This document shows, one piece after another, positions 1 through 64,000 of a stretch of DNA of 64,000 bases. The position numbers were made by a program, and so were the translations under genes. The notes beneath the pieces were generated by a model. The model did no database searches. It saw only the letters and a list, made by a program, of their open reading frames with translations, and was not told the origin of the DNA. How positions within the stretch are numbered: position 1 is the first letter of the stretch; each line of letters starts with the position of its first letter. The stretch spans positions 613,501 to 677,500 of the forward strand of contig NZ_CP072309.1 in assembly GCF_017726655.1 (NCBI RefSeq), read 5' to 3'. Source of the stretch: Agrobacterium tumefaciens. GTDB taxonomy: Bacteria; Pseudomonadota; Alphaproteobacteria; Rhizobiales; Rhizobiaceae.

Positions 1-489
1 CTGCTGAACGGCTATTTCGACGCCATGTGCGACCCTATCGAGGAATTTGGCGGCGAAATCCTGAAATTCATGGGCGACGGGTTGCTTGCCATCTTCCCGC
101 TCAGTGACCCCAATGCCTGCGCGAACCTCCTGAAAGCCATCGCCAGCGCGCAGAAGAGCCTCGCCGCGCTTAATGAAATCAATCGGCGGAAAGGCCACGA
201 CCACCTCGGTTATGGCATCGGCGTGCATGTCGGCGACGTCATGTACGGCAATATCGGCTCCAAGACACGTCTTGATTTCACGGTCATCGGCCCAGCCGTC
301 AATATCGCATCGCGGCTTGAAACACTGACCAAGGAGACAGGGCGCAACGTGCTCTTTTCCGAGGAATTCGCCCGCATGGCCGGCCATAAGGAAAGGCTTG
401 AAAGCCTTGGCCCGTGGCTGCTGCGAGGCCTCGAGACACCCGTCGAAGTCTATGCTCTTTCACCGCACGCCGACGCGACATCCGACTGA
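1..489 (+). CDS. Class III adenylate/guanylate cyclase, C-terminal part (5' end outside window)
   Basis: The frame is open from base 1 and stops at 489, giving 162 residues of a longer protein. It matches the catalytic core of class III nucleotide cyclases, which make cAMP (or cGMP) from NTP. Visible motifs are the FMGDGLLAIF segment with the second metal-binding Asp (about residues 23-32) and the GIGVHVGDVMYGNIG glycine-rich stretch followed by DFTVIGPAVNIASRLE, which carries the purine- and ribose-contacting residues near the C-terminus. Rhizobia carry many such cyclases, usually with N-terminal sensor domains; which sensor is attached here cannot be seen. The next gene is 240 bases downstream and probably separate. 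Confidence 0.9.
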   Translation: MLNGYFDAMCDPIEEFGGEILKFMGDGLLAIFPLSDPNACANLLKAIASAQKSLAALNEINRRKGHDHLGYGIGVHVGDVMYGNIGSKTRLDFTVIGPAVNIASRLETLTKETGRNVLFSEEFARMAGHKERLESLGPWLLRGLETPVEVYALSPHADATSD

Positions 490-641
490 ACCCTTGCCCG
501 CCATTGACCTGAGGAAACCCGTGCTCGCCCGATCTGAGGCGAAGACGCTGCGTGGCTATCAGCGCGTGAACGTGCCTCGTCTGTCCGGTGTGCCCCACTG
601 TCAAAACGCTTGACACATCTGCGATGTCGAACTAGCAAAAT

Positions 642-655
642 AGAACATATATTCC
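642..655 (+). promoter_or_regulatory. IolR-like operator upstream of the inositol dehydrogenase gene
   Basis: The 14-base element reads AGAA-CATATA-TTCC, one mismatch from the GGAA-N6-TTCC palindrome that I recall being reported for the Sinorhizobium inositol repressor IolR. It lies 75 bases before the iolG-like start, a sensible place for a repressor. No iolR gene is in the window, so the assignment rests on motif and neighbour alone. Confidence 0.4.
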
Positions 656-729
656 ATATTGAAATGTCGCTTGCATTCATATTCTGTCTTTCCGGGAGTG
701 AGGGACGGGTATGAGAAACCGGAGGAAAG

Positions 730-1722
730 ATGGTTACGAAATTGGCACTGCTCGGCGCTGGACGGATAGGCAAGGTCCACGCCAAGGCGATCACGACCGA
801 TAGCCGGGCGCAACTGGTGGCCGTGGTTGACGCCATGCCCGGCGCTGCGGAAGCGATCGCCAAGGAAGCGCAGTGCAAGGTCAGCACGATTGATGAGGTT
901 CTGGCCGATAAGACGATCGACGCGGTCATCATCTGCACGCCCACCAATACCCACGCTGACCTGATCGAGCGCTTTGCGCGCGCCGGCAAGGCAATCTTCT
1001 GCGAAAAGCCCGTCGATCTCGATGTCGCCCGCGCGGAAGCCTGCGCCAAGGTGGTCGAAGAAACCGGCGCGAAAGTGATGCTTGGCTTCAACCGCCGCTT
1101 CGACCCGCATTTTCAGGCCGTTCACAAGGCCATCGAAGACGGCCGCATCGGCAAGGTGGAGATGGTCACCATTACCAGCCGCGACCCCGGCCCGCCGCCA
1201 GCCGAATATATCAAGGTTTCCGGCGGTATATTTCGCGACATGACGATCCACGATTTCGACATGGCCCGTTTCCTGCTGGGCGAAGAAGTGGAAAGCGTGT
1301 TCGCCACCGGCTCCGTTCTCGTTAATCCGGAGATCGGCGCACTCGGCGATTTCGATAGCGCCAGCATCATTCTGACGACGAAAAGCGGCAGACAGGCAAT
1401 CATCTCTAACTCTCGTCGCGCGACCTATGGTTACGACCAGCGCATCGAAGTGCACGGCTCGCTCGGTTCGGCAGCGGCCGAAAACCAGCGCCCGGTTTCC
1501 ATCGAGATCGCCAACGCGGACGGATACACCCGTCCACCGCTGCATGATTTCTTTATGACACGCTATACGGCTGCTTATGCCGCCGAAATCACCGCCTTCA
1601 TCGACAGCATCGAAAACAACGTCGCGCCCTCGCCCTCCATTGGGGACGGCCTGACCGCATTGAAACTCGCCGATGCCGCCCTGAAATCGGTGGCCTCGAA
1701 GGCAGCCGTGACGATTAGCTGA
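730..1722 (+). CDS. iolG: Inositol 2-dehydrogenase (Gfo/Idh/MocA family)
   Basis: This 330-residue cytoplasmic oxidoreductase should oxidise myo-inositol to 2-keto-myo-inositol with NAD, the first step of inositol catabolism. The N-terminal Rossmann motif GAGRIGKVHA is at residues 9-18. The family EKP signature is at 92-94, followed by the MTIHDFDMARFLLG segment that holds the catalytic Asp/His pair. Length is normal for IdhA/IolG. The start is ATG with a GGAGGAAAG ribosome site. It stands alone, unlinked to other iol genes, as is common for idhA in rhizobia. Other Gfo/Idh substrates (scyllo-inositol, other polyols) cannot be excluded, but the IolR-like site upstream supports inositol. Confidence 0.8.
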   Translation: MVTKLALLGAGRIGKVHAKAITTDSRAQLVAVVDAMPGAAEAIAKEAQCKVSTIDEVLADKTIDAVIICTPTNTHADLIERFARAGKAIFCEKPVDLDVARAEACAKVVEETGAKVMLGFNRRFDPHFQAVHKAIEDGRIGKVEMVTITSRDPGPPPAEYIKVSGGIFRDMTIHDFDMARFLLGEEVESVFATGSVLVNPEIGALGDFDSASIILTTKSGRQAIISNSRRATYGYDQRIEVHGSLGSAAAENQRPVSIEIANADGYTRPPLHDFFMTRYTAAYAAEITAFIDSIENNVAPSPSIGDGLTALKLADAALKSVASKAAVTIS

Positions 1723-1746
1723 GACCGTTCTCATCTTCAGCCCGGT

Positions 1747-1775
1747 TTTGTCCCGCGATTATTGAGCGGGACAAA
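1747..1775. repeat. Perfect 10-bp inverted repeat with 9-base spacer
   Basis: TTTGTCCCGC is followed after nine bases by its exact complement GCGGGACAAA, 24 bases after the iolG stop. The T-run is on the 5' side of the stem on both strands, so it does not look like a canonical intrinsic terminator. It could be a processing or pausing hairpin or a protein-binding dyad. The rest of 1776-2026 shows no gene. Confidence 0.5.
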
Positions 1776-2026
1776 CACAATATCCTTCCCCAGGTCGTCC
1801 GCCGAATTCGTCGTCGCTCTTAAAGCAGGCGAAAATGCGCAGATGACGCGTACAGCATCAGCCCAAGCCCGCAGATCGGCTTCTAAAAAGCCGACGCCCG
1901 CCCTTGCATGGCTGCCATTTGAAAAATAAGGTTGTCTGACAAGCTGGAGCCACTTCATATGGCGGGAGCCAGCCTCACCCATGCCTTATTCTCTTTTGCC
2001 GGCAATCGCCGGATAGCGATTTTCTG

Positions 2027-2908
2027 ATGCCATCAGCCAGGACCGGTTTTCTCTACGCGCTCGCTGCATTTACGATATTTGCAGCACAGGACGGCATATC
2101 GAAACATCTAGGAACGGCCTATCCTCCCGTTTTTATCGCCATGCTGCGATATTGGGCCTTCGCCCTGTTCGTTCTTCTGATCGCCGCAAGATCGGCAGGC
2201 GGCATCCGCGGAGCTGTCATGGCCAACCGCCCGTGGCTTCAGATCAGCCGCGGCGTGCTTCTTGCCGTCCAGATCGTTTTTTCGATCTTTTCATTTGCGA
2301 TTGTGGGCCTTGCTCACAGCCATTCTATCATTGCTTCAGCACCGCTCATCGTTGCAGCGCTTTCCGTGCCGCTGCTCGGTGAAAAGGTGGGGTGGCGGCG
2401 ATGGTGCGCAATTTTTGTCGGCTTCATCGGCGTTCTCGTCATTCTGAAACCGGATGGCGAAGGTTTCGACAAAACTCTCCTCATCACTTTCGTCGCGGCC
2501 TTCATGCTTGCGCTTTATGGCGTTCTGACGCGCCTCGGCAGCCGCAGCGATACGGCCATGACAAGTTTCTTCTATACGGGCGTGGCTGGCGCTGCAGCGC
2601 TGACGCTGGTTGGACCCTTTTATTGGGTCAATCTCGCGCCCTATGACTGGATCTGGATGCTGGCGCTCTGCCTCACCGGCATGAGCGGCCATTATTGCCT
2701 CATCAGAGCATTCGAACTTGCAGACGCCGCCTCCGTGCAGCCCTTTTCTTATTATCAGCTCGTGCTAGTCTCCATCATCGGAGTCGCTGTTTATGGAGAG
2801 GTCGTAACGCCGAACATGGTCATTGGAGCGGCAATCGTCATCGCCGCCGGCCTTTTCACCATCTGGCGTGAGCACGTGACCGGCAGGAAAGCCCGCCGGA
2901 AAGCTTGA
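2027..2908 (+). CDS. EamA/DMT-family permease
   Basis: A 293-residue membrane protein of the drug/metabolite transporter superfamily. It is hydrophobic throughout, with about ten predicted membrane segments arranged as two EamA repeats (roughly residues 8-140 and 150-285). The half-repeat ends of the family are visible: SVPLLGEKVGWRRW after the first and VYGEVVTPNMVIGAAIVIAAG near the end. Such proteins export or exchange small metabolites across the inner membrane; the substrate is not predictable. It ends 29 bases from the stop of the convergent ornithine cyclodeaminase gene and seems to be its own transcription unit. Confidence 0.85.
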   Translation: MPSARTGFLYALAAFTIFAAQDGISKHLGTAYPPVFIAMLRYWAFALFVLLIAARSAGGIRGAVMANRPWLQISRGVLLAVQIVFSIFSFAIVGLAHSHSIIASAPLIVAALSVPLLGEKVGWRRWCAIFVGFIGVLVILKPDGEGFDKTLLITFVAAFMLALYGVLTRLGSRSDTAMTSFFYTGVAGAAALTLVGPFYWVNLAPYDWIWMLALCLTGMSGHYCLIRAFELADAASVQPFSYYQLVLVSIIGVAVYGEVVTPNMVIGAAIVIAAGLFTIWREHVTGRKARRKA

Positions 2909-2937
2909 GTGTCTCGGCTCTCTCAATCACGTCCTGA

Positions 2938-3993
2938 TCAGACGAGAGCCGCCTCGCACCGCAGAAGCATGCCGTAGAGATCACGCGGCTCATCGGGGTC
3001 GGCCAGAAGATCGAGCTCCGTGTAGAGCCCAGTGTTTGGCAGTTTGGAGCGCACGTAACGTAGCGCGGAAAAATCCTCCGTCGCGAAACCAACGCTATCA
3101 AACAGCGTAATCTGTCGGTCCGTTGTCCGTCCTTCCGTCGTGCCGGCAATAACCTGCCAGAGTTCGGTGACGGGGTAGTCGGCCGGCAGTTGCTGGATTT
3201 CTCCTTCAATGCGCGTCTGCGGCGGATACTCAACAAAGATATCCGATCGCAGCAGAATGTCGCGGTGCAACTCCGTCTTGCCGGGGCAGTCGCCGCCAAC
3301 GGCATTGACGTGAACGCCGGGCCCGACCATGTTGTCGGTCAGGATCGTCGCATATTGCTTATCGGCCGTGACCGTCGTGATGATATCAGCCCCTTCCACC
3401 GCCTCCTGCGCGCTGTCGCAGATTTTGATGACAAAACCCTGACCAGCGAGGTTGCGGGCACATTTTTCGCTGGCGAACGGGTCGATGTCGTATAGCCGCA
3501 ACGTATCTATGCCGAGAATTGCCTTGAATGCACGCGCCTGAAATTCGCTCTGGGCGCCATTGCCGATGATTGCCATGGAGCGGGCGTTTTTACGCGCGAG
3601 ATACTTTGCTGCGACGGCGGAGGTTGCCGCAGTACGCAGTGCCGTCAGGATCGTCATCTCGGTCAGAAGCAGCGGATAACCGTTTCCGACATCGGAGAGC
3701 ACGCCAAAAGCCGTGACCGTCTGGCGACCTTCTTTCATGTTTTTCGGATGGCCGTTGACATATTTGAAACCATAGAGCGTGCCGTCGCTGGTCGGCATCA
3801 ACTCAATGACGCCTTCCTTCGAATGCGAAGCGATGCGCGGGGTCTTGTCGAAGCTTTCCCAGCGCTGAAAATCCTCCTCCACCACCTCGGCAAGCTCACG
3901 CAGGAACGTGTCGATGCCCACGCGCAGAACAAGCTTCATCATGTGATCAACGCTGACGAAGGGCACAATATTGAGGTTCGGTATGACTGTCAT
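2938..3993 (-). CDS. ocd: Ornithine cyclodeaminase
   Basis: This 351-residue protein should convert L-ornithine to L-proline and ammonia with NAD as a recycled cofactor. The OCD/mu-crystallin features are clear: VELMPTSDG-type substrate region at about 63-72, a conserved EMTILTALRTAATSA segment near 116-130, and the nucleotide-binding AIIGNGAQSEFQARAF at about 139-154. The NAVGGDCPGKTEL stretch near 235-247 contains the catalytic Asp. The start has a GGGAG ribosome site seven bases upstream. It lies 13 bases after the arginase stop, so the two form an operon that turns arginine into proline. Confidence 0.92.
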   Translation of the reverse strand: MTVIPNLNIVPFVSVDHMMKLVLRVGIDTFLRELAEVVEEDFQRWESFDKTPRIASHSKEGVIELMPTSDGTLYGFKYVNGHPKNMKEGRQTVTAFGVLSDVGNGYPLLLTEMTILTALRTAATSAVAAKYLARKNARSMAIIGNGAQSEFQARAFKAILGIDTLRLYDIDPFASEKCARNLAGQGFVIKICDSAQEAVEGADIITTVTADKQYATILTDNMVGPGVHVNAVGGDCPGKTELHRDILLRSDIFVEYPPQTRIEGEIQQLPADYPVTELWQVIAGTTEGRTTDRQITLFDSVGFATEDFSALRYVRSKLPNTGLYTELDLLADPDEPRDLYGMLLRCEAALV

Positions 3994-4006
3994 TCCATTC
4001 TCCCTC

Positions 4007-4927
4007 TCAACCCGCGCGCGTCGGGCGGTCCATGACGCGCTTGCCCATCAGGCTGGCCGCAAGGTCCACCATCAAGGTTGCAGTCCGGCCGCGCTCGTCG
4101 AGAAACGGGTTTAGTTCCACCAGATCGAGGCTGCAGACCAGCCCGCTATCATGCAGCATCTCCATCACCAGATGCGCTTCGCGAAATGTTGCGCCGCCCG
4201 GCACCGTCGTCCCGACAGCCGGTGCGATGGACGGCTCAAGAAAATCGACGTCGAGGCTGACATGCAAAAGCCCGTTTGCCGCCTGAACCTGCGCGAGAAA
4301 CGCGCGCAGCAGCACGGCGACGCCATGTTCATCGATCGAGCGCATGTCGTGAACGGTAATACCGCTCTGCTCCAGCGCCGCTCTTTCGGCGGGATCCACA
4401 CTGCGAATACCGATCATGCCGATATTGCCTTCCGGTACCGCGTGGGAGAGCGGCGGAAAATAGCCCGCAAAACCATCTCGCCCACTGAAATAAGCCACGG
4501 GTGTACCGTGCAGATTGCCGCTGCGTGTCGTTTCAAGCGTGTGATAGTCGGTATGGGCGTCGAGCCAGAGGACGAAAAACGGCCGACCACTCTCGGCCAC
4601 CCGCCGCGCCATGCCGGCGACCGTTCCCGCAGAAATCGCGTGATCCCCGCCGAGAAAGATCGGCACGGCGCCGGCACTTTCACGATAGGCAGCCTCCGTC
4701 AGCGCTTCCGTCCAGGCCACGGTTTCGGCCAGATGATGCACAGCCGGGTTTGGATGGGCAAAGTCTCGCAGCGGCGTGGGCGTCACATTGCCGGTATCGA
4801 CGACCTTGTGCCCAAGCTCTTCGAGAGCCCTGGCAAGCCCAGCGACGCGATAGGCGCTCGGTCCCATCTCGCAGCCCAATTGCCCTGCCCCGATCTGCAG
4901 TGGGGCCCCGACCAACCTGATTTCCAT
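4007..4927 (-). CDS. rocF: Arginase
   Basis: Arginase hydrolyses arginine to ornithine and urea, using a binuclear manganese centre. All ligand motifs are present: FLGGDHAIS, WLDAHTDYHT and SLDVDFLEP, with the C-terminal VELNP. I start at the ATG at 4927, preceded by GAGGACGGG, giving 306 residues, the usual family length. A GTG 39 bases further upstream would add 13 unconserved residues. It is the first gene of an arginase-ocd operon, as in the catabolic arc/ocd genes of Agrobacterium. The gene faces a divergent Lrp-type regulator that probably senses arginine or ornithine. Agmatinase is less likely given linkage to ocd. Confidence 0.92.
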   Translation of the reverse strand: MEIRLVGAPLQIGAGQLGCEMGPSAYRVAGLARALEELGHKVVDTGNVTPTPLRDFAHPNPAVHHLAETVAWTEALTEAAYRESAGAVPIFLGGDHAISAGTVAGMARRVAESGRPFFVLWLDAHTDYHTLETTRSGNLHGTPVAYFSGRDGFAGYFPPLSHAVPEGNIGMIGIRSVDPAERAALEQSGITVHDMRSIDEHGVAVLLRAFLAQVQAANGLLHVSLDVDFLEPSIAPAVGTTVPGGATFREAHLVMEMLHDSGLVCSLDLVELNPFLDERGRTATLMVDLAASLMGKRVMDRPTRAG

Positions 4928-5055
4928 CCCGTCCTCGCTATCTTGCTTTGAGGTCAAATTCACCACAGTGTTCTGGCGAAACGAATATCAAATATTGGCA
5001 ACATTATCGAAATAAGCTACCAATCTGATGAATTCTGTTTCCCAAACTGGTTATC

Positions 5056-5493
5056 ATGGACAATCTCGACGAAAGGCTCATCACGCTTTTGCGCCACAAT
5101 GGCAGGCGCAGCATTTCCGATCTGGCCATCGAGACGCAAACCTCGCGTGCGACGGTGCGCTCGCGTATCGAAAAGATGGAAAACGAAGGGACGATTATCG
5201 GGTACACTGTCATCCTGCGCGCCGACGCGGTGGAGGCGGCGATACGCGGAATCATGATGATCGAGATTGAAGGCCATGTGACAGACCGTGTCATCCGGAC
5301 GCTCGGTGGTTTTCCCGAGATTTCCGAGATCCACAGCACCAACGGCCGCTGGGACCTGATCGTGGAACTCAATGCCGCGACGCTCAGCGAATTCGACGCG
5401 GTCCTCCGCCGCATTCGCCTTGTGCCGGGCATCACCGGCAGCGAAACCAGTCTCCTCCTCTCCACCCCGCGCTCCACCCGTGCCCGCCTCTAA
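5056..5493 (+). CDS. Lrp/AsnC-family regulator of the arginase-ocd operon
   Basis: A 145-residue Lrp/AsnC protein. An N-terminal winged helix begins LDERLITLLRHNGRRSISDLAIETQTSRATVRSRIEKMENEGTI-like (residues 4-45), and a C-terminal ligand-binding RAM/AsnC domain follows, with the GRWDLIVEL segment at about 97-105. It is transcribed away from the arginase gene with 128 bases between the two start codons. That layout is typical of local activators responding to the pathway substrate. Regulation of rocF-ocd is inferred from the arrangement. Confidence 0.88.
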   Translation: MDNLDERLITLLRHNGRRSISDLAIETQTSRATVRSRIEKMENEGTIIGYTVILRADAVEAAIRGIMMIEIEGHVTDRVIRTLGGFPEISEIHSTNGRWDLIVELNAATLSEFDAVLRRIRLVPGITGSETSLLLSTPRSTRARL

Positions 5494-5613
5494 CCGCTTG
5501 ATTGAGGCAAAACCGGGATAAAACGCATTTTTCAATTTTTTCGGCTTGCGCCCCGGAATAAATCATCTATATGACGACCCACCAAAGCGAACGCGCCCCG
5601 CGCTTCAAGCTTT

Positions 5614-5687
5614 TGGGGAATAGTTCAATGGTAGAACAGCGGACTCTGACTCCGTCGATCTTGGTTCGAATCCAGGTTCCCCAGCCA
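5614..5687 (+). tRNA. tRNA-Gln (anticodon CUG)
   Basis: A 74-base cloverleaf with encoded CCA. The acceptor stem TGGGGAA pairs with TTCCCCA, the D-arm holds AGTTCAATGGTAGAAC, and the anticodon loop CTCTGAC gives CUG. The T-arm has GGTTCGAATCC. Discriminator base is G, as for tRNA-Gln. No integrated element or repeat of its 3' end is visible next to it. Confidence 0.97.
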
Positions 5688-5755
5688 ATCTCTTCAAACA
5701 AAATCTGCTTCTTATGATTTGACGCTTTTCAGCATGAAATCGTAATGACTTTCGA

Positions 5756-6742
5756 TCAAACACGATAGACAGCCGCTCCCCCGGTCATGCCCGCACCAGC
5801 CGCCGTCAAAAGCAGGGTTTCGCCTTCTGCGAAGGCGCGTTCCGCATTTGTGACGGAGAGGGAGAGCGGGATGGTTGCGGCGGAAGAGTTGCCAAAGGTT
5901 TCGATTGTGTGGACCGTTTTTTTTCTGTCGATGCCGAGATTGCCGCAGACGGCGTCGAACATGCGGGCATTGGCCTGATGTGGCACAAACCGGTCGATAT
6001 CGGCTGCGGCCATTGCGGCGTCGTGCAGCACCTTTTGCGAGGTCTGCGTCATCAGTGCCACAGCGCGGGAGAAAACCTCACGGCCGTCACGCATCGTCAT
6101 CAACGCGTCTTCTGCGGATGTGTCGCCAGAAAAGGGCTGGCTGCTTCCTCCCGCCGCTATCTGGATTAGATCGTAACCGCCACCATCCGCAACGAGATCG
6201 GCCGACAAAAGCCCGCGTTGCGGCTCGCTGGAGGGCTTGAGTACGACCGCACCGGCGGCATCGGCGAACAGGACGGCGCTCGCCCTTTCCGCCGGATTGA
6301 TGCGGCGGCTCAATATATTGGCAGCAACGATGAGGACAGAGCGGCCGTGAGTGCGGACAATGCCATCAGCAAGGGTGAGCGCATAAAGAAAGCCGGAACA
6401 GGCCCCGGCGAGATCGATCGCGCCGGATCGGGCAAGGCCCAGCCCGTGGGCAAGCAGCGGTGCCGAGGGTGGCAGAAGATGATCCGGCGTGGAAGTCGCA
6501 AGCAGCGTCAATGCGATGTCGTCGGAGGCGATTTCCGCATCTTCCAGCGCCATGCGGCCGGCTCCCGCCGCAAGGCCGCTAAGACTGTCGCCCTCTTGCG
6601 CCCAATAACGCGTACGGATGCCGGTGCGCCGCTCGATCCAGCCGGCTTCCAGCCCGAGACTCGCCTCTATCTCGGCATTGTCGACACATCGAGACGGAAC
6701 GGCATGACCAAAACCGGCCATGCGGGAAGAGCGGGTCTGCAT
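5756..6742 (-). CDS. bioZ: BioZ: beta-ketoacyl-ACP synthase III-like enzyme of biotin synthesis
   Basis: A 328-residue FabH-fold condensing enzyme with the catalytic triad visible: Cys in [12 protein letters not shown] (about residue 114), His in [11 protein letters not shown] (about 253) and Asn in [10 protein letters not shown] (about 285). It is the last gene of the biotin operon, 82 bases after bioA. In Agrobacterium BioZ has been shown to make the pimeloyl (C7) precursor by condensing a glutaryl thioester with malonyl-ACP, bypassing BioC/BioH. Position in the operon and absence of bioC/bioH nearby favour BioZ over housekeeping FabH. Confidence 0.92.
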
Positions 6743-6824
6743 TGTCAGGACTTTCGGAGACGGTTCTGGAACAGGCTAAACATCGACGCACCCTGTTTTC
6801 ACGCGGTGCCGAGCGAGCGCGATT

Positions 6825-8090
6825 TCATGCGGTTTCGGTAACGATCCCGGTCACCTCATCGATGGCGTCAAAAGCGTGCGCAATGTCTTCCAGCGTCGAA
6901 CAATAAGGCGGCATCAGATAAAGAACATTGCCGAGCGGGCGGATGACGAACCCGTGGTCTCGGAACAAATACCGCATGCGTGGCCCCGCCTCTGCAAGAT
7001 ACCCCCCCGCAGGAACCGCGAGGTCAAGGACAGCGATAGTCCCCATTTGCCTCACATCGGTGAAACGCCGGTCATGGGCAAATCGCTTGAGATTTACGCT
7101 GAGAGCCTGCTGCAACTGACCGATACGCTGCATCACCGGCTCATCCCGCCAGACGTCAAGATTAGCGACCGCGGCAGCGCAGGCGATCGGGTTAGCCGTA
7201 TAGGAACTGGAATGAAAAAAGGTCTTGCGCCGATCGGTCGAAAAATGCGCATCGAAGATTGCCGCGCTGCAGAGTGTCGCCGCAAGCGGTAGGGAACCGC
7301 CGGTCAGGCCCTTGGAGGTGCAGAGGATATCCGGCGAAATGCCTGCCTGCTCGCAGGCAAACAGGCTGCCGGTTCTTCCCCAACCCGTCATCACCTCGTC
7401 GGCGATGAGGAGGCAGCCGTGGCGTCTGGCGATCTCTCTCAGCCCCGCGAGAACATGCGGATTGTACATCTTCATGCCGCCCGCCCCGAGCACCAGCGGC
7501 TCTATCAGCAGCGCGGCAATACGACCTGAACGACAGAAGCTCTCGAACAAGTCGAGCGTATGTTGCCTATTGCCCGCTTCCGGAAAAGCCACCCGGTCGA
7601 CACCGAAGAGGAGCGGTTCATAAGCAGCATTGAACACGCCACGCTCGCCCGTGGACATGGTGCCGATGGTGTCGCCGTGATAGCCGTCCTCCATAACCAC
7701 GATACGGTCACGCTTTTCGCCGCAATTGTGGAAGTAGCCAAGCGCCATTTTAAGCGCCACCTCGACGGCCGTCGAGCCGCTATCGGAATAGAACACGTGG
7801 CTCAGTCCGGCAGGCGCAAGCTCGATCAGCCCGCGCGCCAGAGTTTCGGCGGGTTCGTGGGAGAATTCGGCAAAAATGACCTGATCAAAGGTTTCGGTGG
7901 CGGCGCGGATCGCCGCCATGATTGCCGGGTGCCGGTGACCGTGGGTGATGACCCACCAGGACGAGATGGCATCGAACAGCCGGTTGCCGTCCTCATCGGT
8001 CAAGAAGGCCCCTTCCGCTGATACGAGACGTTTCATCGGCGGTTCCAGACCATGCTGGGTGAAAGGGTGCCATACGGGAGAACGGCTCAT
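6825..8090 (-). CDS. bioA: Adenosylmethionine-8-amino-7-oxononanoate aminotransferase
   Basis: A 421-residue PLP-dependent class III aminotransferase that uses S-adenosylmethionine as amino donor to make 7,8-diaminopelargonate in biotin synthesis. Visible features are the N-terminal [26 protein letters not shown], the [15 protein letters not shown] phosphate-binding region, [16 protein letters not shown] and the lysine-bearing [16 protein letters not shown]. Length and motifs are typical of BioA. Its start overlaps the bioD stop by four bases, so translation is coupled. Confidence 0.97.
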
Positions 8091-8725
8091 GCCGGCACCT
8101 CCCGAAAATCCGAAAGATTGAACTGGTCGGCGAATGCCTGATGCAGCGCCTGAGAAGTCATCTTTTCCAGATGCGGCAACCGACCGAGTTGCCGAACAGC
8201 GCCGAGACTGACGATGATTTCCTGGCTTTCCCTGTTCTCGTCGCCGATAAAAACCACGCCGTGCACGGGAATGGCGCGGTGCCGCAACGCATCAAGGGAG
8301 AGGAGTGTGTGGTTGATGGTGCCGAGCGACGTCCTTGCGCACAGGATAAGCGGAATTTGCCAGCGCGCGAAGATATCGGCAAAGACCACCCGTTCCGTCA
8401 GCGGTACCAGAAGCCCGCCCGCCCCTTCGATAACCAGCGGTCGGTCCGTCTGTGGGGGCAACAGCAGAGCCGGATTGATCATGATGTTCTCAAGGCGGGC
8501 AGACAGATGGGGCGAGGCTGGTAATTTCAAACGGTAAGCCTCCGGCAGGATGCGTGCCTGCGGTACACCAGCCAGCCGCTGCACCGTCTCGCTGTCCGTC
8601 TCCTCCTCCAGCCCGGATTGCACGGGCTTCCAGTAATGGGCTCGAAGGGCGTGGGTTAGCGCTGCTGCAAAAACCGTCTTGCCGATACCAGTATCGGTGC
8701 CGGAAACAACAAAGCGAGGGCTCAT
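8087..8725 (-). CDS. bioD: Dethiobiotin synthetase
   Basis: A 212-residue P-loop ligase that forms the ureido ring of dethiobiotin from diaminopelargonate, CO2 and ATP. The P-loop [15 protein letters not shown] is at residues 9-23; [15 protein letters not shown] follows with the substrate lysine, and [12 protein letters not shown] near 99-110 is diagnostic. Length is slightly below the E. coli enzyme but complete. It overlaps bioF upstream and bioA downstream by ATGA junctions. Confidence 0.96.
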
Positions 8726-9867
8726 GCCGCTTCCTCCCGTAACGCCAGAGCAAGCAGTTCAGCCATAGCGGCGATCTCACTTTCATCGACGTTTAGCGTG
8801 ACGGCAATGCGCAGGCGCGCCGTTCCCTCTGGCACCGTGGGCGGGCGGATCGCCCGCACGTCGAAACCGCCCTGCTGCAGGCATGCGGCGATCCTGAGCG
8901 AGCGGGCATTGTCGCCGATCATAACCGGCAGTATCTGCGAGCCGCTGGGCGTTATGCCGAGCCGCCGCCGCAATTCCTCGCCAGCAAAACTTACGAGTTC
9001 CGCCAGCCGCAGGCGTCTCCAGGGTTCATCGGCGATCATGCGCAAGGATTCGCGCACCGCCGCTGCCATCAAAGGCGAAGGCGCGGTGGAGTAGATGAAA
9101 CCGCGGGCGCGATTGATGAGATAATCGGCGAAAACCGCTGGAAGACTTAACAGCGCGCCGGAAAGACCGAGCGCCTTTCCACAGGTGTGCAACGCCAGCA
9201 CATTACGGCGTCCTTCCAGTTCCGCGGCCAGACCACGTCCGTCGGGTCCGAAGACGCCGGTGGCGTGGGCCTCATCGACAACGAGAAAACCATCGTGTCT
9301 TTCGGCAAGATCGGCAAGCGCCACAAGGGGCGCGCGATCCCCATCCATGGAATACAGGCTTTCAACGGCGATCCATGGGCGGCCCCTGCCACCTTGCCCC
9401 CGCCAGCGGATGATTTCCCGTTCGAATGCCTCAACCTGATGATGCGGAACGGCAATCGCCTGCGCCTTGCCGGCCGTAATGCCATCATGGACGCTGGCAT
9501 GGATCAGGGCGTCGTAAAGGACGAGGTCCTGCCGCAGCGGCAATGTGGCGAACAGCGCAAGGTTGGCGGCAAAACCGCTGTTGAAATAGATCGCTTTTTC
9601 GCCGCCAAAGAAAGCAGCTGCTTCCAGCTCAAGGGCTTCATGTTCGCAGTGGTTTCCGCGCAGCAACCGCGAGCCACCGGCCCCCGCCGGTACGCCCATC
9701 TCCATCGCGTCGGCAAAAGCGGCCTTCAGCCGTGGTGCGGATGCAAGGCCAAGATAGTCGTTTGAGGTGAAATCGACCCCTTGCCGGGGAGCGAGTGCGC
9801 GCAGCCGCGATTTCCGCTCCAACCCAGCGAGCTTCGCCTCGTACTGGGAAAACACTGTGAGGTTCAC
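8722..9867 (-). CDS. bioF: 8-amino-7-oxononanoate synthase
   Basis: A 381-residue PLP enzyme of the alpha-oxoamine synthase family that condenses pimeloyl-ACP/CoA with alanine in biotin synthesis. Seen are [67 protein letters not shown], and [13 protein letters not shown] with the Schiff-base lysine. Its start and stop overlap its neighbours by four bases each, so bioB, bioF, bioD and bioA are translationally coupled. Confidence 0.96.
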
Positions 9868-10898
9868 CGGCAGCCTCCCACCTCCATGGGTTTCGATTCC
9901 CCGGGTGGTAACTCCATTGGCTTCAGGCCCAGCCGGCGGAAAAGCGCCGCATCGTGGTCTTCACCCGGATTATCCGCCGTCAACAGGGTTTCGCCAATGA
10001 AGATGGAATTAGCGCCAGCGAGGAAACAAAGCGCCTGCGTCTCGTCGCTCATATCCGAGCGCCCGGCCGAGAGCCGCACGTGCGAACGCGGCATGAGAAT
10101 GCGGGCAAGAGCAATGGTACGCACGAAATCAATGGGATCGACAGGATCGGCATTGGCCAGTTTCGAGCCGGGGATCGGGATCAGCATGTTGATCGGCACG
10201 CTCTCCGGCGGGGCCGGCAGATTGGCCAGTGTCACCAGCATCGAAATACGGTCTTCCACCGTTTCCCCCATCCCGAGAATGCCGCCGGCGCAGACCTTGA
10301 TGCCGGCATCGCGAACATTGGCGAGCGTTTCGAGCCGGTCCTCGAAAGTGCGGGTGGTGATGATCTCTGAATAGAACCGCTCTGACGTGTCGATGTTGTG
10401 ATTGTAATAATCGAGCCCGGCATCCGCCAGCCGTTCGGACTGTTCGGTGGTCAGCATGCCGAGTGTCATGCAGGTTTCCATGCCAAGCGCCTTAACGCCT
10501 TCCACCATGGCGACAACAGCCTCCATATCTCGCTCCTTGGGATTACGCCACGCCGCGCCCATGCAATAACGCGTCGCCCCGCCTTCCTTTGCCTTGCGCG
10601 CCTCTGCCAGCACACGCTCCACCTCCATCAGTTTGGAAGCCTTGAGGCCAGTCGGGCTTCGGGCTGACTGGCTGCAATAGCCGCAATCTTCAGGGCAACC
10701 GCCGGTCTTGATCGACAACAGACGACTTATCTGGATTGCATTGGCGTCGAAATGACAGCGGTGAACTTGCTGCGCGCGGAACAAGAGATCATTGAACGAT
10801 AAATTATAGATAATTTTAGCGTCTTCGACTGACCAAATCAATGGAGAGATTCCATTTGGCGCTATAGGTTCCGAAATTTGCGGGGCGAATGAGTGCAT
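9864..10898 (-). CDS. bioB: Biotin synthase
   Basis: A 344-residue radical-SAM enzyme that inserts sulfur into dethiobiotin. The [12 protein letters not shown] motif carries the three cluster cysteines, [12 protein letters not shown] precedes it, and [25 protein letters not shown] and [13 protein letters not shown] are typical. I start at the ATG at 10898, which leaves the upstream A/T-rich promoter and its BioR-like sites non-coding. The open frame reaches back to 10973, but those extra 25 residues match nothing in the family. First gene of the bioBFDAZ operon. An exact BioR palindrome lies inside its coding sequence (10805-10814). Confidence 0.96.
10805..10814 (-). promoter_or_regulatory. 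Exact BioR palindrome inside the bioB reading frame
   Basis: TTATAGATAA (complement TTATCTATAA) matches the BioR operator consensus of alpha-proteobacteria as I recall it. It lies 84 bases downstream of the chosen bioB start, within codons for KIIYNLS, in a part of BioB that aligns with other biotin synthases. It could act as an internal auxiliary operator. Confidence 0.6.
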
Positions 10899-10919
10899 CG
10901 GATGACTTTCCCGGAATAA

Positions 10920-10948
10920 AAATAGATAGAAGTTATTTTTATCTATTT
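10920..10948 (-). promoter_or_regulatory. Two imperfect BioR-like sites in the bioB promoter
   Basis: AAATAGATAG (10920-10929, 7 of 10 to the palindrome) and TTATCTATTT (10939-10948, 8 of 10) lie 22-50 bases upstream of bioB in a very A/T-rich stretch. Spacing between their centres is 19 bases, about two helical turns. They are the expected place for BioR repression of bioBFDAZ; the bioR gene itself is not in this window. Confidence 0.5.
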
Positions 10949-11175
10949 TTTTATCGCGCCCTTTTGCAAGCACTTTTTTGGAAGTTGTACGTCAGGAAGA
11001 GAAAGAGGGGGGCGATGACCTGGCGTTTCGCACAGGAAGACCTGCCCATTCCGCACGACCCATTCGCCAGCGGTCACGCAAGCAAGAGGGTGCCGACGGG
11101 CTCACCAGAAGCTTTCGACAATGGTTATGATGTATATCCATTGACAAATCAGCAGACACCAGCTTTTCTAATCAC

Positions 11176-11586
11176 ATGCGTGGAACGTTGCGAGCATCGA
11201 AATTGCTGGCTCTATTGTTCAGGTTGGTGATGATCCTTTCACTGGCCGGCTACAGCGTTTCCACCGTCAATGCTGCCATGCATGGTCCCGACAGAGGGGG
11301 AATGCGGCATGATCAATCCGGCATGATGGATCATGGCAAGCTGATGGATCATGGCGGCTCTGAGATGAAGAAGGCCAGTCACGACCACCAAAACATGGCC
11401 GACACTGATGGCGACGTCAAAAAGACCGAAAAACCGCAATGCTGCGGCGATTTCTGCCTCGGCATGGCGGTGCTGTTGAGCCATTCAGCCATCGGTACGC
11501 GAGTGGCCAGCACCATCAGGACCTTCCCTGACGACGACAAAGCCCTGGGCCAAACCCCACTGCTTCAACGCCCCCCAAATATCTGA
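11176..11586 (+). CDS. Small exported His/Met-rich protein, probable copper-binding
   Basis: A 136-residue protein with an N-terminal hydrophobic signal segment (LLALLFRLVMILSLAGYSVSTVNA, positions 11-34) and a mature part rich in His, Met and Asp: HGPDRGGMRHDQSGMMDHG and MDHGGSEMKKASHDHQNM. A later CCGDFCLGMAV stretch has three Cys. The composition suggests periplasmic metal binding. It leads the copper gene group, 87 bases before the lipoprotein gene, and may be the first gene of that operon. The start is uncertain: no clear ribosome site precedes 11176, and an ATG at 11230 would shorten the signal. A TTGACA hexamer at 11141-11146 is a candidate -35. Confidence 0.6.
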   Translation: MRGTLRASKLLALLFRLVMILSLAGYSVSTVNAAMHGPDRGGMRHDQSGMMDHGKLMDHGGSEMKKASHDHQNMADTDGDVKKTEKPQCCGDFCLGMAVLLSHSAIGTRVASTIRTFPDDDKALGQTPLLQRPPNI

Positions 11587-11673
11587 ACAGGCAAAGCCCG
11601 CCTTTGGGCAATGACCGTGCGTGAGCGGCTTTAGCGCCCTCGCGCCGTTATATCTCCTGTTCGGACAATACCT

Positions 11674-11904
11674 ATGAACCCGATTTATATCGTGGTTGCA
11701 GCGCCCCTGTTACTGGGCGGCTGCACTGCCACATCGATGATGAACGACGCCGCCTCCTATGACGACGCGGCGAACCCGACGCTTGGCGCCCCTCCGCTTC
11801 GTTATCAGACGCCGGTCTCGGGCTACACCGCCCGCATGCCGGCGGATCCGAAGCCGTGGCGTAACCAGAACGATGCGCAGGCTCCGAAAGGAGGTGCATC
11901 ATGA
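11674..11904 (+). CDS. Small lipoprotein of the copper operon
   Basis: A 76-residue protein with a lipoprotein signal: hydrophobic IYIVVAAPLLLGG followed by the lipobox Cys at residue 17. The mature part is short, polar and Pro-rich (NPTLGAPPLRYQTPVSGY), with no recognised domain. Its stop overlaps the start of the TolC-like gene by four bases (ATGA), so the two are coupled and probably assemble together at the outer membrane. Function unknown beyond this association. Confidence 0.75.
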   Translation: MNPIYIVVAAPLLLGGCTATSMMNDAASYDDAANPTLGAPPLRYQTPVSGYTARMPADPKPWRNQNDAQAPKGGAS

Positions 11905-13376
11905 TGCCACGCTCACTCCCACTCGCATCAAAACTCGCGGCAATCCTGTCGTTGCCGCTTTTTCTCAGCGGCTGCGTATCTGCCGCACAATATGCCTCCC
12001 GGGAGGCCGGTTTCACGACTGTCTCGGCGAAGACAACAGAGGCGACAGGGAAACAGACCGCATGGGTTCAGAACCGGGCCGAGGCACAGGCAACAGAGGC
12101 CCGTGTCAAATCGCTGATGGCGGCCAGCAAGACGCTCGACGTCGAAACGGCGGTGCAGGTCGCGCTGCTGAACAATAAGGGCCTGCAGGCGGCTTACGCC
12201 GATCTGGGCGAATCAGCTGCCACCGCATGGCAATCGACTCTGTTGGTCAACCCAAGCATCGGCCTGGGGCTGACGGGTATCGGCACGCCAGGCCTCAGGG
12301 CCTACAAGACAATCGAAGGCGTCCTCACCACTAATATTCTGGCACTCGCCACGCTCAAAAAGAATGTCGAAATCGCCGATACCGGCTTTCGCAAGGCGCA
12401 ATTGGGCGCGGCGTTGAGAACGCTGCAACTGGCTGCGGATACACGTCGCGCATGGATTTCCGCCGTGGCGGCTTCGGAAAACGTCGGCCAATTGGCTCAG
12501 GCGCAGACCGCTGCGGCCGCCGCTTCGGAACTCGCCACCAAACTCGGTGAGTCCGGCGCGATGAACAAGGAAGGCCAAGCCCGTGAGCAGGTGTTTTATG
12601 CCGAACTGACGGGCCAGATCGCCAAGGCAAGACTGGAAGCCCGTCTTGCCCGGGAGGAACTGACGCGACTGATGGGACTTTGGGGATCAGATATCGAATA
12701 CAGCATCCCCACCCGTCTGCCGTCACTTCCCAAGGCACTCGCCCAGCGTGACATGATCGAGGCCGAGGCGCTGCAGCGTCGGGTGGACTTGCAGATGGCC
12801 AAGCTCGACCTGGAGGCGACCGCCCGCTCCTTCAAGCTCACCGAAGCGACCCGGTACGTCAGCGATCTCGCACTCAGATCGGGTTTCGAGACCGAGCGTG
12901 AAAAAGATGAAGACCGCATAAACAAACAAACGACCGGCCGCGCCGAACTGGAATTCGTCATTCCGATCTTCGATTCCGGTCAGGCCCGCATGCGGGAATC
13001 CGAACTCGCCTATATGCGCGCCGCCAACCTGCTGGCGGAAAAGGCGGTCAATGTCCGCTCGGAAGCCCGCTCCGCTTATCAGGCGTATCGGTCCACCTAC
13101 GACATCGCCCGGCACTACCGCAACAGCGTGGTTCCGCTGCGCAACCGGATCGAGGAAGAATCGATGCGGACCTATAATGGCATGCTGACCAACACTTTCG
13201 AGTTGCTGGCCGACAGCCGCGAAAAGGTCAATTCGAATCTACTCGCCATCGATGCCAAACGCGACTTCTGGCTCGCCGAAGCAGGGCTCGTTCCGGCCAT
13301 TTATGGGGGCGGTTCGGGTGCAGCTGGCGGAGAGACCGAGGTTGCCGCCGCCTCCGGCGGCGGCGGTGGACATTGA
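11901..13376 (+). CDS. TolC/CusC-family outer-membrane lipoprotein
   Basis: A 491-residue protein with a lipobox signal (SLPLFLSGC, Cys near residue 25) and two long coiled-coil-rich repeats typical of outer-membrane efflux proteins: the first around SKTLDVETAVQVALLNNKGLQAAYADLGES, the second with KLDLEATARSFKLTEATRY and FVIPIFDSGQARMRESELAYMRAANLLAEKA. Such proteins form a periplasm-spanning trimeric exit duct. It ends in a Gly-rich tail with GGGGGH. Within the copper operon one expects a CusC-like role, but no RND pump or membrane-fusion gene is next to it, which is unusual for this family. Confidence 0.85.
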   Translation: MMPRSLPLASKLAAILSLPLFLSGCVSAAQYASREAGFTTVSAKTTEATGKQTAWVQNRAEAQATEARVKSLMAASKTLDVETAVQVALLNNKGLQAAYADLGESAATAWQSTLLVNPSIGLGLTGIGTPGLRAYKTIEGVLTTNILALATLKKNVEIADTGFRKAQLGAALRTLQLAADTRRAWISAVAASENVGQLAQAQTAAAAASELATKLGESGAMNKEGQAREQVFYAELTGQIAKARLEARLAREELTRLMGLWGSDIEYSIPTRLPSLPKALAQRDMIEAEALQRRVDLQMAKLDLEATARSFKLTEATRYVSDLALRSGFETEREKDEDRINKQTTGRAELEFVIPIFDSGQARMRESELAYMRAANLLAEKAVNVRSEARSAYQAYRSTYDIARHYRNSVVPLRNRIEEESMRTYNGMLTNTFELLADSREKVNSNLLAIDAKRDFWLAEAGLVPAIYGGGSGAAGGETEVAAASGGGGGH

Positions 13377-13391
13377 GAAAGGAGAACCATC

Positions 13392-14741
13392 ATGTTCAAT
13401 AGAAGACAACTTCTGGGCGTCAGCGCCGCGATGGTCTCCACGGCGGCCTGGGCGAAAACCTCCAACAGCAGCCTGCCGGAAGCGGCAGTGATGGAAACCG
13501 CGGCAACGCAGGCGCCGGTGAAGCCCACAACCGGTCCCGATTATAATCCGGTCGTCACCTTGAACGGCTGGACCCTGCCCTTCCGGATGAACAACGGCGT
13601 CAAGGAATTCCACCTCGTTGCCGAGCCGGTGGAGCGCGAAATGGCCGAGGGCATGACGGCTCGCCTCTGGGGTTACAACGGCCAGTCGCCCGGCCCGACC
13701 ATCGAGGCCGTCGAAGGCGACCGAGTGCGCATTTTCGTCACCAACAAGCTGCCGGAACATACGACGATCCACTGGCATGGCATGATCCTGCCATCGGGCA
13801 TGGACGGCGTGGGTGGACTGTCGCAGCCGCATATCCCCGTCGGAAAGACCTTCGTCTATGAGTTCGACCTCGTGAAGTCGGGCACCTTCATGTACCACCC
13901 GCATTCGGACGAGATGGTGCAGATGGCGATGGGCATGATGGGCTTCTTCGTGATCCATCCGAAAGACCCGGCCTTCATGCCTGTGGACCGCGATTTCGTG
14001 TTCCTGATCAACGCCTATGATATCAATCCCGGCTCCTATGTGCCGAAGATCATGACCATGACGGACTTCAATCTGTGGTCATGGAACAGCCGGGTGTTTC
14101 CGGGCATCGATCCGCTGGTGGTTTCCAAGGATGACCGGGTGCGTGTCCGCGTCGGTAACCTGACCATGACCAACCACCCGATCCATATGCACGGTTACGA
14201 TTTCGAAGTGACCTGCACGGATGGCGGATGGGTGCGACCCGAGGCGCGCTGGCCGGAGGTCAGCATCGATATCCCCGTCGGCGCCATGCGGGCCTATGAA
14301 TTCGACGCCAAATATGTCGGCGACTGGGCGATCCATTGCCACAAGTCGCACCATACGATGAATGCCATGGGACATGACGTTCCCACCTTCATCGGCGTCG
14401 ACAAGAAAACCGTCACCGAAAAGATCCGCAAGGTCCGGCCGGACTATATGCCGATGGGCACCGCCGGCATGGCCGATATGGGCGCGATGGAAATGGAAAT
14501 CCCTGAGAACACCGTTCCGATGATGAACGGCTGGGGGCCGCACGGCCCCATCGAAATGGGCGGCATGTTCTCCGTCGTGAAGGTTCGCGAAGGCATCTCG
14601 GCGGGCGATTACACCGATCCCGGCTGGTACGAAAACCCGCCCGGCACCCAGGCGTGGGAATGGACCGGCGAGCTGCCGGACAGCCAAAAAAACACCGACC
14701 CAAAAACGCAGATCACGCCGCAACCGATGAAACACGGCTGA
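13392..14741 (+). CDS. Tat-exported multicopper oxidase
   Basis: A 449-residue copper oxidase, probably oxidising Cu(I) to Cu(II) in the periplasm. The N-terminus MFNRRQLLGVSAAMVSTAAWA is a Tat-type signal. All four copper motifs are there: HWHG (about 126-129), HPHS (about 169-172), HPIHMHG (about 261-267) and HCHKSHHTMNAM (about 314-325), the last with type 1 Cys, His and axial Met. After it come about 120 residues with a Met-rich stretch (MPMGTAGMADMGAMEMEIP), which may gather Cu(I). The AAAGGAG ribosome site is ten bases after the TolC-like stop. Confidence 0.93.
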   Translation: MFNRRQLLGVSAAMVSTAAWAKTSNSSLPEAAVMETAATQAPVKPTTGPDYNPVVTLNGWTLPFRMNNGVKEFHLVAEPVEREMAEGMTARLWGYNGQSPGPTIEAVEGDRVRIFVTNKLPEHTTIHWHGMILPSGMDGVGGLSQPHIPVGKTFVYEFDLVKSGTFMYHPHSDEMVQMAMGMMGFFVIHPKDPAFMPVDRDFVFLINAYDINPGSYVPKIMTMTDFNLWSWNSRVFPGIDPLVVSKDDRVRVRVGNLTMTNHPIHMHGYDFEVTCTDGGWVRPEARWPEVSIDIPVGAMRAYEFDAKYVGDWAIHCHKSHHTMNAMGHDVPTFIGVDKKTVTEKIRKVRPDYMPMGTAGMADMGAMEMEIPENTVPMMNGWGPHGPIEMGGMFSVVKVREGISAGDYTDPGWYENPPGTQAWEWTGELPDSQKNTDPKTQITPQPMKHG

Positions 14742-14785
14742 TCGTCCAGATTACACACCCCCACCAGAACCAAGGAAACCATAAA

Positions 14786-15262
14786 ATGACCAGACTGAAA
14801 ATTGCACTGCTTCTCGCCGCGCTCGCCACCCCTGTTTTCGCAGGCGGCGCCCACTCCGGCGGCGACAACGCGATGGCGGTTGGCGAACCCGGCGACAAGT
14901 CCAAGGTGACCCAGACCATTCAGGTGACGATGAAGGAAACGCCTGATGGCAAGATGATGTTCACGCCCGCCAAATTCGAATTCAAGAAGGGCAAGACAGT
15001 GCGTTTTGCCGTGAAAAATGTCGGCGAGTTGGACCATGAATTCATCATGGACGAGCAAAAGGCCAATCTAGAGCATAAGGCCGTCATGGCAAAGGCGCCG
15101 GAGATGGAGCACGACAACCCAAACGCCATCAGCCTCGCGCCTGGTGAAAGCGGCGAACTCGTCTGGAAATTCACCAATGACGGCATGTTCGAATTCGCTT
15201 GCCTGAAACCGGGGCATTACGAAGCCGGCATGCGCGGCGACCTTAAAGTTTCGGCAAAGTAA
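14786..15262 (+). CDS. Periplasmic cupredoxin
   Basis: A 158-residue blue-copper-type protein with signal peptide MTRLKIALLLAALATPVFA. The C-terminal half shows the cupredoxin pattern: His in VGELDHEFIMDE, then CLKPGHYEAGM with Cys, His and Met at type 1 spacing. It probably shuttles electrons or copper to or from the multicopper oxidase. The start is the ATG at 14786 with AAGGAAA eight bases upstream; a longer frame back to 14654 overlaps the oxidase gene and lacks a signal peptide. Confidence 0.9.
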   Translation: MTRLKIALLLAALATPVFAGGAHSGGDNAMAVGEPGDKSKVTQTIQVTMKETPDGKMMFTPAKFEFKKGKTVRFAVKNVGELDHEFIMDEQKANLEHKAVMAKAPEMEHDNPNAISLAPGESGELVWKFTNDGMFEFACLKPGHYEAGMRGDLKVSAK

Positions 15263-15285
15263 CCCATTCAAAAAGGATAACGACT

Positions 15286-15570
15286 ATGAAAACCATCGTT
15301 AACATCACCCTGGCCGCAGCACTTCTGCTCACCGCACCCCTCGCCGCTTTTGCCCAGGAGTTCACCAAAGGTACGGTAAAGAAGGTGGATGTTGCCGGCA
15401 AGAAGGTCACCATCACCCATGAAGACCTGAAAAACCTCGACATGCCGGGTATGACCATGGTGTTCCGCGTGAAGGACGATGCCATCTTCGCCAAGCTCAA
15501 GGAAGGCGCCAACATCGAGTTCATCGCCGAACGCGCCGACGGCAAGCTTGTCGTCGCACAGGTGAAATAA
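15286..15570 (+). CDS. CusF-like periplasmic copper-binding protein
   Basis: A 94-residue protein with signal peptide ending AAFAQE and one CusF domain of the OB-fold type (residues about 27-92). The metal-binding part is HEDLKNLDMPGMTMVFRV, with the His and Met ligands of the family; the tryptophan of E. coli CusF is not in this motif. CusF hands copper to an efflux complex. It is the last gene of the copper operon, 23 bases after the cupredoxin gene and before a terminator. Confidence 0.9.
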   Translation: MKTIVNITLAAALLLTAPLAAFAQEFTKGTVKKVDVAGKKVTITHEDLKNLDMPGMTMVFRVKDDAIFAKLKEGANIEFIAERADGKLVVAQVK

Positions 15571-15600
15571 GACAGTCGTCATCGCCGCAGAGTGAACGGA

Positions 15601-15630
15601 AGGGGCAGCGGGAAATCTCTGCCCCTTTTG
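15601..15630 (+). terminator. Intrinsic terminator of the copper operon
   Basis: Stem AGGGGCAG / CTGCCCCT of eight base pairs with a ten-base loop, followed by TTTG, 30 bases after the CusF-like stop. It separates the copper operon from the convergent hisC gene. Confidence 0.8.
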
Positions 15631-15673
15631 TTACTTGGTGAATGCGCTTCCAGAAGGGTCTGGTTCCAGCGCC

Positions 15674-16783
15674 CTATCCAGCCGCGATTTGCCTGAAAGC
15701 GTCGAGGAAGTGATCATTCTCCTCGCGGGAGCCAATGCTGACACGAATGAAGGTGTCGAAGCCCGGTTGTTTCCATGGCTTCACGATGACGCCAAGGCGG
15801 AGCAGATTTTCCGCCACATGCACGGCGCTGACCCCGACATCGATGAAGAGGAAATTGCATTTCGACGGCGCCATGCGGTAACCCAGCCCCTTCAGTGCGC
15901 CTGCGACACGCCCGCGCTCCGTAAGAGCCAGTTCGACGGATTTCCGCAAGTGCGCTTCATCGTTGAGAGCGGCAATGGCCGAAGTCTGGGCGATGGCGTT
16001 GGTGTTAAAGGGCGTGCGGGCGCGGTTGAGAAAATCGCAGAGCTCCCCGCTACTGACGATGCCATAACCGATGCGGAGACCCGCAAGGCCGAAGGCTTTG
16101 GAGAAAGTGCGAAGGACCACCCAGTTCACATTCGCATCCCGCAGCATCTCGACAGCGGATGGATAGTTCTCGCCAGCCGCATATTCGGCATAGGCCTCGT
16201 CGATGACGACTATTGTGTCCTTGTCGAGCGCAGCGATGATCGTACCGAGTTCAGCCGGCGTCAGCCATGAACCAACGGGGTTCATCGGATTCGAGAAGAT
16301 CAGCATGCGCGGTTTGCGTGCGATGGCCGCGAGCAATGCATCGACGTCGATCGTCAAATCGGACTTCACAGGCACACGGTCGATCACGCCGCCCATCAGC
16401 GTGGTGTAGTCTTCGTGCAGCGGGAAAGAGGGATAAAGCGTCGCGACCATATCGCCCTGGCGAACGATTGATCGGCAGATAACTGCAATCAGATCCTCCG
16501 AGCCGTTACCGAGGATCATCTGGCTGTCATCCACCTCGAACCGCGCAGCAAGCTGACCGCACAAGGCCCGCCCCTGCGGATCGGGATAGAGGCGCGCCAG
16601 TTCGCCGATATCGGGAAAAAGGTGACGTAGCGCAGGCGATGGCCCAAGCGGATTCTCGTTGGAGCCCAGCTTCGCGATGGTGCCAACGCCATATTTCGCC
16701 CGCACCTCTTCAATCGTCAGACCTGCATTGTAGGGGGCAATGGCGCGGATTTCGTCGCGAATGGGGCTTGAAGGCTTTTCCAT
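15674..16783 (-). CDS. hisC: Histidinol-phosphate aminotransferase family protein
   Basis: A 369-residue class I/II PLP aminotransferase of the HisC type. Seen are KLGSNENPLGPSPALR, LGNGSEDLIAVICRS, FSNPMNPVGSWL, VVIDEAYAEYA and RTFSKAFGLAGLRIGYG with the Schiff-base lysine. The start ATG at 16783 has GGAG eight bases upstream; the open frame extends further without conserved residues. It is not in a histidine biosynthesis operon. It faces an SDR gene and lies beside a HisD-like, HutC-regulated gene set, and a TGTATAGACA dyad sits in the shared promoter region. It may therefore be a catabolic or side-pathway HisC rather than the biosynthetic enzyme. Confidence 0.85.
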   Translation of the reverse strand: MEKPSSPIRDEIRAIAPYNAGLTIEEVRAKYGVGTIAKLGSNENPLGPSPALRHLFPDIGELARLYPDPQGRALCGQLAARFEVDDSQMILGNGSEDLIAVICRSIVRQGDMVATLYPSFPLHEDYTTLMGGVIDRVPVKSDLTIDVDALLAAIARKPRMLIFSNPMNPVGSWLTPAELGTIIAALDKDTIVVIDEAYAEYAAGENYPSAVEMLRDANVNWVVLRTFSKAFGLAGLRIGYGIVSSGELCDFLNRARTPFNTNAIAQTSAIAALNDEAHLRKSVELALTERGRVAGALKGLGYRMAPSKCNFLFIDVGVSAVHVAENLLRLGVIVKPWKQPGFDTFIRVSIGSREENDHFLDAFRQIAAG

Positions 16784-16845
16784 TTTGCAGTCTCCATGAG
16801 ATGCGGATGAACCAGTCATAAGCCCGCAAATCACATTCGTAAATA

Positions 16846-16855
16846 TGTATAGACA
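16846..16855. promoter_or_regulatory. Dyad TGTATAGACA between hisC and the SDR gene
   Basis: One mismatch from the perfect palindrome TGTATATACA found before the ABC transporter operon (17866-17875). It lies 62 bases before hisC and 50 bases before the SDR gene. I read both as sites for the HutC-type regulator encoded at 24555-25286; HutC operators known to me are of the TTGTA...TACAA kind. Confidence 0.5.
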
Positions 16856-16905
16856 TTTTAAGACGAAAATGATGTCATCCTGGGTGAACAAACAAAGGGG
16901 CCGCC

Positions 16906-17673
16906 ATGACTCAGCCGAACTTCGATCTCTCCGGCCGCCGTGCGCTTGTGACCGGCGCAAGCCGCGGCATCGGCCAGGCCATTGCCGTCGCCCTGGCGCA
17001 GGCTGGCGCCGATATCGCCATCACCGCACGCACGGTCGAGGCGCTCTCGGAAACGCATGCGCGCATCAGCAACCTTGGCCGACACTGCGTGACGCTCGCG
17101 CAGGACGTTCGCGACGTTGAAGCATGCACCCGCGTGACGACAGAAGCCGCGGAAAAACTTGGTGGCCTCGACATCCTCATCAACAACGCCGGCTTCGAAA
17201 ACGTTCGCGCGTCGTTCGATGTTGACGAAGCACTTTGGGAGTCGATCCTTTCAACAAACCTGAAGGGCGCATTTTTCTGCGCGCAGGCAGCCGGCCGCAT
17301 CATGGCCGAAAGCGGCGGGGGCGCCATCGTTAACCTCTGCTCGCTGACATCCTATGTCGGCATTCCAACCGCCGCTCCTTACGGCGCTTCGAAATCCGGG
17401 CTGCTGGGCATAACCCGCGCCCTTGCCAGTGAATGGGCGGCGCATGACATCAGGGTAAACGCGATTGCCCCGGGCTACTTCCGCACAGCCATGACGAAGG
17501 TTTTCTACGAAAATGACGATTGGCAATCGCGGATGCTGGAGAAGATCCCGCAACGACGCTTCGGCAAGGAGAGCGACATTGGCGGCGTTGCCGTTTTTCT
17601 CTGCAGCGATGCGGCCGCCTACATTACAGGTCATTGCATTCCGGTGGACGGCGGCTATCTGGCCTCGATCTGA
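16906..17673 (+). CDS. Short-chain dehydrogenase/reductase
   Basis: A 255-residue classical SDR of the FabG/glucose-dehydrogenase type. The NAD(P)-binding GASRGIGQAIA is at 18-28, the NAG motif in LINNAGF at about 89-95, and the catalytic Tyr/Lys in PYGASKSG at about 158-165. The end has GHCIPVDGGY. The base after the second strand (TARTVEA) does not settle NAD versus NADP. It starts 122 bases from the divergent hisC and is followed by a 295-base gap before the ABC genes. Shared dyads suggest co-regulation with the transporter and the HisD-like enzyme, so it probably oxidises an alcohol in the same pathway. Confidence 0.88.
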   Translation: MTQPNFDLSGRRALVTGASRGIGQAIAVALAQAGADIAITARTVEALSETHARISNLGRHCVTLAQDVRDVEACTRVTTEAAEKLGGLDILINNAGFENVRASFDVDEALWESILSTNLKGAFFCAQAAGRIMAESGGGAIVNLCSLTSYVGIPTAAPYGASKSGLLGITRALASEWAAHDIRVNAIAPGYFRTAMTKVFYENDDWQSRMLEKIPQRRFGKESDIGGVAVFLCSDAAAYITGHCIPVDGGYLASI

Positions 17674-17854
17674 TGCGGACAAACCTCCCGTTGGAACGAC
17701 TGTGAAATAGTACCGGATAGAGGTCTTCGGCGCTTGCCATTCGGCGCGATGAGAAACAAAGTCGCTGAATTGACCGATAAACTTTTCCGCACCTGCACAA
17801 ATATTGCGCAACACGATTTCAGGCGAAAAATTACGCAAATCCAATTGACGCAGG

Positions 17855-17876
17855 TTGTACATATATGTATATACAA
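17855..17876. promoter_or_regulatory. Compound palindrome upstream of the ABC transporter operon (putative HutC-type operator)
   Basis: The stretch holds overlapping perfect palindromes TACATATATGTA and TGTATATACA, flanked by TTGTA and TACAA. It sits 93 bases before the ATP-binding protein start. The core recurs with one mismatch at 16846-16855. Likely bound by the GntR/HutC protein encoded in the cluster. The rest of 17674-17968 shows no gene. Confidence 0.55.
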
Positions 17877-17968
17877 GTACATATAACCCGGCGACAACAC
17901 ATCGCCGAAGGCGTACAGACAGCTTTGAGGCGATTAGCGGCCATCAACGCGCGACAGGGGGAAATGTC

Positions 17969-19099
17969 ATGGAGGCAGCAGCACTTCGTCCGGTCGATCC
18001 TTCCGCTGACCCCATCGCAGTATCCGTTAAGGACGTGGGAATGTCCTTCGGCAATGTTCATGCCGTCAAGCACGCCTCTTTTGATCTTCCCAAGGGCCGC
18101 TTCCTGACCATCCTGGGTCCTTCCGGTTCAGGCAAGACGACGCTGCTGCGGATGATTGCCGGCTTTGATCGCCCGACCAGCGGCGAAATCTTCATCAATG
18201 GACAGCCGGTCAGCGCCGTGCCGCCACACCAGCGCGCCATCGGTATGGTGTTCCAGAAGCTCGCGCTTTTTCCGCACATGACCGCCGCCGAAAACGTCGC
18301 CTTTCCCCTGAAAATGCGCCGACATGATGCCCGCACCATCCCTGAGAAGGTCGAGCGGTATCTCGACCTCGTTCGCCTCGGCGGTTACGGTGATCGCCGC
18401 ATCAACGAACTCTCGGGCGGCCAGCAACAGCGTGTCGCCATTGCCCGCGCCCTGGTGTTCGAACCGGATCTGCTTTTGCTCGACGAGCCGCTCGCGGCAC
18501 TTGATCGCAAGCTGCGCGAGGAAATGCAGCTGGAGTTCCGCCGTATTCAGAAGGAACTCGGCGTCACCACTATCAACGTTACTCACGACCAGCGCGAGGC
18601 ACTGGTTGTGTCCGACGAGGTTATCGTGATGAACGACGGCGAAATACAGCAGAAGGCACGGCCGGTGGAAGCCTATCGCGCGCCGTCGAATGCCTTTGTT
18701 GCAAACTTCATCGGCGTCACCAACTTCATCGAAGGAAGCGTTGCCGAAGTCGCACCAACCAATGTCACTATCACGGCGGCAGGCATCAATCTTGTCGGTG
18801 TCGCTTCGGATGAGAATGTCGCGGTCGGCGCGGCCTGTGCCGGGGCGGTTCGCGCAGAGCAAATTCGCATCGCCCCTACCAATGGTCGCCTCGAAGGACT
18901 GTCAACCGTCGTAGACGGCAAGGTCGAAGACTGCATTTTCGAAGGCGAGCGCGTGGTTTATGAAATTCGGGTCCAGGCTCTCGGCGGCGTTGTGATGCGC
19001 GTGTTCGATCATGATCCGGAATCACACCTGCAATTCGCTCCGGGCGACGACGTTCGCCTGGGCTGGAATGCACGGGATATGCATATCTTTCAAAAATGA
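17969..19099 (+). CDS. ABC transporter ATP-binding protein (polyamine/opine type)
   Basis: A 376-residue ATPase: Walker A GPSGSGKTTLL, signature LSGGQQQRVAIARAL, Walker B LLLLDEPLAALD, H-loop VTHDQREAL, then a C-terminal TOBE domain from about residue 270. It resembles PotA/FbpC-type proteins that drive import of polyamine-like or small organic substrates. The start is the ATG at 17969 behind AGGGGGA; an in-frame ATG at 17855 would fall inside the operator dyad. First gene of an operon continuing through binding protein, two permeases and enzymes. Confidence 0.93.
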   Translation: MEAAALRPVDPSADPIAVSVKDVGMSFGNVHAVKHASFDLPKGRFLTILGPSGSGKTTLLRMIAGFDRPTSGEIFINGQPVSAVPPHQRAIGMVFQKLALFPHMTAAENVAFPLKMRRHDARTIPEKVERYLDLVRLGGYGDRRINELSGGQQQRVAIARALVFEPDLLLLDEPLAALDRKLREEMQLEFRRIQKELGVTTINVTHDQREALVVSDEVIVMNDGEIQQKARPVEAYRAPSNAFVANFIGVTNFIEGSVAEVAPTNVTITAAGINLVGVASDENVAVGAACAGAVRAEQIRIAPTNGRLEGLSTVVDGKVEDCIFEGERVVYEIRVQALGGVVMRVFDHDPESHLQFAPGDDVRLGWNARDMHIFQK

Positions 19100-19132
19100 C
19101 CCTCAGAAGGTCGGACCAGAGGAGAATGTTCA

Positions 19133-20248
19133 ATGTCGCATGATAAATTTCTGACAGCCCAGCTTCGCCGTCGCACGTTGCTGGCGTCGTTCTCCGCAGC
19201 CGGCGCTTATGCCGGCCTGTCCACGCTCGGCGTCAGCCGCGCCTTTGCGCAGGAGCCGGAAAAACCAGCGGAAATCATCGTTCGCGCCTGGGGTGGCAGT
19301 TGGGTCGATGCGCTGAAAGCGGGCGTCTCCGACAGCTTCACCAAGGCAACCGGCATCGCGGTGCGCCACGATCTGACCGAGGATAACGAAATCCAGCCGA
19401 AGGTCTGGGCCGCCGTCGCCCAGAAGCGCGTTCCGCCGATCCATATCAACTGGGACACGACGACGAATGCCACCAAGTCGGCCCTGCGTGGCGTCACCGA
19501 AGACCTCTCGGACCTGCCCAATCTCAAGAACGCCACCGATCTTGCCAAGCCCGTCGGTCTCGATGGCTATCCGATCGTCAATACCTATGGGTATGTCTAT
19601 GTGCTGGCCTATCGCCCTTCGGCATTCCCGAACGGAGCGCCGAAGTCCTGGAAGGACCTTCTCGACCCGAAGCTGAAGGGCCGTATCGCGCTCTATAATG
19701 ACGGCATTGGCTTCCATTTCCCGGCGCAGGTCGCAGGTGGCGGCAAGCTCGAGGACATTCCCGGGAACATGCAGCCCGCCTGGGACTTCATTTCGAAGAT
19801 CAAGGCGCAGCAGCCGCTGCTGGGCGAAGACCCCGATTTCACCACCTGGTTTCAGAAAGGCGAGATTGACGCTGCCTGCACCATTTCAACCAATGCGCGT
19901 GAAGCCAAGAAGAACGGCATCGAGATCGCATGGGTGGTTCCGGAGGAAGGCGCGAAATTCGATACCGATGGCCTCTGGATCCCGAAGGGCCTGCCGGAGA
20001 ACGAACTCTACTGGGCGAAGCAGTACATCAACCATGCCCTGACCCAGGAAGCCCAGCAGGTCTGGCTTGATGGCCTTGGCCTTCCCGGCGTCATTCCGGG
20101 CGTCAAACCGCCGGCCGACCTCGTGGGCGATCCTTCCTATCCGACGACGGAAGAAGAGTTCAAACACCTGATCCGGGTTTCGTCCAAGATCCAGGTCGAA
20201 AACGAGAGCCAGTGGTTCGCCAAGTTCAAGGAGATCATGCAGGGTTGA
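19133..20248 (+). CDS. ABC transporter substrate-binding protein (PotD-like)
   Basis: A 371-residue periplasmic binding protein of the spermidine/putrescine-type family. The N-terminus QLRRRTLLASFSAAGAYAGLSTLGVSRAFAQ has twin arginines and could use Tat. The mature part starts EIIVRAWGGSWVDALKAG and contains FTTWFQKGEIDAACTISTNAREA, typical of this group. It binds the imported compound of the cluster; the ligand is unknown. A stable hairpin after its stop (20260-20286) could favour its expression over the permeases. Confidence 0.9.
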   Translation: MSHDKFLTAQLRRRTLLASFSAAGAYAGLSTLGVSRAFAQEPEKPAEIIVRAWGGSWVDALKAGVSDSFTKATGIAVRHDLTEDNEIQPKVWAAVAQKRVPPIHINWDTTTNATKSALRGVTEDLSDLPNLKNATDLAKPVGLDGYPIVNTYGYVYVLAYRPSAFPNGAPKSWKDLLDPKLKGRIALYNDGIGFHFPAQVAGGGKLEDIPGNMQPAWDFISKIKAQQPLLGEDPDFTTWFQKGEIDAACTISTNAREAKKNGIEIAWVVPEEGAKFDTDGLWIPKGLPENELYWAKQYINHALTQEAQQVWLDGLGLPGVIPGVKPPADLVGDPSYPTTEEEFKHLIRVSSKIQVENESQWFAKFKEIMQG

Positions 20249-20259
20249 AACCTTGCCAC

Positions 20260-20286
20260 GCCCGCCGCTTCGTTCAGGTGGCGGGC
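20260..20286 (+). promoter_or_regulatory. Intercistronic hairpin after the binding-protein gene
   Basis: GCCCGCC (20260-20266) pairs with GGCGGGC (20280-20286) across a 13-base loop, in the 122-base gap before the first permease. No T-run follows, so it is more likely an mRNA-stabilising or partial-termination element, as often found after binding-protein genes. Confidence 0.5.
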
Positions 20287-20370
20287 ATTCCACCTGAGGA
20301 TAAGAGATAACGCGGTCGCTTTGGCAAATGCGCCCTAGCTTTTGCCGGGACCGCTCGAGGATCGGTATTC

Positions 20371-21315
20371 ATGCGCGCTTCCCGTGTCGCATATCCCCTG
20401 GCGTGGCGCGTCATGGATATGCTCGAACGACTTGCGGCCATTTTCTGGCCTTCCAGCTTCAAGAAGGGTCTGCCCTATCTGATGCTGCTGCCGGCCATCG
20501 TGCTGGTTGGCCTTCTGGTCCTCGGCCTCATCCAGATCGGCGATACGAGCCTTCGGACGCTGGACACGAATACGTTTCTGATGTCCGAGACCTATACGCT
20601 CGCAAATTACCAGCGGGCGCTGACGGAAAAATTCTTTGCCACCGTCGCCGGCCGCAGCCTGATAGGCTCGCTGATCGTCACCGTCATCACGCTGATATTC
20701 GCCTTCCCTTACGCCTATCTCATGGTGCGCACGTCCTCCTCGGCACTGCGCAAATTCCTGCTCGTTGCGCTGTTCTTGCCTTTCTTCATCGGTCAGGTGG
20801 TGCGCGCCTATGGCTGGCTGATAATCCTCGGCAACCAGGGCATGGTGAATGAGGCTCTCGGCTTGGTCGGTGTCCCACCGATACGCCTTCTCTATAACTA
20901 CCCGGCCGTCCTGTTCGGCCTTGTTCAATATATGCTGCCCTTCGCTGTTTTGATGCTGGCACCTGCCCTGACCGCCATTCCGGCGGAACTCGAGGCCGCC
21001 GCCGCCTCCCTCGGCGCCAGCTGGCTTCGCACCTTCCGTCATGTCGTCCTGCCGCTTTCCCGCCCCGGCCTCGTCGGAGCCGGTCTCGTCGTGGTCACGC
21101 TCTCCCTCACGGACTTTGCCATTCCCGCCATCCTTGGCGGGGGGACACAGGATTTCATCGCCAACGCGATCTACGACCAGTTTTTCCGCACCTCCGACCA
21201 AGGCCTCGGCGCGACGCTCTCGCTGCTGCTCGTCGCCGTCGGCTCCATTCTCGTCGGTGTGGTTTTCATGGTCTTCGGTGCAGGCACGCTTGCCATGGGG
21301 GGCGACCGCAAATGA
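20371..21315 (+). CDS. ABC transporter permease (PotB-like)
   Basis: A 314-residue inner-membrane permease with about six membrane segments. The ATPase-contact EAA loop is ELEAAAASLGASWLRTFRHVVLPLSRPG at roughly 208-235. PYAYLMVRTSSSALRKFLLVALFLPFFIGQVVRAYGW is typical of PotB-type subunits. An in-frame ATG at 20413 is an alternative start. Its stop overlaps the second permease by four bases. Confidence 0.9.
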   Translation: MRASRVAYPLAWRVMDMLERLAAIFWPSSFKKGLPYLMLLPAIVLVGLLVLGLIQIGDTSLRTLDTNTFLMSETYTLANYQRALTEKFFATVAGRSLIGSLIVTVITLIFAFPYAYLMVRTSSSALRKFLLVALFLPFFIGQVVRAYGWLIILGNQGMVNEALGLVGVPPIRLLYNYPAVLFGLVQYMLPFAVLMLAPALTAIPAELEAAAASLGASWLRTFRHVVLPLSRPGLVGAGLVVVTLSLTDFAIPAILGGGTQDFIANAIYDQFFRTSDQGLGATLSLLLVAVGSILVGVVFMVFGAGTLAMGGDRK

Positions 21316-22112
21316 CGGGCAGCCGCAGCAAATCCATCGTCATCTGGGCCTTCGTCGCGACCGCGCTGGTCATGTTGTCGGCACCCACCATCGTGGTTCT
21401 CGGTGCCTCGTTCACCTCAGGCAACATCATCACCTTTCCGCCAGATGGGTTTTCCTTGCAATGGTACAGCAAGATCGCCCACGCCACCGATCTGCGGCAA
21501 GCCTTCTTCCGCTCACTGATCGTCGCGGCGATCTGCACCCTGGTATCCATTCCCGTCGGCACGCTCGCCGGTATCGCGCTCGCCAAATATCGGGTGCGGT
21601 TTGCCCGCTCCATCCAGATCTATCTGCTGCTTCCCTTCACGATTCCGCTGATCGGTTCTGGCATCGGCATGATGCTCGCCTTTGGAGAGATGGGTGTGCT
21701 CGGCAAACTATGGCCAGTCGGCATCGCCTGCTCGGTGATCAACCTGCCCTTCATGATCTGGGCAGTGACGGCAAGCGCGAGTAACCTGTCGCCGGATCTG
21801 GAGCTCGCCGCTGCAAATTGCGGCGCGCCACCCCTGCAGCGTTTCCTTTACATCACGCTTCCCGCCGTCCTGCCGGGCGTGATCACGGGTTCGCTCTTAA
21901 TGTTCATTCTGGCGCTGAACGAATTCCTGGTGAGTCTGCTTCTGGTCGACGCGCGAAGCGTCACGCTGCCGGTGCAGATCTATAACTCCATCCGCTCGAT
22001 CATCACGCCGGACCTGGCCGCCATTTCCGTGGTCTTCATCGCCTGCGCCGGGATCGCGATCGCGCTGCTCGACCGCCTCGTCGGCCTCGACATCTTCCTG
22101 AAATCGAAGTGA
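21312..22112 (+). CDS. ABC transporter permease (PotC-like)
   Basis: A 266-residue permease, six predicted membrane segments, with EAA loop LELAAANCGAPPLQRFLYITLPAVLPG at about 158-184. It pairs with the preceding permease to form the channel. Start overlaps the upstream stop (ATGA). The HisD-like gene follows 37 bases later, so transporter and enzymes are likely on one transcript. Confidence 0.9.
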   Translation: MTGSRSKSIVIWAFVATALVMLSAPTIVVLGASFTSGNIITFPPDGFSLQWYSKIAHATDLRQAFFRSLIVAAICTLVSIPVGTLAGIALAKYRVRFARSIQIYLLLPFTIPLIGSGIGMMLAFGEMGVLGKLWPVGIACSVINLPFMIWAVTASASNLSPDLELAAANCGAPPLQRFLYITLPAVLPGVITGSLLMFILALNEFLVSLLLVDARSVTLPVQIYNSIRSIITPDLAAISVVFIACAGIAIALLDRLVGLDIFLKSK

Positions 22113-22149
22113 CCAATCGGCCGTTTGGCCAGCCATCAAGGACAAGACG

Positions 22150-23478
22150 ATGACATCAGTGTCTTTCTATGACTATTCCAAGCTCGATGCCGATGAGAAG
22201 GCCGCCCTGCTGCGCCGTTCGGAAAGCGACATCTCGAGCTTCATCGAAAAGGTTGCCCCCATCCTCGAAGCCGTTCGCACCGAAGGCGACAGTGCACTGG
22301 CTCGCTTCGGTCGCGAACTCGACAAGGCCGACGTGACCGAAGCCAATCTCAAAGTTACCGAAGCCGAATTCGATGCGGCCTTCAAGCTTGTCGATGCAAG
22401 TGTCATCGAATCCATCCAGTTCGGCATCGACAATATCCGCCATTTCCATGAGGAGCAGAAGCCGGAAGCCATGTGGCTGAAGGAAATTCGTCCCGGCGCC
22501 TTTGCGGGTGACCGCTTCACGCCAATCCAGTCTGTGGCGCTCTACGTTCCGCGCGGCAAGGGCTCCTTTCCGTCAGTTACCATGATGACCTCTGTGCCTG
22601 CGGTGGTTGCCGGCGTTCCGAACCTCGCCATCGTCACACCGCCTGCGCCCGATGGCTCGGTCGATGCGGCTACGCTCGTCGCCGCGCGCCTCGCCGGCGT
22701 CGATACGGTCTACAAGGTCGGTGGCGCCCAAGCGGTGGCCGCCGTCGCCTACGGTACGCAGACCGTCAAGCCAGCGCTCAAGATCGTGGGTCCGGGAAGC
22801 CCATGGGTCGTCGCCGCCAAGCGTTCGCTGTCGGGCGTCATCGATACCGGCCTGCCGGCCGGTCCCTCGGAAGTCATGATCCTTGCCGATGATACGGTCC
22901 ATGGCGGCCTTGCCGCGCTTGACCTGCTGATTGAAGCAGAACACGGCCCCGATTCTTCGGCCTATCTCGTCACCCATAGCCGGCGCGTCGTTGAAGAGGC
23001 GATTGCAGCCCTGCCCGAACACTGGGCCAAAATGTCGGAGCAGCGCGTCGCTTTCTCCAAGACCGTTCTCACCGGCAAGACCGGCGGCATCGTCCTGACG
23101 TCCTCGATTGAAGAGAGCTACGCTTTCGTCAACGCCTATGCGCCGGAACATCTTGAATTACTCTCGGAAGAGCCGTTCATACACCTTGGGCATATCACCG
23201 AAGCCTCCGAAATTCTGATGGGCACCCACACGCCGGTCAGCATTGCCAATTTTTCGCTCGGGCCGAACGCCGTTCTGCCGACCAGCCGCTGGGCACGCAC
23301 CTTCGGGCCGCTTTCGGTGACCGACTTCGTGAAGCGCAGTTCGATCGGCTATGTCACGCCGCCAGCCTATCCGGAATTCGCCAGACATTCCCGTAACCTC
23401 GCTCTTTACGAAGGCTTTTCCTCGCATGCCCTGGCGGTTTCTCCGGTGCGCGACGCCTATCTGAAAAAAGGTTCCTGA
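22150..23478 (+). CDS. HisD-like dehydrogenase with altered substrate site (HpsN-like candidate)
   Basis: A 442-residue homologue of histidinol dehydrogenase. The fold is clear from FTPIQSVALYVPRGKGSFPS, KIVGPGSPWVVAAKR, DTGLPAGPSEVMILAD and the catalytic pair in NAYAPEHLEL (about 329). Compared with true HisD, the zinc-ligand Gln of the QAEHGPDS region is Glu (IEAEHGPDS). The GDY...GTNHVLPT stretch reads ANFSLGPNAVLPT, so a metal-ligand Asp is Asn and a substrate-contacting His is Ala. The terminal EGFSSH keeps Glu and His. It is therefore unlikely to be the biosynthetic enzyme. Sulfopropanediol 3-dehydrogenase (HpsN) is a known HisD relative and a reasonable guess, given the SDR and zinc alcohol dehydrogenase beside it. 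Confidence 0.8.
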   Translation: MTSVSFYDYSKLDADEKAALLRRSESDISSFIEKVAPILEAVRTEGDSALARFGRELDKADVTEANLKVTEAEFDAAFKLVDASVIESIQFGIDNIRHFHEEQKPEAMWLKEIRPGAFAGDRFTPIQSVALYVPRGKGSFPSVTMMTSVPAVVAGVPNLAIVTPPAPDGSVDAATLVAARLAGVDTVYKVGGAQAVAAVAYGTQTVKPALKIVGPGSPWVVAAKRSLSGVIDTGLPAGPSEVMILADDTVHGGLAALDLLIEAEHGPDSSAYLVTHSRRVVEEAIAALPEHWAKMSEQRVAFSKTVLTGKTGGIVLTSSIEESYAFVNAYAPEHLELLSEEPFIHLGHITEASEILMGTHTPVSIANFSLGPNAVLPTSRWARTFGPLSVTDFVKRSSIGYVTPPAYPEFARHSRNLALYEGFSSHALAVSPVRDAYLKKGS

Positions 23479-23482
23479 TTCC

Positions 23483-24496
23483 ATGAAGGCGGTGCGGCTT
23501 TACGATGCGAACGACCTGCGTGTGGAGGAGATGGCCTCCCCATCTTCGCCGCCGGCAGGCTTTGTCAATCTGCAAGTCAGGGCAGCGGGCATTTGCGGTT
23601 CCGACCTGCACAATTACCGCACCGGACAATGGATCTCCCGTCGTCCCTCCACCGCCGGTCATGAGTTCTGCGGACGCATTACGGCAATCGGCGACGGTGT
23701 GACTGATTTTGCCATAGGCGATGTTGTTTCATCGGACTCCCGCATGTGGTGCGGCCTCTGCCCTGCCTGCTTGAGTGGCCGCAGCAATGTGTGTGAAAGC
23801 TTGGGCTTTGTCGGCGAGGTGTGCGATGGCGGTTTCGCCGATGAGGTGCAGGTGCCGGCGAAGCTCCTGGTTCGCCATGATCCGCACCTCTCGCCACATA
23901 TCGCTGCCATGGCAGAACCGCTCGCTGTGGCACTGCATGCGGTGCGTCGCCTTTCTGTTCCTAGAGGGGAGCCGGTGCTCGTCATCGGCTGCGGCACAAT
24001 CGGCGGGCTTTGCGCTCTCATCCTCTCCCGCCTGCACAACGGCCCGCTTCTGCTCGCCGACCTGAATGCGGAACGAGCCCGACGTGTCAGTGACGTGACA
24101 GGCGGCAAGCTCGTGACACTCGACACGGCTGCGATAGACGCCACGCTTTCGGGTGGCCGCCTTCGTTATGCGCTTGACGCCACCGGCAGCATTCAGGCGA
24201 TAAGCCGGGCCATCGAATTGCTCTCCGGTGGTGGCGGTCTGGCGCTTGTCGGCATCAGCCACGGCAAGCTTGATTTCGATCCCAATGTTCTTGTCGAGCG
24301 CGAAGTTTCGCTGATCGGCTGCCACGCCTTTTGTGACGAACTGCCGGAGGCGACGGCGCTTCTGACCGAACTCGCGCCGGCTCTTCACCGCTTTATCGAG
24401 GTGCTGCCCTCACTCGATGATGTCCCCGCCGCCTATGACCGATTGCTGAGGGGTGAAAGCAACGTTTTGAAGACGATAATTGACGTGTCGGAATAG
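23483..24496 (+). CDS. Zinc-dependent alcohol dehydrogenase
   Basis: A 337-residue medium-chain dehydrogenase. Catalytic zinc residues are in AAGICGSDLHNY (Cys about 38) and TAGHEFCGRI (His-Glu about 61-62). Structural zinc Cys residues are in MWCGLCPACLSGRSNVCE. The nucleotide-binding VLVIGCGTIGGLCAL is near 167-181. It starts four bases after the HisD-like stop and belongs to the same operon. It most resembles sorbitol/threonine-dehydrogenase-type enzymes and probably oxidises a secondary alcohol of the imported substrate. Confidence 0.88.
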   Translation: MKAVRLYDANDLRVEEMASPSSPPAGFVNLQVRAAGICGSDLHNYRTGQWISRRPSTAGHEFCGRITAIGDGVTDFAIGDVVSSDSRMWCGLCPACLSGRSNVCESLGFVGEVCDGGFADEVQVPAKLLVRHDPHLSPHIAAMAEPLAVALHAVRRLSVPRGEPVLVIGCGTIGGLCALILSRLHNGPLLLADLNAERARRVSDVTGGKLVTLDTAAIDATLSGGRLRYALDATGSIQAISRAIELLSGGGGLALVGISHGKLDFDPNVLVEREVSLIGCHAFCDELPEATALLTELAPALHRFIEVLPSLDDVPAAYDRLLRGESNVLKTIIDVSE

Positions 24497-24554
24497 ACCT
24501 GACACCTGACTTCAACAATGCCGGCGCGACGACGCGGAGGCGGAGACAGTGGCC

Positions 24555-25286
24555 ATGACTGCACTTTCAGATTCCGCCTCACCACTCTACGAGAAGGTGA
24601 AGGACTTCGTTCTCGGCAACATCGGCAGCGGCAAATGGGCGCGCAACAGCCGCTTGCCTTCGGAGCACGAGCTGGTTTCGACGCTCGGCGTTTCGCGCAT
24701 GACCGTCAACCGGGCGCTTCGGGAGCTCACGTCGGAAGGGCATCTGCGCCGCATCCAGGGCGTAGGCACTTTTGTCGCGCCGCCAAAACCGCAGTCGACG
24801 CTGATCGAGATCAGCAACATCATGACCGAAATCAGAGCCCGTGGTGGTCGCCACCGCGCCGAGGTTGTGGTGCTGGAACGCATCGCCCGGCCAGAACCCG
24901 AACTCCTGCTTGCCTTCGAGTTTGAGACCAGCCGGCCCGTGGACCATTCGGTCGTCATTCATTTTGAAAACGACCTGCCGGTGCAGCTCGAGGAACGCTA
25001 TGTCAATCCCGGCCTCGTTTCGGGTTATGTCGAGCAGGACTTCACCATGGCGGCAACCTACGACTACCTCCAGAACGCAACACCGCTCACCGAAGTGGAG
25101 CACCTGATCAGCGCCCTGCCGGCCAGCGAGGCCCATGCGCGTCTGTTGCAGATCCGGGTCGGCGACAGCTGCCTCGTTCTGCACCGCAAGACCTGGACGG
25201 GTCCGATCGTCGCGACCGTCAACACGCTGACCTATGTCGGCAGCCGCTACTCGCTTGGAAGCCGCTATCTGCACGGCGGCAAATAA
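24555..25286 (+). CDS. GntR/HutC-family transcriptional regulator
   Basis: A 243-residue regulator. The winged-helix GntR domain (about 8-72) contains RLPSEHELVSTLGVSRMTVNRALRELTSEG and IQGVGTFVA; the UTRA ligand domain follows, with VVIHFENDLPVQLEERYVNP and a C-terminal PGSRY-like YVGSRYSLGSRYL. Over its length it looks very like HutC, the urocanate-sensing repressor of histidine utilisation, but no hut genes are near. I start at the ATG at 24555 (GGAG nine bases upstream) rather than the GTG at 24549. It probably represses the cluster through the TGTATATACA dyads. Confidence 0.88.
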   Translation: MTALSDSASPLYEKVKDFVLGNIGSGKWARNSRLPSEHELVSTLGVSRMTVNRALRELTSEGHLRRIQGVGTFVAPPKPQSTLIEISNIMTEIRARGGRHRAEVVVLERIARPEPELLLAFEFETSRPVDHSVVIHFENDLPVQLEERYVNPGLVSGYVEQDFTMAATYDYLQNATPLTEVEHLISALPASEAHARLLQIRVGDSCLVLHRKTWTGPIVATVNTLTYVGSRYSLGSRYLHGGK

Positions 25287-25308
25287 GACAACATCCGGAA
25301 CAATTGCC

Positions 25309-26601
25309 ATGACCCAGCCCGCCAGCCGCACCGCGGAAATCCGAAAAATCGCCAAGGCCGCCGATGGCAGAGCGGAAAAGATGCTTGCCGACCTGCTGCG
25401 TGACCTTTTCAGCATCGAAGCAAGGAATGTGGCGATCAATCAGGATCAGTACAGCCTCAATTCCCTCAATGGCTTCTTCGATACCGGCGAGGGTGAGTTC
25501 TTCTTCAAGTTCCATCAGGAGGAAGGCGAAGAGGCCATGAGCGGTGAATATTACCGTGCTGACATTCTTGCCCGCGCCGGTTTGCCGGTCGACCAGCCTT
25601 TGCTCATGTCCGTGCTGCCTGGTGAACAGATCCTCGTCTATCGCCGCCGCAGCGACCCGCGTTTTTCCGATGTGTTGCGTACGCTGGACCTCAAGGACGA
25701 TCCGGCAGCTCGCGCAAAGGCGGTGGAAGCCGAGTGCAGGCTGAATGAGGCGGTTCTGAAAGTGTATCTGGAAACGCTGCACGGCGTCACGCCCACGCAA
25801 GTGGCCGCCGAGCCGGTTCATCGATTGTTCTATGAGCGCCTGATCGATCCCCCCACAGGCATCTATCCCGGTGGCAGGCTGGCAAATTTCTACGTCGACA
25901 AGACGTTCGATCTGCCGGACATGACGCTGGATTGGCAAACCCTCTCCGGGCTTCGCTTCTGCGTCAACGGCATTGCATATCGCGACAGTCTTGCGGCGCT
26001 TTTCGACGAGGCGCATGAACGGCTGAAGCCAGCGAAGCTCGCCGATGCCGGCGGCGTCACCGCCCATGGCGATGCCCATAATGCCAATGTCTGGTATGAG
26101 GATGATGGCAGCGACGCCCGCCTGTCCTTCTTTGACCCCGCTTTCGCCGGTGAGAATATTCCGACGCTCCTCGCGGAAGTGAAGACGACCTTCCACAACA
26201 TCCTCGCCCATCCGTTCTGGCTCTACGATCCAGCCCTTGCAGCCAGAAGCTATTCGGCGAGCGCCACGCTCGACGGCAACATGCTGCGGATCACCACCAG
26301 CTACGAGCCCAGTGCAGTTCGGCGCGACCTGCTTACCGTGAAGGGCGAGGCGATGTGGCGGCCGCTCCTTGCCGAGCTGAAGGCGCGTAACATGCTGCCC
26401 GCTGACTGGCGCCGTGTTGTCCGTCTCGGCCTTTTCCTGTGCCCGGCATTGGTGATGAACCTTCGCGCGGGCGCAACGAGCCATAACCCGGTGTCATCCC
26501 TGATCGGCCTGTCGAGTGCCGTCATGGCAGGGAGCGAACCGGTCGAAGGCGAGGACGCCCTGACCCGCTTCTTCGACGCAATCGATCCGGATCGAGGCTG
26601 A
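25309..26601 (+). CDS. Kinase-fold (APH/choline kinase-like) phosphotransferase
   Basis: A 430-residue protein with a phosphotransferase active site: HGDAHNANVW (Brenner motif, about 252-261) followed by the metal-binding Asp in LSFFDPAFAGEN. The N-lobe has the FFDTGEGEFFFKFHQEE strand pair with a plausible ATP lysine. These enzymes phosphorylate small molecules such as choline, sugars or aminoglycosides. It is longer than typical APH proteins. It follows the HutC-like gene by 22 bases, so it probably acts on the substrate or an intermediate of this pathway. Start at 25309 is chosen because earlier residues overlap the regulator gene. Confidence 0.75.
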   Translation: MTQPASRTAEIRKIAKAADGRAEKMLADLLRDLFSIEARNVAINQDQYSLNSLNGFFDTGEGEFFFKFHQEEGEEAMSGEYYRADILARAGLPVDQPLLMSVLPGEQILVYRRRSDPRFSDVLRTLDLKDDPAARAKAVEAECRLNEAVLKVYLETLHGVTPTQVAAEPVHRLFYERLIDPPTGIYPGGRLANFYVDKTFDLPDMTLDWQTLSGLRFCVNGIAYRDSLAALFDEAHERLKPAKLADAGGVTAHGDAHNANVWYEDDGSDARLSFFDPAFAGENIPTLLAEVKTTFHNILAHPFWLYDPALAARSYSASATLDGNMLRITTSYEPSAVRRDLLTVKGEAMWRPLLAELKARNMLPADWRRVVRLGLFLCPALVMNLRAGATSHNPVSSLIGLSSAVMAGSEPVEGEDALTRFFDAIDPDRG

Positions 26602-26625
26602 ATGAAGCCAGGCAAATGTCTCCGA

Positions 26626-28161
26626 CTATCGCCAACTCGCAAGACGAGCAGTATCCTTCCGCGCTGGACCAAAGATTATGTAACTGATGGCGGCGAGTAT
26701 CCAGACGCTGATGCATGCGTAAAGCATGACCAGACCAAAACCGTCCGCAAGCGCCTGATGGACGACTTCCTCCGAAATGCCCTGCGCCGAGGCGCCGGCA
26801 GTGCCCGCGGCGATCCGTTCCGCAACCGCCTGAAGCGTTTTGGTATCGAGACCGGCGGGCAGATTGATCCGCAGCGAGGCACGGACGCCTTCCACCAGAA
26901 TGAAGCCCATGATGGGGATGTTGATTGCAAGCGAGATCATGCGCGCGCTCATGTCCATGCCGGACGCCATGCCGGAGCGGGCGGGAGAAACCGCGCCTGT
27001 GGTGGTGTTGGTTACCGGCGTATTGGTCAGGCCGAGCCCGATGCCGGCGAGGATGCAGCCGGGCAGCATTGTAAGCCAGCTCGCACGTTCGATGCCGCTC
27101 CCAAATTTCATCAGCATAAAACCCAGGCCGATGGTGAACAGTCCTGCCGGAATGACGAGGCGCGGCTGATAACGCAACGACAGACGTTCCGCCAAGGGTG
27201 GCACCACCAGCGCCGGCAGCGTATAGGCAAGCAGGCCGAGGCCGGCGGTGACGCTGTCATAACCGAGACCCGCCTGAAACCAGATCGGCAGATAGATCAT
27301 GAACGGCCAAAAGCTGATATTCATCGCCGCAGAACCAATGATCGCCCCGGAAAAAGACCGGATGCGGAACACGGAGAAATCGAACATCGGCCTCTGCGTG
27401 CGCTTTTCAGCAAACACGAAGGCAATGAAGCTTGCAACCGAGACTCCAAGGATGAGAAGCGCCATCGGGCTCGAAAAACCGAGCTCGGGCCCCTGCGTGA
27501 TGAAGAAGGCAAGACAAAAAACGGCGAGCGAAAGCGTGGCCATTCCGGCAAGATCAAGGCGCGCCGCCTCCGGATCGCGCGATTCTCGGACACCGCCCGC
27601 AGCGAGCAGCCACGTTAGAATGCCGAGTGCCACATGGACGAGGAACACCCATTCCCAGCTCCAAAGGGCAACCATGGCCCCGCCGATGATTGGGCCGAAA
27701 CCCAGCCCCACGCCTGAGATGATGCCCCACCAGCCGAAAGCCATGCCGCGCTCCCGCGCGGTACGGAACTGATGCGACAGGATGGCGATCTGACACACCA
27801 GCATCGCTCCGCCGCTCAAACCCTGCAGGAAACGGGCGCCGATCAGAACTGATACGTTACTTGTCATTCCACAGGCGAGGGAGGAAAGCGCAAAAGCGGC
27901 AATACTTGAAATAAAGACTCGTTTGCGACCGAAGCGGTCGGCTAGTGCGCCCGTCGCCATCAGCACCATGGTCACGCCGATCGTATAGGCGTTCATGATC
28001 CATTGAAGCTGACGAAAATCCGCCTTTAACACCTCTTCAAGTGTAGGCAGGATGGCCGGAACGCTGGAGATCTCCAGTCCGAACATCAGAGCGGAAAGAC
28101 AAACGGCAGTGAGCGCCATGGCGCTCCGGCTCGTCGTTCGTTCGCTGATAGTAATGGTCAT
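26626..28161 (-). CDS. MFS multidrug exporter (DHA2/EmrB-QacA type)
   Basis: A 511-residue transporter with about 14 membrane segments. Motif A is GALADRFGRKRVFI and motif C-like GIISGVGLGFGPIIGG is in the fifth segment, typical of drug:proton antiporters. The C-terminus (ISYIIFGPARKDTARL) is short and cytoplasmic. It is divergent from a LysR gene 116 bases away, the common layout for an inducible exporter and its regulator. It converges with the phosphotransferase gene, whose stop is 24 bases away. Confidence 0.9.
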   Translation of the reverse strand: MTITISERTTSRSAMALTAVCLSALMFGLEISSVPAILPTLEEVLKADFRQLQWIMNAYTIGVTMVLMATGALADRFGRKRVFISSIAAFALSSLACGMTSNVSVLIGARFLQGLSGGAMLVCQIAILSHQFRTARERGMAFGWWGIISGVGLGFGPIIGGAMVALWSWEWVFLVHVALGILTWLLAAGGVRESRDPEAARLDLAGMATLSLAVFCLAFFITQGPELGFSSPMALLILGVSVASFIAFVFAEKRTQRPMFDFSVFRIRSFSGAIIGSAAMNISFWPFMIYLPIWFQAGLGYDSVTAGLGLLAYTLPALVVPPLAERLSLRYQPRLVIPAGLFTIGLGFMLMKFGSGIERASWLTMLPGCILAGIGLGLTNTPVTNTTTGAVSPARSGMASGMDMSARMISLAINIPIMGFILVEGVRASLRINLPAGLDTKTLQAVAERIAAGTAGASAQGISEEVVHQALADGFGLVMLYACISVWILAAISYIIFGPARKDTARLASWR

Positions 28162-28277
28162 ATGTCAGCCTTTCTTGGTGGGCCCGCAACTGCGGAGGGC
28201 CACAGGCTAGACAAAGCTTGACCATAACTGAATTGGATGATTGGCTATTTCAGAGACAACAAATAGGAATGATCGAT

Positions 28278-29129
28278 ATGATCGCGCTGGATGTGGAGGC
28301 GGTCGAGGCCTTCGTCACGATCGCCGAGATGCAAAGTTTCACCCGTGCGGCCGAAGCGCTGGGTACGACCCAGGGCGCGATCAGCGTCAAGCTCAAGCGA
28401 TTGGAAGACAGGGTCGGCCATCGGTTGCTCGAACGCACGCCGCGTTCTGTGCGTCTCTCCGCCCAAGGGGCGGTCTTTCTAGCGCCCGCCCGTGAGTTTC
28501 TGGCTGCGCACGACAGGGCGCTGGCAGGACTTTCCGCCCCACGCAGGCGCTTTGGCCTCGGCATTGCAGCACATGTGGCGGGACCTGAGGTTCCGGCCCT
28601 GCTTGCGCGTCTCAATGACCACGATCCCGGCCTGACGATTGAAGTGCGGATGGATAACTCCCGTTCCCTGCTCGATGCCTTTGACAGGGGAGAAATTGAC
28701 GCAGCCATCATCAGGCGGGAGGATGATCGGCGGGATGGCGAAGTGCTCGGGCCGGAGCATTTCGGCTGGTACGCCGCTCCACAATTCGTGCATCGCCAAG
28801 GTGAACCATTGCGTCTTGCGGCACTGTCTCCCGCGTGTGGCGTGCGTGATATTGCCAGCCGCGCCCTGGACGGGGCTGGCATAGCCTGGACGGAGGTTTT
28901 CCTGGGCGGCACATCGTCCATGGTAACCGCCGCCGTTTCGGCCGGACTTGCGATTTCCGCCTTCTCCTGCCGCCTTGCCCCACCCGGCACCGTGGAGGTG
29001 AGCCAGCGTTTTGGGCTGCCTTCCCTGCCTTCCACCGAAATCATCATGTTCTCGACCCTGACGGACAGCAGGTCGCGTGAGGCGTTGCGAACACTCGCTG
29101 CCGCTTTTCGCGAGCATCGACCGACCTGA
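28278..29129 (+). CDS. LysR-family regulator divergent from the MFS exporter
   Basis: A 283-residue LysR-type protein. Its helix-turn-helix is FVTIAEMQSFTRAAEALGTTQGAISVKLKRLEDRVG (about 12-47), with a substrate-binding domain after residue 85. Start chosen at the ATG at 28278, nine bases after AGGA; two earlier in-frame starts have poorer spacing. By position it should control the exporter at 26626-28161 and itself. The co-inducer is unknown. Confidence 0.87.
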   Translation: MIALDVEAVEAFVTIAEMQSFTRAAEALGTTQGAISVKLKRLEDRVGHRLLERTPRSVRLSAQGAVFLAPAREFLAAHDRALAGLSAPRRRFGLGIAAHVAGPEVPALLARLNDHDPGLTIEVRMDNSRSLLDAFDRGEIDAAIIRREDDRRDGEVLGPEHFGWYAAPQFVHRQGEPLRLAALSPACGVRDIASRALDGAGIAWTEVFLGGTSSMVTAAVSAGLAISAFSCRLAPPGTVEVSQRFGLPSLPSTEIIMFSTLTDSRSREALRTLAAAFREHRPT

Positions 29130-29248
29130 CTGCCTTGGCGTTACAGATAGCCCACCCGCCTGTCGACATTTACCGGTGGAAAATCTAGCATCGCGCGAAA
29201 CCGGAAAAACCGATCATCTCACGTTCCAATCGCCACAGCGGAGTATTC

Positions 29249-30031
29249 ATGCCCCTTCCCCAAAAAATCGGTTTTATCGGAACAGGCGCCATCACCGACG
29301 CGATGGTCCGCGGCCTGCTTGCCAGACCCGCCGCCGTACCACATGTCATGGTTTCCCAGCGCAGCGCAGATGTTTCGGCTGAATTGGCCGCCGATTTTTC
29401 GCAGGTAATCGTCTCAAGCGACAATCAGGCTATCGTCGATGGCTGCGACACCGTCATGCTGGCAATCCGTCCCCAGATCGCCGAAGAGGTCGTCCGGCCG
29501 TTACGGTTCAGGGACGGACAGAAAGTCATCAGCGTCGTGGCTGCAACCAGCAGGGAAGCCCTTCTCGACTGGATCGATGCGGATGTGCATCTAACCCAGG
29601 CGATCCCGCTGCCCTTCGTTGCCCGCCGTAAAGGCGTTACCGCCATTTATCCCGTCGATAGGGATACGGCCGCAATTTTCAACGTCCTCGGCGGTGCTGT
29701 GGAATGTGAAACCAAGGCCGAATACGACCTTCTGGCCGCCGGCAGTGCTCTGATGGCTACTTATTTCGGCATCATGCAGACAGCAACGGAATGGTTGTCC
29801 GAAAACGGACTGCCGGAAGAAAAGGCGCGTGCCTATCTTGCCCCCCTCTTTGCCGGCCTCTCGGAGGTTGCGGTGTTGGCCGGAAGCAAGGCGGACTTTC
29901 ACGAGATCAGCCGTGAATTCGCCACCAAAGGCGGCCTCAACGAACAAGTGCTCAACGACTTCGACGGGAAAGGCGGTTCAAAGGCCTTGAAAGAGGCATT
30001 GAGCCGCGTGCTCCAGCGGATTACGCGATAG
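29249..30031 (+). CDS. Pyrroline-5-carboxylate reductase-like protein
   Basis: A 260-residue NAD(P)H-dependent reductase of the ProC family. The dinucleotide-binding IGFIGTGAITDAMVRGLL is at about 7-24, and the C-terminal all-alpha domain includes FATKGGLNEQVLNDF, matching the dimerisation and active-site helix of ProC. Classic ProC catalyses the last step of proline synthesis. This copy is divergent enough from standard ProC (the usual PGGTT/TS motif reads TKGGLNEQ) that a related imine substrate is possible. It stands between unrelated genes and ends at a bidirectional terminator. Confidence 0.8.
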   Translation: MPLPQKIGFIGTGAITDAMVRGLLARPAAVPHVMVSQRSADVSAELAADFSQVIVSSDNQAIVDGCDTVMLAIRPQIAEEVVRPLRFRDGQKVISVVAATSREALLDWIDADVHLTQAIPLPFVARRKGVTAIYPVDRDTAAIFNVLGGAVECETKAEYDLLAAGSALMATYFGIMQTATEWLSENGLPEEKARAYLAPLFAGLSEVAVLAGSKADFHEISREFATKGGLNEQVLNDFDGKGGSKALKEALSRVLQRITR

Positions 30032-30056
30032 CAATCGTTACAACCGCAGGAACAGG

Positions 30057-30080
30057 AAGGGGCCTTTCGGCCCCTTCTGC
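30057..30080. terminator. Bidirectional terminator between convergent genes
   Basis: AAGGGGCC / GGCCCCTT, an eight-base-pair stem with a TTTC loop, sits 25 bases after the ProC-like stop and just before the stop of the opposing MFS gene. A T-containing tail follows on the plus strand. Confidence 0.75.
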
Positions 30081-31679
30081 TTACGCCTTGCCCGGACGGT
30101 TGATCGTCAGGAAGTGGCGCACGACAGGTTTTTCCAGCCCGGAATGATAAGCCAGCACCTTGCCCTGCAAATCTGCGTCGGCATTGGAGACCCGCTTGTG
30201 CTGGCGAAGATGTTCCGCCCAGGATTCCACCATGAACCATTCGACGATCTTCTGTGGATCGGCGGAGTCTTCCGTCACACCCCACCCATAGGCGCCATCG
30301 CGGCGACGTTCCTGGGAGAGTTCGTCGAGTGCATGCAGGAAAGCGGAGCGGTGATGCTTTTCAACATTATATTCGATCAGGATCAGAACCGGGCCGCGAT
30401 CATGGGCCACCGGCTCGGCGACGAGCGGTTCCGGCCAGTGGTTGGAAGGCACCATATCCGCATCGCCCGCAGGCAGTTTGAGGCGGTGCATGATAAGGCC
30501 CGCAACCAGCAGTCCCGCAGCGCCGATCAGCAATGCTCCCGGCACGCCCGTGGCTTCACCAACAGTACCCCAGCCAAGGCTACCGGCTGTCATTGCGCCA
30601 TTGAAGACGGTCAGATAGACAGCAAGGCCACGGCCACGCACCCAGTTCGGCAGAACTGACTGGGCTGCCCCATTCAGCGTCGTCAGGGCCGTGATCCATG
30701 CGCCGCCGAGGAACAGCAGGACGATGATCGCAAGCCACTTTGGCGGAGCGAGTGAAAGCGCGGCCATGACCAGGGCGGTAATGACGGCAGCACCGAGAAG
30801 CAGGGCATCTGCATCGAAACGTTCGCGCAGCTTCGGCATGACCAGCGCGCCGCCGATGGCGCCAGCGCCGACAGCACCGAGCAGGATGCCATAAAAGCTC
30901 GCGTCTCCGCCGAGCAATTGCCGGGCAACAAGGGGAAGCAGCGCCCAGACGGCGCTGGCAAAAGCAAAGAAGATCGCCGCCCGCAGCAGCACGACATGCA
31001 ATGGCTTGCTGGCACGGGTGTACCGAAGGCCGGCCCGGAATGCGCCGAGGAAACCTTCGGCCAGGGCATCATCAGCGTTCTTTACCCGCGGCCACCACAG
31101 AAGGGCGGCGATGACGACAAAGTAACTGGCGACATCGGCGCCATAGGTAAAGGCCGCGCCGAAGGCCGCAAGCAGGATGCCGCCGGCAGCCGGACCGATA
31201 GAACGGGCGATATTGATGCCGAGCGAGTTCAGAGCCACGGCGCTCTTGATATCCTCGCGCTTCACCAGTTCCGGCACGATGGCCTGCCAGGTCGGCCCCA
31301 TCAGGGCGGCACCGATACCGCCGAGGAAGGTGAGACCGATCAGGGCGCTGACGGATAACAGGCCGGTGTGCGCAAGGACCATAAGGGTGACGCTGACGGA
31401 GGCCAGCAACAGCTGAACTGCGATCAGGAACTTGCGGCGGTCGAGAATATCGGTCAGCACGCCGGCCGGGATCGCCAGAAGAAAGATCGGCAGGGTTCCG
31501 GCTGCCTGCACCATGGCGACGGCAGCCGGAGAGGCAGATAGATCGGTCATCAGCCAGGAACTGGCGACATCGCGCATAAAGCTGCCGGTATTGCCGAGTA
31601 CCGTGGCGGCCCAGAGGACCGCGAAGACGGGTTGCGCAAGCGGAGCAAAACTGCTCGCCGAGGATTTTGCGGCGCTCAT
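30081..31679 (-). CDS. MFS transporter fused to a C-terminal ABM-like domain
   Basis: A 532-residue protein. Residues 1-405 form an MFS_3/EntS-like permease with about 12 membrane segments (LWAATVLGNTGSFMRDVASSWLMTDLS near the start, GVLTDILDRRKFLI as motif A). Residues about 420-530 are soluble and resemble the antibiotic biosynthesis monooxygenase fold, with VLILIEYNV, WGVTEDSADPQKIVEWFMVESWAEHLRQHKR and HFLTINRP. This fusion is known in the family, but its purpose is not. The start overlaps the DoxX stop by four bases. Confidence 0.85.
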   Translation of the reverse strand: MSAAKSSASSFAPLAQPVFAVLWAATVLGNTGSFMRDVASSWLMTDLSASPAAVAMVQAAGTLPIFLLAIPAGVLTDILDRRKFLIAVQLLLASVSVTLMVLAHTGLLSVSALIGLTFLGGIGAALMGPTWQAIVPELVKREDIKSAVALNSLGINIARSIGPAAGGILLAAFGAAFTYGADVASYFVVIAALLWWPRVKNADDALAEGFLGAFRAGLRYTRASKPLHVVLLRAAIFFAFASAVWALLPLVARQLLGGDASFYGILLGAVGAGAIGGALVMPKLRERFDADALLLGAAVITALVMAALSLAPPKWLAIIVLLFLGGAWITALTTLNGAAQSVLPNWVRGRGLAVYLTVFNGAMTAGSLGWGTVGEATGVPGALLIGAAGLLVAGLIMHRLKLPAGDADMVPSNHWPEPLVAEPVAHDRGPVLILIEYNVEKHHRSAFLHALDELSQERRRDGAYGWGVTEDSADPQKIVEWFMVESWAEHLRQHKRVSNADADLQGKVLAYHSGLEKPVVRHFLTINRPGKA

Positions 31680-32116
31680 TTGCCGGTTCCTTTCGTGAGA
31701 TCGATTGCAGCGACAATGATGAAGGCGCCAGCAAGGCCAAGATGTTCAAAGAAAGCATTGGTGGCCATCATGCGATCCATGCCGGGCGCCATTTCCCAGA
31801 AGCGGAGAGCGATGAAGGTGGCGAGAAGAGTGAAGCCTGCGAGTGCCAAGGCTCCGGCCCAGCGCAGGAAGCCCGACACGACCAGAGCGGAGGCAGTGAG
31901 TTCGAACAGGATGACGACGACGGCGAATGCGAATGCCGGCTGGAGCCCAAAATGGTTCATCTCGGCAATCGCCCCCGGAAAGTCGAAAATCTTCGTCAGC
32001 GGCCCCTGAATATAGGCCGAGCAAAGCGCAAGAAGCGCAAGGGTTATTGTGGCGGGTGCGGCAACGATATCCGCAAGGAAGCTCCGAAGGCGAAGGGTTG
32101 AAGATGGCTCGGTCAT
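31676..32116 (-). CDS. DoxX-family membrane protein
   Basis: A 146-residue integral membrane protein with four predicted helices. It has family features in the first helix (YIQGPLTKIFDFPGAIAEMNHFGL) and FFEHLGLAGAFIIVAA near the end. DoxX-type proteins are linked to quinone or thiol redox functions, but the biochemical role is unclear. Start at 32116 has AGGAG; the frame runs further upstream but without conservation. Translationally coupled to the MFS-ABM gene. Confidence 0.85.
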   Translation of the reverse strand: MTEPSSTLRLRSFLADIVAAPATITLALLALCSAYIQGPLTKIFDFPGAIAEMNHFGLQPAFAFAVVVILFELTASALVVSGFLRWAGALALAGFTLLATFIALRFWEMAPGMDRMMATNAFFEHLGLAGAFIIVAAIDLTKGTGK

Positions 32117-32205
32117 AAAGTGCTCCTGCGATCTGGCCGGTCGGTTCGAGCGGCGTTTGCGTTCATCTGATGGAGCGATATTAGCGCAATGGATTATCGA
32201 CAACA

Positions 32206-32245
32206 ATTGCATCAATAGTTTCGATATAATTGCGTATTCTGAAAT
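32206..32245. promoter_or_regulatory. Candidate LysR binding region upstream of doxX
   Basis: Contains ATTGCATC (32206) and AATTGCG followed by CTGAAAT (32228-32245). The same words occur in the same order in the promoter region between the ring-cleaving dioxygenase and LysR genes (36495-36546), suggesting a shared regulator. Confidence 0.35.
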
Positions 32246-32275
32246 ATTCTCTTTGTTTGGCTATTAGTCTTTTCC

Positions 32276-32301
32276 CATGGGCGGCACATGTGCCGCCCAT
32301 G
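32276..32301. terminator. Perfect 26-base palindrome, likely terminator of the amidohydrolase operon
   Basis: Each half is CATGGGCGGCACA or its complement, forming a perfect GC-rich hairpin 25 bases beyond the amidohydrolase stop and upstream of the doxX promoter. A-rich and T-rich flanks are short, so termination strength is uncertain. Confidence 0.6.
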
Positions 32302-32326
32302 AGTGGGTTTCCTTTGTGGATCAGGC

Positions 32327-34309
32327 TTATACTGCCCAGCAGGAGCAGCCCAAGGCACCGAAGAAACCTTTGAGATCGGCAATCGGCAGTTTCGATGTCC
32401 AGGCACCGGCATGGTCATGACCATGGACACCGCAATCGCTGGCGCAGCCGCAGGTGGAGATGGCCGTGCGGCGCAGCGAGCGGGCGCCCGCGCCATCCGG
32501 TTCACCCCAGGCTGCATAGCCGCCGAACTTGCGCACTGGCGACCAATCGGGCATGGCCGGCGGAATATTGCTTTCGTCCAGTGCCTTGAAGTCGCCGGCG
32601 CCATAGACGATCTTGCCACCCACCATGGTCAGTTCCGAGGTGAGGAAGGAGATTTCGTCTTCCGCGCAGGAGAAGAAGTCCTTGTCCGGCACCACGAGAT
32701 CGGCGAACTGGCCCTTCTCGATGCGCCCCTTCTTGCCTTCTTCGTTGGAGAACCAGGTGACGTTTTCCGTCCACATGCGCAGCGCCGTTTCGCGGTCGAG
32801 ACAATTGGCGCGCGGATAAAGCTGCATGCCGCCGACTGTCTTGCCGGTTACCATCCAGAACAGCGACACCCACGGATTATAGGAGGCGACCCGCGTTGCG
32901 TCCGTTCCGGCCGAAACGTTCACACCCTTGTCGAGCATGCGCCGGATCGGTGGTGTGGCTTCAGCTACCCCCTGGCCATAACGCTCGACGAAATATTCGC
33001 CCTGATAGGCCATGCGGTGCTGGGTGGCGATGCCGCCGCCAAGCGCAGAAATACGGTCGATGGAGCGATCGGAGATGGTTTCAGCATGGTCGAAGAACCA
33101 GTTAAGCCCTGCGAGCGGGATATCACGATTGACCTTTTCAAAGACATCCAGCGCCCGCGAAATGGTCTCGTCATAGGTGGCATGCAGACGCCAGGGCCAG
33201 CGGTTTTCCGCGAGTATCCGGACAACATCTTCAAGCTCGCCTTCCATCTCCGGCGGCATATCGGGCCGCGGCTGACGAAAATCCTCGAAATCGGCCGCGG
33301 AAAAGACGAGCATTTCACCCGCACCATTATGCCGGAAATAATCGTTGCCCTGCTTGTATTTGACCGACTGCGTCCAGTTGAGGAAGTCTTCCTTTTCCTG
33401 TTTCGGCTTCTGCGTGAAGAGGTTGTAGGCCAGCCGAACTGTCATCTGGTTCTCATCCGACAGCTTCTGGATTACCTCGTAATCATCAGGATAGTTCTGG
33501 AAGCCGCCGCCGGCGTCGATCACGCCGGTCACACCCAGCCGGTTCAGCTCGCGCATGAAATGGCGGGTGGAATTGACCTGATAGTCGAGCGGCAGCTTCG
33601 GCCCTTTGGCAAGCGTCGAATAGAGAATGCCGGCATTCGGCTTGGCGAGCAGCAGGCCTGTGGGATTGCCGTTGGCATCGCGGGTGATCTCGCCGCCGGG
33701 CGGGTTCGGCGTATCCCTGGTGTAGCCAACAGCGCGAAGGGCGGCACCGTTCAGCAGCGCCCGGTCATAGAGATGCAGAAGGAACACCGGCGTATCCGGC
33801 GCCACCGCATTGATCTCTTCGATGGTCGGCAGACGCTTTTCGACGAATTGGTGCTCGGTAAAACCGCCAACGACGCGCACCCATTGCGGAGCTGGCGTTA
33901 TCGCGACCTGGCGTTTCAGCATGTCCATGGCATCTGCAAGCGAGCGCACGCCGTCCCAGCGCAGTTCCATATTGAAGTTCAGCCCCCCACGCACGACGTG
34001 AGTGTGGTTGTCGATCAGACCGGGCAGCACGCGCTTGCCCTTGAGATCGATGATCTGCGTTTCCGGCCCGGCAAGGGCCATGACCTCGGCATCGCTTCCC
34101 ACCTCGAGAAACAGGCCATCCTTGATCGCGACTGCCGTTGCATTCGGATTGCCACGATCAAGTGTCGTGACGCGGCCATTGTGAAGGATGGTATCTGGAT
34201 GCATGGACGAAGCTCCGCTCTTGATGGGATCAGCGGCCTTAGCCGGTGAAAACAGATTCGAAAAGGCGAGACTGGATGCCGCGCCGAGGAAAGTGCGTCG
34301 TGTCGGCAT
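32327..34309 (-). CDS. Tat-exported amidohydrolase (YtcJ-like) with Cys/His-rich tail
   Basis: A 660-residue protein. MPTRRTFLGAASSLAFSNLF is a Tat signal with the TRRTFLG motif, so it folds before export. The amidohydrolase_3 body shows VLPGLIDNHTHVVRGG (first metal-binding His pair, about 97-104), NWFFDHAETISD, and SAGTDATRVASYNPW (metal Asp). Family members hydrolyse imides, formamides or carbamates; the substrate is unknown. The last 40 residues are odd: STCGCASDCGVHGHDHAG and then LGCSCWAV, five Cys and three His in a segment outside the usual fold. It could bind metal or a cofactor, or act in maturation. The start overlaps the XapX stop. Confidence 0.85.
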   Translation of the reverse strand: MPTRRTFLGAASSLAFSNLFSPAKAADPIKSGASSMHPDTILHNGRVTTLDRGNPNATAVAIKDGLFLEVGSDAEVMALAGPETQIIDLKGKRVLPGLIDNHTHVVRGGLNFNMELRWDGVRSLADAMDMLKRQVAITPAPQWVRVVGGFTEHQFVEKRLPTIEEINAVAPDTPVFLLHLYDRALLNGAALRAVGYTRDTPNPPGGEITRDANGNPTGLLLAKPNAGILYSTLAKGPKLPLDYQVNSTRHFMRELNRLGVTGVIDAGGGFQNYPDDYEVIQKLSDENQMTVRLAYNLFTQKPKQEKEDFLNWTQSVKYKQGNDYFRHNGAGEMLVFSAADFEDFRQPRPDMPPEMEGELEDVVRILAENRWPWRLHATYDETISRALDVFEKVNRDIPLAGLNWFFDHAETISDRSIDRISALGGGIATQHRMAYQGEYFVERYGQGVAEATPPIRRMLDKGVNVSAGTDATRVASYNPWVSLFWMVTGKTVGGMQLYPRANCLDRETALRMWTENVTWFSNEEGKKGRIEKGQFADLVVPDKDFFSCAEDEISFLTSELTMVGGKIVYGAGDFKALDESNIPPAMPDWSPVRKFGGYAAWGEPDGAGARSLRRTAISTCGCASDCGVHGHDHAGAWTSKLPIADLKGFFGALGCSCWAV

Positions 34310-34599
34310 CAGCTTTTCTCCCGGTTGATGGTCTGTTTGACTTCGGCAAGGTCGGATGCTTCAGCGCCACCTCTGGGCATATGGCCGAACATATGCGGTT
34401 TGATCTGGTTGATCCAGGAGACTGCAGACGGTTCTTTGCCGACAATCGTCTTCGCGAAAGGTATGATCTGCTCTCCAACCAGAATGCCGAGCAGACCGAC
34501 GAGCGCGATGACGGGCGGCGCGGGGGAGCGCACGTTGAGCAAGCTGTAAACAATGCCGACCAACAGGCCGGCGCCAAGTGACAGAAGATAGACTTTCAT
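34309..34599 (-). CDS. XapX-domain small membrane protein (DUF1427)
   Basis: A 96-residue protein with two hydrophobic segments (YLLSLGAGLLVGIVYSLL and VIALVGLLGILVGEQIIPFA) that match the XapX domain. Function of this family is unknown. The start at 34599 has AGGAGG eight bases upstream. It lies between the isochorismatase-like and amidohydrolase genes in what looks like one operon. Confidence 0.85.
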   Translation of the reverse strand: MKVYLLSLGAGLLVGIVYSLLNVRSPAPPVIALVGLLGILVGEQIIPFAKTIVGKEPSAVSWINQIKPHMFGHMPRGGAEASDLAEVKQTINREKS

Positions 34600-34669
34600 G
34601 GAAACCTCCTCGACAGGTTGAAGCCGCACCGGCTGGATGATGATCCTGCCGGCGCGGTCGGTTGAAAGC

Positions 34670-35362
34670 TTATTTCTTGGCCGGGTTCGGGCCGATGCGC
34701 TTGCCGTGTTTGACACGCTCTGCACCGCCATGGACATGGGTGACGGCATAATCGATGCCCATGCCGTACGCGCCGGAATGTTCCTTCACCAGCGACGTCA
34801 CGGCGTCGTAGGTTTCCTTGTGTGCCCAGTCGCGCTGCCATTCGAGCAGCACCTGCTGCCAAGTGACGGGAATGACACCGGCCTGAACCATGCGGTCCAT
34901 CGCATATTTGTGGGCGTCGGACGAAGTGCCGCCGGAAGCATCGGCGACCATGTAGATCTCATAATCTGGAACATCATGCAGGGCCGAGAGCGCAAAGGTC
35001 GTGTTGCACACTTCCGTCCAAAGACCGGAGACGACGATCTTCTTGCGGCCATTGGCGGCATTCTTCGCCAGCGCATCGCGGACGTTCTGGTCGTCCCAGG
35101 AGTTCATGGAGGTGCGCTCAAGGATGTCGTTCTCCGGGTAGACAGCCAGTAGTTCAGGGAACGTGTTGCCGGAGAAGCTTTCCGTTTCCACCGTGGTGAT
35201 TGTCGTCGGGATGTTGAAGATTTTTGCCGCCTTGGCGAGACCTACGACATTGTTCTTCAGGGTCTGGCGATCGATCGACTGCACGCCGAAAGCCATTTGT
35301 GGCTGCTGGTCGATGAAGATGAGCTGGCTGTTGGCGGGAGTAAGGACTTCGAGTTTGGACAT
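34670..35362 (-). CDS. Isochorismatase-family hydrolase (YcaC-like)
   Basis: A 230-residue cysteine hydrolase. The catalytic Asp is in LIFIDQQPQMAFG (about residue 18) and the nucleophile Cys in VVSGLWTEVCNTTFAL (about 118); TSMNSWDD corresponds to the family's N-x-W-D region in YcaC-type members. The class cleaves amide or vinyl-ether bonds. It sits in an operon with a ring-cleaving dioxygenase and an amidohydrolase, so it may deal with the same aromatic or amide substrate. Confidence 0.88.
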   Translation of the reverse strand: MSKLEVLTPANSQLIFIDQQPQMAFGVQSIDRQTLKNNVVGLAKAAKIFNIPTTITTVETESFSGNTFPELLAVYPENDILERTSMNSWDDQNVRDALAKNAANGRKKIVVSGLWTEVCNTTFALSALHDVPDYEIYMVADASGGTSSDAHKYAMDRMVQAGVIPVTWQQVLLEWQRDWAHKETYDAVTSLVKEHSGAYGMGIDYAVTHVHGGAERVKHGKRIGPNPAKK

Positions 35363-35502
35363 GGTGGTTCTCCGTTCAGGTGGTGATTGCCGATCGACGG
35401 CGGTGAAATTGACAGGGCTTCGCCGGTCGACTGCCCGGCAGGGGCAGACGCTTCAAAAACTTGGAGCCAAGTTGGTCAGTGGAGGCGGATCAGAGACCCG
35501 CT

Positions 35503-36438
35503 TTATGCCGCAAGAGGCGTGAGGTTCGCCTCGATCTGGTTGCGGAAAGGCTCGTACTGGGTCGGCAGCTTCAGCGCTTCGCCCAGATGCGCGGTATCCT
35601 CGTCGCGGTCGAAACCCGGTTCATTCGTAGCGATTTCGAACAGGATGCCGCCCGGTGTGCGGAAGTAGATCGCCCAGAAGTAGTCGCGGTCTATGACTGG
35701 GGTTACGTGATAGCCCGTATCCATCAGCGCCTTGCGCACCTCCAGCTGCTTTTCACGGTTTTCGACCGCAAAAGCGATGTGGTGGACTGAACCGGCACCG
35801 GGCCGCGCAAACGGCGTCTTCGGCAGAGCTGCAAGATCGATCGTATCGGCCCCGTTGCCGCCGGGAATGACAAAGCGCGTCACATCGCCTTCTGCATCGG
35901 CGCGCTCATATCCCATGAAGCGAAGCAGTTCCTCGGTTGCGGCCGTGTCGTTGAGATTAAACCTTGCGCCGGTGAAGCCGCGTATGGCGTGGTCTTCAGA
36001 GATGCCCTCGGCAAGCCATGGAGCGCGGGCATCATTGTCCGTCTCGATCAGCGCGAGGCCGTCGCCATCCGGACCAGTGAAGCGCAGACGCTGCGCACCG
36101 AAGACCGTGTCAGCCTGGAGGCCGGCAGTGCCCTTGGCAATCAGTCGATCTTTCCAGAAGCCGAGCGAACCCTTGGGAACGGAAAACTGGGTCTCGCCCA
36201 CTTCGCCAACGCCCGGACGGCCGGCCATCATGTTGGCGAAGGGAAAGTAGGTCATCACCGTGCCGGGGGTTCCCGTTTCGTCACCGTAATAAAGGTGATA
36301 GACGCTCGGCTCATCGAAGTTGACGGTTTTCTTGACCCTGCGCAGGCCGAGCGTATCGGTGAAAAAGCTGTTGTTCTGCCGCGCATCCGACGCCATCGAG
36401 GTAACGTGGTGCAGGCCCTTGATATCCTTGATCATCAT
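35503..36438 (-). CDS. Ring-cleaving dioxygenase (glyoxalase/vicinal-oxygen-chelate family)
   Basis: A 311-312-residue protein of two VOC modules. The first begins IKGLHHVTSMASDARQNNSFFTDTLGLRRVKKTVNFD; the second has SVHHIAFAVENREKQLEVRKAL and FRTPGGILFEIATNEPGFDRDED. The His and Glu metal ligands of the family (LHHVT, HHIAF, LFEIAT) are visible. Related MhqO/LinE-type enzymes cleave hydroquinones. Start at 36438 (ATG ATG, either possible) has AAAGGCG. It is the first gene of the minus-strand operon and is divergent from a LysR gene. Confidence 0.87.
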   Translation of the reverse strand: MMIKDIKGLHHVTSMASDARQNNSFFTDTLGLRRVKKTVNFDEPSVYHLYYGDETGTPGTVMTYFPFANMMAGRPGVGEVGETQFSVPKGSLGFWKDRLIAKGTAGLQADTVFGAQRLRFTGPDGDGLALIETDNDARAPWLAEGISEDHAIRGFTGARFNLNDTAATEELLRFMGYERADAEGDVTRFVIPGGNGADTIDLAALPKTPFARPGAGSVHHIAFAVENREKQLEVRKALMDTGYHVTPVIDRDYFWAIYFRTPGGILFEIATNEPGFDRDEDTAHLGEALKLPTQYEPFRNQIEANLTPLAA

Positions 36439-36494
36439 CGGCGCCTTTCGTGGTCGCTGTGTTTGTTTCGATGGAGAGAGATGTAACCCACTTG

Positions 36495-36546
36495 ATTGCA
36501 TCGCGGAATTGCAATATTTCTGTCGAATGAATTGCGATTTTTGAAA
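36495..36546. promoter_or_regulatory. Candidate LysR operator between dioxygenase and lysR
   Basis: Holds ATTGC-N11-GCAAT (36495-36515), which fits the T-N11-A style of LysR boxes, and a further AATTGCG with TTGAAAT (36530-36546). Matching words precede doxX at 32206-32245. Confidence 0.45.
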
Positions 36547-36548
36547 TA

Positions 36549-37454
36549 ATGGCGATGAACGATTATAAGGCACTGAAAACCTTCCTGATGGCGGCCGAAA
36601 AACGCAACTTTGCGCAGGTCGCCCGTGAGCTGGGCATGACAGCAGCGGCCGTCACACGCGCGATTGCAGCGCTTGAAGATGATCTTGGCGTACAATTATT
36701 CGTCCGCACCACCCGTCAGGTATCTCTCACGACGGACGGCGCCATCTTCGCCGCACAAATCCAGCCCGCGGTCGAGGCTTTGGAGAATGCCCGGCGCGAT
36801 GTTCGCAACGCCCACAAGGCCGACGAAGGACGCCTGCGGATCAGCGCGCCTACATGGCTCGGCAAGACGGTGCTGCCGCCGATCCTGTCGGGTTTCCGGG
36901 AACTCTATCCAAAAATGTGTTTTGAAATCTCGCTGTCGGATGGCCTCGTCAACATTGTGGACGATGACTACGATCTGGCGATCCGTATCTCGTCCGCCCC
37001 ATCGGACAAATTCACCATCTGGCGCAAGATCAGGGCGGTGCCGCGCATCCTGGTGGCGGCCCCGGGAAGCCGGTTCGAACAGATGAGGCATCCGGCCGAA
37101 CTGACGCCGGACGATTGCCTTGCCTATAGTGGGGAGAGTCGGCGGGAGAACTGGGTTCTGTCGGACGGTGGATCGAGCATTACGATCACGGCGGGTCGTG
37201 CCTTCAGCGCCAATAGCGGCGAAGTCCTGGCCGACATGGCCGCGGATGGCGCAGGTGTCGCCTTGCTGCCGGGCTTCAACATCGCACAGCATATCCACAG
37301 TGGCCGCCTCGTCCATGTGCTGCCCGGCTGGACGCCGCCGGAACTCTGGCTGACCCTTTATTATCCGCCCTATCAGGCCCTGCCGCCCCGCATTGCAACA
37401 TTCTCGAAATTTTTCGAAGAGCAATTGCCGTCCCACATGGTGACGCTGGGTTAA
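36549..37454 (+). CDS. LysR-family regulator of the dioxygenase operon
   Basis: A 301-residue LysR protein. The helix-turn-helix is KTFLMAAEKRNFAQVARELGMTAAAVTRAIAALEDDLG (about 10-47). The effector domain contains LRISAPTWLGKTVLPPIL and DDDYDLAIRISS, and near the end LPGFNIAQHI. It starts 111 bases from the divergent dioxygenase gene and most likely regulates it, and perhaps doxX too (see shared motifs). A second ATG six bases downstream could also serve as the start. Confidence 0.88.
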   Translation: MAMNDYKALKTFLMAAEKRNFAQVARELGMTAAAVTRAIAALEDDLGVQLFVRTTRQVSLTTDGAIFAAQIQPAVEALENARRDVRNAHKADEGRLRISAPTWLGKTVLPPILSGFRELYPKMCFEISLSDGLVNIVDDDYDLAIRISSAPSDKFTIWRKIRAVPRILVAAPGSRFEQMRHPAELTPDDCLAYSGESRRENWVLSDGGSSITITAGRAFSANSGEVLADMAADGAGVALLPGFNIAQHIHSGRLVHVLPGWTPPELWLTLYYPPYQALPPRIATFSKFFEEQLPSHMVTLG

Positions 37455-38028
37455 CACCCAGGAACAGCCTGCTTTTCCGTAGGAACGCGCCTCCTGGAAC
37501 GCTCGAAGCGTGCCGGGCGCGCTTTGAGGTGGCGCATCCATTAGCCGGAGCTGTCAACCACAGCACTGTTCGACGCGTTAAAAAGGCGATACGCAATTTA
37601 GTTCGCACCAACATCAATATATTATTCTTATCTCATATTATTTATAAATAACATTAAATAACATTCTTGCTATATCCGCACAACCTTACATATATCATAC
37701 GCGTAGACGAACTCAATATATACGCTATCTTAAGAATAACTCGCTTCCATTTAAATATTAACTGGGACTTAAATATTAAGCTGATATGAAACTGTTGCCG
37801 CGGGAATAATGAGCGGCGAAAATTATTGAGCGGCATTCGCACAAACTAGCGTGGAAAATCCGGGCCACATTTCCGGCTCGAATTGCATGATGCCTTTCCA
37901 GCACAGGTTCGCATGAGCCATGTTCTCCCTAACTTCGCTTTATTTGCGGGTGCCGGACGATTGCCGTCGTGGGCAATGTCTGGCGGCAGATAGGCGTGAC
38001 CAGTCGCCATCCGGTAAAGGACACGTTC
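37455..38028. other. AT-rich intergenic region
   Basis: About 570 bases without a convincing gene. The part from 37600 to 37830 is far more A/T-rich than its surroundings, with runs such as TATTATTTATAAATAACATTAAATAACATT. Two near-direct copies of ATTATTGAGCGGC/AATAATGAGCGGC lie at about 37805-37835. This could be a strong or silenced promoter region of foreign origin for the repeat-protein gene. Confidence 0.6.
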
Positions 38029-38793
38029 ATGACGTCTATTCTCTCATCTTTGTCTGCTGCGCAGATTTCAAAGCTATCCACATCGACAATTGCGAGCCTG
38101 AGCTCAGCAGACGTGCAAGCCCTTGATAGCACCAAGATCAAAGCCCTTTCAGCGTCTCAGATCGCCTCTTTGAGCACGGACAATCTTGCTCTTTTCAGCT
38201 CCGAAGGCATCCGGGCCATTTCGGCAAGCGCGTTCAAGGGACTGACACTCACCCAGATCGCAAAACTTAGCACCACTCAGGTCAGCAACCTGTCCTCTTC
38301 TCAGGTAATGGCACTTTATGCCAGCCAGATTGATGCGATGTCGACCGACCAGATCAAGGCGCTCACCTCGTCACAGGTCGCGGGGCTCGGCGCATTATCG
38401 CTGCCTCAGATCAGTGCGCTCAACGCCGTGCACGCAGCGGCGCTTGACGGAGACGATCTCATGGCGTTTTCCAAAGAGCAGATCATCAGCTTGAGTTCGA
38501 GTGCCGTCTCCGGCTTGAGCACCGGCACGCTCGCAGCCCTGAAGGCATCTCAAGCGTCAGCCTTCACACCGGGCCAGGTCGGAGGCATGACGACCGCGCG
38601 GGTTTCCGCGCTGAACAGCGCCAAAACCACGAACAGTTCGGTGCAGGATATCGCCTCCTTCATCTCGACGGCGGCGCAGACATCAGCGGCCCAGCCCACC
38701 ACATCGGGTGCTTCCGCATCACCGATGGCTTCCAGCGAGAGGCAGACGTCGGCAGACGTTGCTGCGACCATCCTGGCCTACCTCAACGTCTGA
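38029..38793 (+). CDS. Decapeptide-repeat protein of unknown function
   Basis: A 254-residue protein made mostly of degenerate repeats of about 10-11 residues, pattern L-S-x-x-Q-I-x-x-L-S/A. Examples are LSAAQISKLST, LSASQIASLST, LTLTQIAKLSTTQV, LSSSQVMALYASQI and MSTDQIKALTSSQV. This suggests a solenoid. Similar runs occur in large secreted adhesin-like proteins of alpha-proteobacteria, but here the repeat stands alone, with no signal peptide, and ends in a Ser/Thr/Ala-rich stretch. Ser, Ala and Leu dominate. Start at 38029 has AAAGGA seven bases upstream. It lies in a group of unknown genes after an AT-rich region. I do not recognise a function. Confidence 0.8.
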   Translation: MTSILSSLSAAQISKLSTSTIASLSSADVQALDSTKIKALSASQIASLSTDNLALFSSEGIRAISASAFKGLTLTQIAKLSTTQVSNLSSSQVMALYASQIDAMSTDQIKALTSSQVAGLGALSLPQISALNAVHAAALDGDDLMAFSKEQIISLSSSAVSGLSTGTLAALKASQASAFTPGQVGGMTTARVSALNSAKTTNSSVQDIASFISTAAQTSAAQPTTSGASASPMASSERQTSADVAATILAYLNV

Positions 38794-38808
38794 GCGTTGC
38801 AACGTCGC

Positions 38809-39384
38809 TCAGGTGAGGTCATGAAGGGCCTTGCCGAGTGGAGGCTCGACACGGAACTCAGAAAATTGGACCTCAAGCCCCTCGCGTTCCGGTGTGCAAC
38901 ACATGGGGCCGACCTGATAGGACTGCGCTTTCGGGAAGGGGCAAAGTTTCAGAAGCGGCCACCGGAGCCCGTCCGCGGATGTCTGGATACGCAGCACGCC
39001 GTCAGCAACAGTGACGCGGAGATAGAGATCGGATGGGTCCCCGGCATAGGTCGTGGTCGACCAGTCGGAACGACCAAGCGTCAGGACATTGCCGATGCAG
39101 GCGGCACCGTCCGACAGCTCGATACCCGCTTTGATCCAGTGCCGCTCATCAATGCGAACCATGATGCCCGCCTGATCATAGAGTTCCTCATAACGCGCCT
39201 CTATCCGCAACGACGCCGTAAAATCGCCCTGACATTGCATGCCGAAGAAATGGCCGCTGTCGCGCGTGAAACCGTAATAGGTCTCGCGCCAGAAATCAGA
39301 GCCCTTGTTGGTCGTAACGTTGAGGGCATGATCGTCAAGCGACCATTGCTGCGGTTCATTGTGCCAGACACAACTCTTGAACAT
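38809..39384 (-). CDS. DUF1349 (concanavalin-like lectin/glucanase fold) protein
   Basis: A 191-residue protein of the DUF1349 family, built on a jelly-roll fold. Family marks are WHNEPQQWSLDDHALNVTTNKGSDFWRETYYGF, QAGIMVRIDERHWIKAGIEL and LRVTVADGVLRIQTSADG. Members are thought to bind or act on carbohydrates, without firm biochemistry. The second of two ATG codons (39384) has the better ribosome-site spacing (AGGA). It converges on the repeat-protein gene with 15 bases between stops. Confidence 0.85.
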   Translation of the reverse strand: MFKSCVWHNEPQQWSLDDHALNVTTNKGSDFWRETYYGFTRDSGHFFGMQCQGDFTASLRIEARYEELYDQAGIMVRIDERHWIKAGIELSDGAACIGNVLTLGRSDWSTTTYAGDPSDLYLRVTVADGVLRIQTSADGLRWPLLKLCPFPKAQSYQVGPMCCTPEREGLEVQFSEFRVEPPLGKALHDLT

Positions 39385-39520
39385 GGGCATCCTATTCTCA
39401 TTCGAAGGGACGGACGTTATATGTGACCTGTAAGGTCCTTACCAGCGGACAGATATATGCGTTATTTTACAGCGCGCGGATCAAACTGCCGGTTTGACAA
39501 GGCCCTTTTGGAGATCAAGC

Positions 39521-39937
39521 ATGATCTGGATGAATGCAGCGACCGAACGACCTCTCGCCGCTTCCCTCATCAAAGACGCACTCGCCGCGGTGCTTCATGT
39601 AGATACGAACGCTATCGAAGTGGTGTATGATATTTCGCAGGCACAGGGTAAGGCGGTGCTGTGCATAATCCACGAAGGTGACGGGTCGGACTTCTCGCAG
39701 ACGATATCGGTCTATCTCGACCAACGTCTGGCGCCACCCAGCCTTTTGAAAGGCGGCTCCTTGATCGCTGCATTCACAAAGACAGCGATGCTGTTGCCGG
39801 ACGACGACACGGCGGACCCGTATTCATTCGTTCTCGCCGGTGGCTCGGGTACGAACGAAAAGGCCCTCGTCGATCCGGATCAGCTAGACCACGGCGGTCG
39901 TTATGTCATCGTGCCGCATCACCTTCGCCAAGGGTGA
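39521..39937 (+). CDS. Hypothetical protein
   Basis: A 138-residue acidic to neutral protein with no signal or membrane segment. It begins MIWMNAATERPLAASLIKDALAAVL and ends HGGRYVIVPHHLRQG. The mix of strands and helices looks globular, but I recognise no family. The start at 39521 has GGAG seven bases upstream; the earlier in-frame start lacks one. It converges with the next orphan on the minus strand, the stops being 21 bases apart. Codon usage is less G/C-biased at third positions than in core genes nearby, as expected for acquired DNA. Confidence 0.65.
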   Translation: MIWMNAATERPLAASLIKDALAAVLHVDTNAIEVVYDISQAQGKAVLCIIHEGDGSDFSQTISVYLDQRLAPPSLLKGGSLIAAFTKTAMLLPDDDTADPYSFVLAGGSGTNEKALVDPDQLDHGGRYVIVPHHLRQG

Positions 39938-39958
39938 TGGCGCGGTTAGATCGTCCAG

Positions 39959-40396
39959 TCATTGCCGATTGCAGAGAACGCATCCATTGGCGTGCTTGAT
40001 GATGCCGTGTTTCTGGCAGCGTTCGAAGTCGACGGTGAACGATGAAATCGTCTCGTTGGCGGGAATATCTTCCGGTGTGAATGCGGCCAGCAATGTCTGA
40101 AAGCAGTGCAGGCAAGGCATCAGCAATTGTTCATTTGGCAGATAGTCAAGCTTTTCCCACCCCGTCTTCGATTTCGCCGCCTTGATCATGCGGAAAAAGA
40201 ACGTCCGATCCGCGGCATAATCAGCGATACTCCATGGGATTTGAGCGATATCGAAGCCCGCCGCGCCTATACCGAGAATCGTTTGATCTCTCGAGGCTAT
40301 CCAGGCCGTCAGCGCCTGCTCCCGAACCGTCTGAGCCAGAGACGACCCCGCGAGAACAAGGACGTCGATGAAGACCGCGGCAAGGCCATTGGACAT
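39959..40396 (-). CDS. Hypothetical protein with Cys/His clusters
   Basis: A 145-residue protein of no family I know. Two clusters could bind metal: MPCLHCFQTL (about 93-102) and FERCQKHGIIKHANGCVLCNRQ at the C-terminus, giving five Cys and several His. The start ATG lies inside the last copy of an eight-base tandem repeat (40392-40415), and each copy contains an ATG in another frame, so the true start is uncertain. Confidence 0.6.
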   Translation of the reverse strand: MSNGLAAVFIDVLVLAGSSLAQTVREQALTAWIASRDQTILGIGAAGFDIAQIPWSIADYAADRTFFFRMIKAAKSKTGWEKLDYLPNEQLLMPCLHCFQTLLAAFTPEDIPANETISSFTVDFERCQKHGIIKHANGCVLCNRQ

Positions 40397-40415
40397 CCGG
40401 ACATCCGGACATCCG
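40392..40415. repeat. Tandem octanucleotide repeat, three copies, over a start codon
   Basis: GACATCCG is repeated exactly three times (40392-40399, 40400-40407, 40408-40415). On the minus strand each unit carries GGATGTC, so each supplies an ATG. A copy gain or loss would alter which ATG is in frame with the downstream 39959-40396 reading frame. Confidence 0.8.
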
Positions 40416-40419
40416 GTAA

Positions 40420-40650
40420 ATCTGGTCTCGCTTCATAAGTTATACGATTTGCCATGAGGGTGGATGCCCGACGATTTACGGCGAAAATGGGTGTGAGACA
40501 GAAAAGAAAGACGCACGGCCTTGGCTTAAGACTTGGTTCTACCGCGAGGCGGAAACCGAGGGAAGCCTTTCCGAAAAGATGTTCAACACTCGCCCGATCT
40601 TCAATCCGGTTGATCCGAAGACTTCCTATCAGCCGGCGAAACCCGCATAA
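40420..40650 (+). pseudogene. Open frame without start codon, looks like a C-terminal gene remnant
   Basis: From 40420 the frame is open for 76 codons to a TAA at 40648-40650, bounded upstream by TAA (40417-40419). It has no usable ATG, GTG or TTG at its beginning. The product reads like real protein: ICHEGGCPTIYGENGCETE, then KTWFYREAETEGSLSEKMF and NPVDPKTSYQPAKPA. Three Cys lie in the first part. I do not recognise the family. Either a truncated gene or a protein with a rare start. Confidence 0.45.
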
Positions 40651-40680
40651 AAAAGGAGCCGGTCAAAGACCGCCCCCCCT
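40649..40680 (-). terminator. Intrinsic terminator of the ABC transporter operon
   Basis: On the minus strand a GC-rich stem (CGGTC/GACCG extended by G-C pairs with one bulge) with a TTT loop is followed by six T residues. It lies 39 bases after the permease stop. Confidence 0.7.
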
Positions 40681-40718
40681 TAATTGAAGCATCTTTATCC
40701 TGGTCCGGTCCGGTCCGA

Positions 40719-41495
40719 TCAGGCGGGCCGCTCCTCCCCCGCATTCGGTCTCCACGTAATCAACTTCTTCTCTGCCACATCGAGAATGAGGTCGATGATG
40801 AGAACGAAGACCGCGAGGATGATGATGCCGGCGAAGACGCCGACGGCATCGAAGTTGCCTTCCGAGCGGGCAATCAGGTAGCCGAGGCCGGCGGATGCGC
40901 CGAGATATTCACCGATGATCGCGCCAACCACCGCAAAGCCGACGGATGTGCGAAGCGATGACAGGATCCAGCTGGCCGCTGCCGGGAAATAGACGTGGCG
41001 CAGCAGATCCGAGCGCTTGGCACCCAGAATACGCGTATTCGAAAGCACGACCGGGTTCACTTCGCGCACACCCTGCATGGCGTTGAAGAAGGTGACGAAG
41101 AAAACCAGCGTGACGGCAAGGGCAACTTTCGACCAAAGGCCAAGCCCGAGCCAGAGCACGAAGATCGGGGCTAGAACGACACGGGGAATAGCGTTCACGG
41201 CCTTGATGAACGGATCAAGCACACGGGCGACGAAGGGGCTGAGGCCGAGCCAGACGCCAGCACCGACGCCGAGACCGGTGCCGATGACATAGCCAAGCAC
41301 CGTCTCGCTGAGCGTGATGCCGACGTGTTTATAAAACCCTGTGTCGGCGACCCAGGCGATGACCTGTTTGACGATATCATAGGGCGCCGGGAAGAAGAAG
41401 CGATCGATGGCGCCTGACGAAACACCGAGCTGCCATCCGCCCAAGAGAACGACCAGGAGAACAACCTGGATGATACGAACATTAACGGCTTGCAT
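40719..41495 (-). CDS. ABC transporter permease (NitT/TauT type)
   Basis: A 258-residue permease with six predicted membrane segments. The EAA-type loop is EVNPVVLSNTRILGAKRSDLLRHVYFPAAASWIL, and AINAIPRVVLAPIFVLWLGLG-like sequence (KAVNAIPRVVLAPIFVLW) is typical of the SsuC/TauC group. The start at 41495 has GGAG seven bases upstream and overlaps the ATPase stop by 14 bases. Confidence 0.9.
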   Translation of the reverse strand: MQAVNVRIIQVVLLVVLLGGWQLGVSSGAIDRFFFPAPYDIVKQVIAWVADTGFYKHVGITLSETVLGYVIGTGLGVGAGVWLGLSPFVARVLDPFIKAVNAIPRVVLAPIFVLWLGLGLWSKVALAVTLVFFVTFFNAMQGVREVNPVVLSNTRILGAKRSDLLRHVYFPAAASWILSSLRTSVGFAVVGAIIGEYLGASAGLGYLIARSEGNFDAVGVFAGIIILAVFVLIIDLILDVAEKKLITWRPNAGEERPA

Positions 41496-42303
41496 AGCTT
41501 TTCTCCACTTCGCCACGCAGGGACGCCCAGATATCGCGGTAGAGCGTCATGAATTTAGGATCGAGTTTGATTTCGGCGACGTTGCGGGGCCGTTCGAGAT
41601 CGACGGGGAAACTCTCGATAACGCGGCTCTTCGGGCCGGCGGCGAGGACGACGACGCGATCGCCGAGAGCAATTGCCTCTTCCAGATCGTGGGTGATCAT
41701 CACCACCGCGCGCCGGTCTTCCTGCCAGAGCCGCAGCAATTCGTTCTGCATCAGGTGGCGCGTGTGAATGTCCAGGGCCGAGAAGGGCTCATCCATGAGG
41801 ATAACCTTTGGCTCGGTGATCAGCGCCTGCGCCATCTGCACGCGTTTGCGCTGGCCGCCTGAGAGCTGGTGCGGGAAACGGTCGCCAAAACCTTTCAGTC
41901 CAACCTTTTCGAGCCAGGCCGTTACCTTGGCGCGACGTTCCTCTTCGGCGACGCCCCGGAATAGCAGCCCCAGTTCCACGTTCTGATATGCCGTCTTCCA
42001 GGGAAGAAGGGCATCCTGCTGGAACAGGTAGCCGATATTATTCTGCACGCCCTGAACGGCGGCGCCATCGATAGAAACCTTGCCCTGTGCGGGCTTCAGC
42101 AGGCCGGCGATGGCGTTGAGGATGGTGGATTTTCCGCAACCCGTTGGACCGACGATGGAGAGAAACTCCCCATCGCCAACCTTGAGATTGACATTCTGGA
42201 CGGCAACGAAGGCACCAAATGCCATCGTCACGTCATCGATTGCGACCATTGGCTGGGGTTTGAGTTCCGGCACGGGCTCTAGCTTTCTCGCTGGCGAAGA
42301 CAT
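41482..42303 (-). CDS. ABC transporter ATP-binding protein (NitT/TauT type)
   Basis: A 273-residue ATPase with GPTGCGKSTILNAIAG (Walker A), LSGGQRKRVQMAQALI (signature), KVILMDEPFSALD (Walker B) and MITHDLEEAIAL (H-loop). It matches SsuB/TauB-type importers of sulfonates, nitrate, pyrimidine precursors or aromatic acids. It follows the binding-protein gene by nine bases. Confidence 0.93.
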   Translation of the reverse strand: MSSPARKLEPVPELKPQPMVAIDDVTMAFGAFVAVQNVNLKVGDGEFLSIVGPTGCGKSTILNAIAGLLKPAQGKVSIDGAAVQGVQNNIGYLFQQDALLPWKTAYQNVELGLLFRGVAEEERRAKVTAWLEKVGLKGFGDRFPHQLSGGQRKRVQMAQALITEPKVILMDEPFSALDIHTRHLMQNELLRLWQEDRRAVVMITHDLEEAIALGDRVVVLAAGPKSRVIESFPVDLERPRNVAEIKLDPKFMTLYRDIWASLRGEVEKSYASR

Positions 42304-42312
42304 CGCAGATCC

Positions 42313-43314
42313 TCAGTTTCCGCCCTTCGAAGCCGCGGCCTCGACGAACTTGTTGGTGTAGGTGGTGTTGAGATCGATGGTCGCCTTGGCAACCGCGTCG
42401 TTGAAGCTTTTCAGAACCGCAAGCGGCGTTTCGAGGTCGGCAGGCTCGAACTTTCCGTCTTCGGAGAAGATCGCTTTCGCCGCTTCGACGGCCTTGATGT
42501 AGGTCTGCTTGTCGCCGGACACGAAATCATCGGGGAGCTTCGCGACGATTTCTTCCGCCGAATGCTGCTTCATCCAGTGCAGCGCGCGAACCGTCGCGTT
42601 GGTGACCTTTTGGATCACCTCGGGATTGGCATCGATATATTCTTGTGTCGCGTAGAGGACCGACGTTGGATAGATGCCGCCATAGACGTCCTTCGCGCCC
42701 TGATCGCTGCGGGCATCGATGAGGATCTTGCCAAGTCCGCGCTCCACAACGATGGTCGCGGCAGGGTCGTAGTTGACGAGCAGATCAATCTTGCCCTGCT
42801 GCAGTGCCGCCACGGCCGCAGCGCCCGAGCCGACACCGATGATGGAGATATCGTTGTCGCTGAGATTGTGCTGCTTCATGTAGTAGCGAATGAAGAAGTC
42901 CGACGAAGAACCGGGCGAAGTGATGCCCACTTTCTTGCCCTTGATCGTTTCAGGCTTGGCCGGGTCGAAATCGGTGTCGTTCTTACCGGCGAGAACCAGA
43001 CCGGAATTGCGCGCCAGCTGCACGAAGCCAACAACGTGCTTGTTCTGCGACTGCATCTGGATCGTATGGTCATAGAACCCGACGGCGACGTCGGTGGAGC
43101 CGGCCACGAGTGCCTGAAGCACCTTGGAGCCGCCCTGGGCGAAGTTCTCGGTGGTGACATCCAGCCCCTCTTCCTTGTAGAAGCCGAGGCTCGCCGCCAC
43201 CGGGAAAGGCAGGTTATTGAGGTTATAGGAACCTACGCTCATCCTGACGGATTCGGCATTGGCAGATGCTGCCAGCGCACAGAGCGCTGCTGTTGCAAGC
43301 AAAAATTTACGCAT
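42313..43314 (-). CDS. ABC transporter substrate-binding protein (NMT1/SsuA-like)
   Basis: A 333-residue periplasmic protein with signal peptide MRKFLLATAALCALAASANA. The family start is VRMSVGSYNLNNLPFPVAASLGFYKEEGLDVT, followed by QGGSKVLQALVAGSTDVAVGF and KVGITSPGSSSDFFIRYYM. The ligand is unknown. Genetic linkage to a GalD-like tautomerase suggests an organic acid or aromatic acid. Confidence 0.9.
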   Translation of the reverse strand: MRKFLLATAALCALAASANAESVRMSVGSYNLNNLPFPVAASLGFYKEEGLDVTTENFAQGGSKVLQALVAGSTDVAVGFYDHTIQMQSQNKHVVGFVQLARNSGLVLAGKNDTDFDPAKPETIKGKKVGITSPGSSSDFFIRYYMKQHNLSDNDISIIGVGSGAAAVAALQQGKIDLLVNYDPAATIVVERGLGKILIDARSDQGAKDVYGGIYPTSVLYATQEYIDANPEVIQKVTNATVRALHWMKQHSAEEIVAKLPDDFVSGDKQTYIKAVEAAKAIFSEDGKFEPADLETPLAVLKSFNDAVAKATIDLNTTYTNKFVEAAASKGGN

Positions 43315-43359
43315 GAGGGTCTCCTCCCTGTTTCATGTTTTGTCTCAATATGGCTGTAT

Positions 43360-44442
43360 TTAAGCTGCGTCTTCAATTGCAGCGATGGGTTTGGCAAAGG
43401 CAAAGCCTTCAAAAAGTCTGCGGGCGGTTCTGACGAGGCCAGCCGTTATTGTGCCATTGCGCATTTCCAGCTGAACATCGAGCCGGCCGGCCGGATGTTC
43501 GATACGGACGAGTGCGGGCACGGACAGTCCTCCAGCCACATCATAGGCAACAGACCCTGGCGTCACCGCGGCGGTCGCGATGCCGACAGCGCCTGTCGTC
43601 GCAAGCGCGGGATGGCAATCATTCGGCATGAAATATCGGACCGAAAGCGTGCCGCCTTTGCGCGCAGGCGCGATCAGCACCGGCTTTGGAATCACCATGT
43701 CCGTCACGTCGCCCATGCCCATCAGCTTACCGGCTTCGACACGAATGCGGCTCATCCGCTCGATAAGATCGCGGTTGTCGGTAAGTGCCTGTGGTTGCTC
43801 ATAACCGGTGACGCCAAGATCGGCGGCGCGCATAAGCACCATCGGAATGGCGCAATCGATTGCCGTCACCGCCACGCCGTCGATCATGTCGACAGCATTG
43901 CCCGTCGGCAGCAACTTACCGGTTTTCGCACCGGCAGCATCCATGAAGGTCAGCGCGATCGGCGCGGCAAGCCCCGGTACGCCATCGATCGAAGCGTCAC
44001 CGAGATAAATCACCTCGCGGCCGCGCGTCGGGACTTTCGCCTCGATCAGCTTACCGGTGTTCACGTTGTGAATGCGCACCAGCGTGTCGTTGCCCTTGGC
44101 CTCGACAAGTCCCGCCTCGATTGCGAAGGGGCCGACAGCTGCCAGCATGTTTCCGCAATTTGGCGAGTAATCGACATATTGCCGATCGGTGCGAACCTGC
44201 GCAAAAAGATAATCAATATCGGCGCCTTTGACCGTGGAGGGACCGATGATGGCCACTTTCGACGTTACCGGATTTCCACCGCCAATGCCGTCGATCTGCA
44301 GGGGGTGGCCTGAACCCATGATGGAGAGCAGGGCCGCGTCCCGTTGAGCTTGATCACGGGGCAGATCGGAAGCGAGAAAGAACGGTCCACGCGATGTTCC
44401 GCCGCGCATCAGCACACAGGGTATCTTGAGCAGATCGTTCAT
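43360..44442 (-). CDS. galD: 4-oxalomesaconate tautomerase-like protein (PrpF family)
   Basis: A 360-residue PrpF-fold isomerase of two diaminopimelate-epimerase-like halves. Seen are PCVLMRGGTSRGPFFLASDLP, DGIGGGNPVTSKVAII, VDYSPNCGNMLAAVGPFA (active-site Cys), NDCHPALATTGAVGIATA and AGGLSVPALVRIEHPAGRLDV. This matches GalD, which isomerises oxalomesaconate in gallate degradation; PrpF and aconitate isomerases are related. It is the first gene of an operon with a NitT/TauT-type transporter and is divergent from a LysR gene. No gallate dioxygenase is in the window, so the symbol is tentative. Confidence 0.72.
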   Translation of the reverse strand: MNDLLKIPCVLMRGGTSRGPFFLASDLPRDQAQRDAALLSIMGSGHPLQIDGIGGGNPVTSKVAIIGPSTVKGADIDYLFAQVRTDRQYVDYSPNCGNMLAAVGPFAIEAGLVEAKGNDTLVRIHNVNTGKLIEAKVPTRGREVIYLGDASIDGVPGLAAPIALTFMDAAGAKTGKLLPTGNAVDMIDGVAVTAIDCAIPMVLMRAADLGVTGYEQPQALTDNRDLIERMSRIRVEAGKLMGMGDVTDMVIPKPVLIAPARKGGTLSVRYFMPNDCHPALATTGAVGIATAAVTPGSVAYDVAGGLSVPALVRIEHPAGRLDVQLEMRNGTITAGLVRTARRLFEGFAFAKPIAAIEDAA

Positions 44443-44549
44443 AAGGGTAGCCTCAGTATTGCGTTAGGCGGATCAATGCGCCGAGTTGTTGCAATATGGG
44501 GAAAGAAGTGTAATCTGTTAAATGCAATGTTCGGAGGTATTATTGCAAA

Positions 44550-45446
44550 ATGAGCATTAATTGCGAAATTCTCGATTTACGGGCTTTTCAAGCGGTGGTT
44601 GAGCTCGAAAGCTTTCACCGGGCGGCCGACGCCTTGCATATTTCGCAGCCGGCGCTGACGCGCCGCATTCAAAAACTTGAGCAGGCAATCGGGGCACCGC
44701 TTCTGGAACGTACGACCCGACATGTAGCCCCCACTGCCATGGGACAGGAAGTCATGCCGCTCGTTCGGCGTATGCTCGAGGAATTTGACGGATCGCTTTT
44801 TGCGATGAAGGATGGTGCGCAACGGCGCGGCCTTATCACCATGGCCTGCGTTCCTACGGCCGCCTTCTATTTTTTGCCAACGGTTATCAAGACGTTCAGC
44901 CAGCAATATCCGCATATCAGGCTGCGGATCAGAGACTTGACGGCGAATGAGGGCCTTCAGGCGGTCGCAAGAGGCGAGGTGGAATTTGGCATCAACCTGA
45001 TGGGCAACTCCGACCCGGAGCTATCATTCGAACCGCTGATCGATGATCCTTTCGTCCTTGCGATGCGGAAAGATCATCCGTTGGCGGCTTTTGAGACCAT
45101 TGAGTGGAGCCAACTCGAGCCTCACCCGCTGGTCGTCGTCGACCGCTCCAGCGGCAACAGGACGCTGCTCGACGGAGCCCTTGCGAGACACAATCTAAAG
45201 CTGAACTGGTTCTACGAAGTCACGCACCTGAACACGTCGCTCGGGCTCGTCGAAGCCGGGCTCGGGATTTCGGTCCTGCCGCGACTGGCAACGCCACAGG
45301 ACGATCACCCTTTTTTGATCACGCGACCGATCGTCAACCCAGTAGTCTCGCGCACGATCGGTATCGTCCAAAGACGAAGCGGTGCCCTTTCGCCCGCCGC
45401 CGAAAAATTCGTAACGATGCTGCTGGAAACCTGGAAAACGCAGTGA
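44550..45446 (+). CDS. LysR-family regulator divergent from the galD-ABC operon
   Basis: A 298-residue LysR protein. Helix-turn-helix at FQAVVELESFHRAADALHISQPALTRRIQKLEQAIG (about 12-47). The effector domain starts near 90 with GLITMACVPTAAFYFLPTVIKTFSQQYP, and EAGLGISVLPRLA is near 246-258. It starts 107 bases from the galD-like gene and should regulate it and the transporter. Confidence 0.88.
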   Translation: MSINCEILDLRAFQAVVELESFHRAADALHISQPALTRRIQKLEQAIGAPLLERTTRHVAPTAMGQEVMPLVRRMLEEFDGSLFAMKDGAQRRGLITMACVPTAAFYFLPTVIKTFSQQYPHIRLRIRDLTANEGLQAVARGEVEFGINLMGNSDPELSFEPLIDDPFVLAMRKDHPLAAFETIEWSQLEPHPLVVVDRSSGNRTLLDGALARHNLKLNWFYEVTHLNTSLGLVEAGLGISVLPRLATPQDDHPFLITRPIVNPVVSRTIGIVQRRSGALSPAAEKFVTMLLETWKTQ

Positions 45447-45473
45447 TGAGCAGATATCCGGACGGAAACCATA

Positions 45474-45665
45474 CTAATCTGACTGGGCACCGACGCCCGA
45501 TACCGCCGCGACCGACGCCTTGATCGCCGATGCATGTGCCGGTGTCCCCGCCCTGGAGAAAAACACGATATCGGCAGGCGGCAAAGCCGGCAGCCCCTAA
45601 CTCCCCGTCCCTATCAGGCAAAACACGGACGCTGATATCGCCGAGAGGGCGACGCCGCTCCCGTT
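45474..45665 (-). pseudogene. Remnant of a LysR-type gene (C-terminal part, frameshifted)
   Basis: On the minus strand, a frame ending at 45474 reads GLPALPPADIVFFSRAGTP...ASAIKASVAAVSG, the usual style of a LysR C-terminus. It is preceded in another frame by GDISVRVLPDRDGEL. One indel near 45595-45600 joins them. Nothing upstream to about 45720 continues the domain, so only a degraded end is left. The rest of 45447-46019 shows no gene. Confidence 0.4.
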
Positions 45666-46019
45666 AAAATTCCGTCATGAACCGCCGAACAGCTTCCGGC
45701 GGTAAACGCATCGCTGCTCTCTCGTTCAACGAACTATAGCTTGGCGATCAAGGTGATGGACAGCAGCAATTCGGTGGGAAGACGCTGGACGACGCAAATG
45801 TGAAGCTCTTGCCTCAACTTCAGTAGCTCTGAAACGGCTAAGAACGGGATGACCCAAGGCTAGCTCAACCGCGTTAGTCGCCTCAAAATGCCTAACGATG
45901 ACTTTCAATTTCCTCGCCTCAGTCATAAGCAACAAATTGTGACACAAAGACGAAATTCCCCTTGTCAGCCCCGCCATTGATGTTTATGAGGAGCGCGCAA
46001 CGCAAGCGTTCGCGCATGC

Positions 46020-46109
46020 GGAGAGGTGGCAGAGTGGTCGAATGCACCGCACTCGAAATGCGGCATACCTGCAAGGGTATCGTGGGTTCGAATCCCACCC
46101 TCTCCGCCA
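46020..46109 (+). tRNA. tRNA-Ser (anticodon CGA)
   Basis: A 90-base class II tRNA with encoded CCA. The acceptor GGAGAGG pairs with CCTCTCC; the anticodon stem-loop CCGCA-CTCGAAA-TGCGG gives CGA; a long variable arm (TACCTGCAAGGGTA) is present, as in tRNA-Ser; T-arm GTGGGTTCGAATCCCAC. Gene remnants follow downstream, but I found no integrase and no repeat of the tRNA 3' end. Confidence 0.97.
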
Positions 46110-46482
46110 TAATGCACTGATCCATTATTAAAATGTTAGAATTTTTGGGCGACGGGCGTTGATGCCGTCCAAAGGCATTATCAACCTTCAGTCCATCGCA
46201 CGTTCGGCATTCAACTGCCTGACAAAATAGCAAAGTCCCGAGTCGTATTACGGAAAAAGAACGACTAATAAGAAAATAAATCTCCAATTTGACGAAGGAA
46301 AGCAATTGGATTTGGATTAGTCTGCCGGGGTTCTTGGGTTCGAATATCATCAAGAGATCGTAGAGGCCGGCCCGAGAGCCTACGACGGCTCAATGATCGC
46401 CGTCGGCCATGACCGTGTCTTTCCGGAGGGGTCGGTATCAGCCGGCAGTTTGATCTGCGCGAACAAAGCCGGACATGAGAAT

Positions 46483-46506
46483 GGCCGCGCTTTTTCAAAC
46501 GCGGCC
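46483..46506. terminator. GC-rich hairpin
   Basis: GGCCGCG pairs with CGCGGCC over a ten-base loop containing TTTTT. It lies 28 bases beyond the stop of the minus-strand hydrolase remnant and may be its former terminator. The stretch 46110-46482 holds no gene I can support. Confidence 0.45.
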
Positions 46507-46533
46507 GTCTGTGAAATCAACGGTTGAAACGCT

Positions 46534-46623
46534 CTATCGCGAGAGAGACTTTGCAGCCTCATCTATGACGTTGGCGACCTTCTCCGGCTGAGAGGCGAAA
46601 ACGGCGTGGCTTGCAGCAATCTG
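46534..46623 (-). pseudogene. C-terminal remnant of an alpha/beta hydrolase
   Basis: The last 29 residues of this frame, IAASHAVFASQPEKVANVIDE plus AAKSLSR, match the usual end of alpha/beta hydrolases: the catalytic His within SHAVF followed by a final helix. Upstream of it the same frame is antisense to the Ohr fragment, so the body of the gene is gone. Confidence 0.5.
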
Positions 46624-46869
46624 TTTATCGGCGCCATGACCCGAGCTGCTGCAAAGCGGCAGTTGCGTCTTCCCGCGGACACCACCGTCGATGCAGAAGT
46701 GGATCTCGGAACGACAGAGGGCGAATTCTTCCTTCAGGCCCGTCTGGAAGTCAGCCTGCCGGGCATGGACCGGGAAACCGCGCGAGCTATCATCCATGAC
46801 CCACGTCAGATCTGCTCCTTTTCGAAGGCGACGCGGGGGAATATCAATGTCGAACTCCGCGTGATCTAG
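46606..46869 (+). pseudogene. Truncated Ohr/OsmC-family peroxidase (N-terminus missing)
   Basis: About 87 residues corresponding to the C-terminal two thirds of organic hydroperoxide resistance protein: LPADTTVDAEVDLGTTEGEFF, LEVSLPGMDRETARAI and CSFSKATRGNINVELRVI. Ohr reduces organic hydroperoxides with a Cys pair. The second Cys is in RQICSFS, and the first may be in VACSN at the truncated edge. The N-terminal half of the fold is absent and replaced by the end of a hydrolase gene on the other strand, so this is a deletion remnant. Confidence 0.65.
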
Positions 46870-46879
46870 GAGCATCGAC

Positions 46880-47002
46880 ATGCGGTTTCTCTTCGTTCTG
46901 CTCACGAGCGCGTCGCTATTTGCAGCCCCATGCGTTTATGACCCGACATCGAGTGAATCTTCGGCTCTCGCCGGGCTTGTCGGCGTGATGACCAAGGGCT
47001 GA
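46880..47002 (+). CDS. Possible micro-protein with signal-like N-terminus
   Basis: A 40-residue frame: MRFLFVLLTSASLFAAP is signal-peptide-like, followed by CVYDPTSSESSALAGLVGVMTKG. AGGAG lies seven bases before the ATG. It may be a small exported peptide or the truncated start of a larger gene lost in this decayed region. Nothing recognisable follows up to 47267. Confidence 0.3.
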   Translation: MRFLFVLLTSASLFAAPCVYDPTSSESSALAGLVGVMTKG

Positions 47003-47267
47003 ACGATAGTAAGGAACGGTCTGCTGGCCGTTCCACCTCACTCTTGCATGGCTCTTATAGCGAGCGGTTGGAAGCGCTTGTCGGCAGAGACGTTTTGGTC
47101 GCTCAATTATTGAAGGATCGGAGTCGCTGGCGCCTATCCGCGTAGCTATTGATCGCCGTGTTAATTTGCAGTGTCCCGTCGAACCCGCTTGATGATTATC
47201 GACGCCTTCGAACTCAAGTTCCTGCAACCGCAGGCCCCGGCGTCTCTACCGCGGGTTCTAAATTTTA

Positions 47268-47288
47268 TTGACTGACCTGTCCATAATT
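47268..47288 (+). promoter_or_regulatory. TetR-type operator before tetR
   Basis: Form TTGAC-N6-GTCCATAATT, ending 14 bases before the tetR start. The identical outer sequence, inverted, is found before the SDR gene (47916-47936); only the six central bases differ. The core GAC-N6-GTC is a dyad. Confidence 0.65.
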
Positions 47289-47302
47289 GATGGATCGCTT
47301 GC

Positions 47303-47881
47303 ATGGCAAGACCGAGAGAATTCGACCGCGATGCGGCACTCGAAAAAGCGTTGAGGGTGTTCTGGGCGAAAGGTTTCGCGGCGACGTCCACGGATGATCT
47401 GCGAGAAGCGATGGGAATAGGCCGCCAGAGTCTCTACGGCGCGTTTGGCGACAAGCGAAAGCTATATCTTGAGGCGCTGGATGCGTACCAGCAGAGAACG
47501 ACCTCCGCACATCTCAAGCGGCTGTCCGCCGGTAACCCGATAGAAGGAATCAAGAACTTGCTGTCAGGTCTTGTCGCCGAAGAAGATGAAGAGCGAGCGC
47601 TTGGATGCATGGGCGTTGGATCGGTTGGCGAGTTTGGCGTGACGGATGCCGAGCTCAATGAACGCAGAAATGTCTTTGGCGAGCTGCTTTCCCGAGAAAT
47701 CACGGCGAGAATTCGGGAAGGGCAGCAACAGGGAAGTATAGCCCCGAAACTCGATCCAGGCGAGGCCGCAGCATTCGTGCTGATGACGATGAACGGTCTC
47801 CAAGTTGCAGCACGCGGCGGAGCATCGAGCACGCACCTCAAAGCGATGGCCCGCTTCGCGACGGAGCGGCTCAAGAACTAA
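47303..47881 (+). CDS. TetR-family regulator
   Basis: A 192-residue TetR protein. DNA-binding domain at residues 5-50: FDRDAALEKALRVFWAKGFAATSTDDLREAMGIGRQSLYGAFGDKRKLYLEAL. The C-terminal half is of the YxaF/AcrR-like group, with LGCMGVGSVGEFG around the ligand pocket and a Cys that could be redox-active. A terminator separates it from an SDR gene, and a matched operator precedes each, so it probably represses both. Confidence 0.9.
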   Translation: MARPREFDRDAALEKALRVFWAKGFAATSTDDLREAMGIGRQSLYGAFGDKRKLYLEALDAYQQRTTSAHLKRLSAGNPIEGIKNLLSGLVAEEDEERALGCMGVGSVGEFGVTDAELNERRNVFGELLSREITARIREGQQQGSIAPKLDPGEAAAFVLMTMNGLQVAARGGASSTHLKAMARFATERLKN

Positions 47882-47884
47882 AAG

Positions 47885-47914
47885 CCTGCCCCACAGGGCG
47901 GGATTTTGCTTTTC
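47885..47914 (+). terminator. Intrinsic terminator of tetR
   Basis: CCTGCCC pairs with GGGCGGG (one G-T pair) around a CACA loop, followed by ATTTTGCTTTT. It starts four bases after the tetR stop. Confidence 0.8.
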
Positions 47915-47915
47915 T

Positions 47916-47936
47916 AATTATGGACTAATCTGTCAA
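47916..47936 (-). promoter_or_regulatory. TetR-type operator before the SDR gene
   Basis: Inverted copy of the site at 47268-47288: AATTATGGAC-N6-GTCAA. It lies 14 bases before the SDR start codon and would overlap its promoter. Confidence 0.65.
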
Positions 47937-47950
47937 AAATGGAGATAAAC

Positions 47951-48682
47951 ATGACGATAAATTAACGAAAGACCGCACTTGTATTCGGCGGCGCGCGCGG
48001 CATTGGCGCGGCGTCTGTACGTAGGTTAGCCAAGGACGGCTTCGACGTTGCGTTCACCTACGTGTCGCGAGCCGACAGTGCCTCCGAGCTGGCTTCGTCG
48101 ATCCAGGCGCCAGGACGCAAGGTCATCGCAATTCAAGCTGACAGTGCTAATCCCGACGCGATCAGCGAGGCCGTCCGCACCGCGGTGGATGAACTCGGCC
48201 CACTTGATGTCGTCGTTGTGAACGCCGGCATCCTGCGCATCAATACGGTGGACGCGGCTGCTCTCGAAGAACTCGACCTCATGATCGACGTCAACATCCG
48301 CGGTGTCTTCCTTGCGATCCAAGCCGCGGTTGCACAGATGAAGGATGGCGGCCGAGTGGTCACGATCGGTTCCAATACGGCTGAGAGAACTGGCTTTCAG
48401 GGCAGCAGCGTCTATCAGTTCACGAAGGCCGCGGTCGCGGCCATGGTAAAGGGACTGGCGCTCGATCTCGCTCCGAGACGGATCACCGTCAACAACGTTC
48501 AGCCCGGACCGACGAATACGGATATGAACACCGGGTCGATCGAATTTCTCACCGACCGCAGTCCGTTGAAAAGAGTCGCCGATCCCGCAGAGATCGCCGA
48601 ACTTGTGTCATATCTCGCCGGTCCGGGATCTTCCTACATGACCGGGTCAAGCCTGACGATCGATGGAGGATGGGTGCTTTAA
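47951..48682 (+). pseudogene. Short-chain dehydrogenase with a stop at codon 5
   Basis: Read through, this is a complete SDR: RKTALVFGGARGIGAASVRRLA for NADP binding, VVVNAGILR, SSVYQFTKAAVAAMVKG with the catalytic Tyr/Lys, and SYMTGSSLTIDGGWVL at the end. A good ribosome site (GGAGA) precedes ATG at 47951, but the frame reads Met-Thr-Ile-Asn-stop (TAA at 47963-47965). The next in-frame start, GTG at 48062, would remove the cofactor loop. So it is disrupted unless the stop is read through or is a sequence error. The rest of the gene shows no other damage, so the mutation is recent. Confidence 0.75.
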
Positions 48683-48735
48683 TCCTTCTCATGTGGACGA
48701 GTTCGACACGCATTTTTTTAACGCAGCCGTCATCG

Positions 48736-49127
48736 TTTGGCGGTTGCAGGGCAAGCCATCGGCAAAAGCGGCGGTGCACCCGATGAAGCCCGATCCGGCG
48801 CTTTGGCCCCCGGCCGACTTCGACGCCGATGGCTTTCGCCCACTCTGTGCGTGGTATTTGAACGACGCGGCCAATATCGCCTATGCCCGCCGCGCGCCGA
48901 GCGGCGGTCAGATCTTGAAGCCCGTGATGTTGTTGAATGGCGAGTACGACCAGATCAACACCATCAATGGCAATCGCTATGGCGACCCGATGTGCGCGGC
49001 CTACACGGACCTGACGATTGTAAACCTGCTTGGAGCACATTGGCTGCCGCTGGAGCGCAAGCGGGAACTTGTCCAGGCAATGCGAACGTGGCCGCAGGAC
49101 AAGAACCTGTCTGCAACGCGACCGTGA
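48736..49127 (+). pseudogene. C-terminal fragment of an epoxide-hydrolase-like alpha/beta hydrolase
   Basis: The frame gives KPVMLLNGEYDQINTINGNRYG and GAHWLPLERKRELVQAMRTWP, the acid and His parts of the alpha/beta hydrolase triad, plus part of the cap before it (ADFDADGFRPLCAWYLNDAANIAYARR). The nucleophile half is absent; the sequence begins abruptly about 50 bases after the SDR stop. Confidence 0.6.
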
Positions 49128-49490
49128 GTTTGGACACGTGAATTTGCCAGAGCATCCAAATCACGGCCACTGATATCGCCGAAGCTGTTTGCTGAATTGT
49201 CAGGCGTGGCGCTCATGGTCCGGGGCTTACCTACCTAAGAAAGAGGGATCCTCGCAGGGGACCGCGTCACAGGATTGACGCTTCTAAGGAGAACCTAACT
49301 CGGCGGACTGCTTAACGGCGTAAACCTAAAACACCGAGGAATCTGTGCAAAGATGTCGTTCACGATCATCAATTGCGTCACGCCAGGATTTTGCAATGTT
49401 GCGCCAATAAGAACAAGGTAGGGCAAACGGTTCATGGCAGAAATTGGCAGAATCCAATCCCCTCACCGAAGGCGATGCGAGGTTTGATCG
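49128..49490. other. Intergenic region before the two-component system
   Basis: About 360 bases with no supported gene, repeat or RNA. It probably contains the promoter of the response-regulator gene. Confidence 0.6.
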
Positions 49491-50165
49491 TTGAGAGTAT
49501 TAATTGTCGAAGACGAAACAGAATTCGCAAATGCCTTGCGGGTTGCGCTTGAGCGAGAGCGCTTCGTTGTCGATCAGGCGGACTGCATCTCGATGGCGCA
49601 GGAGGCAGCCATGTCCGGATCCTATGATCTTGTCTTGCTTGATCGTACTCTCCCGGACGGGGATGGGTTGTCGCTCCTGCCAGTACTGCGGGAAACCCAC
49701 CCCGGCCTTCCGGTGATCGTGTTAAGCGCACGCGGCGAGGTGACAGACCGCATTGCCGGCCTCGACAACGGCGCTGATGATTATCTTATCAAGCCGTTCG
49801 ATGTAGACGAGATGTTTGCCCGCATTCGCGCGGTTCGAAGGCGTCCCGCGGATCTTGCGAGCGAGGAAATCCATGTCGGAGCGCTTGTTTTCGACGTCAC
49901 GAACGATGAGGCCAGCGTCGGGGGTGTGAGGCTGGATCTTACCCGCCGGGAGTTGCGCGTTTTAGCTTCGCTCGTAAGACGTCGTGGTAGAACGGTATTG
50001 AGAGAGGCCTTGGAACAGGCCGTTTTCGGTTTCGACGACGAGGTGCAGTCGAATACGCTGGACTCCCACATCTCCCGTCTCCGCCGCAAGCTCGCTGAAG
50101 CGAACGCGGGGATCGAAATCCATGCGATCAAGGGTGTCGGCTACCTGTTGAAGGATCTGACATGA
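49491..50165 (+). CDS. OmpR-family response regulator
   Basis: A 224-residue two-component regulator. Receiver domain 1-115: acidic pair in LIVEDETEF, phospho-acceptor Asp in LVLLDRTLPDGDG (about 51), and Lys in DDYLIKPFD (about 101). The winged-helix output domain follows (about 130-222) with SNTLDSHISRLRRKLAE. The start is TTG at 49491 with GAGG eight bases upstream, as MRVLIVEDE is the usual family start. Coupled to the kinase gene by ATGA overlap. Confidence 0.92.
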   Translation: MRVLIVEDETEFANALRVALERERFVVDQADCISMAQEAAMSGSYDLVLLDRTLPDGDGLSLLPVLRETHPGLPVIVLSARGEVTDRIAGLDNGADDYLIKPFDVDEMFARIRAVRRRPADLASEEIHVGALVFDVTNDEASVGGVRLDLTRRELRVLASLVRRRGRTVLREALEQAVFGFDDEVQSNTLDSHISRLRRKLAEANAGIEIHAIKGVGYLLKDLT

Positions 50166-51481
50166 AGCGAGGTCAGCCGTCGCTAAAGCGCCCCCTGATC
50201 GTCAAGCCGCTGATCTTCCAGCTTGCGACACTGCTCATCGCTTGCACATTCTTCATGGCTCTGGCGCTTCGCATGGACAGCGGCGGGCTCTATACCGACG
50301 AGGCGATCACCCCGGTGATCGCGCGCGCAATCGTCCGGGATCAGGGTGGTGGGCTCTCGATCCGCGAAACAGCCGAGCTCGCCGAGCTTCGTGATAAATC
50401 TCCCGACCTCTGGTTCGTTGCCGAGGACGATGTCGGCGGGAACGTGACGTTCGGCGACATCCCTTCGCAATATTCATCGCTTCTGGGCCAATTGAAGGAT
50501 CTGTCCTATGCGCATCTGCGCGATCGCAATCCCCCGTATCGATTGTCAGCAGTCATCCGGCGCGAGATCGCTCCGGCAGGAACGCTGACGATCCTGGGAC
50601 ATGGCAAGCTGACAGGCGTCAGTCTTATCGTTCTGCTCGCGTCGAATGTCATTGTCATTCCCATCTTCCTCGCACTCGCGCTGATCTCGCTGTACGTGAC
50701 GCCCTGGATCGTGCGGCAAGCACTTGCAGGCGTATCCAGGATCGCCAGGGAAGCTGAGCAGATCGATGCAAACCGGCGTGGGCGACGCCTGAGCGAGGAG
50801 CACGTGCCGAGTGAGATCGCGCCATTGGTGCGCGCGGTGAATGACGCCCTTCGACGGCTTGACGAGGGCTATGAACGGCAGCGGCGTTTCATCGCCTCCG
50901 CCGCGCACGAATTGCGCACGCCCATCGCCATCCTGCGCTTGAAAATTGATACGGCGACCGAGCCAGCGACACGCAAGCTAAGCGCCGATGTGGCACGCCT
51001 GAGCAATCTTGCCGAGCAAATGCTTGACATACAGCGCTTGGATGCCGAACGGGCCGACGAACGCGTCGATCTAGGAGATCTCGCCCGTCGCGTCGCCGCG
51101 GATCTGGCACCGCTATTTATTGCCTCGGTGCGCACGATAGAGGTGCAGATCGAAGGCGCGTCAGTGCTTCGTGGTGACGCGGGTGCGATCGAGCGGGTAA
51201 TGACGAACCTTGTCCAGAACGCGATCGAGCACGGCGGGCACCATGTCATTTTGCGCGTGACAGGTTCCGGCTTCGAGGTTCAGGACGACGGTCCGGGCAT
51301 ACCCCCTGAGGAGCGCGATCGCGTCTTCGAACCCTTCCACCGCCTGAGACCACGGTCGACGGGAAGCGGCCTCGGCCTGAACCTGGTGCAGCAAATCATT
51401 GAGCGACACGATGGCAGAGTTTCGATCCTGAGCGCGCCCGGCGGCGGAACCATTATGCGTGCCGAATTCGGCTTGCAGTGA
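50162..51481 (+). CDS. Sensor histidine kinase
   Basis: A 439-residue membrane kinase. N-terminal membrane segment (LIFQLATLLIACTFFMALAL, about 19-38), a periplasmic domain of about 120 residues, a second membrane segment (VSLIVLLASNVIVIPIFLALALISLYV), a HAMP-like linker, the H-box FIASAAHELRTPIAIL, N-box NLVQNAIEHG, and G-boxes VQDDGPGIPPEE and STGSGLGLNLVQQI. It should phosphorylate the neighbouring regulator. The signal is unknown. Confidence 0.92.
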   Translation: MKRGQPSLKRPLIVKPLIFQLATLLIACTFFMALALRMDSGGLYTDEAITPVIARAIVRDQGGGLSIRETAELAELRDKSPDLWFVAEDDVGGNVTFGDIPSQYSSLLGQLKDLSYAHLRDRNPPYRLSAVIRREIAPAGTLTILGHGKLTGVSLIVLLASNVIVIPIFLALALISLYVTPWIVRQALAGVSRIAREAEQIDANRRGRRLSEEHVPSEIAPLVRAVNDALRRLDEGYERQRRFIASAAHELRTPIAILRLKIDTATEPATRKLSADVARLSNLAEQMLDIQRLDAERADERVDLGDLARRVAADLAPLFIASVRTIEVQIEGASVLRGDAGAIERVMTNLVQNAIEHGGHHVILRVTGSGFEVQDDGPGIPPEERDRVFEPFHRLRPRSTGSGLGLNLVQQIIERHDGRVSILSAPGGGTIMRAEFGLQ

Positions 51482-51521
51482 CACATTTTCAACGCTGCAT
51501 ACCAGACGTTATGGAGAACCT

Positions 51522-51851
51522 ATGGACGAGAAGACTTGCACCTTGCCAACGCCCGAGCAACGGGAATTTCTCGAAATCCGCGAAGCTGCAGAGCAAACGA
51601 TGCTGGAGACCGTTTTCAAAGCAATCGATGAGGCGGCGGCCGAAGTTTCGAAAAGACTCGAACAGTCGGGTCTTCAATTCGAGCCAACCAGCAAAGACTA
51701 TTTCCTGTTCACGGTTCAGCAAGTTGCCTTCATCCGCCTCTGCGGCGGCGATCCGCGTACGATGCAAGGCGGTGATCCGGAGCTGGGGCAACGGATCGTC
51801 AACAATGGCCAGCATATCATCGACCACTACTGGCGAAGCGGCAAGGACTAG
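51522..51851 (+). CDS. Hypothetical protein
   Basis: A 109-residue soluble, mostly helical protein: EFLEIREAAEQTMLETVFKA and later QVAFIRLCGGDPRTMQGGDPELGQRIVNN. No signal or membrane segment, no known domain. GGAGA lies five bases before the ATG. It starts 40 bases after the kinase stop and may be in the same transcript. Confidence 0.65.
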   Translation: MDEKTCTLPTPEQREFLEIREAAEQTMLETVFKAIDEAAAEVSKRLEQSGLQFEPTSKDYFLFTVQQVAFIRLCGGDPRTMQGGDPELGQRIVNNGQHIIDHYWRSGKD

Positions 51852-52154
51852 AGTCCTCAGCCGGTTGCGGACACTTTAACACTGGCAGATTTGCATGTCT
51901 TTGCGCTGACATGAGCTTCTCTGGCGCGTCTAATTCCTCCTGCCCACCCCAACGATCCTGGATTTAGAGGTTTCGGAATTGGATCATTTAGCGCGCGACA
52001 GCCACGCTCGGCCGCCAGTGCGGCTGATCGCTGCAGGATCGTACGGTGGGAAGCTTTCCAGCAAGCATTTTATTTCCCGGTCCCATGTTCTCGCAATCTT
52101 GCCCTGTTTTTCTACCGCCGTCGCCAATGACGGCGCCGAAAGGAGACCAAGGAC
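51852..52154. other. Intergenic region
   Basis: About 300 bases. A minus-strand frame across it (ending 51984) reads EKQGKIARTWDREIKCLLESF-like sequence but has no good start and overlaps the next gene, so I do not call it. AAAGGAGACC just before 52155 is the ribosome site of the next gene. Confidence 0.5.
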
Positions 52155-52505
52155 ATGATAAGACACAGCCCGAGCAGTCGGCATAGAGCTATCTTGATCG
52201 CACTCGCCACGCTTCTGAGCGCTGGGATCACGGACACCGCATCCGCTATCGATTGGGGACGCGAAGCGCACCGGGAGGATAGTAGAACCTGCGAAAGTTT
52301 CGGCGCGGTTCACGGCAGGGAATACACAAGATGTATGATTGAACAGCAGCGCCGCCGCGACGATGCCTTACTCAATGCTTCCGAGCAGCAGCGCAACAAC
52401 GCCGAAGCTGCGCGCAACAATGTGGAGACCGTCCGCAGGATGCGCTGCAACCGTGAAGCAGAGCGGGCGCGCCAACGCGGGGAGCGGCCACAATGGTGCC
52501 GTTGA
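52155..52505 (+). CDS. Small exported Cys-containing protein
   Basis: A 116-residue protein with a signal peptide (AILIALATLLSAGITDTASA, about 12-31). The mature part is charged, with a long helical, Arg/Glu/Asn-rich stretch (IEQQRRRDDALLNASEQQRNN) and four Cys (RTCESFG, TRCMIEQ, MRCNREA and QWCR) that could form disulfides. It overlaps the start of the prolyl oligopeptidase gene by 13 bases. Unknown function; the coupling suggests a link to the peptidase. Confidence 0.75.
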   Translation: MIRHSPSSRHRAILIALATLLSAGITDTASAIDWGREAHREDSRTCESFGAVHGREYTRCMIEQQRRRDDALLNASEQQRNNAEAARNNVETVRRMRCNREAERARQRGERPQWCR

Positions 52506-54673
52506 TCTCCCGGCGACGCTTCGGCAAAGCAATCTGCGCGCTCGCTGTTATGGCGGGCACGCAGAGAACTGGTTCGGCGGCAGAAGACAAGGCGAGCGTT
52601 CCTTCGCCGCATCCTGATGCCAAACCGATCGTTTATCCCCAGACAAAGCGCGATACGGTCGTCGAGACGCAGTTCGGTGTGTCGGTGCCTGATCCTTATC
52701 GGTGGCTCGAGGGCGAGCCTCGCACCGACGCGGATGTCGCTTCCTGGATCGACACGCAGCGGCGCTTCACGACGCAGCATCTTTCCCACCTTCCTGCACG
52801 CGACGTGTTCCGCCGTTCGCTCGTCTCGACCTTTGACTATGAACGCGTCGGCATCCCGCAGAGGAGCGGGGGCCGCTATTTCTTTACGCGGAGAGCCGGG
52901 GGCCAGAACCAGCCCCTGCTGGTCATGCGTGATGCTGCCGGCCAAGAGCGCATTCTGCTTGATCCCGCGACATGGTCGACGGATGGCACCGTCGCGTTCG
53001 CGGAATGGAGAGCATCGCGGGACGGGAAACGCGTAGCTTATGCCGTTCAGGACGGTGGCAGCGACTGGCGCACCATCCGCGTCCTCGATGTGGCAACCGG
53101 CAAGGAGACGAGCGACGTTGTGCAATGGGCTCGCATGACGCAGATCGCATGGGCAAATGACGGATCGGGATTTTATTACTCGCGATACCCGGAGCCAAAG
53201 CCCGAAGTTTCGGACACCACCGGCCTTATCAACCATGCGATCTACTTCCATCGGATCGGTACGCCCCAGGCGGACGATACGCTGTTCTTCGCAACGCCGT
53301 CGAAACCCGCGAGGGTCAATTCCGCTGGGCTCACCCCCGACGGCCGTTACATGATCATCTATTCGACCGACGACCTGGTCCATGCAGATGTCTCGGTGGT
53401 CGACCTGGACCAGAGGGACCAATCACCTCGGACTTTGATTGAAAATTCGCCTGATCGGTGGTCTGTCATCGGCAATGTCGGGACAAAACTTCTGCTGAAG
53501 GCCACCAAGGGACCAGAGAGATCGAAGATCGTCAGCGTTGATCTCGCCAGTTCGGAGCCCGTCTTCATCGACGTCGTGCCCGAGCAGGACGCGCACTTGA
53601 CCGGCGCATACATCGTTGGAGATCGCATACTGGCGATCTATTTCGTCGATGTAAAATTCGAGATGCGTCGGCTCCGGCTCGATGGAAGTCCCGACGGTGT
53701 TGTGAAACTGCCCGGCATGGGTAGCGTGCACGCTGTTTCTGGCGAACCGGGCAATCGAGAAGCCTTCATCCTCTATGGGAGCTTCAACCAGGCCGAGACC
53801 GTCTACAAATACGACGTCGAGACCGGACAGCTGGTTGCCTGGGTAGAGCCCGCGATCGGCGCGGATCTGGCGTCGGTCACTGTCGAACAGCGCTTCTTCC
53901 ATTCAAAGGATGGCACGCGCGTGCCGATGTTCATCGCGCGCCGGAAGGACACGGTCGGCCCGGTCCCGAACCTTCTGACCGGCTACGGCGCATTTGGGCT
54001 CATGATGCCACCGGCTTATTCCGCGATGCTGACGCCATGGATATTGCAGGGCGGCGCGGTCGCTTTCCCCAACATACGTGGCGGCGGCGAATACGGCACG
54101 ACGTGGCACGAGGCAGGACGCGGCCTGAAGAAACAAAACGGCTTTGATGATATGATCGCCGCAGCCGAATATCTGCACGCGAGCAAGATTGCGCCGCCAA
54201 ATGGGATTGCGATCTACGGCGATTCCGCCGGCGGCTTGATGGTCGGTGCGGTCGTCAACCAGCGTCCGGACCTGTTTGGGGCGGCTCTGCCAAGCGTCGG
54301 CGTCATGGATATGCTGCGCTTCGACAGGTTCACCGGCGGCGCGTTATGGCTCGGCGAATACGGCAATCCTGCCCGCGAGGAGGACTTCCGCAATCTGCTG
54401 TCGTACTCGCCGTATCACAACGTCAAGCCGGGCAGGCACTATCCGGCGATCCTGGTAACGACGGGTGAAGCAGATAATCGCGTGGTGCCGACCCATAGCT
54501 TCAAATATATCGCCGCGCTGCAGGCCCTTGATCTCGGGCCGCGCCCACGGCTACTGCGGGTCGACACCGGGGCGGGCCACGGCATGGGCAAGCCGACGAC
54601 CAAGGTAATCGAGGAGGCAGCCGACATGCTGGCGTTTGCAGCTCATTGGACGGGTCTCGAAATAAGAAGGTAA
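52493..54673 (+). CDS. Tat-exported prolyl oligopeptidase (S9A)
   Basis: A 726-residue serine peptidase. The N-terminus LISRRRFGKAICALAVMAGTQRTGSAA is a Tat signal. Residues about 45-440 form the beta-propeller (start VSVPDPYRWLEGEPRTDADVASW), which limits substrates to short peptides. The catalytic domain has Ser in AIYGDSAGGLMVGAVVNQRPDLF (about 577; the usual GGSNGG is here GDSAGG), Asp in GEADNRVVPTHS and His in GAGHGMGKPTTK. It cleaves after proline or related residues in short peptides. Overlap with the small exported protein and position after a two-component system suggest joint regulation. Confidence 0.9.
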   Translation: MVPLISRRRFGKAICALAVMAGTQRTGSAAEDKASVPSPHPDAKPIVYPQTKRDTVVETQFGVSVPDPYRWLEGEPRTDADVASWIDTQRRFTTQHLSHLPARDVFRRSLVSTFDYERVGIPQRSGGRYFFTRRAGGQNQPLLVMRDAAGQERILLDPATWSTDGTVAFAEWRASRDGKRVAYAVQDGGSDWRTIRVLDVATGKETSDVVQWARMTQIAWANDGSGFYYSRYPEPKPEVSDTTGLINHAIYFHRIGTPQADDTLFFATPSKPARVNSAGLTPDGRYMIIYSTDDLVHADVSVVDLDQRDQSPRTLIENSPDRWSVIGNVGTKLLLKATKGPERSKIVSVDLASSEPVFIDVVPEQDAHLTGAYIVGDRILAIYFVDVKFEMRRLRLDGSPDGVVKLPGMGSVHAVSGEPGNREAFILYGSFNQAETVYKYDVETGQLVAWVEPAIGADLASVTVEQRFFHSKDGTRVPMFIARRKDTVGPVPNLLTGYGAFGLMMPPAYSAMLTPWILQGGAVAFPNIRGGGEYGTTWHEAGRGLKKQNGFDDMIAAAEYLHASKIAPPNGIAIYGDSAGGLMVGAVVNQRPDLFGAALPSVGVMDMLRFDRFTGGALWLGEYGNPAREEDFRNLLSYSPYHNVKPGRHYPAILVTTGEADNRVVPTHSFKYIAALQALDLGPRPRLLRVDTGAGHGMGKPTTKVIEEAADMLAFAAHWTGLEIRR

Positions 54674-55001
54674 GGACTGGCCCTAAGACAGCATTGATGT
54701 GTCCGCGCTTCCACGCCCCGGGGTAGAGCAATCAGCTACGGCAGCACGAGGTAGTTGTTCTTTCCTGCATCCTGTGCAAGCTGATCAGAGATCTGCGGTC
54801 CCTCGACATTTGCTTCGGGAACACGGCGGCTGACAAATGTCCGCTGAGGGTCCGATACGGCTAGCATCAAAAGTGCGAAGTCTACGTGCCCTCAACTGCT
54901 TCCGCCGCTTGCGGACATGCAATTTCAAAGGACGGGATTTTGGCTATCCGATTCTTGCCCCGAAGCGCCCCCAGGCAATCACGCTTGGGGGCTTCCAGAT
55001 C
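54674..55001. other. Intergenic region with a short coding-like frame and a hairpin
   Basis: On the minus strand, 54735-54867 encodes 43 residues from an ATG: DPQRTFVSRRVPEANVEG, then ISDQLAQDAGKNNYLVLP. This looks like the end of a real protein, but there is no ribosome site and a stop lies just upstream in frame. At 54962-54995 an imperfect stem (GAAGC-CCCCA type) follows the SDR stop and may terminate it. Nothing else is seen. Confidence 0.4.
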
Positions 55002-55748
55002 CTAAATCTGCGCTGCGCCACCGTCAGCAAAGACTTCGCCGCCGGTCATGAAGCTGCTATCTTCTGAAGCAAGAAAGAGGGCGACAGCCGCAATCTCTTC
55101 GGGATTTGCAACCCGGCCGAGCGGAATCTGTGCCGCTAGACCTTGAAGCAGCGCAGACTCCTCTGCAGGTGTTACCAGACCCTTCAGACCAGGTGTCTCC
55201 GTGGCGCCGGGCGATAGCACATTAACCCGGATACCCGACCCCTTAAGATCTAAGGCCCAGCTGCGGGCAAAGTTGCGGATTGCTGCCTTTGTGGCGCTGT
55301 AGACGCTGAACGCTGCAGTTCCCATAGAGCCGGTTGTCGATCCGGTTAAGATGATCGATCCGCCCCTCTGCATAAGCGGAAGTGCTTTCTGCACGGTGAA
55401 CAACGTCCCTTTGACGTTGACGTTGAATGTCTGATCGAAAGACGCCTCGTCGATCGCTCCGAGCGGGGCGAATGTGCCTAAACCTGCATTCGCGAAGAGG
55501 ATGTCAATTCGCCCGCTCTTCTCCCGCACCGTTTCGAACAACCGATCGAGATCGTCCAGCCGCGACACATCGCCCTGTACAGCCGTCACTCCACCACCAA
55601 TAGCTTCAACCGCCCTGTCGAGTTCCTCTTGACGGCGGCCGGTGATGAATACTTCGGCGCCCTCTGCAACGAACCGCTTCGCTGTCGCCAGACCGATCCC
55701 ACTGTTTCCGCCTGTGATGACGGCAATATTGCCTTGAAGTCTGCCCAT
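55002..55748 (-). CDS. Short-chain dehydrogenase/reductase
   Basis: A 248-residue classical [19 protein letters not shown] (about 12-27) for cofactor binding with ITGRRQEEL suggesting [13 protein letters not shown], and [17 protein letters not shown] with catalytic Tyr/Lys. Start at ATG 55748 with AAAGG; the TTG one codon earlier is less likely. Divergent from an HxlR regulator with 91 bases between starts, a layout seen for quinone- or aldehyde-responsive reductases. Confidence 0.9.
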
Positions 55749-55839
55749 CAAAGTTACCTTTCATAATGTCGTATGAAAACAAGATAGACATCCGCTTTCA
55801 ATGTTGCGAGTATGCACCTTTTGGTAAGTAGGGAATTTC

Positions 55840-56184
55840 ATGATGGTTACGTCCAATTTCGTCTGCGGGCTCGACGCCTCACTCGCTGTCATCGGCGGAA
55901 AATGGAAGCCGTTGATCCTGTTTCACCTCGCTCACGAAGCTCGACGTTACGGCGACCTCAGGCGCGCTGTCGGTAACGTCAGCGACAAGATGCTCATCCA
56001 GCAGCTTAAAGAACTAGAGGCCGACGGGATTGTTGATCGGCACAACTTCAAGGAAATCCCCCCGAAAGTGGAATACTCACTTACACCGTTCGGCGAGACG
56101 CTCGCCGAGGCGCTGAAGCCACTTTGTGCCTGGGGAACGCAGCACATGACGGAGGTTGAGGCACTGATGTGGCGTCGAACCTGA
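55840..56184 (+). CDS. HxlR-family regulator
   Basis: A 114-residue winged-helix protein: CGLDASLAVIGGKWKPLILFHL, RRYGDLRRAVGNVSDKMLIQQLKELEADGIVDR and PPKVEYSLTPFGETL are signature parts. A single Cys near the N-terminus (residue 9) is at the position where YodB/HypR-like members sense quinones or disulfide stress. It probably controls the divergent SDR gene. Confidence 0.9.
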   Translation: MMVTSNFVCGLDASLAVIGGKWKPLILFHLAHEARRYGDLRRAVGNVSDKMLIQQLKELEADGIVDRHNFKEIPPKVEYSLTPFGETLAEALKPLCAWGTQHMTEVEALMWRRT

Positions 56185-56395
56185 GGTGTTGGAGCTCGGC
56201 GACCGATGCGGCGCAGTTTGCGCTTAATGGTTGATCTGGTCGTGGAACAGATCAAACGTGGAATCGATCTACATGGCAACTCAAGGCTTAGAGGCAGAGG
56301 ATTGGGAGACGCGTCTGCCGCCAACGTTGAAAATCCAATGTGCCCATCGGCGTCAGATGTTGACTCGAAAGTCGTAAAGCTTACCTGATCAGCGT

Positions 56396-56510
56396 TTGCG
56401 TTGTCAGATTGATCGAGAGGCCGTCTTCGCCTTTATCGAGGCGGACAATCCCTTAGCTGCCAGCCGAATTTTCTCCCACGCAAGCGGTTCCGTGGCAGGT
56501 TTTTCTTTGT
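56396..56510 (+). pseudogene. Fragment resembling a ParE-type toxin
   Basis: The frame reads REAVFAFIEADNPLAASRIF and then SHASGSVAGF, which matches the first helices of RelE/ParE toxins (DL..I..YI.ADNP.AA.R). The normal N-terminal strand and the C-terminal strands with catalytic or gyrase-binding residues are not found in this or nearby frames, and no antitoxin is seen. The rest of 56185-56613 shows no gene. Confidence 0.4.
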
Positions 56511-56613
56511 GGCTCCTGTTCGCAATGGAATGCGCAGCAATCCGGAATTCCTCTAAGCCAAATATTCCCGGTTCGATCCAAGGCAGCTTAAGAGCCCTGA
56601 CAGTTATAGTGAC

Positions 56614-57126
56614 CTACTCGACGAGCGGCACGGTAGCTTGGCTTGCCCAAGGGCCGCCAAGATACCGCCAAAGATCGAGCCCCACGATCTTGATGTCGTG
56701 CGGACAAAAACTGTCGGTAAGTTCACGATGAAGCCTGTTTGCTTGGGCAACGGGGGCTTTGTTTTGAACCGTAATATGCGGCCGCCAGGTCCGCATGTCC
56801 TGCAACCCCAACCAATGAACAAAATCAGCGCGCAGGGCATTGCGAATCGCGTTCAGGTCAGGACTGTCAATCGCGAAAGCAACACCGGCCCCTAGATGAC
56901 GGATGCCGCTAATGCGGGCGGAAATCGCGCGCGTCTTCTTCGCAACGGACTGAAGGCTTTCTACGATCGTCTCGACATGTTCGCCCGGCAGCCGATGAAA
57001 CATCGTCAGATGCGCCCGTAAAAAATTCCTCTCTGGCGGAAAATGTTTCTGGCGAAGCAGATCGAATGGAACAAGGTCATGCTCCGCAATCCGGGCTGTG
57101 AGTATCATTGGATGGCATGTCTTCAT
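56614..57126 (-). CDS. 2'-5' RNA ligase-like 2H phosphoesterase
   Basis: A 170-residue protein with two HxT motifs: AHLTMFHRL (about 39-47) and PHITVQNKA (about 116-124). This is the mark of 2H phosphoesterases such as ThpR/LigT, which open cyclic phosphodiesters or join RNA ends. An in-frame ATG six codons later is an alternative start. It stands alone; the biological substrate is unknown. No gene is seen in 57127-57368. Confidence 0.85.
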   Translation of the reverse strand: MKTCHPMILTARIAEHDLVPFDLLRQKHFPPERNFLRAHLTMFHRLPGEHVETIVESLQSVAKKTRAISARISGIRHLGAGVAFAIDSPDLNAIRNALRADFVHWLGLQDMRTWRPHITVQNKAPVAQANRLHRELTDSFCPHDIKIVGLDLWRYLGGPWASQATVPLVE

Positions 57127-57368
57127 ATCGGCGGCCCGGCCTCGTCAGGAAAAGCGGAATCTGTCAGAAAGGCATCTGCTGGGTGGGGACGGCTGTAGTG
57201 GATTGCTCAGTTTCTCCTCTCCGCAAAGCTCCGTCTGGACGCTGAAGCAAATATCCGCGTCGCGGTCGCTCGGCGCAACCGCCTGCGTTCACAGACACCC
57301 CCCTTTCCGGGCGTTGATGAAACAACGTGACGTCGCCACTGCGACATCGAAGGCTACTGACGGGTGAG

Positions 57369-57402
57369 GCTTCCCGCAACCACTTTGGCAGTTGCGGGAA
57401 GC
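57369..57402. terminator. Strong 12-bp hairpin after the exported hydrolase gene
   Basis: GCTTCCCGCAAC pairs perfectly with GTTGCGGGAAGC over a ten-base loop, 11 bases from the hydrolase stop. There is no T-run, so it may end transcription with help or protect the mRNA 3' end. Confidence 0.7.
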
Positions 57403-57412
57403 AAGCGGCGTT

Positions 57413-58384
57413 TCACTTGGCGATATTGCGGTCGAGGAAGCTCCGGATCAATGGCGCCATCTCATCCAGTTTGTCTTCAAGCGCAAAATGTCCCGTGTCG
57501 ATCAGATGGAACTCAGCCTCGGGAAGATCGCGCAGATAGGGATGCGCGCCTTCTTCCGGGAAGATCTGGTCGTTCTTGCCCCAGACGACCAGCGTCGGCG
57601 GCTTGCGGTCGCGGAAGAAGGCCTGAATCTGCGGATAAAGAGTCAGGTTGGTGCGGTAGTCGTAGAACAGGTCGAGCTGTATATCCTTGTTGCCAGGCCG
57701 ATCGAGCAAAGCCTGGTCGTGGACCCAGTTGTCGGGGCTGATGCGGGTCAGGTCCCTGACGCCATCGGTATACTGGAACTTGGTCGTTGCAGGCGCGACA
57801 AGCACGTCGAGCGCTTCGCGATCCTTCTTCGCGCCCGACGTCCAGTAGGCGCGGATCGGGTTCCAGAAATCACGAATGCCTTCATCATAGGCATTGCCGT
57901 TCTGGACGATCAGGCCGGTGACGCGGTCGGGATACTTGAGCGCCAGCCGGTAGCCGACAGGTGCACCGTAATCCATCACATACATCGAATATTTGGTAGC
58001 ACCGAGCTTGGTCAGCAGCGTATCGACGATATCGGCATAGTGGCCGAAGGAATATTCGAATTTTGTGTGATCAGGCGCATCGCTCTGGCCGAAGCCCGGA
58101 TAGTCAGGGGCGATTACGCGGTAGCGATCTGCGAGCAACGGGATCAGGTTGCGAAACATGTGGGACGATGTCGGAAAGCCGTGAAGCAGAACGACGACGG
58201 GGCCGTCTGCGGGGCCGGCTTCGCGATAGAAAACGTTGACGCCATCGATCTTCATGGAGCGATTATGGATCGTTGCAGGCGCCTGGTGCGTGGCGGCGGG
58301 TGTTTCGACGAAGGCTATCGTGGCTGGAGCGGAAGCAAAGATGCTGGCGGATGCGAGAAGCAGTACGGCGAGAGTACGAGACAT
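57413..58384 (-). CDS. Exported alpha/beta hydrolase with Asp nucleophile (epoxide hydrolase/haloalkane dehalogenase type)
   Basis: A 323-residue protein with signal peptide [20 protein letters not shown]. The oxyanion motif is [16 protein letters not shown]; the nucleophile elbow [15 protein letters not shown] has Asp where esterases have Ser, as in epoxide hydrolases and haloalkane dehalogenases. The acid is in [19 protein letters not shown] and the His in [11 protein letters not shown]. Export to the periplasm is uncommon for this class. No regulator is adjacent except the LysR gene 184 bases upstream in the same orientation. Confidence 0.88.
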
Positions 58385-58567
58385 TTCGGTTCTCCTCAGG
58401 AGTGGTTGCGGGCGGCTTCTTGCCTGCGACCACCATCGCTCTTTCTGCCTGGAGGGAGAATGTCCATATTAGACAAGGGATTATTGCATCTGACGATATG
58501 AGTGTGACGGAATGATCGTGCCAAGAGCGACTTGATTGCCCACTATTTGAGCCTTGAAAGCCAAATA

Positions 58568-59458
58568 TCAATTCAAAAGCCGGTTCTCGCGTAGTCTGTT
58601 TGCAGCCATATCGACGAAGGCGCGGACCTTTGCTGGAGCATGCCGTCCTTCAGGATGGAGTATATGAATTGGCAAAGCGGGTTCCTCGAACTCGCTGAGA
58701 ACGATCTGCAGTTCTCCAGCGACGAGGGCTGGACCGATCTGATAGTTGAGAACCCTGGTCAGACCCCATCCCTCACGCGCGGACTGTATCGCTGCTTCGT
58801 TGGTATTGCATTGCAGAGCCGCATCCACGGATACGCGCAGATCGTTGCCAAACTTCCATTCCGGTGAGGCCCAGGCGGCGGTTGATGCAGCGATGCGGTG
58901 GTCTTTGAGATCGTCTGGCGATTTCGGAACGCCGTAGCGCTCGAAATATTTCGGCGAACCGCACATGACGCGACGCACACTGCCTACCTTGACGGCAGAG
59001 AGATTTGAATCCGGGAGATGGCCGATACGCACAGCGACATCGATCCCTTCCTCCACGATGTTGACCGGTCGATCGATGAACAGCGTCTTTGCTTTCATCG
59101 TCGAATAGGTGTCGAGGTACTCCGTCACGATCGGAAGGACGAACATTTGTCCGAAGAGCGCTGACGCGGTTATAAATAGAGTTCCTGCCGGCGTCGCGTA
59201 GGAACCGCCAGCAGCCGCCTCTGCTTCGGCGATATCGGCAAGGATCCGGCGGCAGTCTTCAAAATAACGAACGCCAGCTTCGGTCATCTTCACCGAGCGG
59301 GTGGTTCGCACCAGGAGGCGCGCGCCAATCAGGTCTTCGAGCGAGGCAACGGCACGTGTGACAGCCGGTGCGCTCATGAACATCTGGCGTGCGGTATCCG
59401 CGAAACTTTCGGTTTCGGCGACCTTTACAAAGATCCTCATTGCCTGCCACCGATCCAT
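58568..59458 (-). CDS. LysR-family regulator
   Basis: A 296-residue LysR protein: MRIFVKVAETESFADTARQMFMSAPAVTRAVASLEDLIG forms the helix-turn-helix, and the effector domain has LFITASALFGQMFVLPIVTEYL and GIDVAVRIGHLPDSNL. Start at ATG 59458; the frame continues to a TTG four codons upstream. It follows the redox gene set on the same strand (59531-63800) and may be its regulator, or that of the exported hydrolase downstream. Confidence 0.87.
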   Translation of the reverse strand: MDRWQAMRIFVKVAETESFADTARQMFMSAPAVTRAVASLEDLIGARLLVRTTRSVKMTEAGVRYFEDCRRILADIAEAEAAAGGSYATPAGTLFITASALFGQMFVLPIVTEYLDTYSTMKAKTLFIDRPVNIVEEGIDVAVRIGHLPDSNLSAVKVGSVRRVMCGSPKYFERYGVPKSPDDLKDHRIAASTAAWASPEWKFGNDLRVSVDAALQCNTNEAAIQSAREGWGLTRVLNYQIGPALVAGELQIVLSEFEEPALPIHILHPEGRHAPAKVRAFVDMAANRLRENRLLN

Positions 59459-59530
59459 CCGCGTCCCCAATCACGTTTGTTTCCAGCACCTTAAGTGCTC
59501 GGGACCGAAGCCTCAAGAGGCAACTGAGGT

Positions 59531-59836
59531 TCAGGCGGTCTGCGCACGAAGAGAAAGTGCGAGGCATTCTATTTCCTCGCAGGTTTCCTCGGAAATGCCA
59601 GCGCGTATTGCGCGCTGGCGCGTTTCGCGACAGGCATCCAGAGCAAGTGACACAGCGATCGACGTATGGAAGTCGAAGCTTGAACCGCGCCTTGCCACGT
59701 CCATCTCGGCGCCGGTCATGCCAAGGGCACGGCCGGCTTCTTCCTGTTTTGCGAGCAGAGGCCTGCTCGCATTGTACCCCGTGTGGGCCAGCTCTATCGA
59801 AAGCCTTACGCGAGGATCGATTGGCGACCCACCCAT
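59531..59836 (-). CDS. Small helical protein, CMD/AhpD-like
   Basis: A 101-residue helical protein starting MGGSPIDPRVRLSIELAHTG. RALGMTGAEMDVARRGSSFD and ACRETRQRAIRAGISEETCEEIECLALSLRA resemble the helices of carboxymuconolactone decarboxylase-like proteins, but the CxxC redox motif is not there. GAGGAG precedes the ATG at 59836. Its start lies 26 bases after the DUF1348 stop, so it is in the same operon. Assignment is weak. Confidence 0.55.
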   Translation of the reverse strand: MGGSPIDPRVRLSIELAHTGYNASRPLLAKQEEAGRALGMTGAEMDVARRGSSFDFHTSIAVSLALDACRETRQRAIRAGISEETCEEIECLALSLRAQTA

Positions 59837-59861
59837 TGTTTCATCTCCTCGGGTTAAGGTC

Positions 59862-60326
59862 TTAGAAGCCGAAGTCGCTGAGGCCCGGATGGTCGTCGGG
59901 CCGACGGCCCAGCGGCCAACGAAACTTTCGGTCTGCTTCGGCAATCGGGTGTTCGTTGATGCTGGCATGACGTTCCCGCATCAGGCCATCCTCGGCAAAT
60001 TCCCAGTTCTCGTTGCCATAGGCGCGGAACCACTGGCCGCTGTCATCGCGATATTCATAGGCATACCGGACGGCGATACGATTGCCGGTGAAAGCCCAGA
60101 GTTCCTTGATGAGGCGATAGTCGAGCTCCTTGTTCCACTTGCGGGTCAGGAAGGCCTCCGCCTCGGCGCGGTTCTTTGCGAACTCGGCGCGGTTGCGCCA
60201 GCGCGTATCGAGCGTGTAGGCAAGTGCTACCTTTGCAGCATCGCGACTATTCCAGCCATCTTCGGCAAGGCGGACCTTTTCGATGGCGCTCTCTCTGGTG
60301 AATGGGGGAAGCGGGGGACGGGACAT
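59862..60326 (-). CDS. DUF1348 (NTF2/SnoaL-like) protein
   Basis: A 154-residue protein of the DUF1348 family: [79 protein letters not shown] and [20 protein letters not shown]. The cone-shaped NTF2 fold often serves as a small-molecule isomerase or hydrolase; this family has no known activity. Start at 60326 with AGAGGAA. Follows the AhpD-like gene by 71 bases. Confidence 0.88.
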
Positions 60327-60397
60327 GAAAAGTTCCTCTGAGGTTGATGGTCGTGGGGCGAGAGGCGGTACGTCCAGCACCGCCTCCAGGCCAAGCA

Positions 60398-60946
60398 TTA
60401 CGCAGCTGCGCGATCGATGCGGGGAAAGTCGATCTCTGTGTCGAGGGCCTCATTCACATAGTTCGTGAAGGTGTTGAGTGCGACATGGGCGATGATCTCG
60501 ACGATTTCCGCGTCGCTGTTGCCGGCATCGCGAACCTTGGCGATTTCCGCTGGCGCGACGGAACCACGAGCCACCGTCAGTGCCCGGGTAAATTCCACTG
60601 CGGCGGCTGCCTTGGGATCGTTCGAGGTGCCGCGGCGGTTGGCGGCAATCTCGCTTGCGTCGAGCTTGGCGAGTTTCGTGCCGGTGAAGGTGTGGGCGGA
60701 CAGGCAGTAGTCACAGCCGTTGGCTTCAGCCATCGCAAGCGCGATGCGTTCGCGCGTGGCAGGCTGGAGCTTGCCCTTACCGAGTGCGCCCTGAAGCGAG
60801 GTCAAGCCCGTCAATGCGGCAGGACTGTTGGAAACCAGCCGAAAAATGTTCGGAACGGATCCGATCTGCTTCTGGATGGTCTCGAGGATCGGGCGAGAGG
60901 CTTCCGGAGCGTCTACGATGGTGACCGGGGTAGGAATGCGTGACAT
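60398..60946 (-). CDS. AhpD-family alkylhydroperoxidase-like protein
   Basis: A 182-residue all-helical protein of the CMD/AhpD superfamily. The active motif [13 protein letters not shown] (about 85-97) has CxxC followed by His, the peroxidase centre. [24 protein letters not shown] is typical of the peroxidase-related subgroup, and [22 protein letters not shown] ends the domain. It probably removes peroxides. AGGAGA precedes the ATG at 60946. It lies 124 bases after the fused flavoprotein gene. Confidence 0.9.
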
Positions 60947-61070
60947 TGTATTCTCCTTTTCGGTTGAGAGAGACGTTGCTCTCTTCAGATTGAATATGAT
61001 CCAGCGGAACTGATCGCTGAAGATCGAAAGGGGACAAGGGACTGTTACGCTGAACGCAGCAATCACCCCC

Positions 61071-63128
61071 CTAGACAGCGAGCTGCAGGCCGCCTTCCTG
61101 TTCGGCTGGAACGGCGCAGCAGAGCAGCACTTCGTCGGCGCCGATCTTCGCGGTGGGCTGCTTGACATAAGCGACGGCACCCTTTTCGAGCTTCGTCCGG
61201 CACGTCCCGCAATTGCCCTCGCGGCAACTGAATTCTGGCTCGAGGCCTCGCGCCTCGGCGAACTCCAGGAGAGTGCCGGAACCAAGTGTCCACCGTGCTT
61301 CTTTCAGGGAGATGGTGAATATGACCGGCACCGGTTTATCCGACGGCTGCGCGGCGGGAGATATCATGGCTGGTGCAGCAAGCCCCGTGCGGATGAGCGA
61401 CGACGGACCGAAGGCTTCCGCCTGGATACGATCGTCAGCGATGTTGAAAGCCCGCAACCCGTCATAGAGCTCCTGCGTGAACTGGGCAGGTCCGCAGAGA
61501 TAGAAATCATAGTCGTTGAAGGGGAGAAACCGCGTCAGCATCGCCATATCGATCCGCCCCGCAGCGTCGTAATCCCTGCCCTCTTTAGCATCCGTGGTGT
61601 CGCTGAGCACCCTGACCAAACGCACGCCCCCCTTTGTCGCACCGATAAGGTCCGCTATCTCCTTGTCGAAAGGTCGATCTGCCTTGGAGCGCGCCGCGTA
61701 GAACAAGGTGACCGGGCGGACACGCTGCTTGCGGAGCCCCTCATAAACGATATGACGGAGCATCGCGAGCAGCGGCGTGATGCCGACGCCGCCTGCGAGA
61801 AGAACCGCCGGACGGGTCGACCGGGCGTCGATGCTGAAGTCTCCGGCCGGCGCGCGCACCTCGAAGACATCGCCAACGGCGATGCGATCATGGAGGAACT
61901 GAGATACCCGACCATCGCGCTTCACGCTGATGCGGTAGATCCCATCGGAAGGCGCAACAGAAAGCGTGTAGGTGCGGATGACCGCCTTATCGTCGCCGGG
62001 CAAGTTGATACGAATTGGCAGATGCTGACCGGCCACGTGAGGGAGGAGCCCGGCGCCGTCGCCAGGCAGCAGATGGAAAGACTTGATCGTCGAGCTTTCA
62101 TCGACGATCGCAGTAACGGTCATTGGCCGCCAGCTCGTGGCAAGCTCCGCGGCACGAATTCGGTCGGCCGCTTGGCTCCAGCTCCCTGTCATAAGGGAGC
62201 TCGGCGACCAGCCGTCCTTCTGGAAAACCCATCTCAAAGCCAATGCGTTGCGGCGGCGAACAATGCGCGTCGGCTTGAACGTCCAGAACCGCTCGGCGCC
62301 CTGGAAAGCGGCGATCTCCGGCGAGTCGAAAATGACTTCGGCTGTCCCGGTCATCTGCAACATGTCGCCCGAGTTGAAGTCCACGAACAGAAGTCCTGCT
62401 TTCCCGTTTAGCAGGATGTTGCCGAGCGTTGCGAAGAAGAGGTTTCCATCGAAGTCGGGGATCGTCAGGACGCCATCGTCGCCGATGCGGACAAACCCGG
62501 CATTGCCGCCGCGATGGGAAACATCCACCTGACGTCGATCTTCGCGATCCACATAGGACGCAACGAAAAAAGCATCGGCTTCCTGGATGATCGCGCGTGC
62601 TTGATCATCGAGCCCAGCCAGTTCTTCCACCTCACCCTGGAACGGTGCTCCCGGCTGACGCTCAAACGCGAAGTCGCGCAGCTGAATGTAGCGCGGACAG
62701 TTTCCGAAGCTCTGGTCGACATCGACGCGGAAGCCGCCGTCGATCGTCGAGACAAAACCATTCATGCGGTTGCGACGACGTGTGTGCATCTCGATGCCGA
62801 GGAGACCGATCGGCAAGCCGTCCGCCAATCCTTCGCTTGCCGGGTCGCTCGGATCGCGGTGGGAAGCAATGTCGAGCACGACGGGCGAAGGTGACGACAT
62901 GAACCCCGGCTCACCTTCCACGAACGTGGCCCAGGCGTCTCCGGCCCGGTCGACACTGCCAAGGACGATGAACGGCAGTTGCGTATAAAAATCCCGGTGC
63001 TGGTCCGGCATGAAATCGCGAATTACACGCTGACCGACTGAGGCCATGCGTTCCTTTACGCCGAGCTTTTCCTGGATAAAGGTCTCGCCTTCATGCCACG
63101 TCGGCAGTTTTGTGAGGGTCATGGACAT
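61071..63128 (-). CDS. Three-domain flavoprotein: PNPOx-like FMN domain, ferredoxin reductase, 2Fe-2S
   Basis: A 685-residue fusion. Residues about 45-320 form a pyridoxamine-oxidase-like FMN domain (FIVLGSVDRAGDAWATFVEGEPGF, DGNLFFATLGNILLNGKAGLLF). About 335-570 is an FNR-type reductase with VIRTYTLSVAP for flavin, LLAGGVGITPLLAMLR for NAD(P) and YLCGPAQF. About 600-685 is a plant-type 2Fe-2S ferredoxin with FSCREGNCGTCRTKL and LLCCAVP giving four Cys. It should pass electrons from NAD(P)H to an acceptor, perhaps a quinone, nitro compound or peroxide. First or second gene of a redox operon, 60 bases after the GST gene. Confidence 0.9.
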   Translation of the reverse strand: MSMTLTKLPTWHEGETFIQEKLGVKERMASVGQRVIRDFMPDQHRDFYTQLPFIVLGSVDRAGDAWATFVEGEPGFMSSPSPVVLDIASHRDPSDPASEGLADGLPIGLLGIEMHTRRRNRMNGFVSTIDGGFRVDVDQSFGNCPRYIQLRDFAFERQPGAPFQGEVEELAGLDDQARAIIQEADAFFVASYVDREDRRQVDVSHRGGNAGFVRIGDDGVLTIPDFDGNLFFATLGNILLNGKAGLLFVDFNSGDMLQMTGTAEVIFDSPEIAAFQGAERFWTFKPTRIVRRRNALALRWVFQKDGWSPSSLMTGSWSQAADRIRAAELATSWRPMTVTAIVDESSTIKSFHLLPGDGAGLLPHVAGQHLPIRINLPGDDKAVIRTYTLSVAPSDGIYRISVKRDGRVSQFLHDRIAVGDVFEVRAPAGDFSIDARSTRPAVLLAGGVGITPLLAMLRHIVYEGLRKQRVRPVTLFYAARSKADRPFDKEIADLIGATKGGVRLVRVLSDTTDAKEGRDYDAAGRIDMAMLTRFLPFNDYDFYLCGPAQFTQELYDGLRAFNIADDRIQAEAFGPSSLIRTGLAAPAMISPAAQPSDKPVPVIFTISLKEARWTLGSGTLLEFAEARGLEPEFSCREGNCGTCRTKLEKGAVAYVKQPTAKIGADEVLLCCAVPAEQEGGLQLAV

Positions 63129-63188
63129 CTGCGTTCTCCAGGGGAAAGAGGCGAAGGGCGCGCGACGTATCGCACACCCTGTCGAGGT

Positions 63189-63800
63189 TCAGGCGGCAAG
63201 GCCGACCGGCGTTTTGACGAAGTCGACGAAGCCCGGAAGTTGTTCGACCCGACGCAAGAGAGCGTTCACGGACGGATAGGCGCTGAGGTCGACATTGCCT
63301 TCCGGGGCGCGCGCGACGTAGCTGTAGATCGCGACATCGGCGATCGTCGGGTGATTGCCCACCAGCCATTTCCGCCCTTCTAGCTGGCTCTCGATCCGGC
63401 CAAGGATGGTGTGTGCACGGCCAATGACCTCTTCCGGATTAAACTTGGCGCCGAAGACAGTCACCAGGCGGGCAGCAGCCGGTCCGTAAGCGATCTCGCC
63501 TGCCGCAACCGAAAGCCAGCGCTGGACCTCAGCCGCCCCTTTTGCGTCTTCCGGAAGCCATTCCGTCCGGCCTGCCTTCTTGGCGAGGTAGACCAGGATC
63601 GCGTTGGAGTCGGAAATGAAGACATCGCCATCCGCAAGCACCGGTACTTGCCCGAAGGGATTCATTTTGAGGAAGTCGGGCTGCTTGTGGGCGCCAGCCT
63701 TCAGATCAACCTCGACCAGCTCGTGGGGGAGCCCGATCAGCGAGAGGAAAAGCCGGGCACGGTGCGCGTGGCCTGACAGCGGATGGTGATAAAGTTTCAT
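63189..63800 (-). CDS. Glutathione S-transferase
   Basis: A 203-residue GST. Thioredoxin-like N-domain 1-80: [23 protein letters not shown] with the catalytic Ser/His region, [25 protein letters not shown] with the cis-Pro and the Asp-Ser glutathione contact. Helical C-domain: [24 protein letters not shown]. It is the first gene of the minus-strand redox group. The 200 bases after it (63801-64000) show no further gene and probably carry the operon promoter. Confidence 0.92.
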
Positions 63801-64000
63801 GTGATCGCTCCTGATTGAAGGTCGGGTCCGTTCCCGATCCCATGCGCAAAGGATGCAACGGGCGATCAGCGTGCTGAATACTCATCTTTGACAGTGCACC
63901 GTTACGCTGGACGCAACAGTGTCTGGAGCCGGTCCGCGTGGTGAGCGTGACGGATGGGCCTTAAAGCCTCCTGGTTACCGGAGAGTTGGCGAGAGATGCC

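Follow-up and report, generated by a model that had tools for sequence, protein, structure and literature searches.

Our analysis identified ten grouped genes in the window (the whole stretch of 64,000 nt that was analysed) that probably form a peripheral module of the hut regulon, in which an imidazole alcohol would be imported, converted to histidine and passed on to the Hut pathway under repression by HutC. The gene set, an operator sequence in common with the hut genes and the linkage to hut genes in relatives were all observed. The grouping of a HisC, a short-chain dehydrogenase/reductase (SDR), a PotABCD-type importer, a HisD-like enzyme, a zinc alcohol dehydrogenase (Zn-ADH), a HutC-like regulator and a kinase, as described in the initial annotation, was confirmed for all ten genes (Table 1) and recurred in 69 kinase-bearing loci. 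Searches of the open-licence literature yielded no description of this ten-gene unit.

Gene starts were corrected against an Agrobacterium pusense plasmid (kinase identity 92.5%), and the hisC start was set by a profile match from residue 60 together with the A. pusense orthologue. Starts were revised for potA (17969), hutC (about 24555) and the kinase (about 25309; 430 aa), the latter two leaving no overlap between hutC and the kinase gene.

Table 1. Genes and putative HutC-type operator sites of the cluster, with positions in the window.
Feature	Position	Strand	Remarks
HisC-type aminotransferase (histidinol-phosphate transaminase family, divergent)	15674..16783	-	NCBIfam PRK05166 589.5 bits (cut-off 540); hisC 289 bits (cut-off 276.55)
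HutC-type site TGTATAGACA	16846..16855	+	one mismatch to TGTA-N2-TACA; hisC/SDR gap
Short-chain dehydrogenase/reductase (SDR)	16906..17673	+	in 64/69 loci
HutC-type site TGTATATACA	17866..17875	+	exact TGTA-N2-TACA; about 95 bp upstream of potA
PotA-type ABC ATPase	17969..19099	+	start from A. pusense orthologue
PotD-like solute-binding protein	19133..20248	+	SBP_bac_8
PotB-type permease	20371..21315	+	
PotC-type permease	21312..22112	+	
Histidinol-dehydrogenase-family enzyme, Glu/Asn metal-site variant	22150..23478	+	hisD 418.5 bits (cut-off 243.8)
Zinc alcohol dehydrogenase	23483..24496	+	no NCBIfam profile above cut-off, the best being those for threonine and other dehydrogenases; in 55/69 loci
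HutC-type GntR/UTRA regulator	24555..25286	+	TIGR02018 262.4 bits (cut-off 220)
APH-fold kinase, unnamed family	25309..26601	+	Pfam APH E 8.8e-4, 19.5 bits, below gathering score of 23.2

The comparison set consisted of 69 kinase-bearing loci from genome contigs of related and thus non-independent species, where neighbours were called with identity thresholds of our choosing, genes lost at contig ends were counted as misses and, in at least one case (L120 and L033), one locus was probably counted twice between samples. Of these 69 loci, 67 carried a HisD-family gene, 64 the SDR and 55 the Zn-ADH, and one of seven further loci was without the kinase; the grouping of the cluster genes is not due to chance. 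The module is widespread: in addition to the 69 loci, the kinase was present in 106 of 72,556 plasmid records, and its hosts included rhizobia, rhodobacters and roseobacters, enterobacteria, pseudomonads and a vibrio. Among Sinorhizobium meliloti strains, Rm41 carries the kinase and RCAM1115 the complete cluster. At 80% coverage the module query was found in none of 5426 E. coli genomes, the matches shown being confined to roughly 1% of the query, at its end, and separate E. coli matches belonged to a plasmid hut island and not to the module. A search for the same gene order in other genomes, proposed earlier as a check, showed that the module is joined by hut enzyme genes (21/69 loci) and by a gene for an FMN 2-hydroxy-acid oxidase (29/69 loci, 23 of which also carried HisC). 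The oxidase, HisC, HutU and HutH were encoded by four consecutive genes in two loci, and one 46-kb Klebsiella plasmid carried the module together with a hut gene set. This oxidase is absent from the window, and its best match in the same genome was 34% identical. The oxidase of the relatives and the HutC-type sites are additions to the initial annotation.

In the parts of Leyn et al. 2016 (PMC5343134) considered here, hut regulons resemble the present cluster in that hut enzymes and ABC importers are controlled jointly with a HutC-family repressor. The peripheral genes listed in those parts are genes for importers and HutD, joined in two species by the biosynthetic his operon; a HisD-kinase-SDR-ADH module is not mentioned there. 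The HutC operator consensus, as given in the portion of PMC12977541 used, is TGTA-N2-TACA. In addition to the two sites of the cluster (Table 1), an exact site was located at the genome's own hut operon (hutI/hutF head), and WTGTATAKACAW occurred at four genomic places, two in the cluster, one at hut and one by a ProVWX-type importer-HutC-HAL-like unit. These four places gave six strand matches genome-wide in comparison to three for a reversed-pattern control, which is little excess. The unit contains its own repressor gene (TIGR02018) and an exact upstream operator, and its ten genes look like part of a HutC regulon, with predicted operators at which HutC would act as repressor; since three HutC-family proteins of the genome exceed the cut-off, the one acting here may be any of them. 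The earlier proposal that the genes constitute one regulon and one pathway served by a dedicated importer is backed by a HutC-type operator common to the cluster and the hut operon, and by the hut enzyme, oxidase and HisC genes of the relatives.

HutC-type sites were also present in relatives (24/35 hisC, 36/64 sdr and 24/45 potA zones). Across the 69 loci, 90 of 103 sites fell inside cluster or hut promoter zones that represent 6.5% of the DNA, in comparison to an in-zone mean of 1.6 and a highest value of 15 for 19 permuted palindromes, an enrichment that is descriptive, as the promoter zones were chosen after the sites had already been seen. Against the module reading, 18 of the 69 loci had no HutC-type site in the tested zones, and in 37 the retrieved stretch lacked a HutC homologue; P. 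aeruginosa HutC, as far as the source consulted describes it, also binds non-consensus sites.

No NCBIfam family matched the kinase at E ≤ 0.001. The catalytic loop of APH/choline-kinase-fold kinases consists of an HxD...N motif followed by a later metal-site Asp, and the corresponding residues of the kinase (H278, D280, N285 and D301) were invariant in 41 sequences. Structure searches with an AlphaFold model (pLDDT 90.2) returned PsiK and 5-methylthioribose (MTR) kinase, both small-molecule kinases, as the closest folds, and the modelled fold therefore suggests that the kinase probably acts on a small molecule. The likeness to MTR kinase is one of fold alone (Foldseek TM-score only 0.39/0.46; about 9% sequence identity) and places the kinase outside that sequence family; comparison to PDB sequences gave no meaningful match even by profile, and no MTR kinase was among the matches.

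These closest folds make a sugar substrate possible and could be interpreted as recruitment of a HutC paralogue by an unrelated pathway, whose substrate may resemble, for example, a polyamine, an opine or a sugar. This would agree with the distant relation of the PotD-like protein to opine and polyamine binding proteins in the PDB, and with the three HutC-family proteins over cut-off in the genome. We consider this unlikely, however, as the identical operator sequence occurs at hut genes, and hut enzymes, HisC and the 2-hydroxy-acid oxidase are paired with the module in several lineages.

The HisD-type enzyme exceeded the HisD family cut-off (Table 1) and was matched by both HisD and HpsN chains in the PDB, with HisD chains scoring higher. 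According to the sections of PMC11382572 used here, the zinc ligands of HisD are Gln, Asp and two His; Glu replaced Gln and Asn replaced Asp in 69/69 aligned rows, and the metal-site His was retained in all rows of a 27-row HisD alignment. These changes do not exclude activity, as the Glu/Asn variant is the only HisD in some genomes. It was the sole HisD in 6/6 checked genomes of one genus, in which HisA and HisF were present (5/5 checked), hutH was absent (4/4 checked) and HisB was either absent or scored so low as to be hardly recognisable (0 to 32 bits in comparison to 215 to 227 bits in seven other genomes). In a further genome (G008) both HisDs were of the Glu/Asn type and ordinary HisB, HisA and HisF were present. 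Since these residues are also seen in genomes whose only HisDs are of this type, histidinol-like (imidazole) chemistry appears likelier than sulfonate chemistry. The same genomes weaken the alternative, considered first, that the enzyme represents a third HisD class acting on a substrate dissimilar to histidinol.

The 27-row HisD tree had many open forks and very long branches (the genome's own HisD and the rows of family f47) and is therefore silent on the direction of spread. Similarly, hutH was found in all nine genomes that have this HisD type and lie outside family f47, and likewise in 8/8 same-family genomes lacking it, making co-occurrence at the genome level uninformative. In addition to the cluster copies, the genome encodes a further HisD (541 bits), and one more HisC-type protein exceeds the cut-off.

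The simplest entry into Hut would be plain histidinol utilization, where L-histidinol is imported and oxidized to histidine by HisD, with the SDR, ADH and kinase acting in side reactions or on analogues. The HisD-family score and the occurrence of the same HisD type alone in some genomes with HisA/HisF are consistent with this, but it too is unlikely, as the SDR and kinase are left without a role and yet the SDR and HisD travel together in nearly all kinase-bearing loci. A biosynthetic role as a spare his operon, which would employ the same HisC and HisD families in probably similar chemistry, was provisionally set aside because of the importer and operators of the present cluster, whose neighbours likewise point to catabolism.

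The initial annotation had weighed an imidazole or amino-alcohol compound against catabolism of a DHPS-like sulfonate diol. In the sulfonate reading, the HisD-type enzyme would be HpsN and the SDR and ADH, enzymes of the classes to which HpsO and HpsP belong, would yield sulfolactate for a desulfonating enzyme outside the window. A taurine/sulfonate-like (TauABC-like) importer in 19/69 loci would suit such a substrate, and the DHPS route also combines a HisD relative with two more oxidoreductases, as covered in part by PMC11382572. According to the same portion of that source, HpsN carries the motif G-R-Y-(A/S)-H with a diagnostic sulfonate-binding His126, whereas the HisD-type enzyme of the window reads PRGKGSF. 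All 69 aligned rows have Lys, Gly and Phe in the corresponding columns, the Phe standing at the His126 position. Additionally, the cluster includes HisC, a HutC-type regulator and a kinase, and among its genes HpsR, HpsU and SuyAB of the C. pinatubonensis DHPS cluster were not seen. With HpsN chains scoring below HisD chains, and with operators and neighbours of histidine catabolism, the sulfonate reading is very improbable and was abandoned, while the imidazole reading gained from the HutC operator, the hut neighbours and the oxidase and HisC genes beside hutU and hutH.

For the hut-regulon module, we infer the substrate, the order of steps, the reaction of each enzyme and repression by HutC as follows. 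The ABC importer would take in an imidazole with a short (C3) alcohol side chain of the histidinol type, candidates being histidinol, imidazolyl-propanediol, imidazole acetol and imidazole glycerol, which are dephosphorylated relatives of histidine-pathway intermediates. The SDR and Zn-ADH may adjust the side-chain hydroxyl in its oxidation state or stereochemistry, and the kinase may convert the alcohol to a phosphate, e.g. imidazole acetol to its phosphate, which would be transaminable by HisC as the source of the amino group. The HisD-type enzyme would oxidize the terminal CH2OH to the acid, and the resulting L-histidine would enter HutH-HutU-HutI, with HutC keeping the module and hut operons off until urocanate accumulates. 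In some relatives, a 2-hydroxy-acid oxidase branch may lead from imidazolelactate through imidazolepyruvate to histidine.

A more far-reaching and tentative possibility is that a new kinase family re-phosphorylates scavenged imidazole alcohols, and that a catabolic HisC-HisD pair repeats late histidine biosynthesis to feed Hut in soil, plant and sea bacteria. Where named, the HisD copies are annotated as histidinol dehydrogenase, and in several plasmid records these copies are tagged as histidine biosynthesis; the kinase is mostly annotated as a hypothetical protein, so that pathway tools would miss the module. The identity of the substrate would expose an imidazole nutrient common to several habitats, assign a function to the kinase family and correct the HisD annotation. 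If the scavenging proposal is true, imidazole nutrients of a so far unrecognised class would come to light, together with a new kinase activity.

The ten-gene cluster proposed in the initial annotation (hisC, SDR, potA, a potD-type gene, potB, potC, a HisD-type gene, a zinc alcohol dehydrogenase (Zn-ADH), hutC and a kinase) was borne out when the reading frames were inspected and their products compared with Pfam and NCBIfam profiles. The HisC-type protein scored above the NCBIfam cut-offs for histidinol-phosphate transaminase, the HisD-type protein reached 418.5 bits against a hisD cut-off of 243.8 and the regulator 262.4 bits against a HutC cut-off of 220, while the kinase matched no NCBIfam profile and its Pfam APH match was below threshold. 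Since a second HisD (541 bits) and another HisC-type protein above cut-off are encoded elsewhere in the genome, the window copies of both look accessory. At 11901-15262 of the window, a TolC-like protein, a multicopper oxidase and a cupredoxin-like protein lie in a row and, judged solely by their translations, resemble a copper-handling operon.

This gene set is real and conserved. The initial annotation had suggested seeking it in other Rhizobiales, and among 69 relatives, obtained by scanning a genome contig collection with the kinase as query, it was largely kept and was joined in part of them by an FMN 2-hydroxy-acid oxidase or hut genes. Counting over the fetched stretches with thresholds set by us, and with genes lost at contig ends scored as misses, the 69 kinase-bearing loci contained the HisD type in 67, the SDR in 64, the Zn-ADH in 55, HisC in 35 and the oxidase in 29; oxidase and HisC occurred together in 23 loci, oxidase without HisC in 6 and HisC without oxidase in 12. 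A PotABCD-type importer was present in 47 loci and a TauABC-like one in 19; no locus had both, and 3 had neither. With the HisD type as query, 20 of 398 sampled genomes of the phylum were positive at E <= 1e-120, comprising 11 in one genus of a single family (f47) and 9 outside it, including the window's own. In a reverse check on seven loci besides the window from these nine genomes (G055 left out; one locus, L120, probably comes from the L033 contig), the SDR adjoined the HisD type in 7/7 and the kinase was present in 6/7.

Recurrent neighbours in relatives were FMN 2-hydroxy-acid dehydrogenases/oxidases, HutC-type regulators, hutF, hutH, hutU and hutI, with at least one of these four hut genes in 21 of the 69 loci. 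Oxidase, HisC, HutU and HutH are four consecutive same-strand genes in Rouxiella (L058) and Winslowiella (L068), and L-lactate oxidase and (S)-mandelate dehydrogenase were the solved structures that the oxidase matched best. On a 46-kb plasmid of Klebsiella quasipneumoniae, genes for a TauABC-like importer, HisD, kinase, ADH and SDR occur along with a 2-hydroxy-acid oxidase gene and one resembling hydroxypyruvate reductase; the same plasmid has hutF, D, H, U, I, G and C, another oxidase, a hisC and another importer. Plasmids of Agrobacterium pusense and Sinorhizobium meliloti show the arrangement of the window plus the oxidase directly 3' of the kinase; the oxidase is absent from the window, and its best match in the window's genome is 34% identical. 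A plasmid island (L135) that combines hut genes with HisC, a 2-hydroxy-acid oxidase and an iron alcohol dehydrogenase has a nearly identical counterpart in E. coli; of 5426 complete E. coli genomes, 28 matched this island, on plasmids only, and 11 contained at least 80% of it.

The operator given for HutC in the relevant passages of PMC12977541 is TGTA-N2-TACA, and HutC is there and in passages of PMC12772324 also described as binding sites unlike it. Allowing at most one mismatch, TGTATATACA occurred three times in the window against 0.14 expected from shuffles. The genome's main hut operon (L083) has a perfect operator copy just 5' of hutF, which lies between divergent hutF and hutI if the likely hutI start is used; the mechanical hutI frame crosses the site. 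Genome-wide, WTGTATAKACAW was found at four places (six strand matches, against three for the reversed control pattern): two in the cluster, one at hut and one close to where a ProVWX-type importer probably begins. The number of sites is little above control, and it is their positions that carry the weight. Of the 103 sites counted across the 69 relatives, 90 lay in the promoter zone of a cluster gene or a hut gene; such zones make up 6.5% of the DNA, and 51 loci had at least one such site. Three HutC-family proteins in the genome score above cut-off, any of which could act at the window sites. Besides the main hut operon, the genome thus has another unit that bears a HutC-type site (L092, C1:2504000-2523000), made up of the ProVWX-type importer, a paralogue of HutC and a HAL-like gene, the last at 452.5 bits, below the hutH cut-off.

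Predicted HutC-type sites in the window and the solitary variant HisD of genome G008
Feature	Position	Remark
HutC-type predicted site	16846	hisC/SDR gap
HutC-type predicted site	17866	upstream of potA
One-mismatch operator relative	window 11131	outside cluster; possibly chance
Solitary second HisD of G008	L121 8921-10258	variant type

In the passages of PMC11382572 concerned, HisD binds zinc through a pair of His residues, an Asp and a Gln, and the hallmark of HpsN is G-R-Y-(A/S)-H. Our alignment had 69 rows (67 relatives and the window sequence counted twice), with the genome's own HisD as reference. In contrast to HpsN, the loop in the window enzyme reads PRGKGSF, and Phe replaces the motif His in 69/69 rows; in contrast to ordinary HisD, the zinc-ligand Gln and Asp are Glu and Asn in 69/69. 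Asn at what we take, by E. coli numbering as for the other residue roles, to be the NAD site is Ser in 69/69, and a His is Ala in 68/69.

Some genomes possess only this variant. In the f47 genus (g105; L122-L127, L129), the variant residues were common to 5/5 aligned HisDs, no other HisD was found in 6/6 genomes checked, HisA/HisF were present in 5/5 and hutH was not found in 4/4. Of five genomes checked for HisB, one lacked it and in four it could barely be recognised, with matches of at most 32 bits (cut-off 27) in very long frames compared to 215 to 227 bits in seven other genomes, so the histidine pathway of this genus may be odd. G008 is a second variant-only case without this caveat, having ordinary HisB, HisA and HisF and two HisDs, both of variant type. 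One belongs to the module; the other stands by itself and has Asn at a position that is Ala in nearly all other sequences. As neither the f47 genus nor G008 showed any other HisD, by elimination the variant type can serve as biosynthetic HisD. Our reading of the window enzyme is that its substrate is histidinol or a hydroxy compound closely analogous to it.

The HisC and HisD families, the 2-hydroxy-acid oxidase in some relatives and the HutC-type sites point to a route that runs through imidazole C3 compounds and ends in histidine. Coote and Hassall reportedly found that pseudomonads degrade imidazolyl-L-lactate via imidazolepyruvate and histidine. In the order we infer for a first branch, the SDR and ADH would take an alcohol to the ketone, the kinase would phosphorylate it, HisC would transaminate it, and a phosphatase from elsewhere and then HisD would complete the route. 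In a second branch, the HisD type would oxidise a diol to imidazolelactate, followed by the oxidase and HisC. The first branch is favoured in the window because the oxidase is absent there.

In the passages concerned of a HutC regulon reconstruction (PMC5343134), importers and HutD are named and, for two species, the his operon, but not the module. No description of the module as a unit was found by searches of open-licence PMC papers, and within that scope the unit is new, its parts being known enzyme families and an unnamed kinase family. The module very probably feeds histidine catabolism under the control of HutC, and its substrate is likely an imidazole alcohol.
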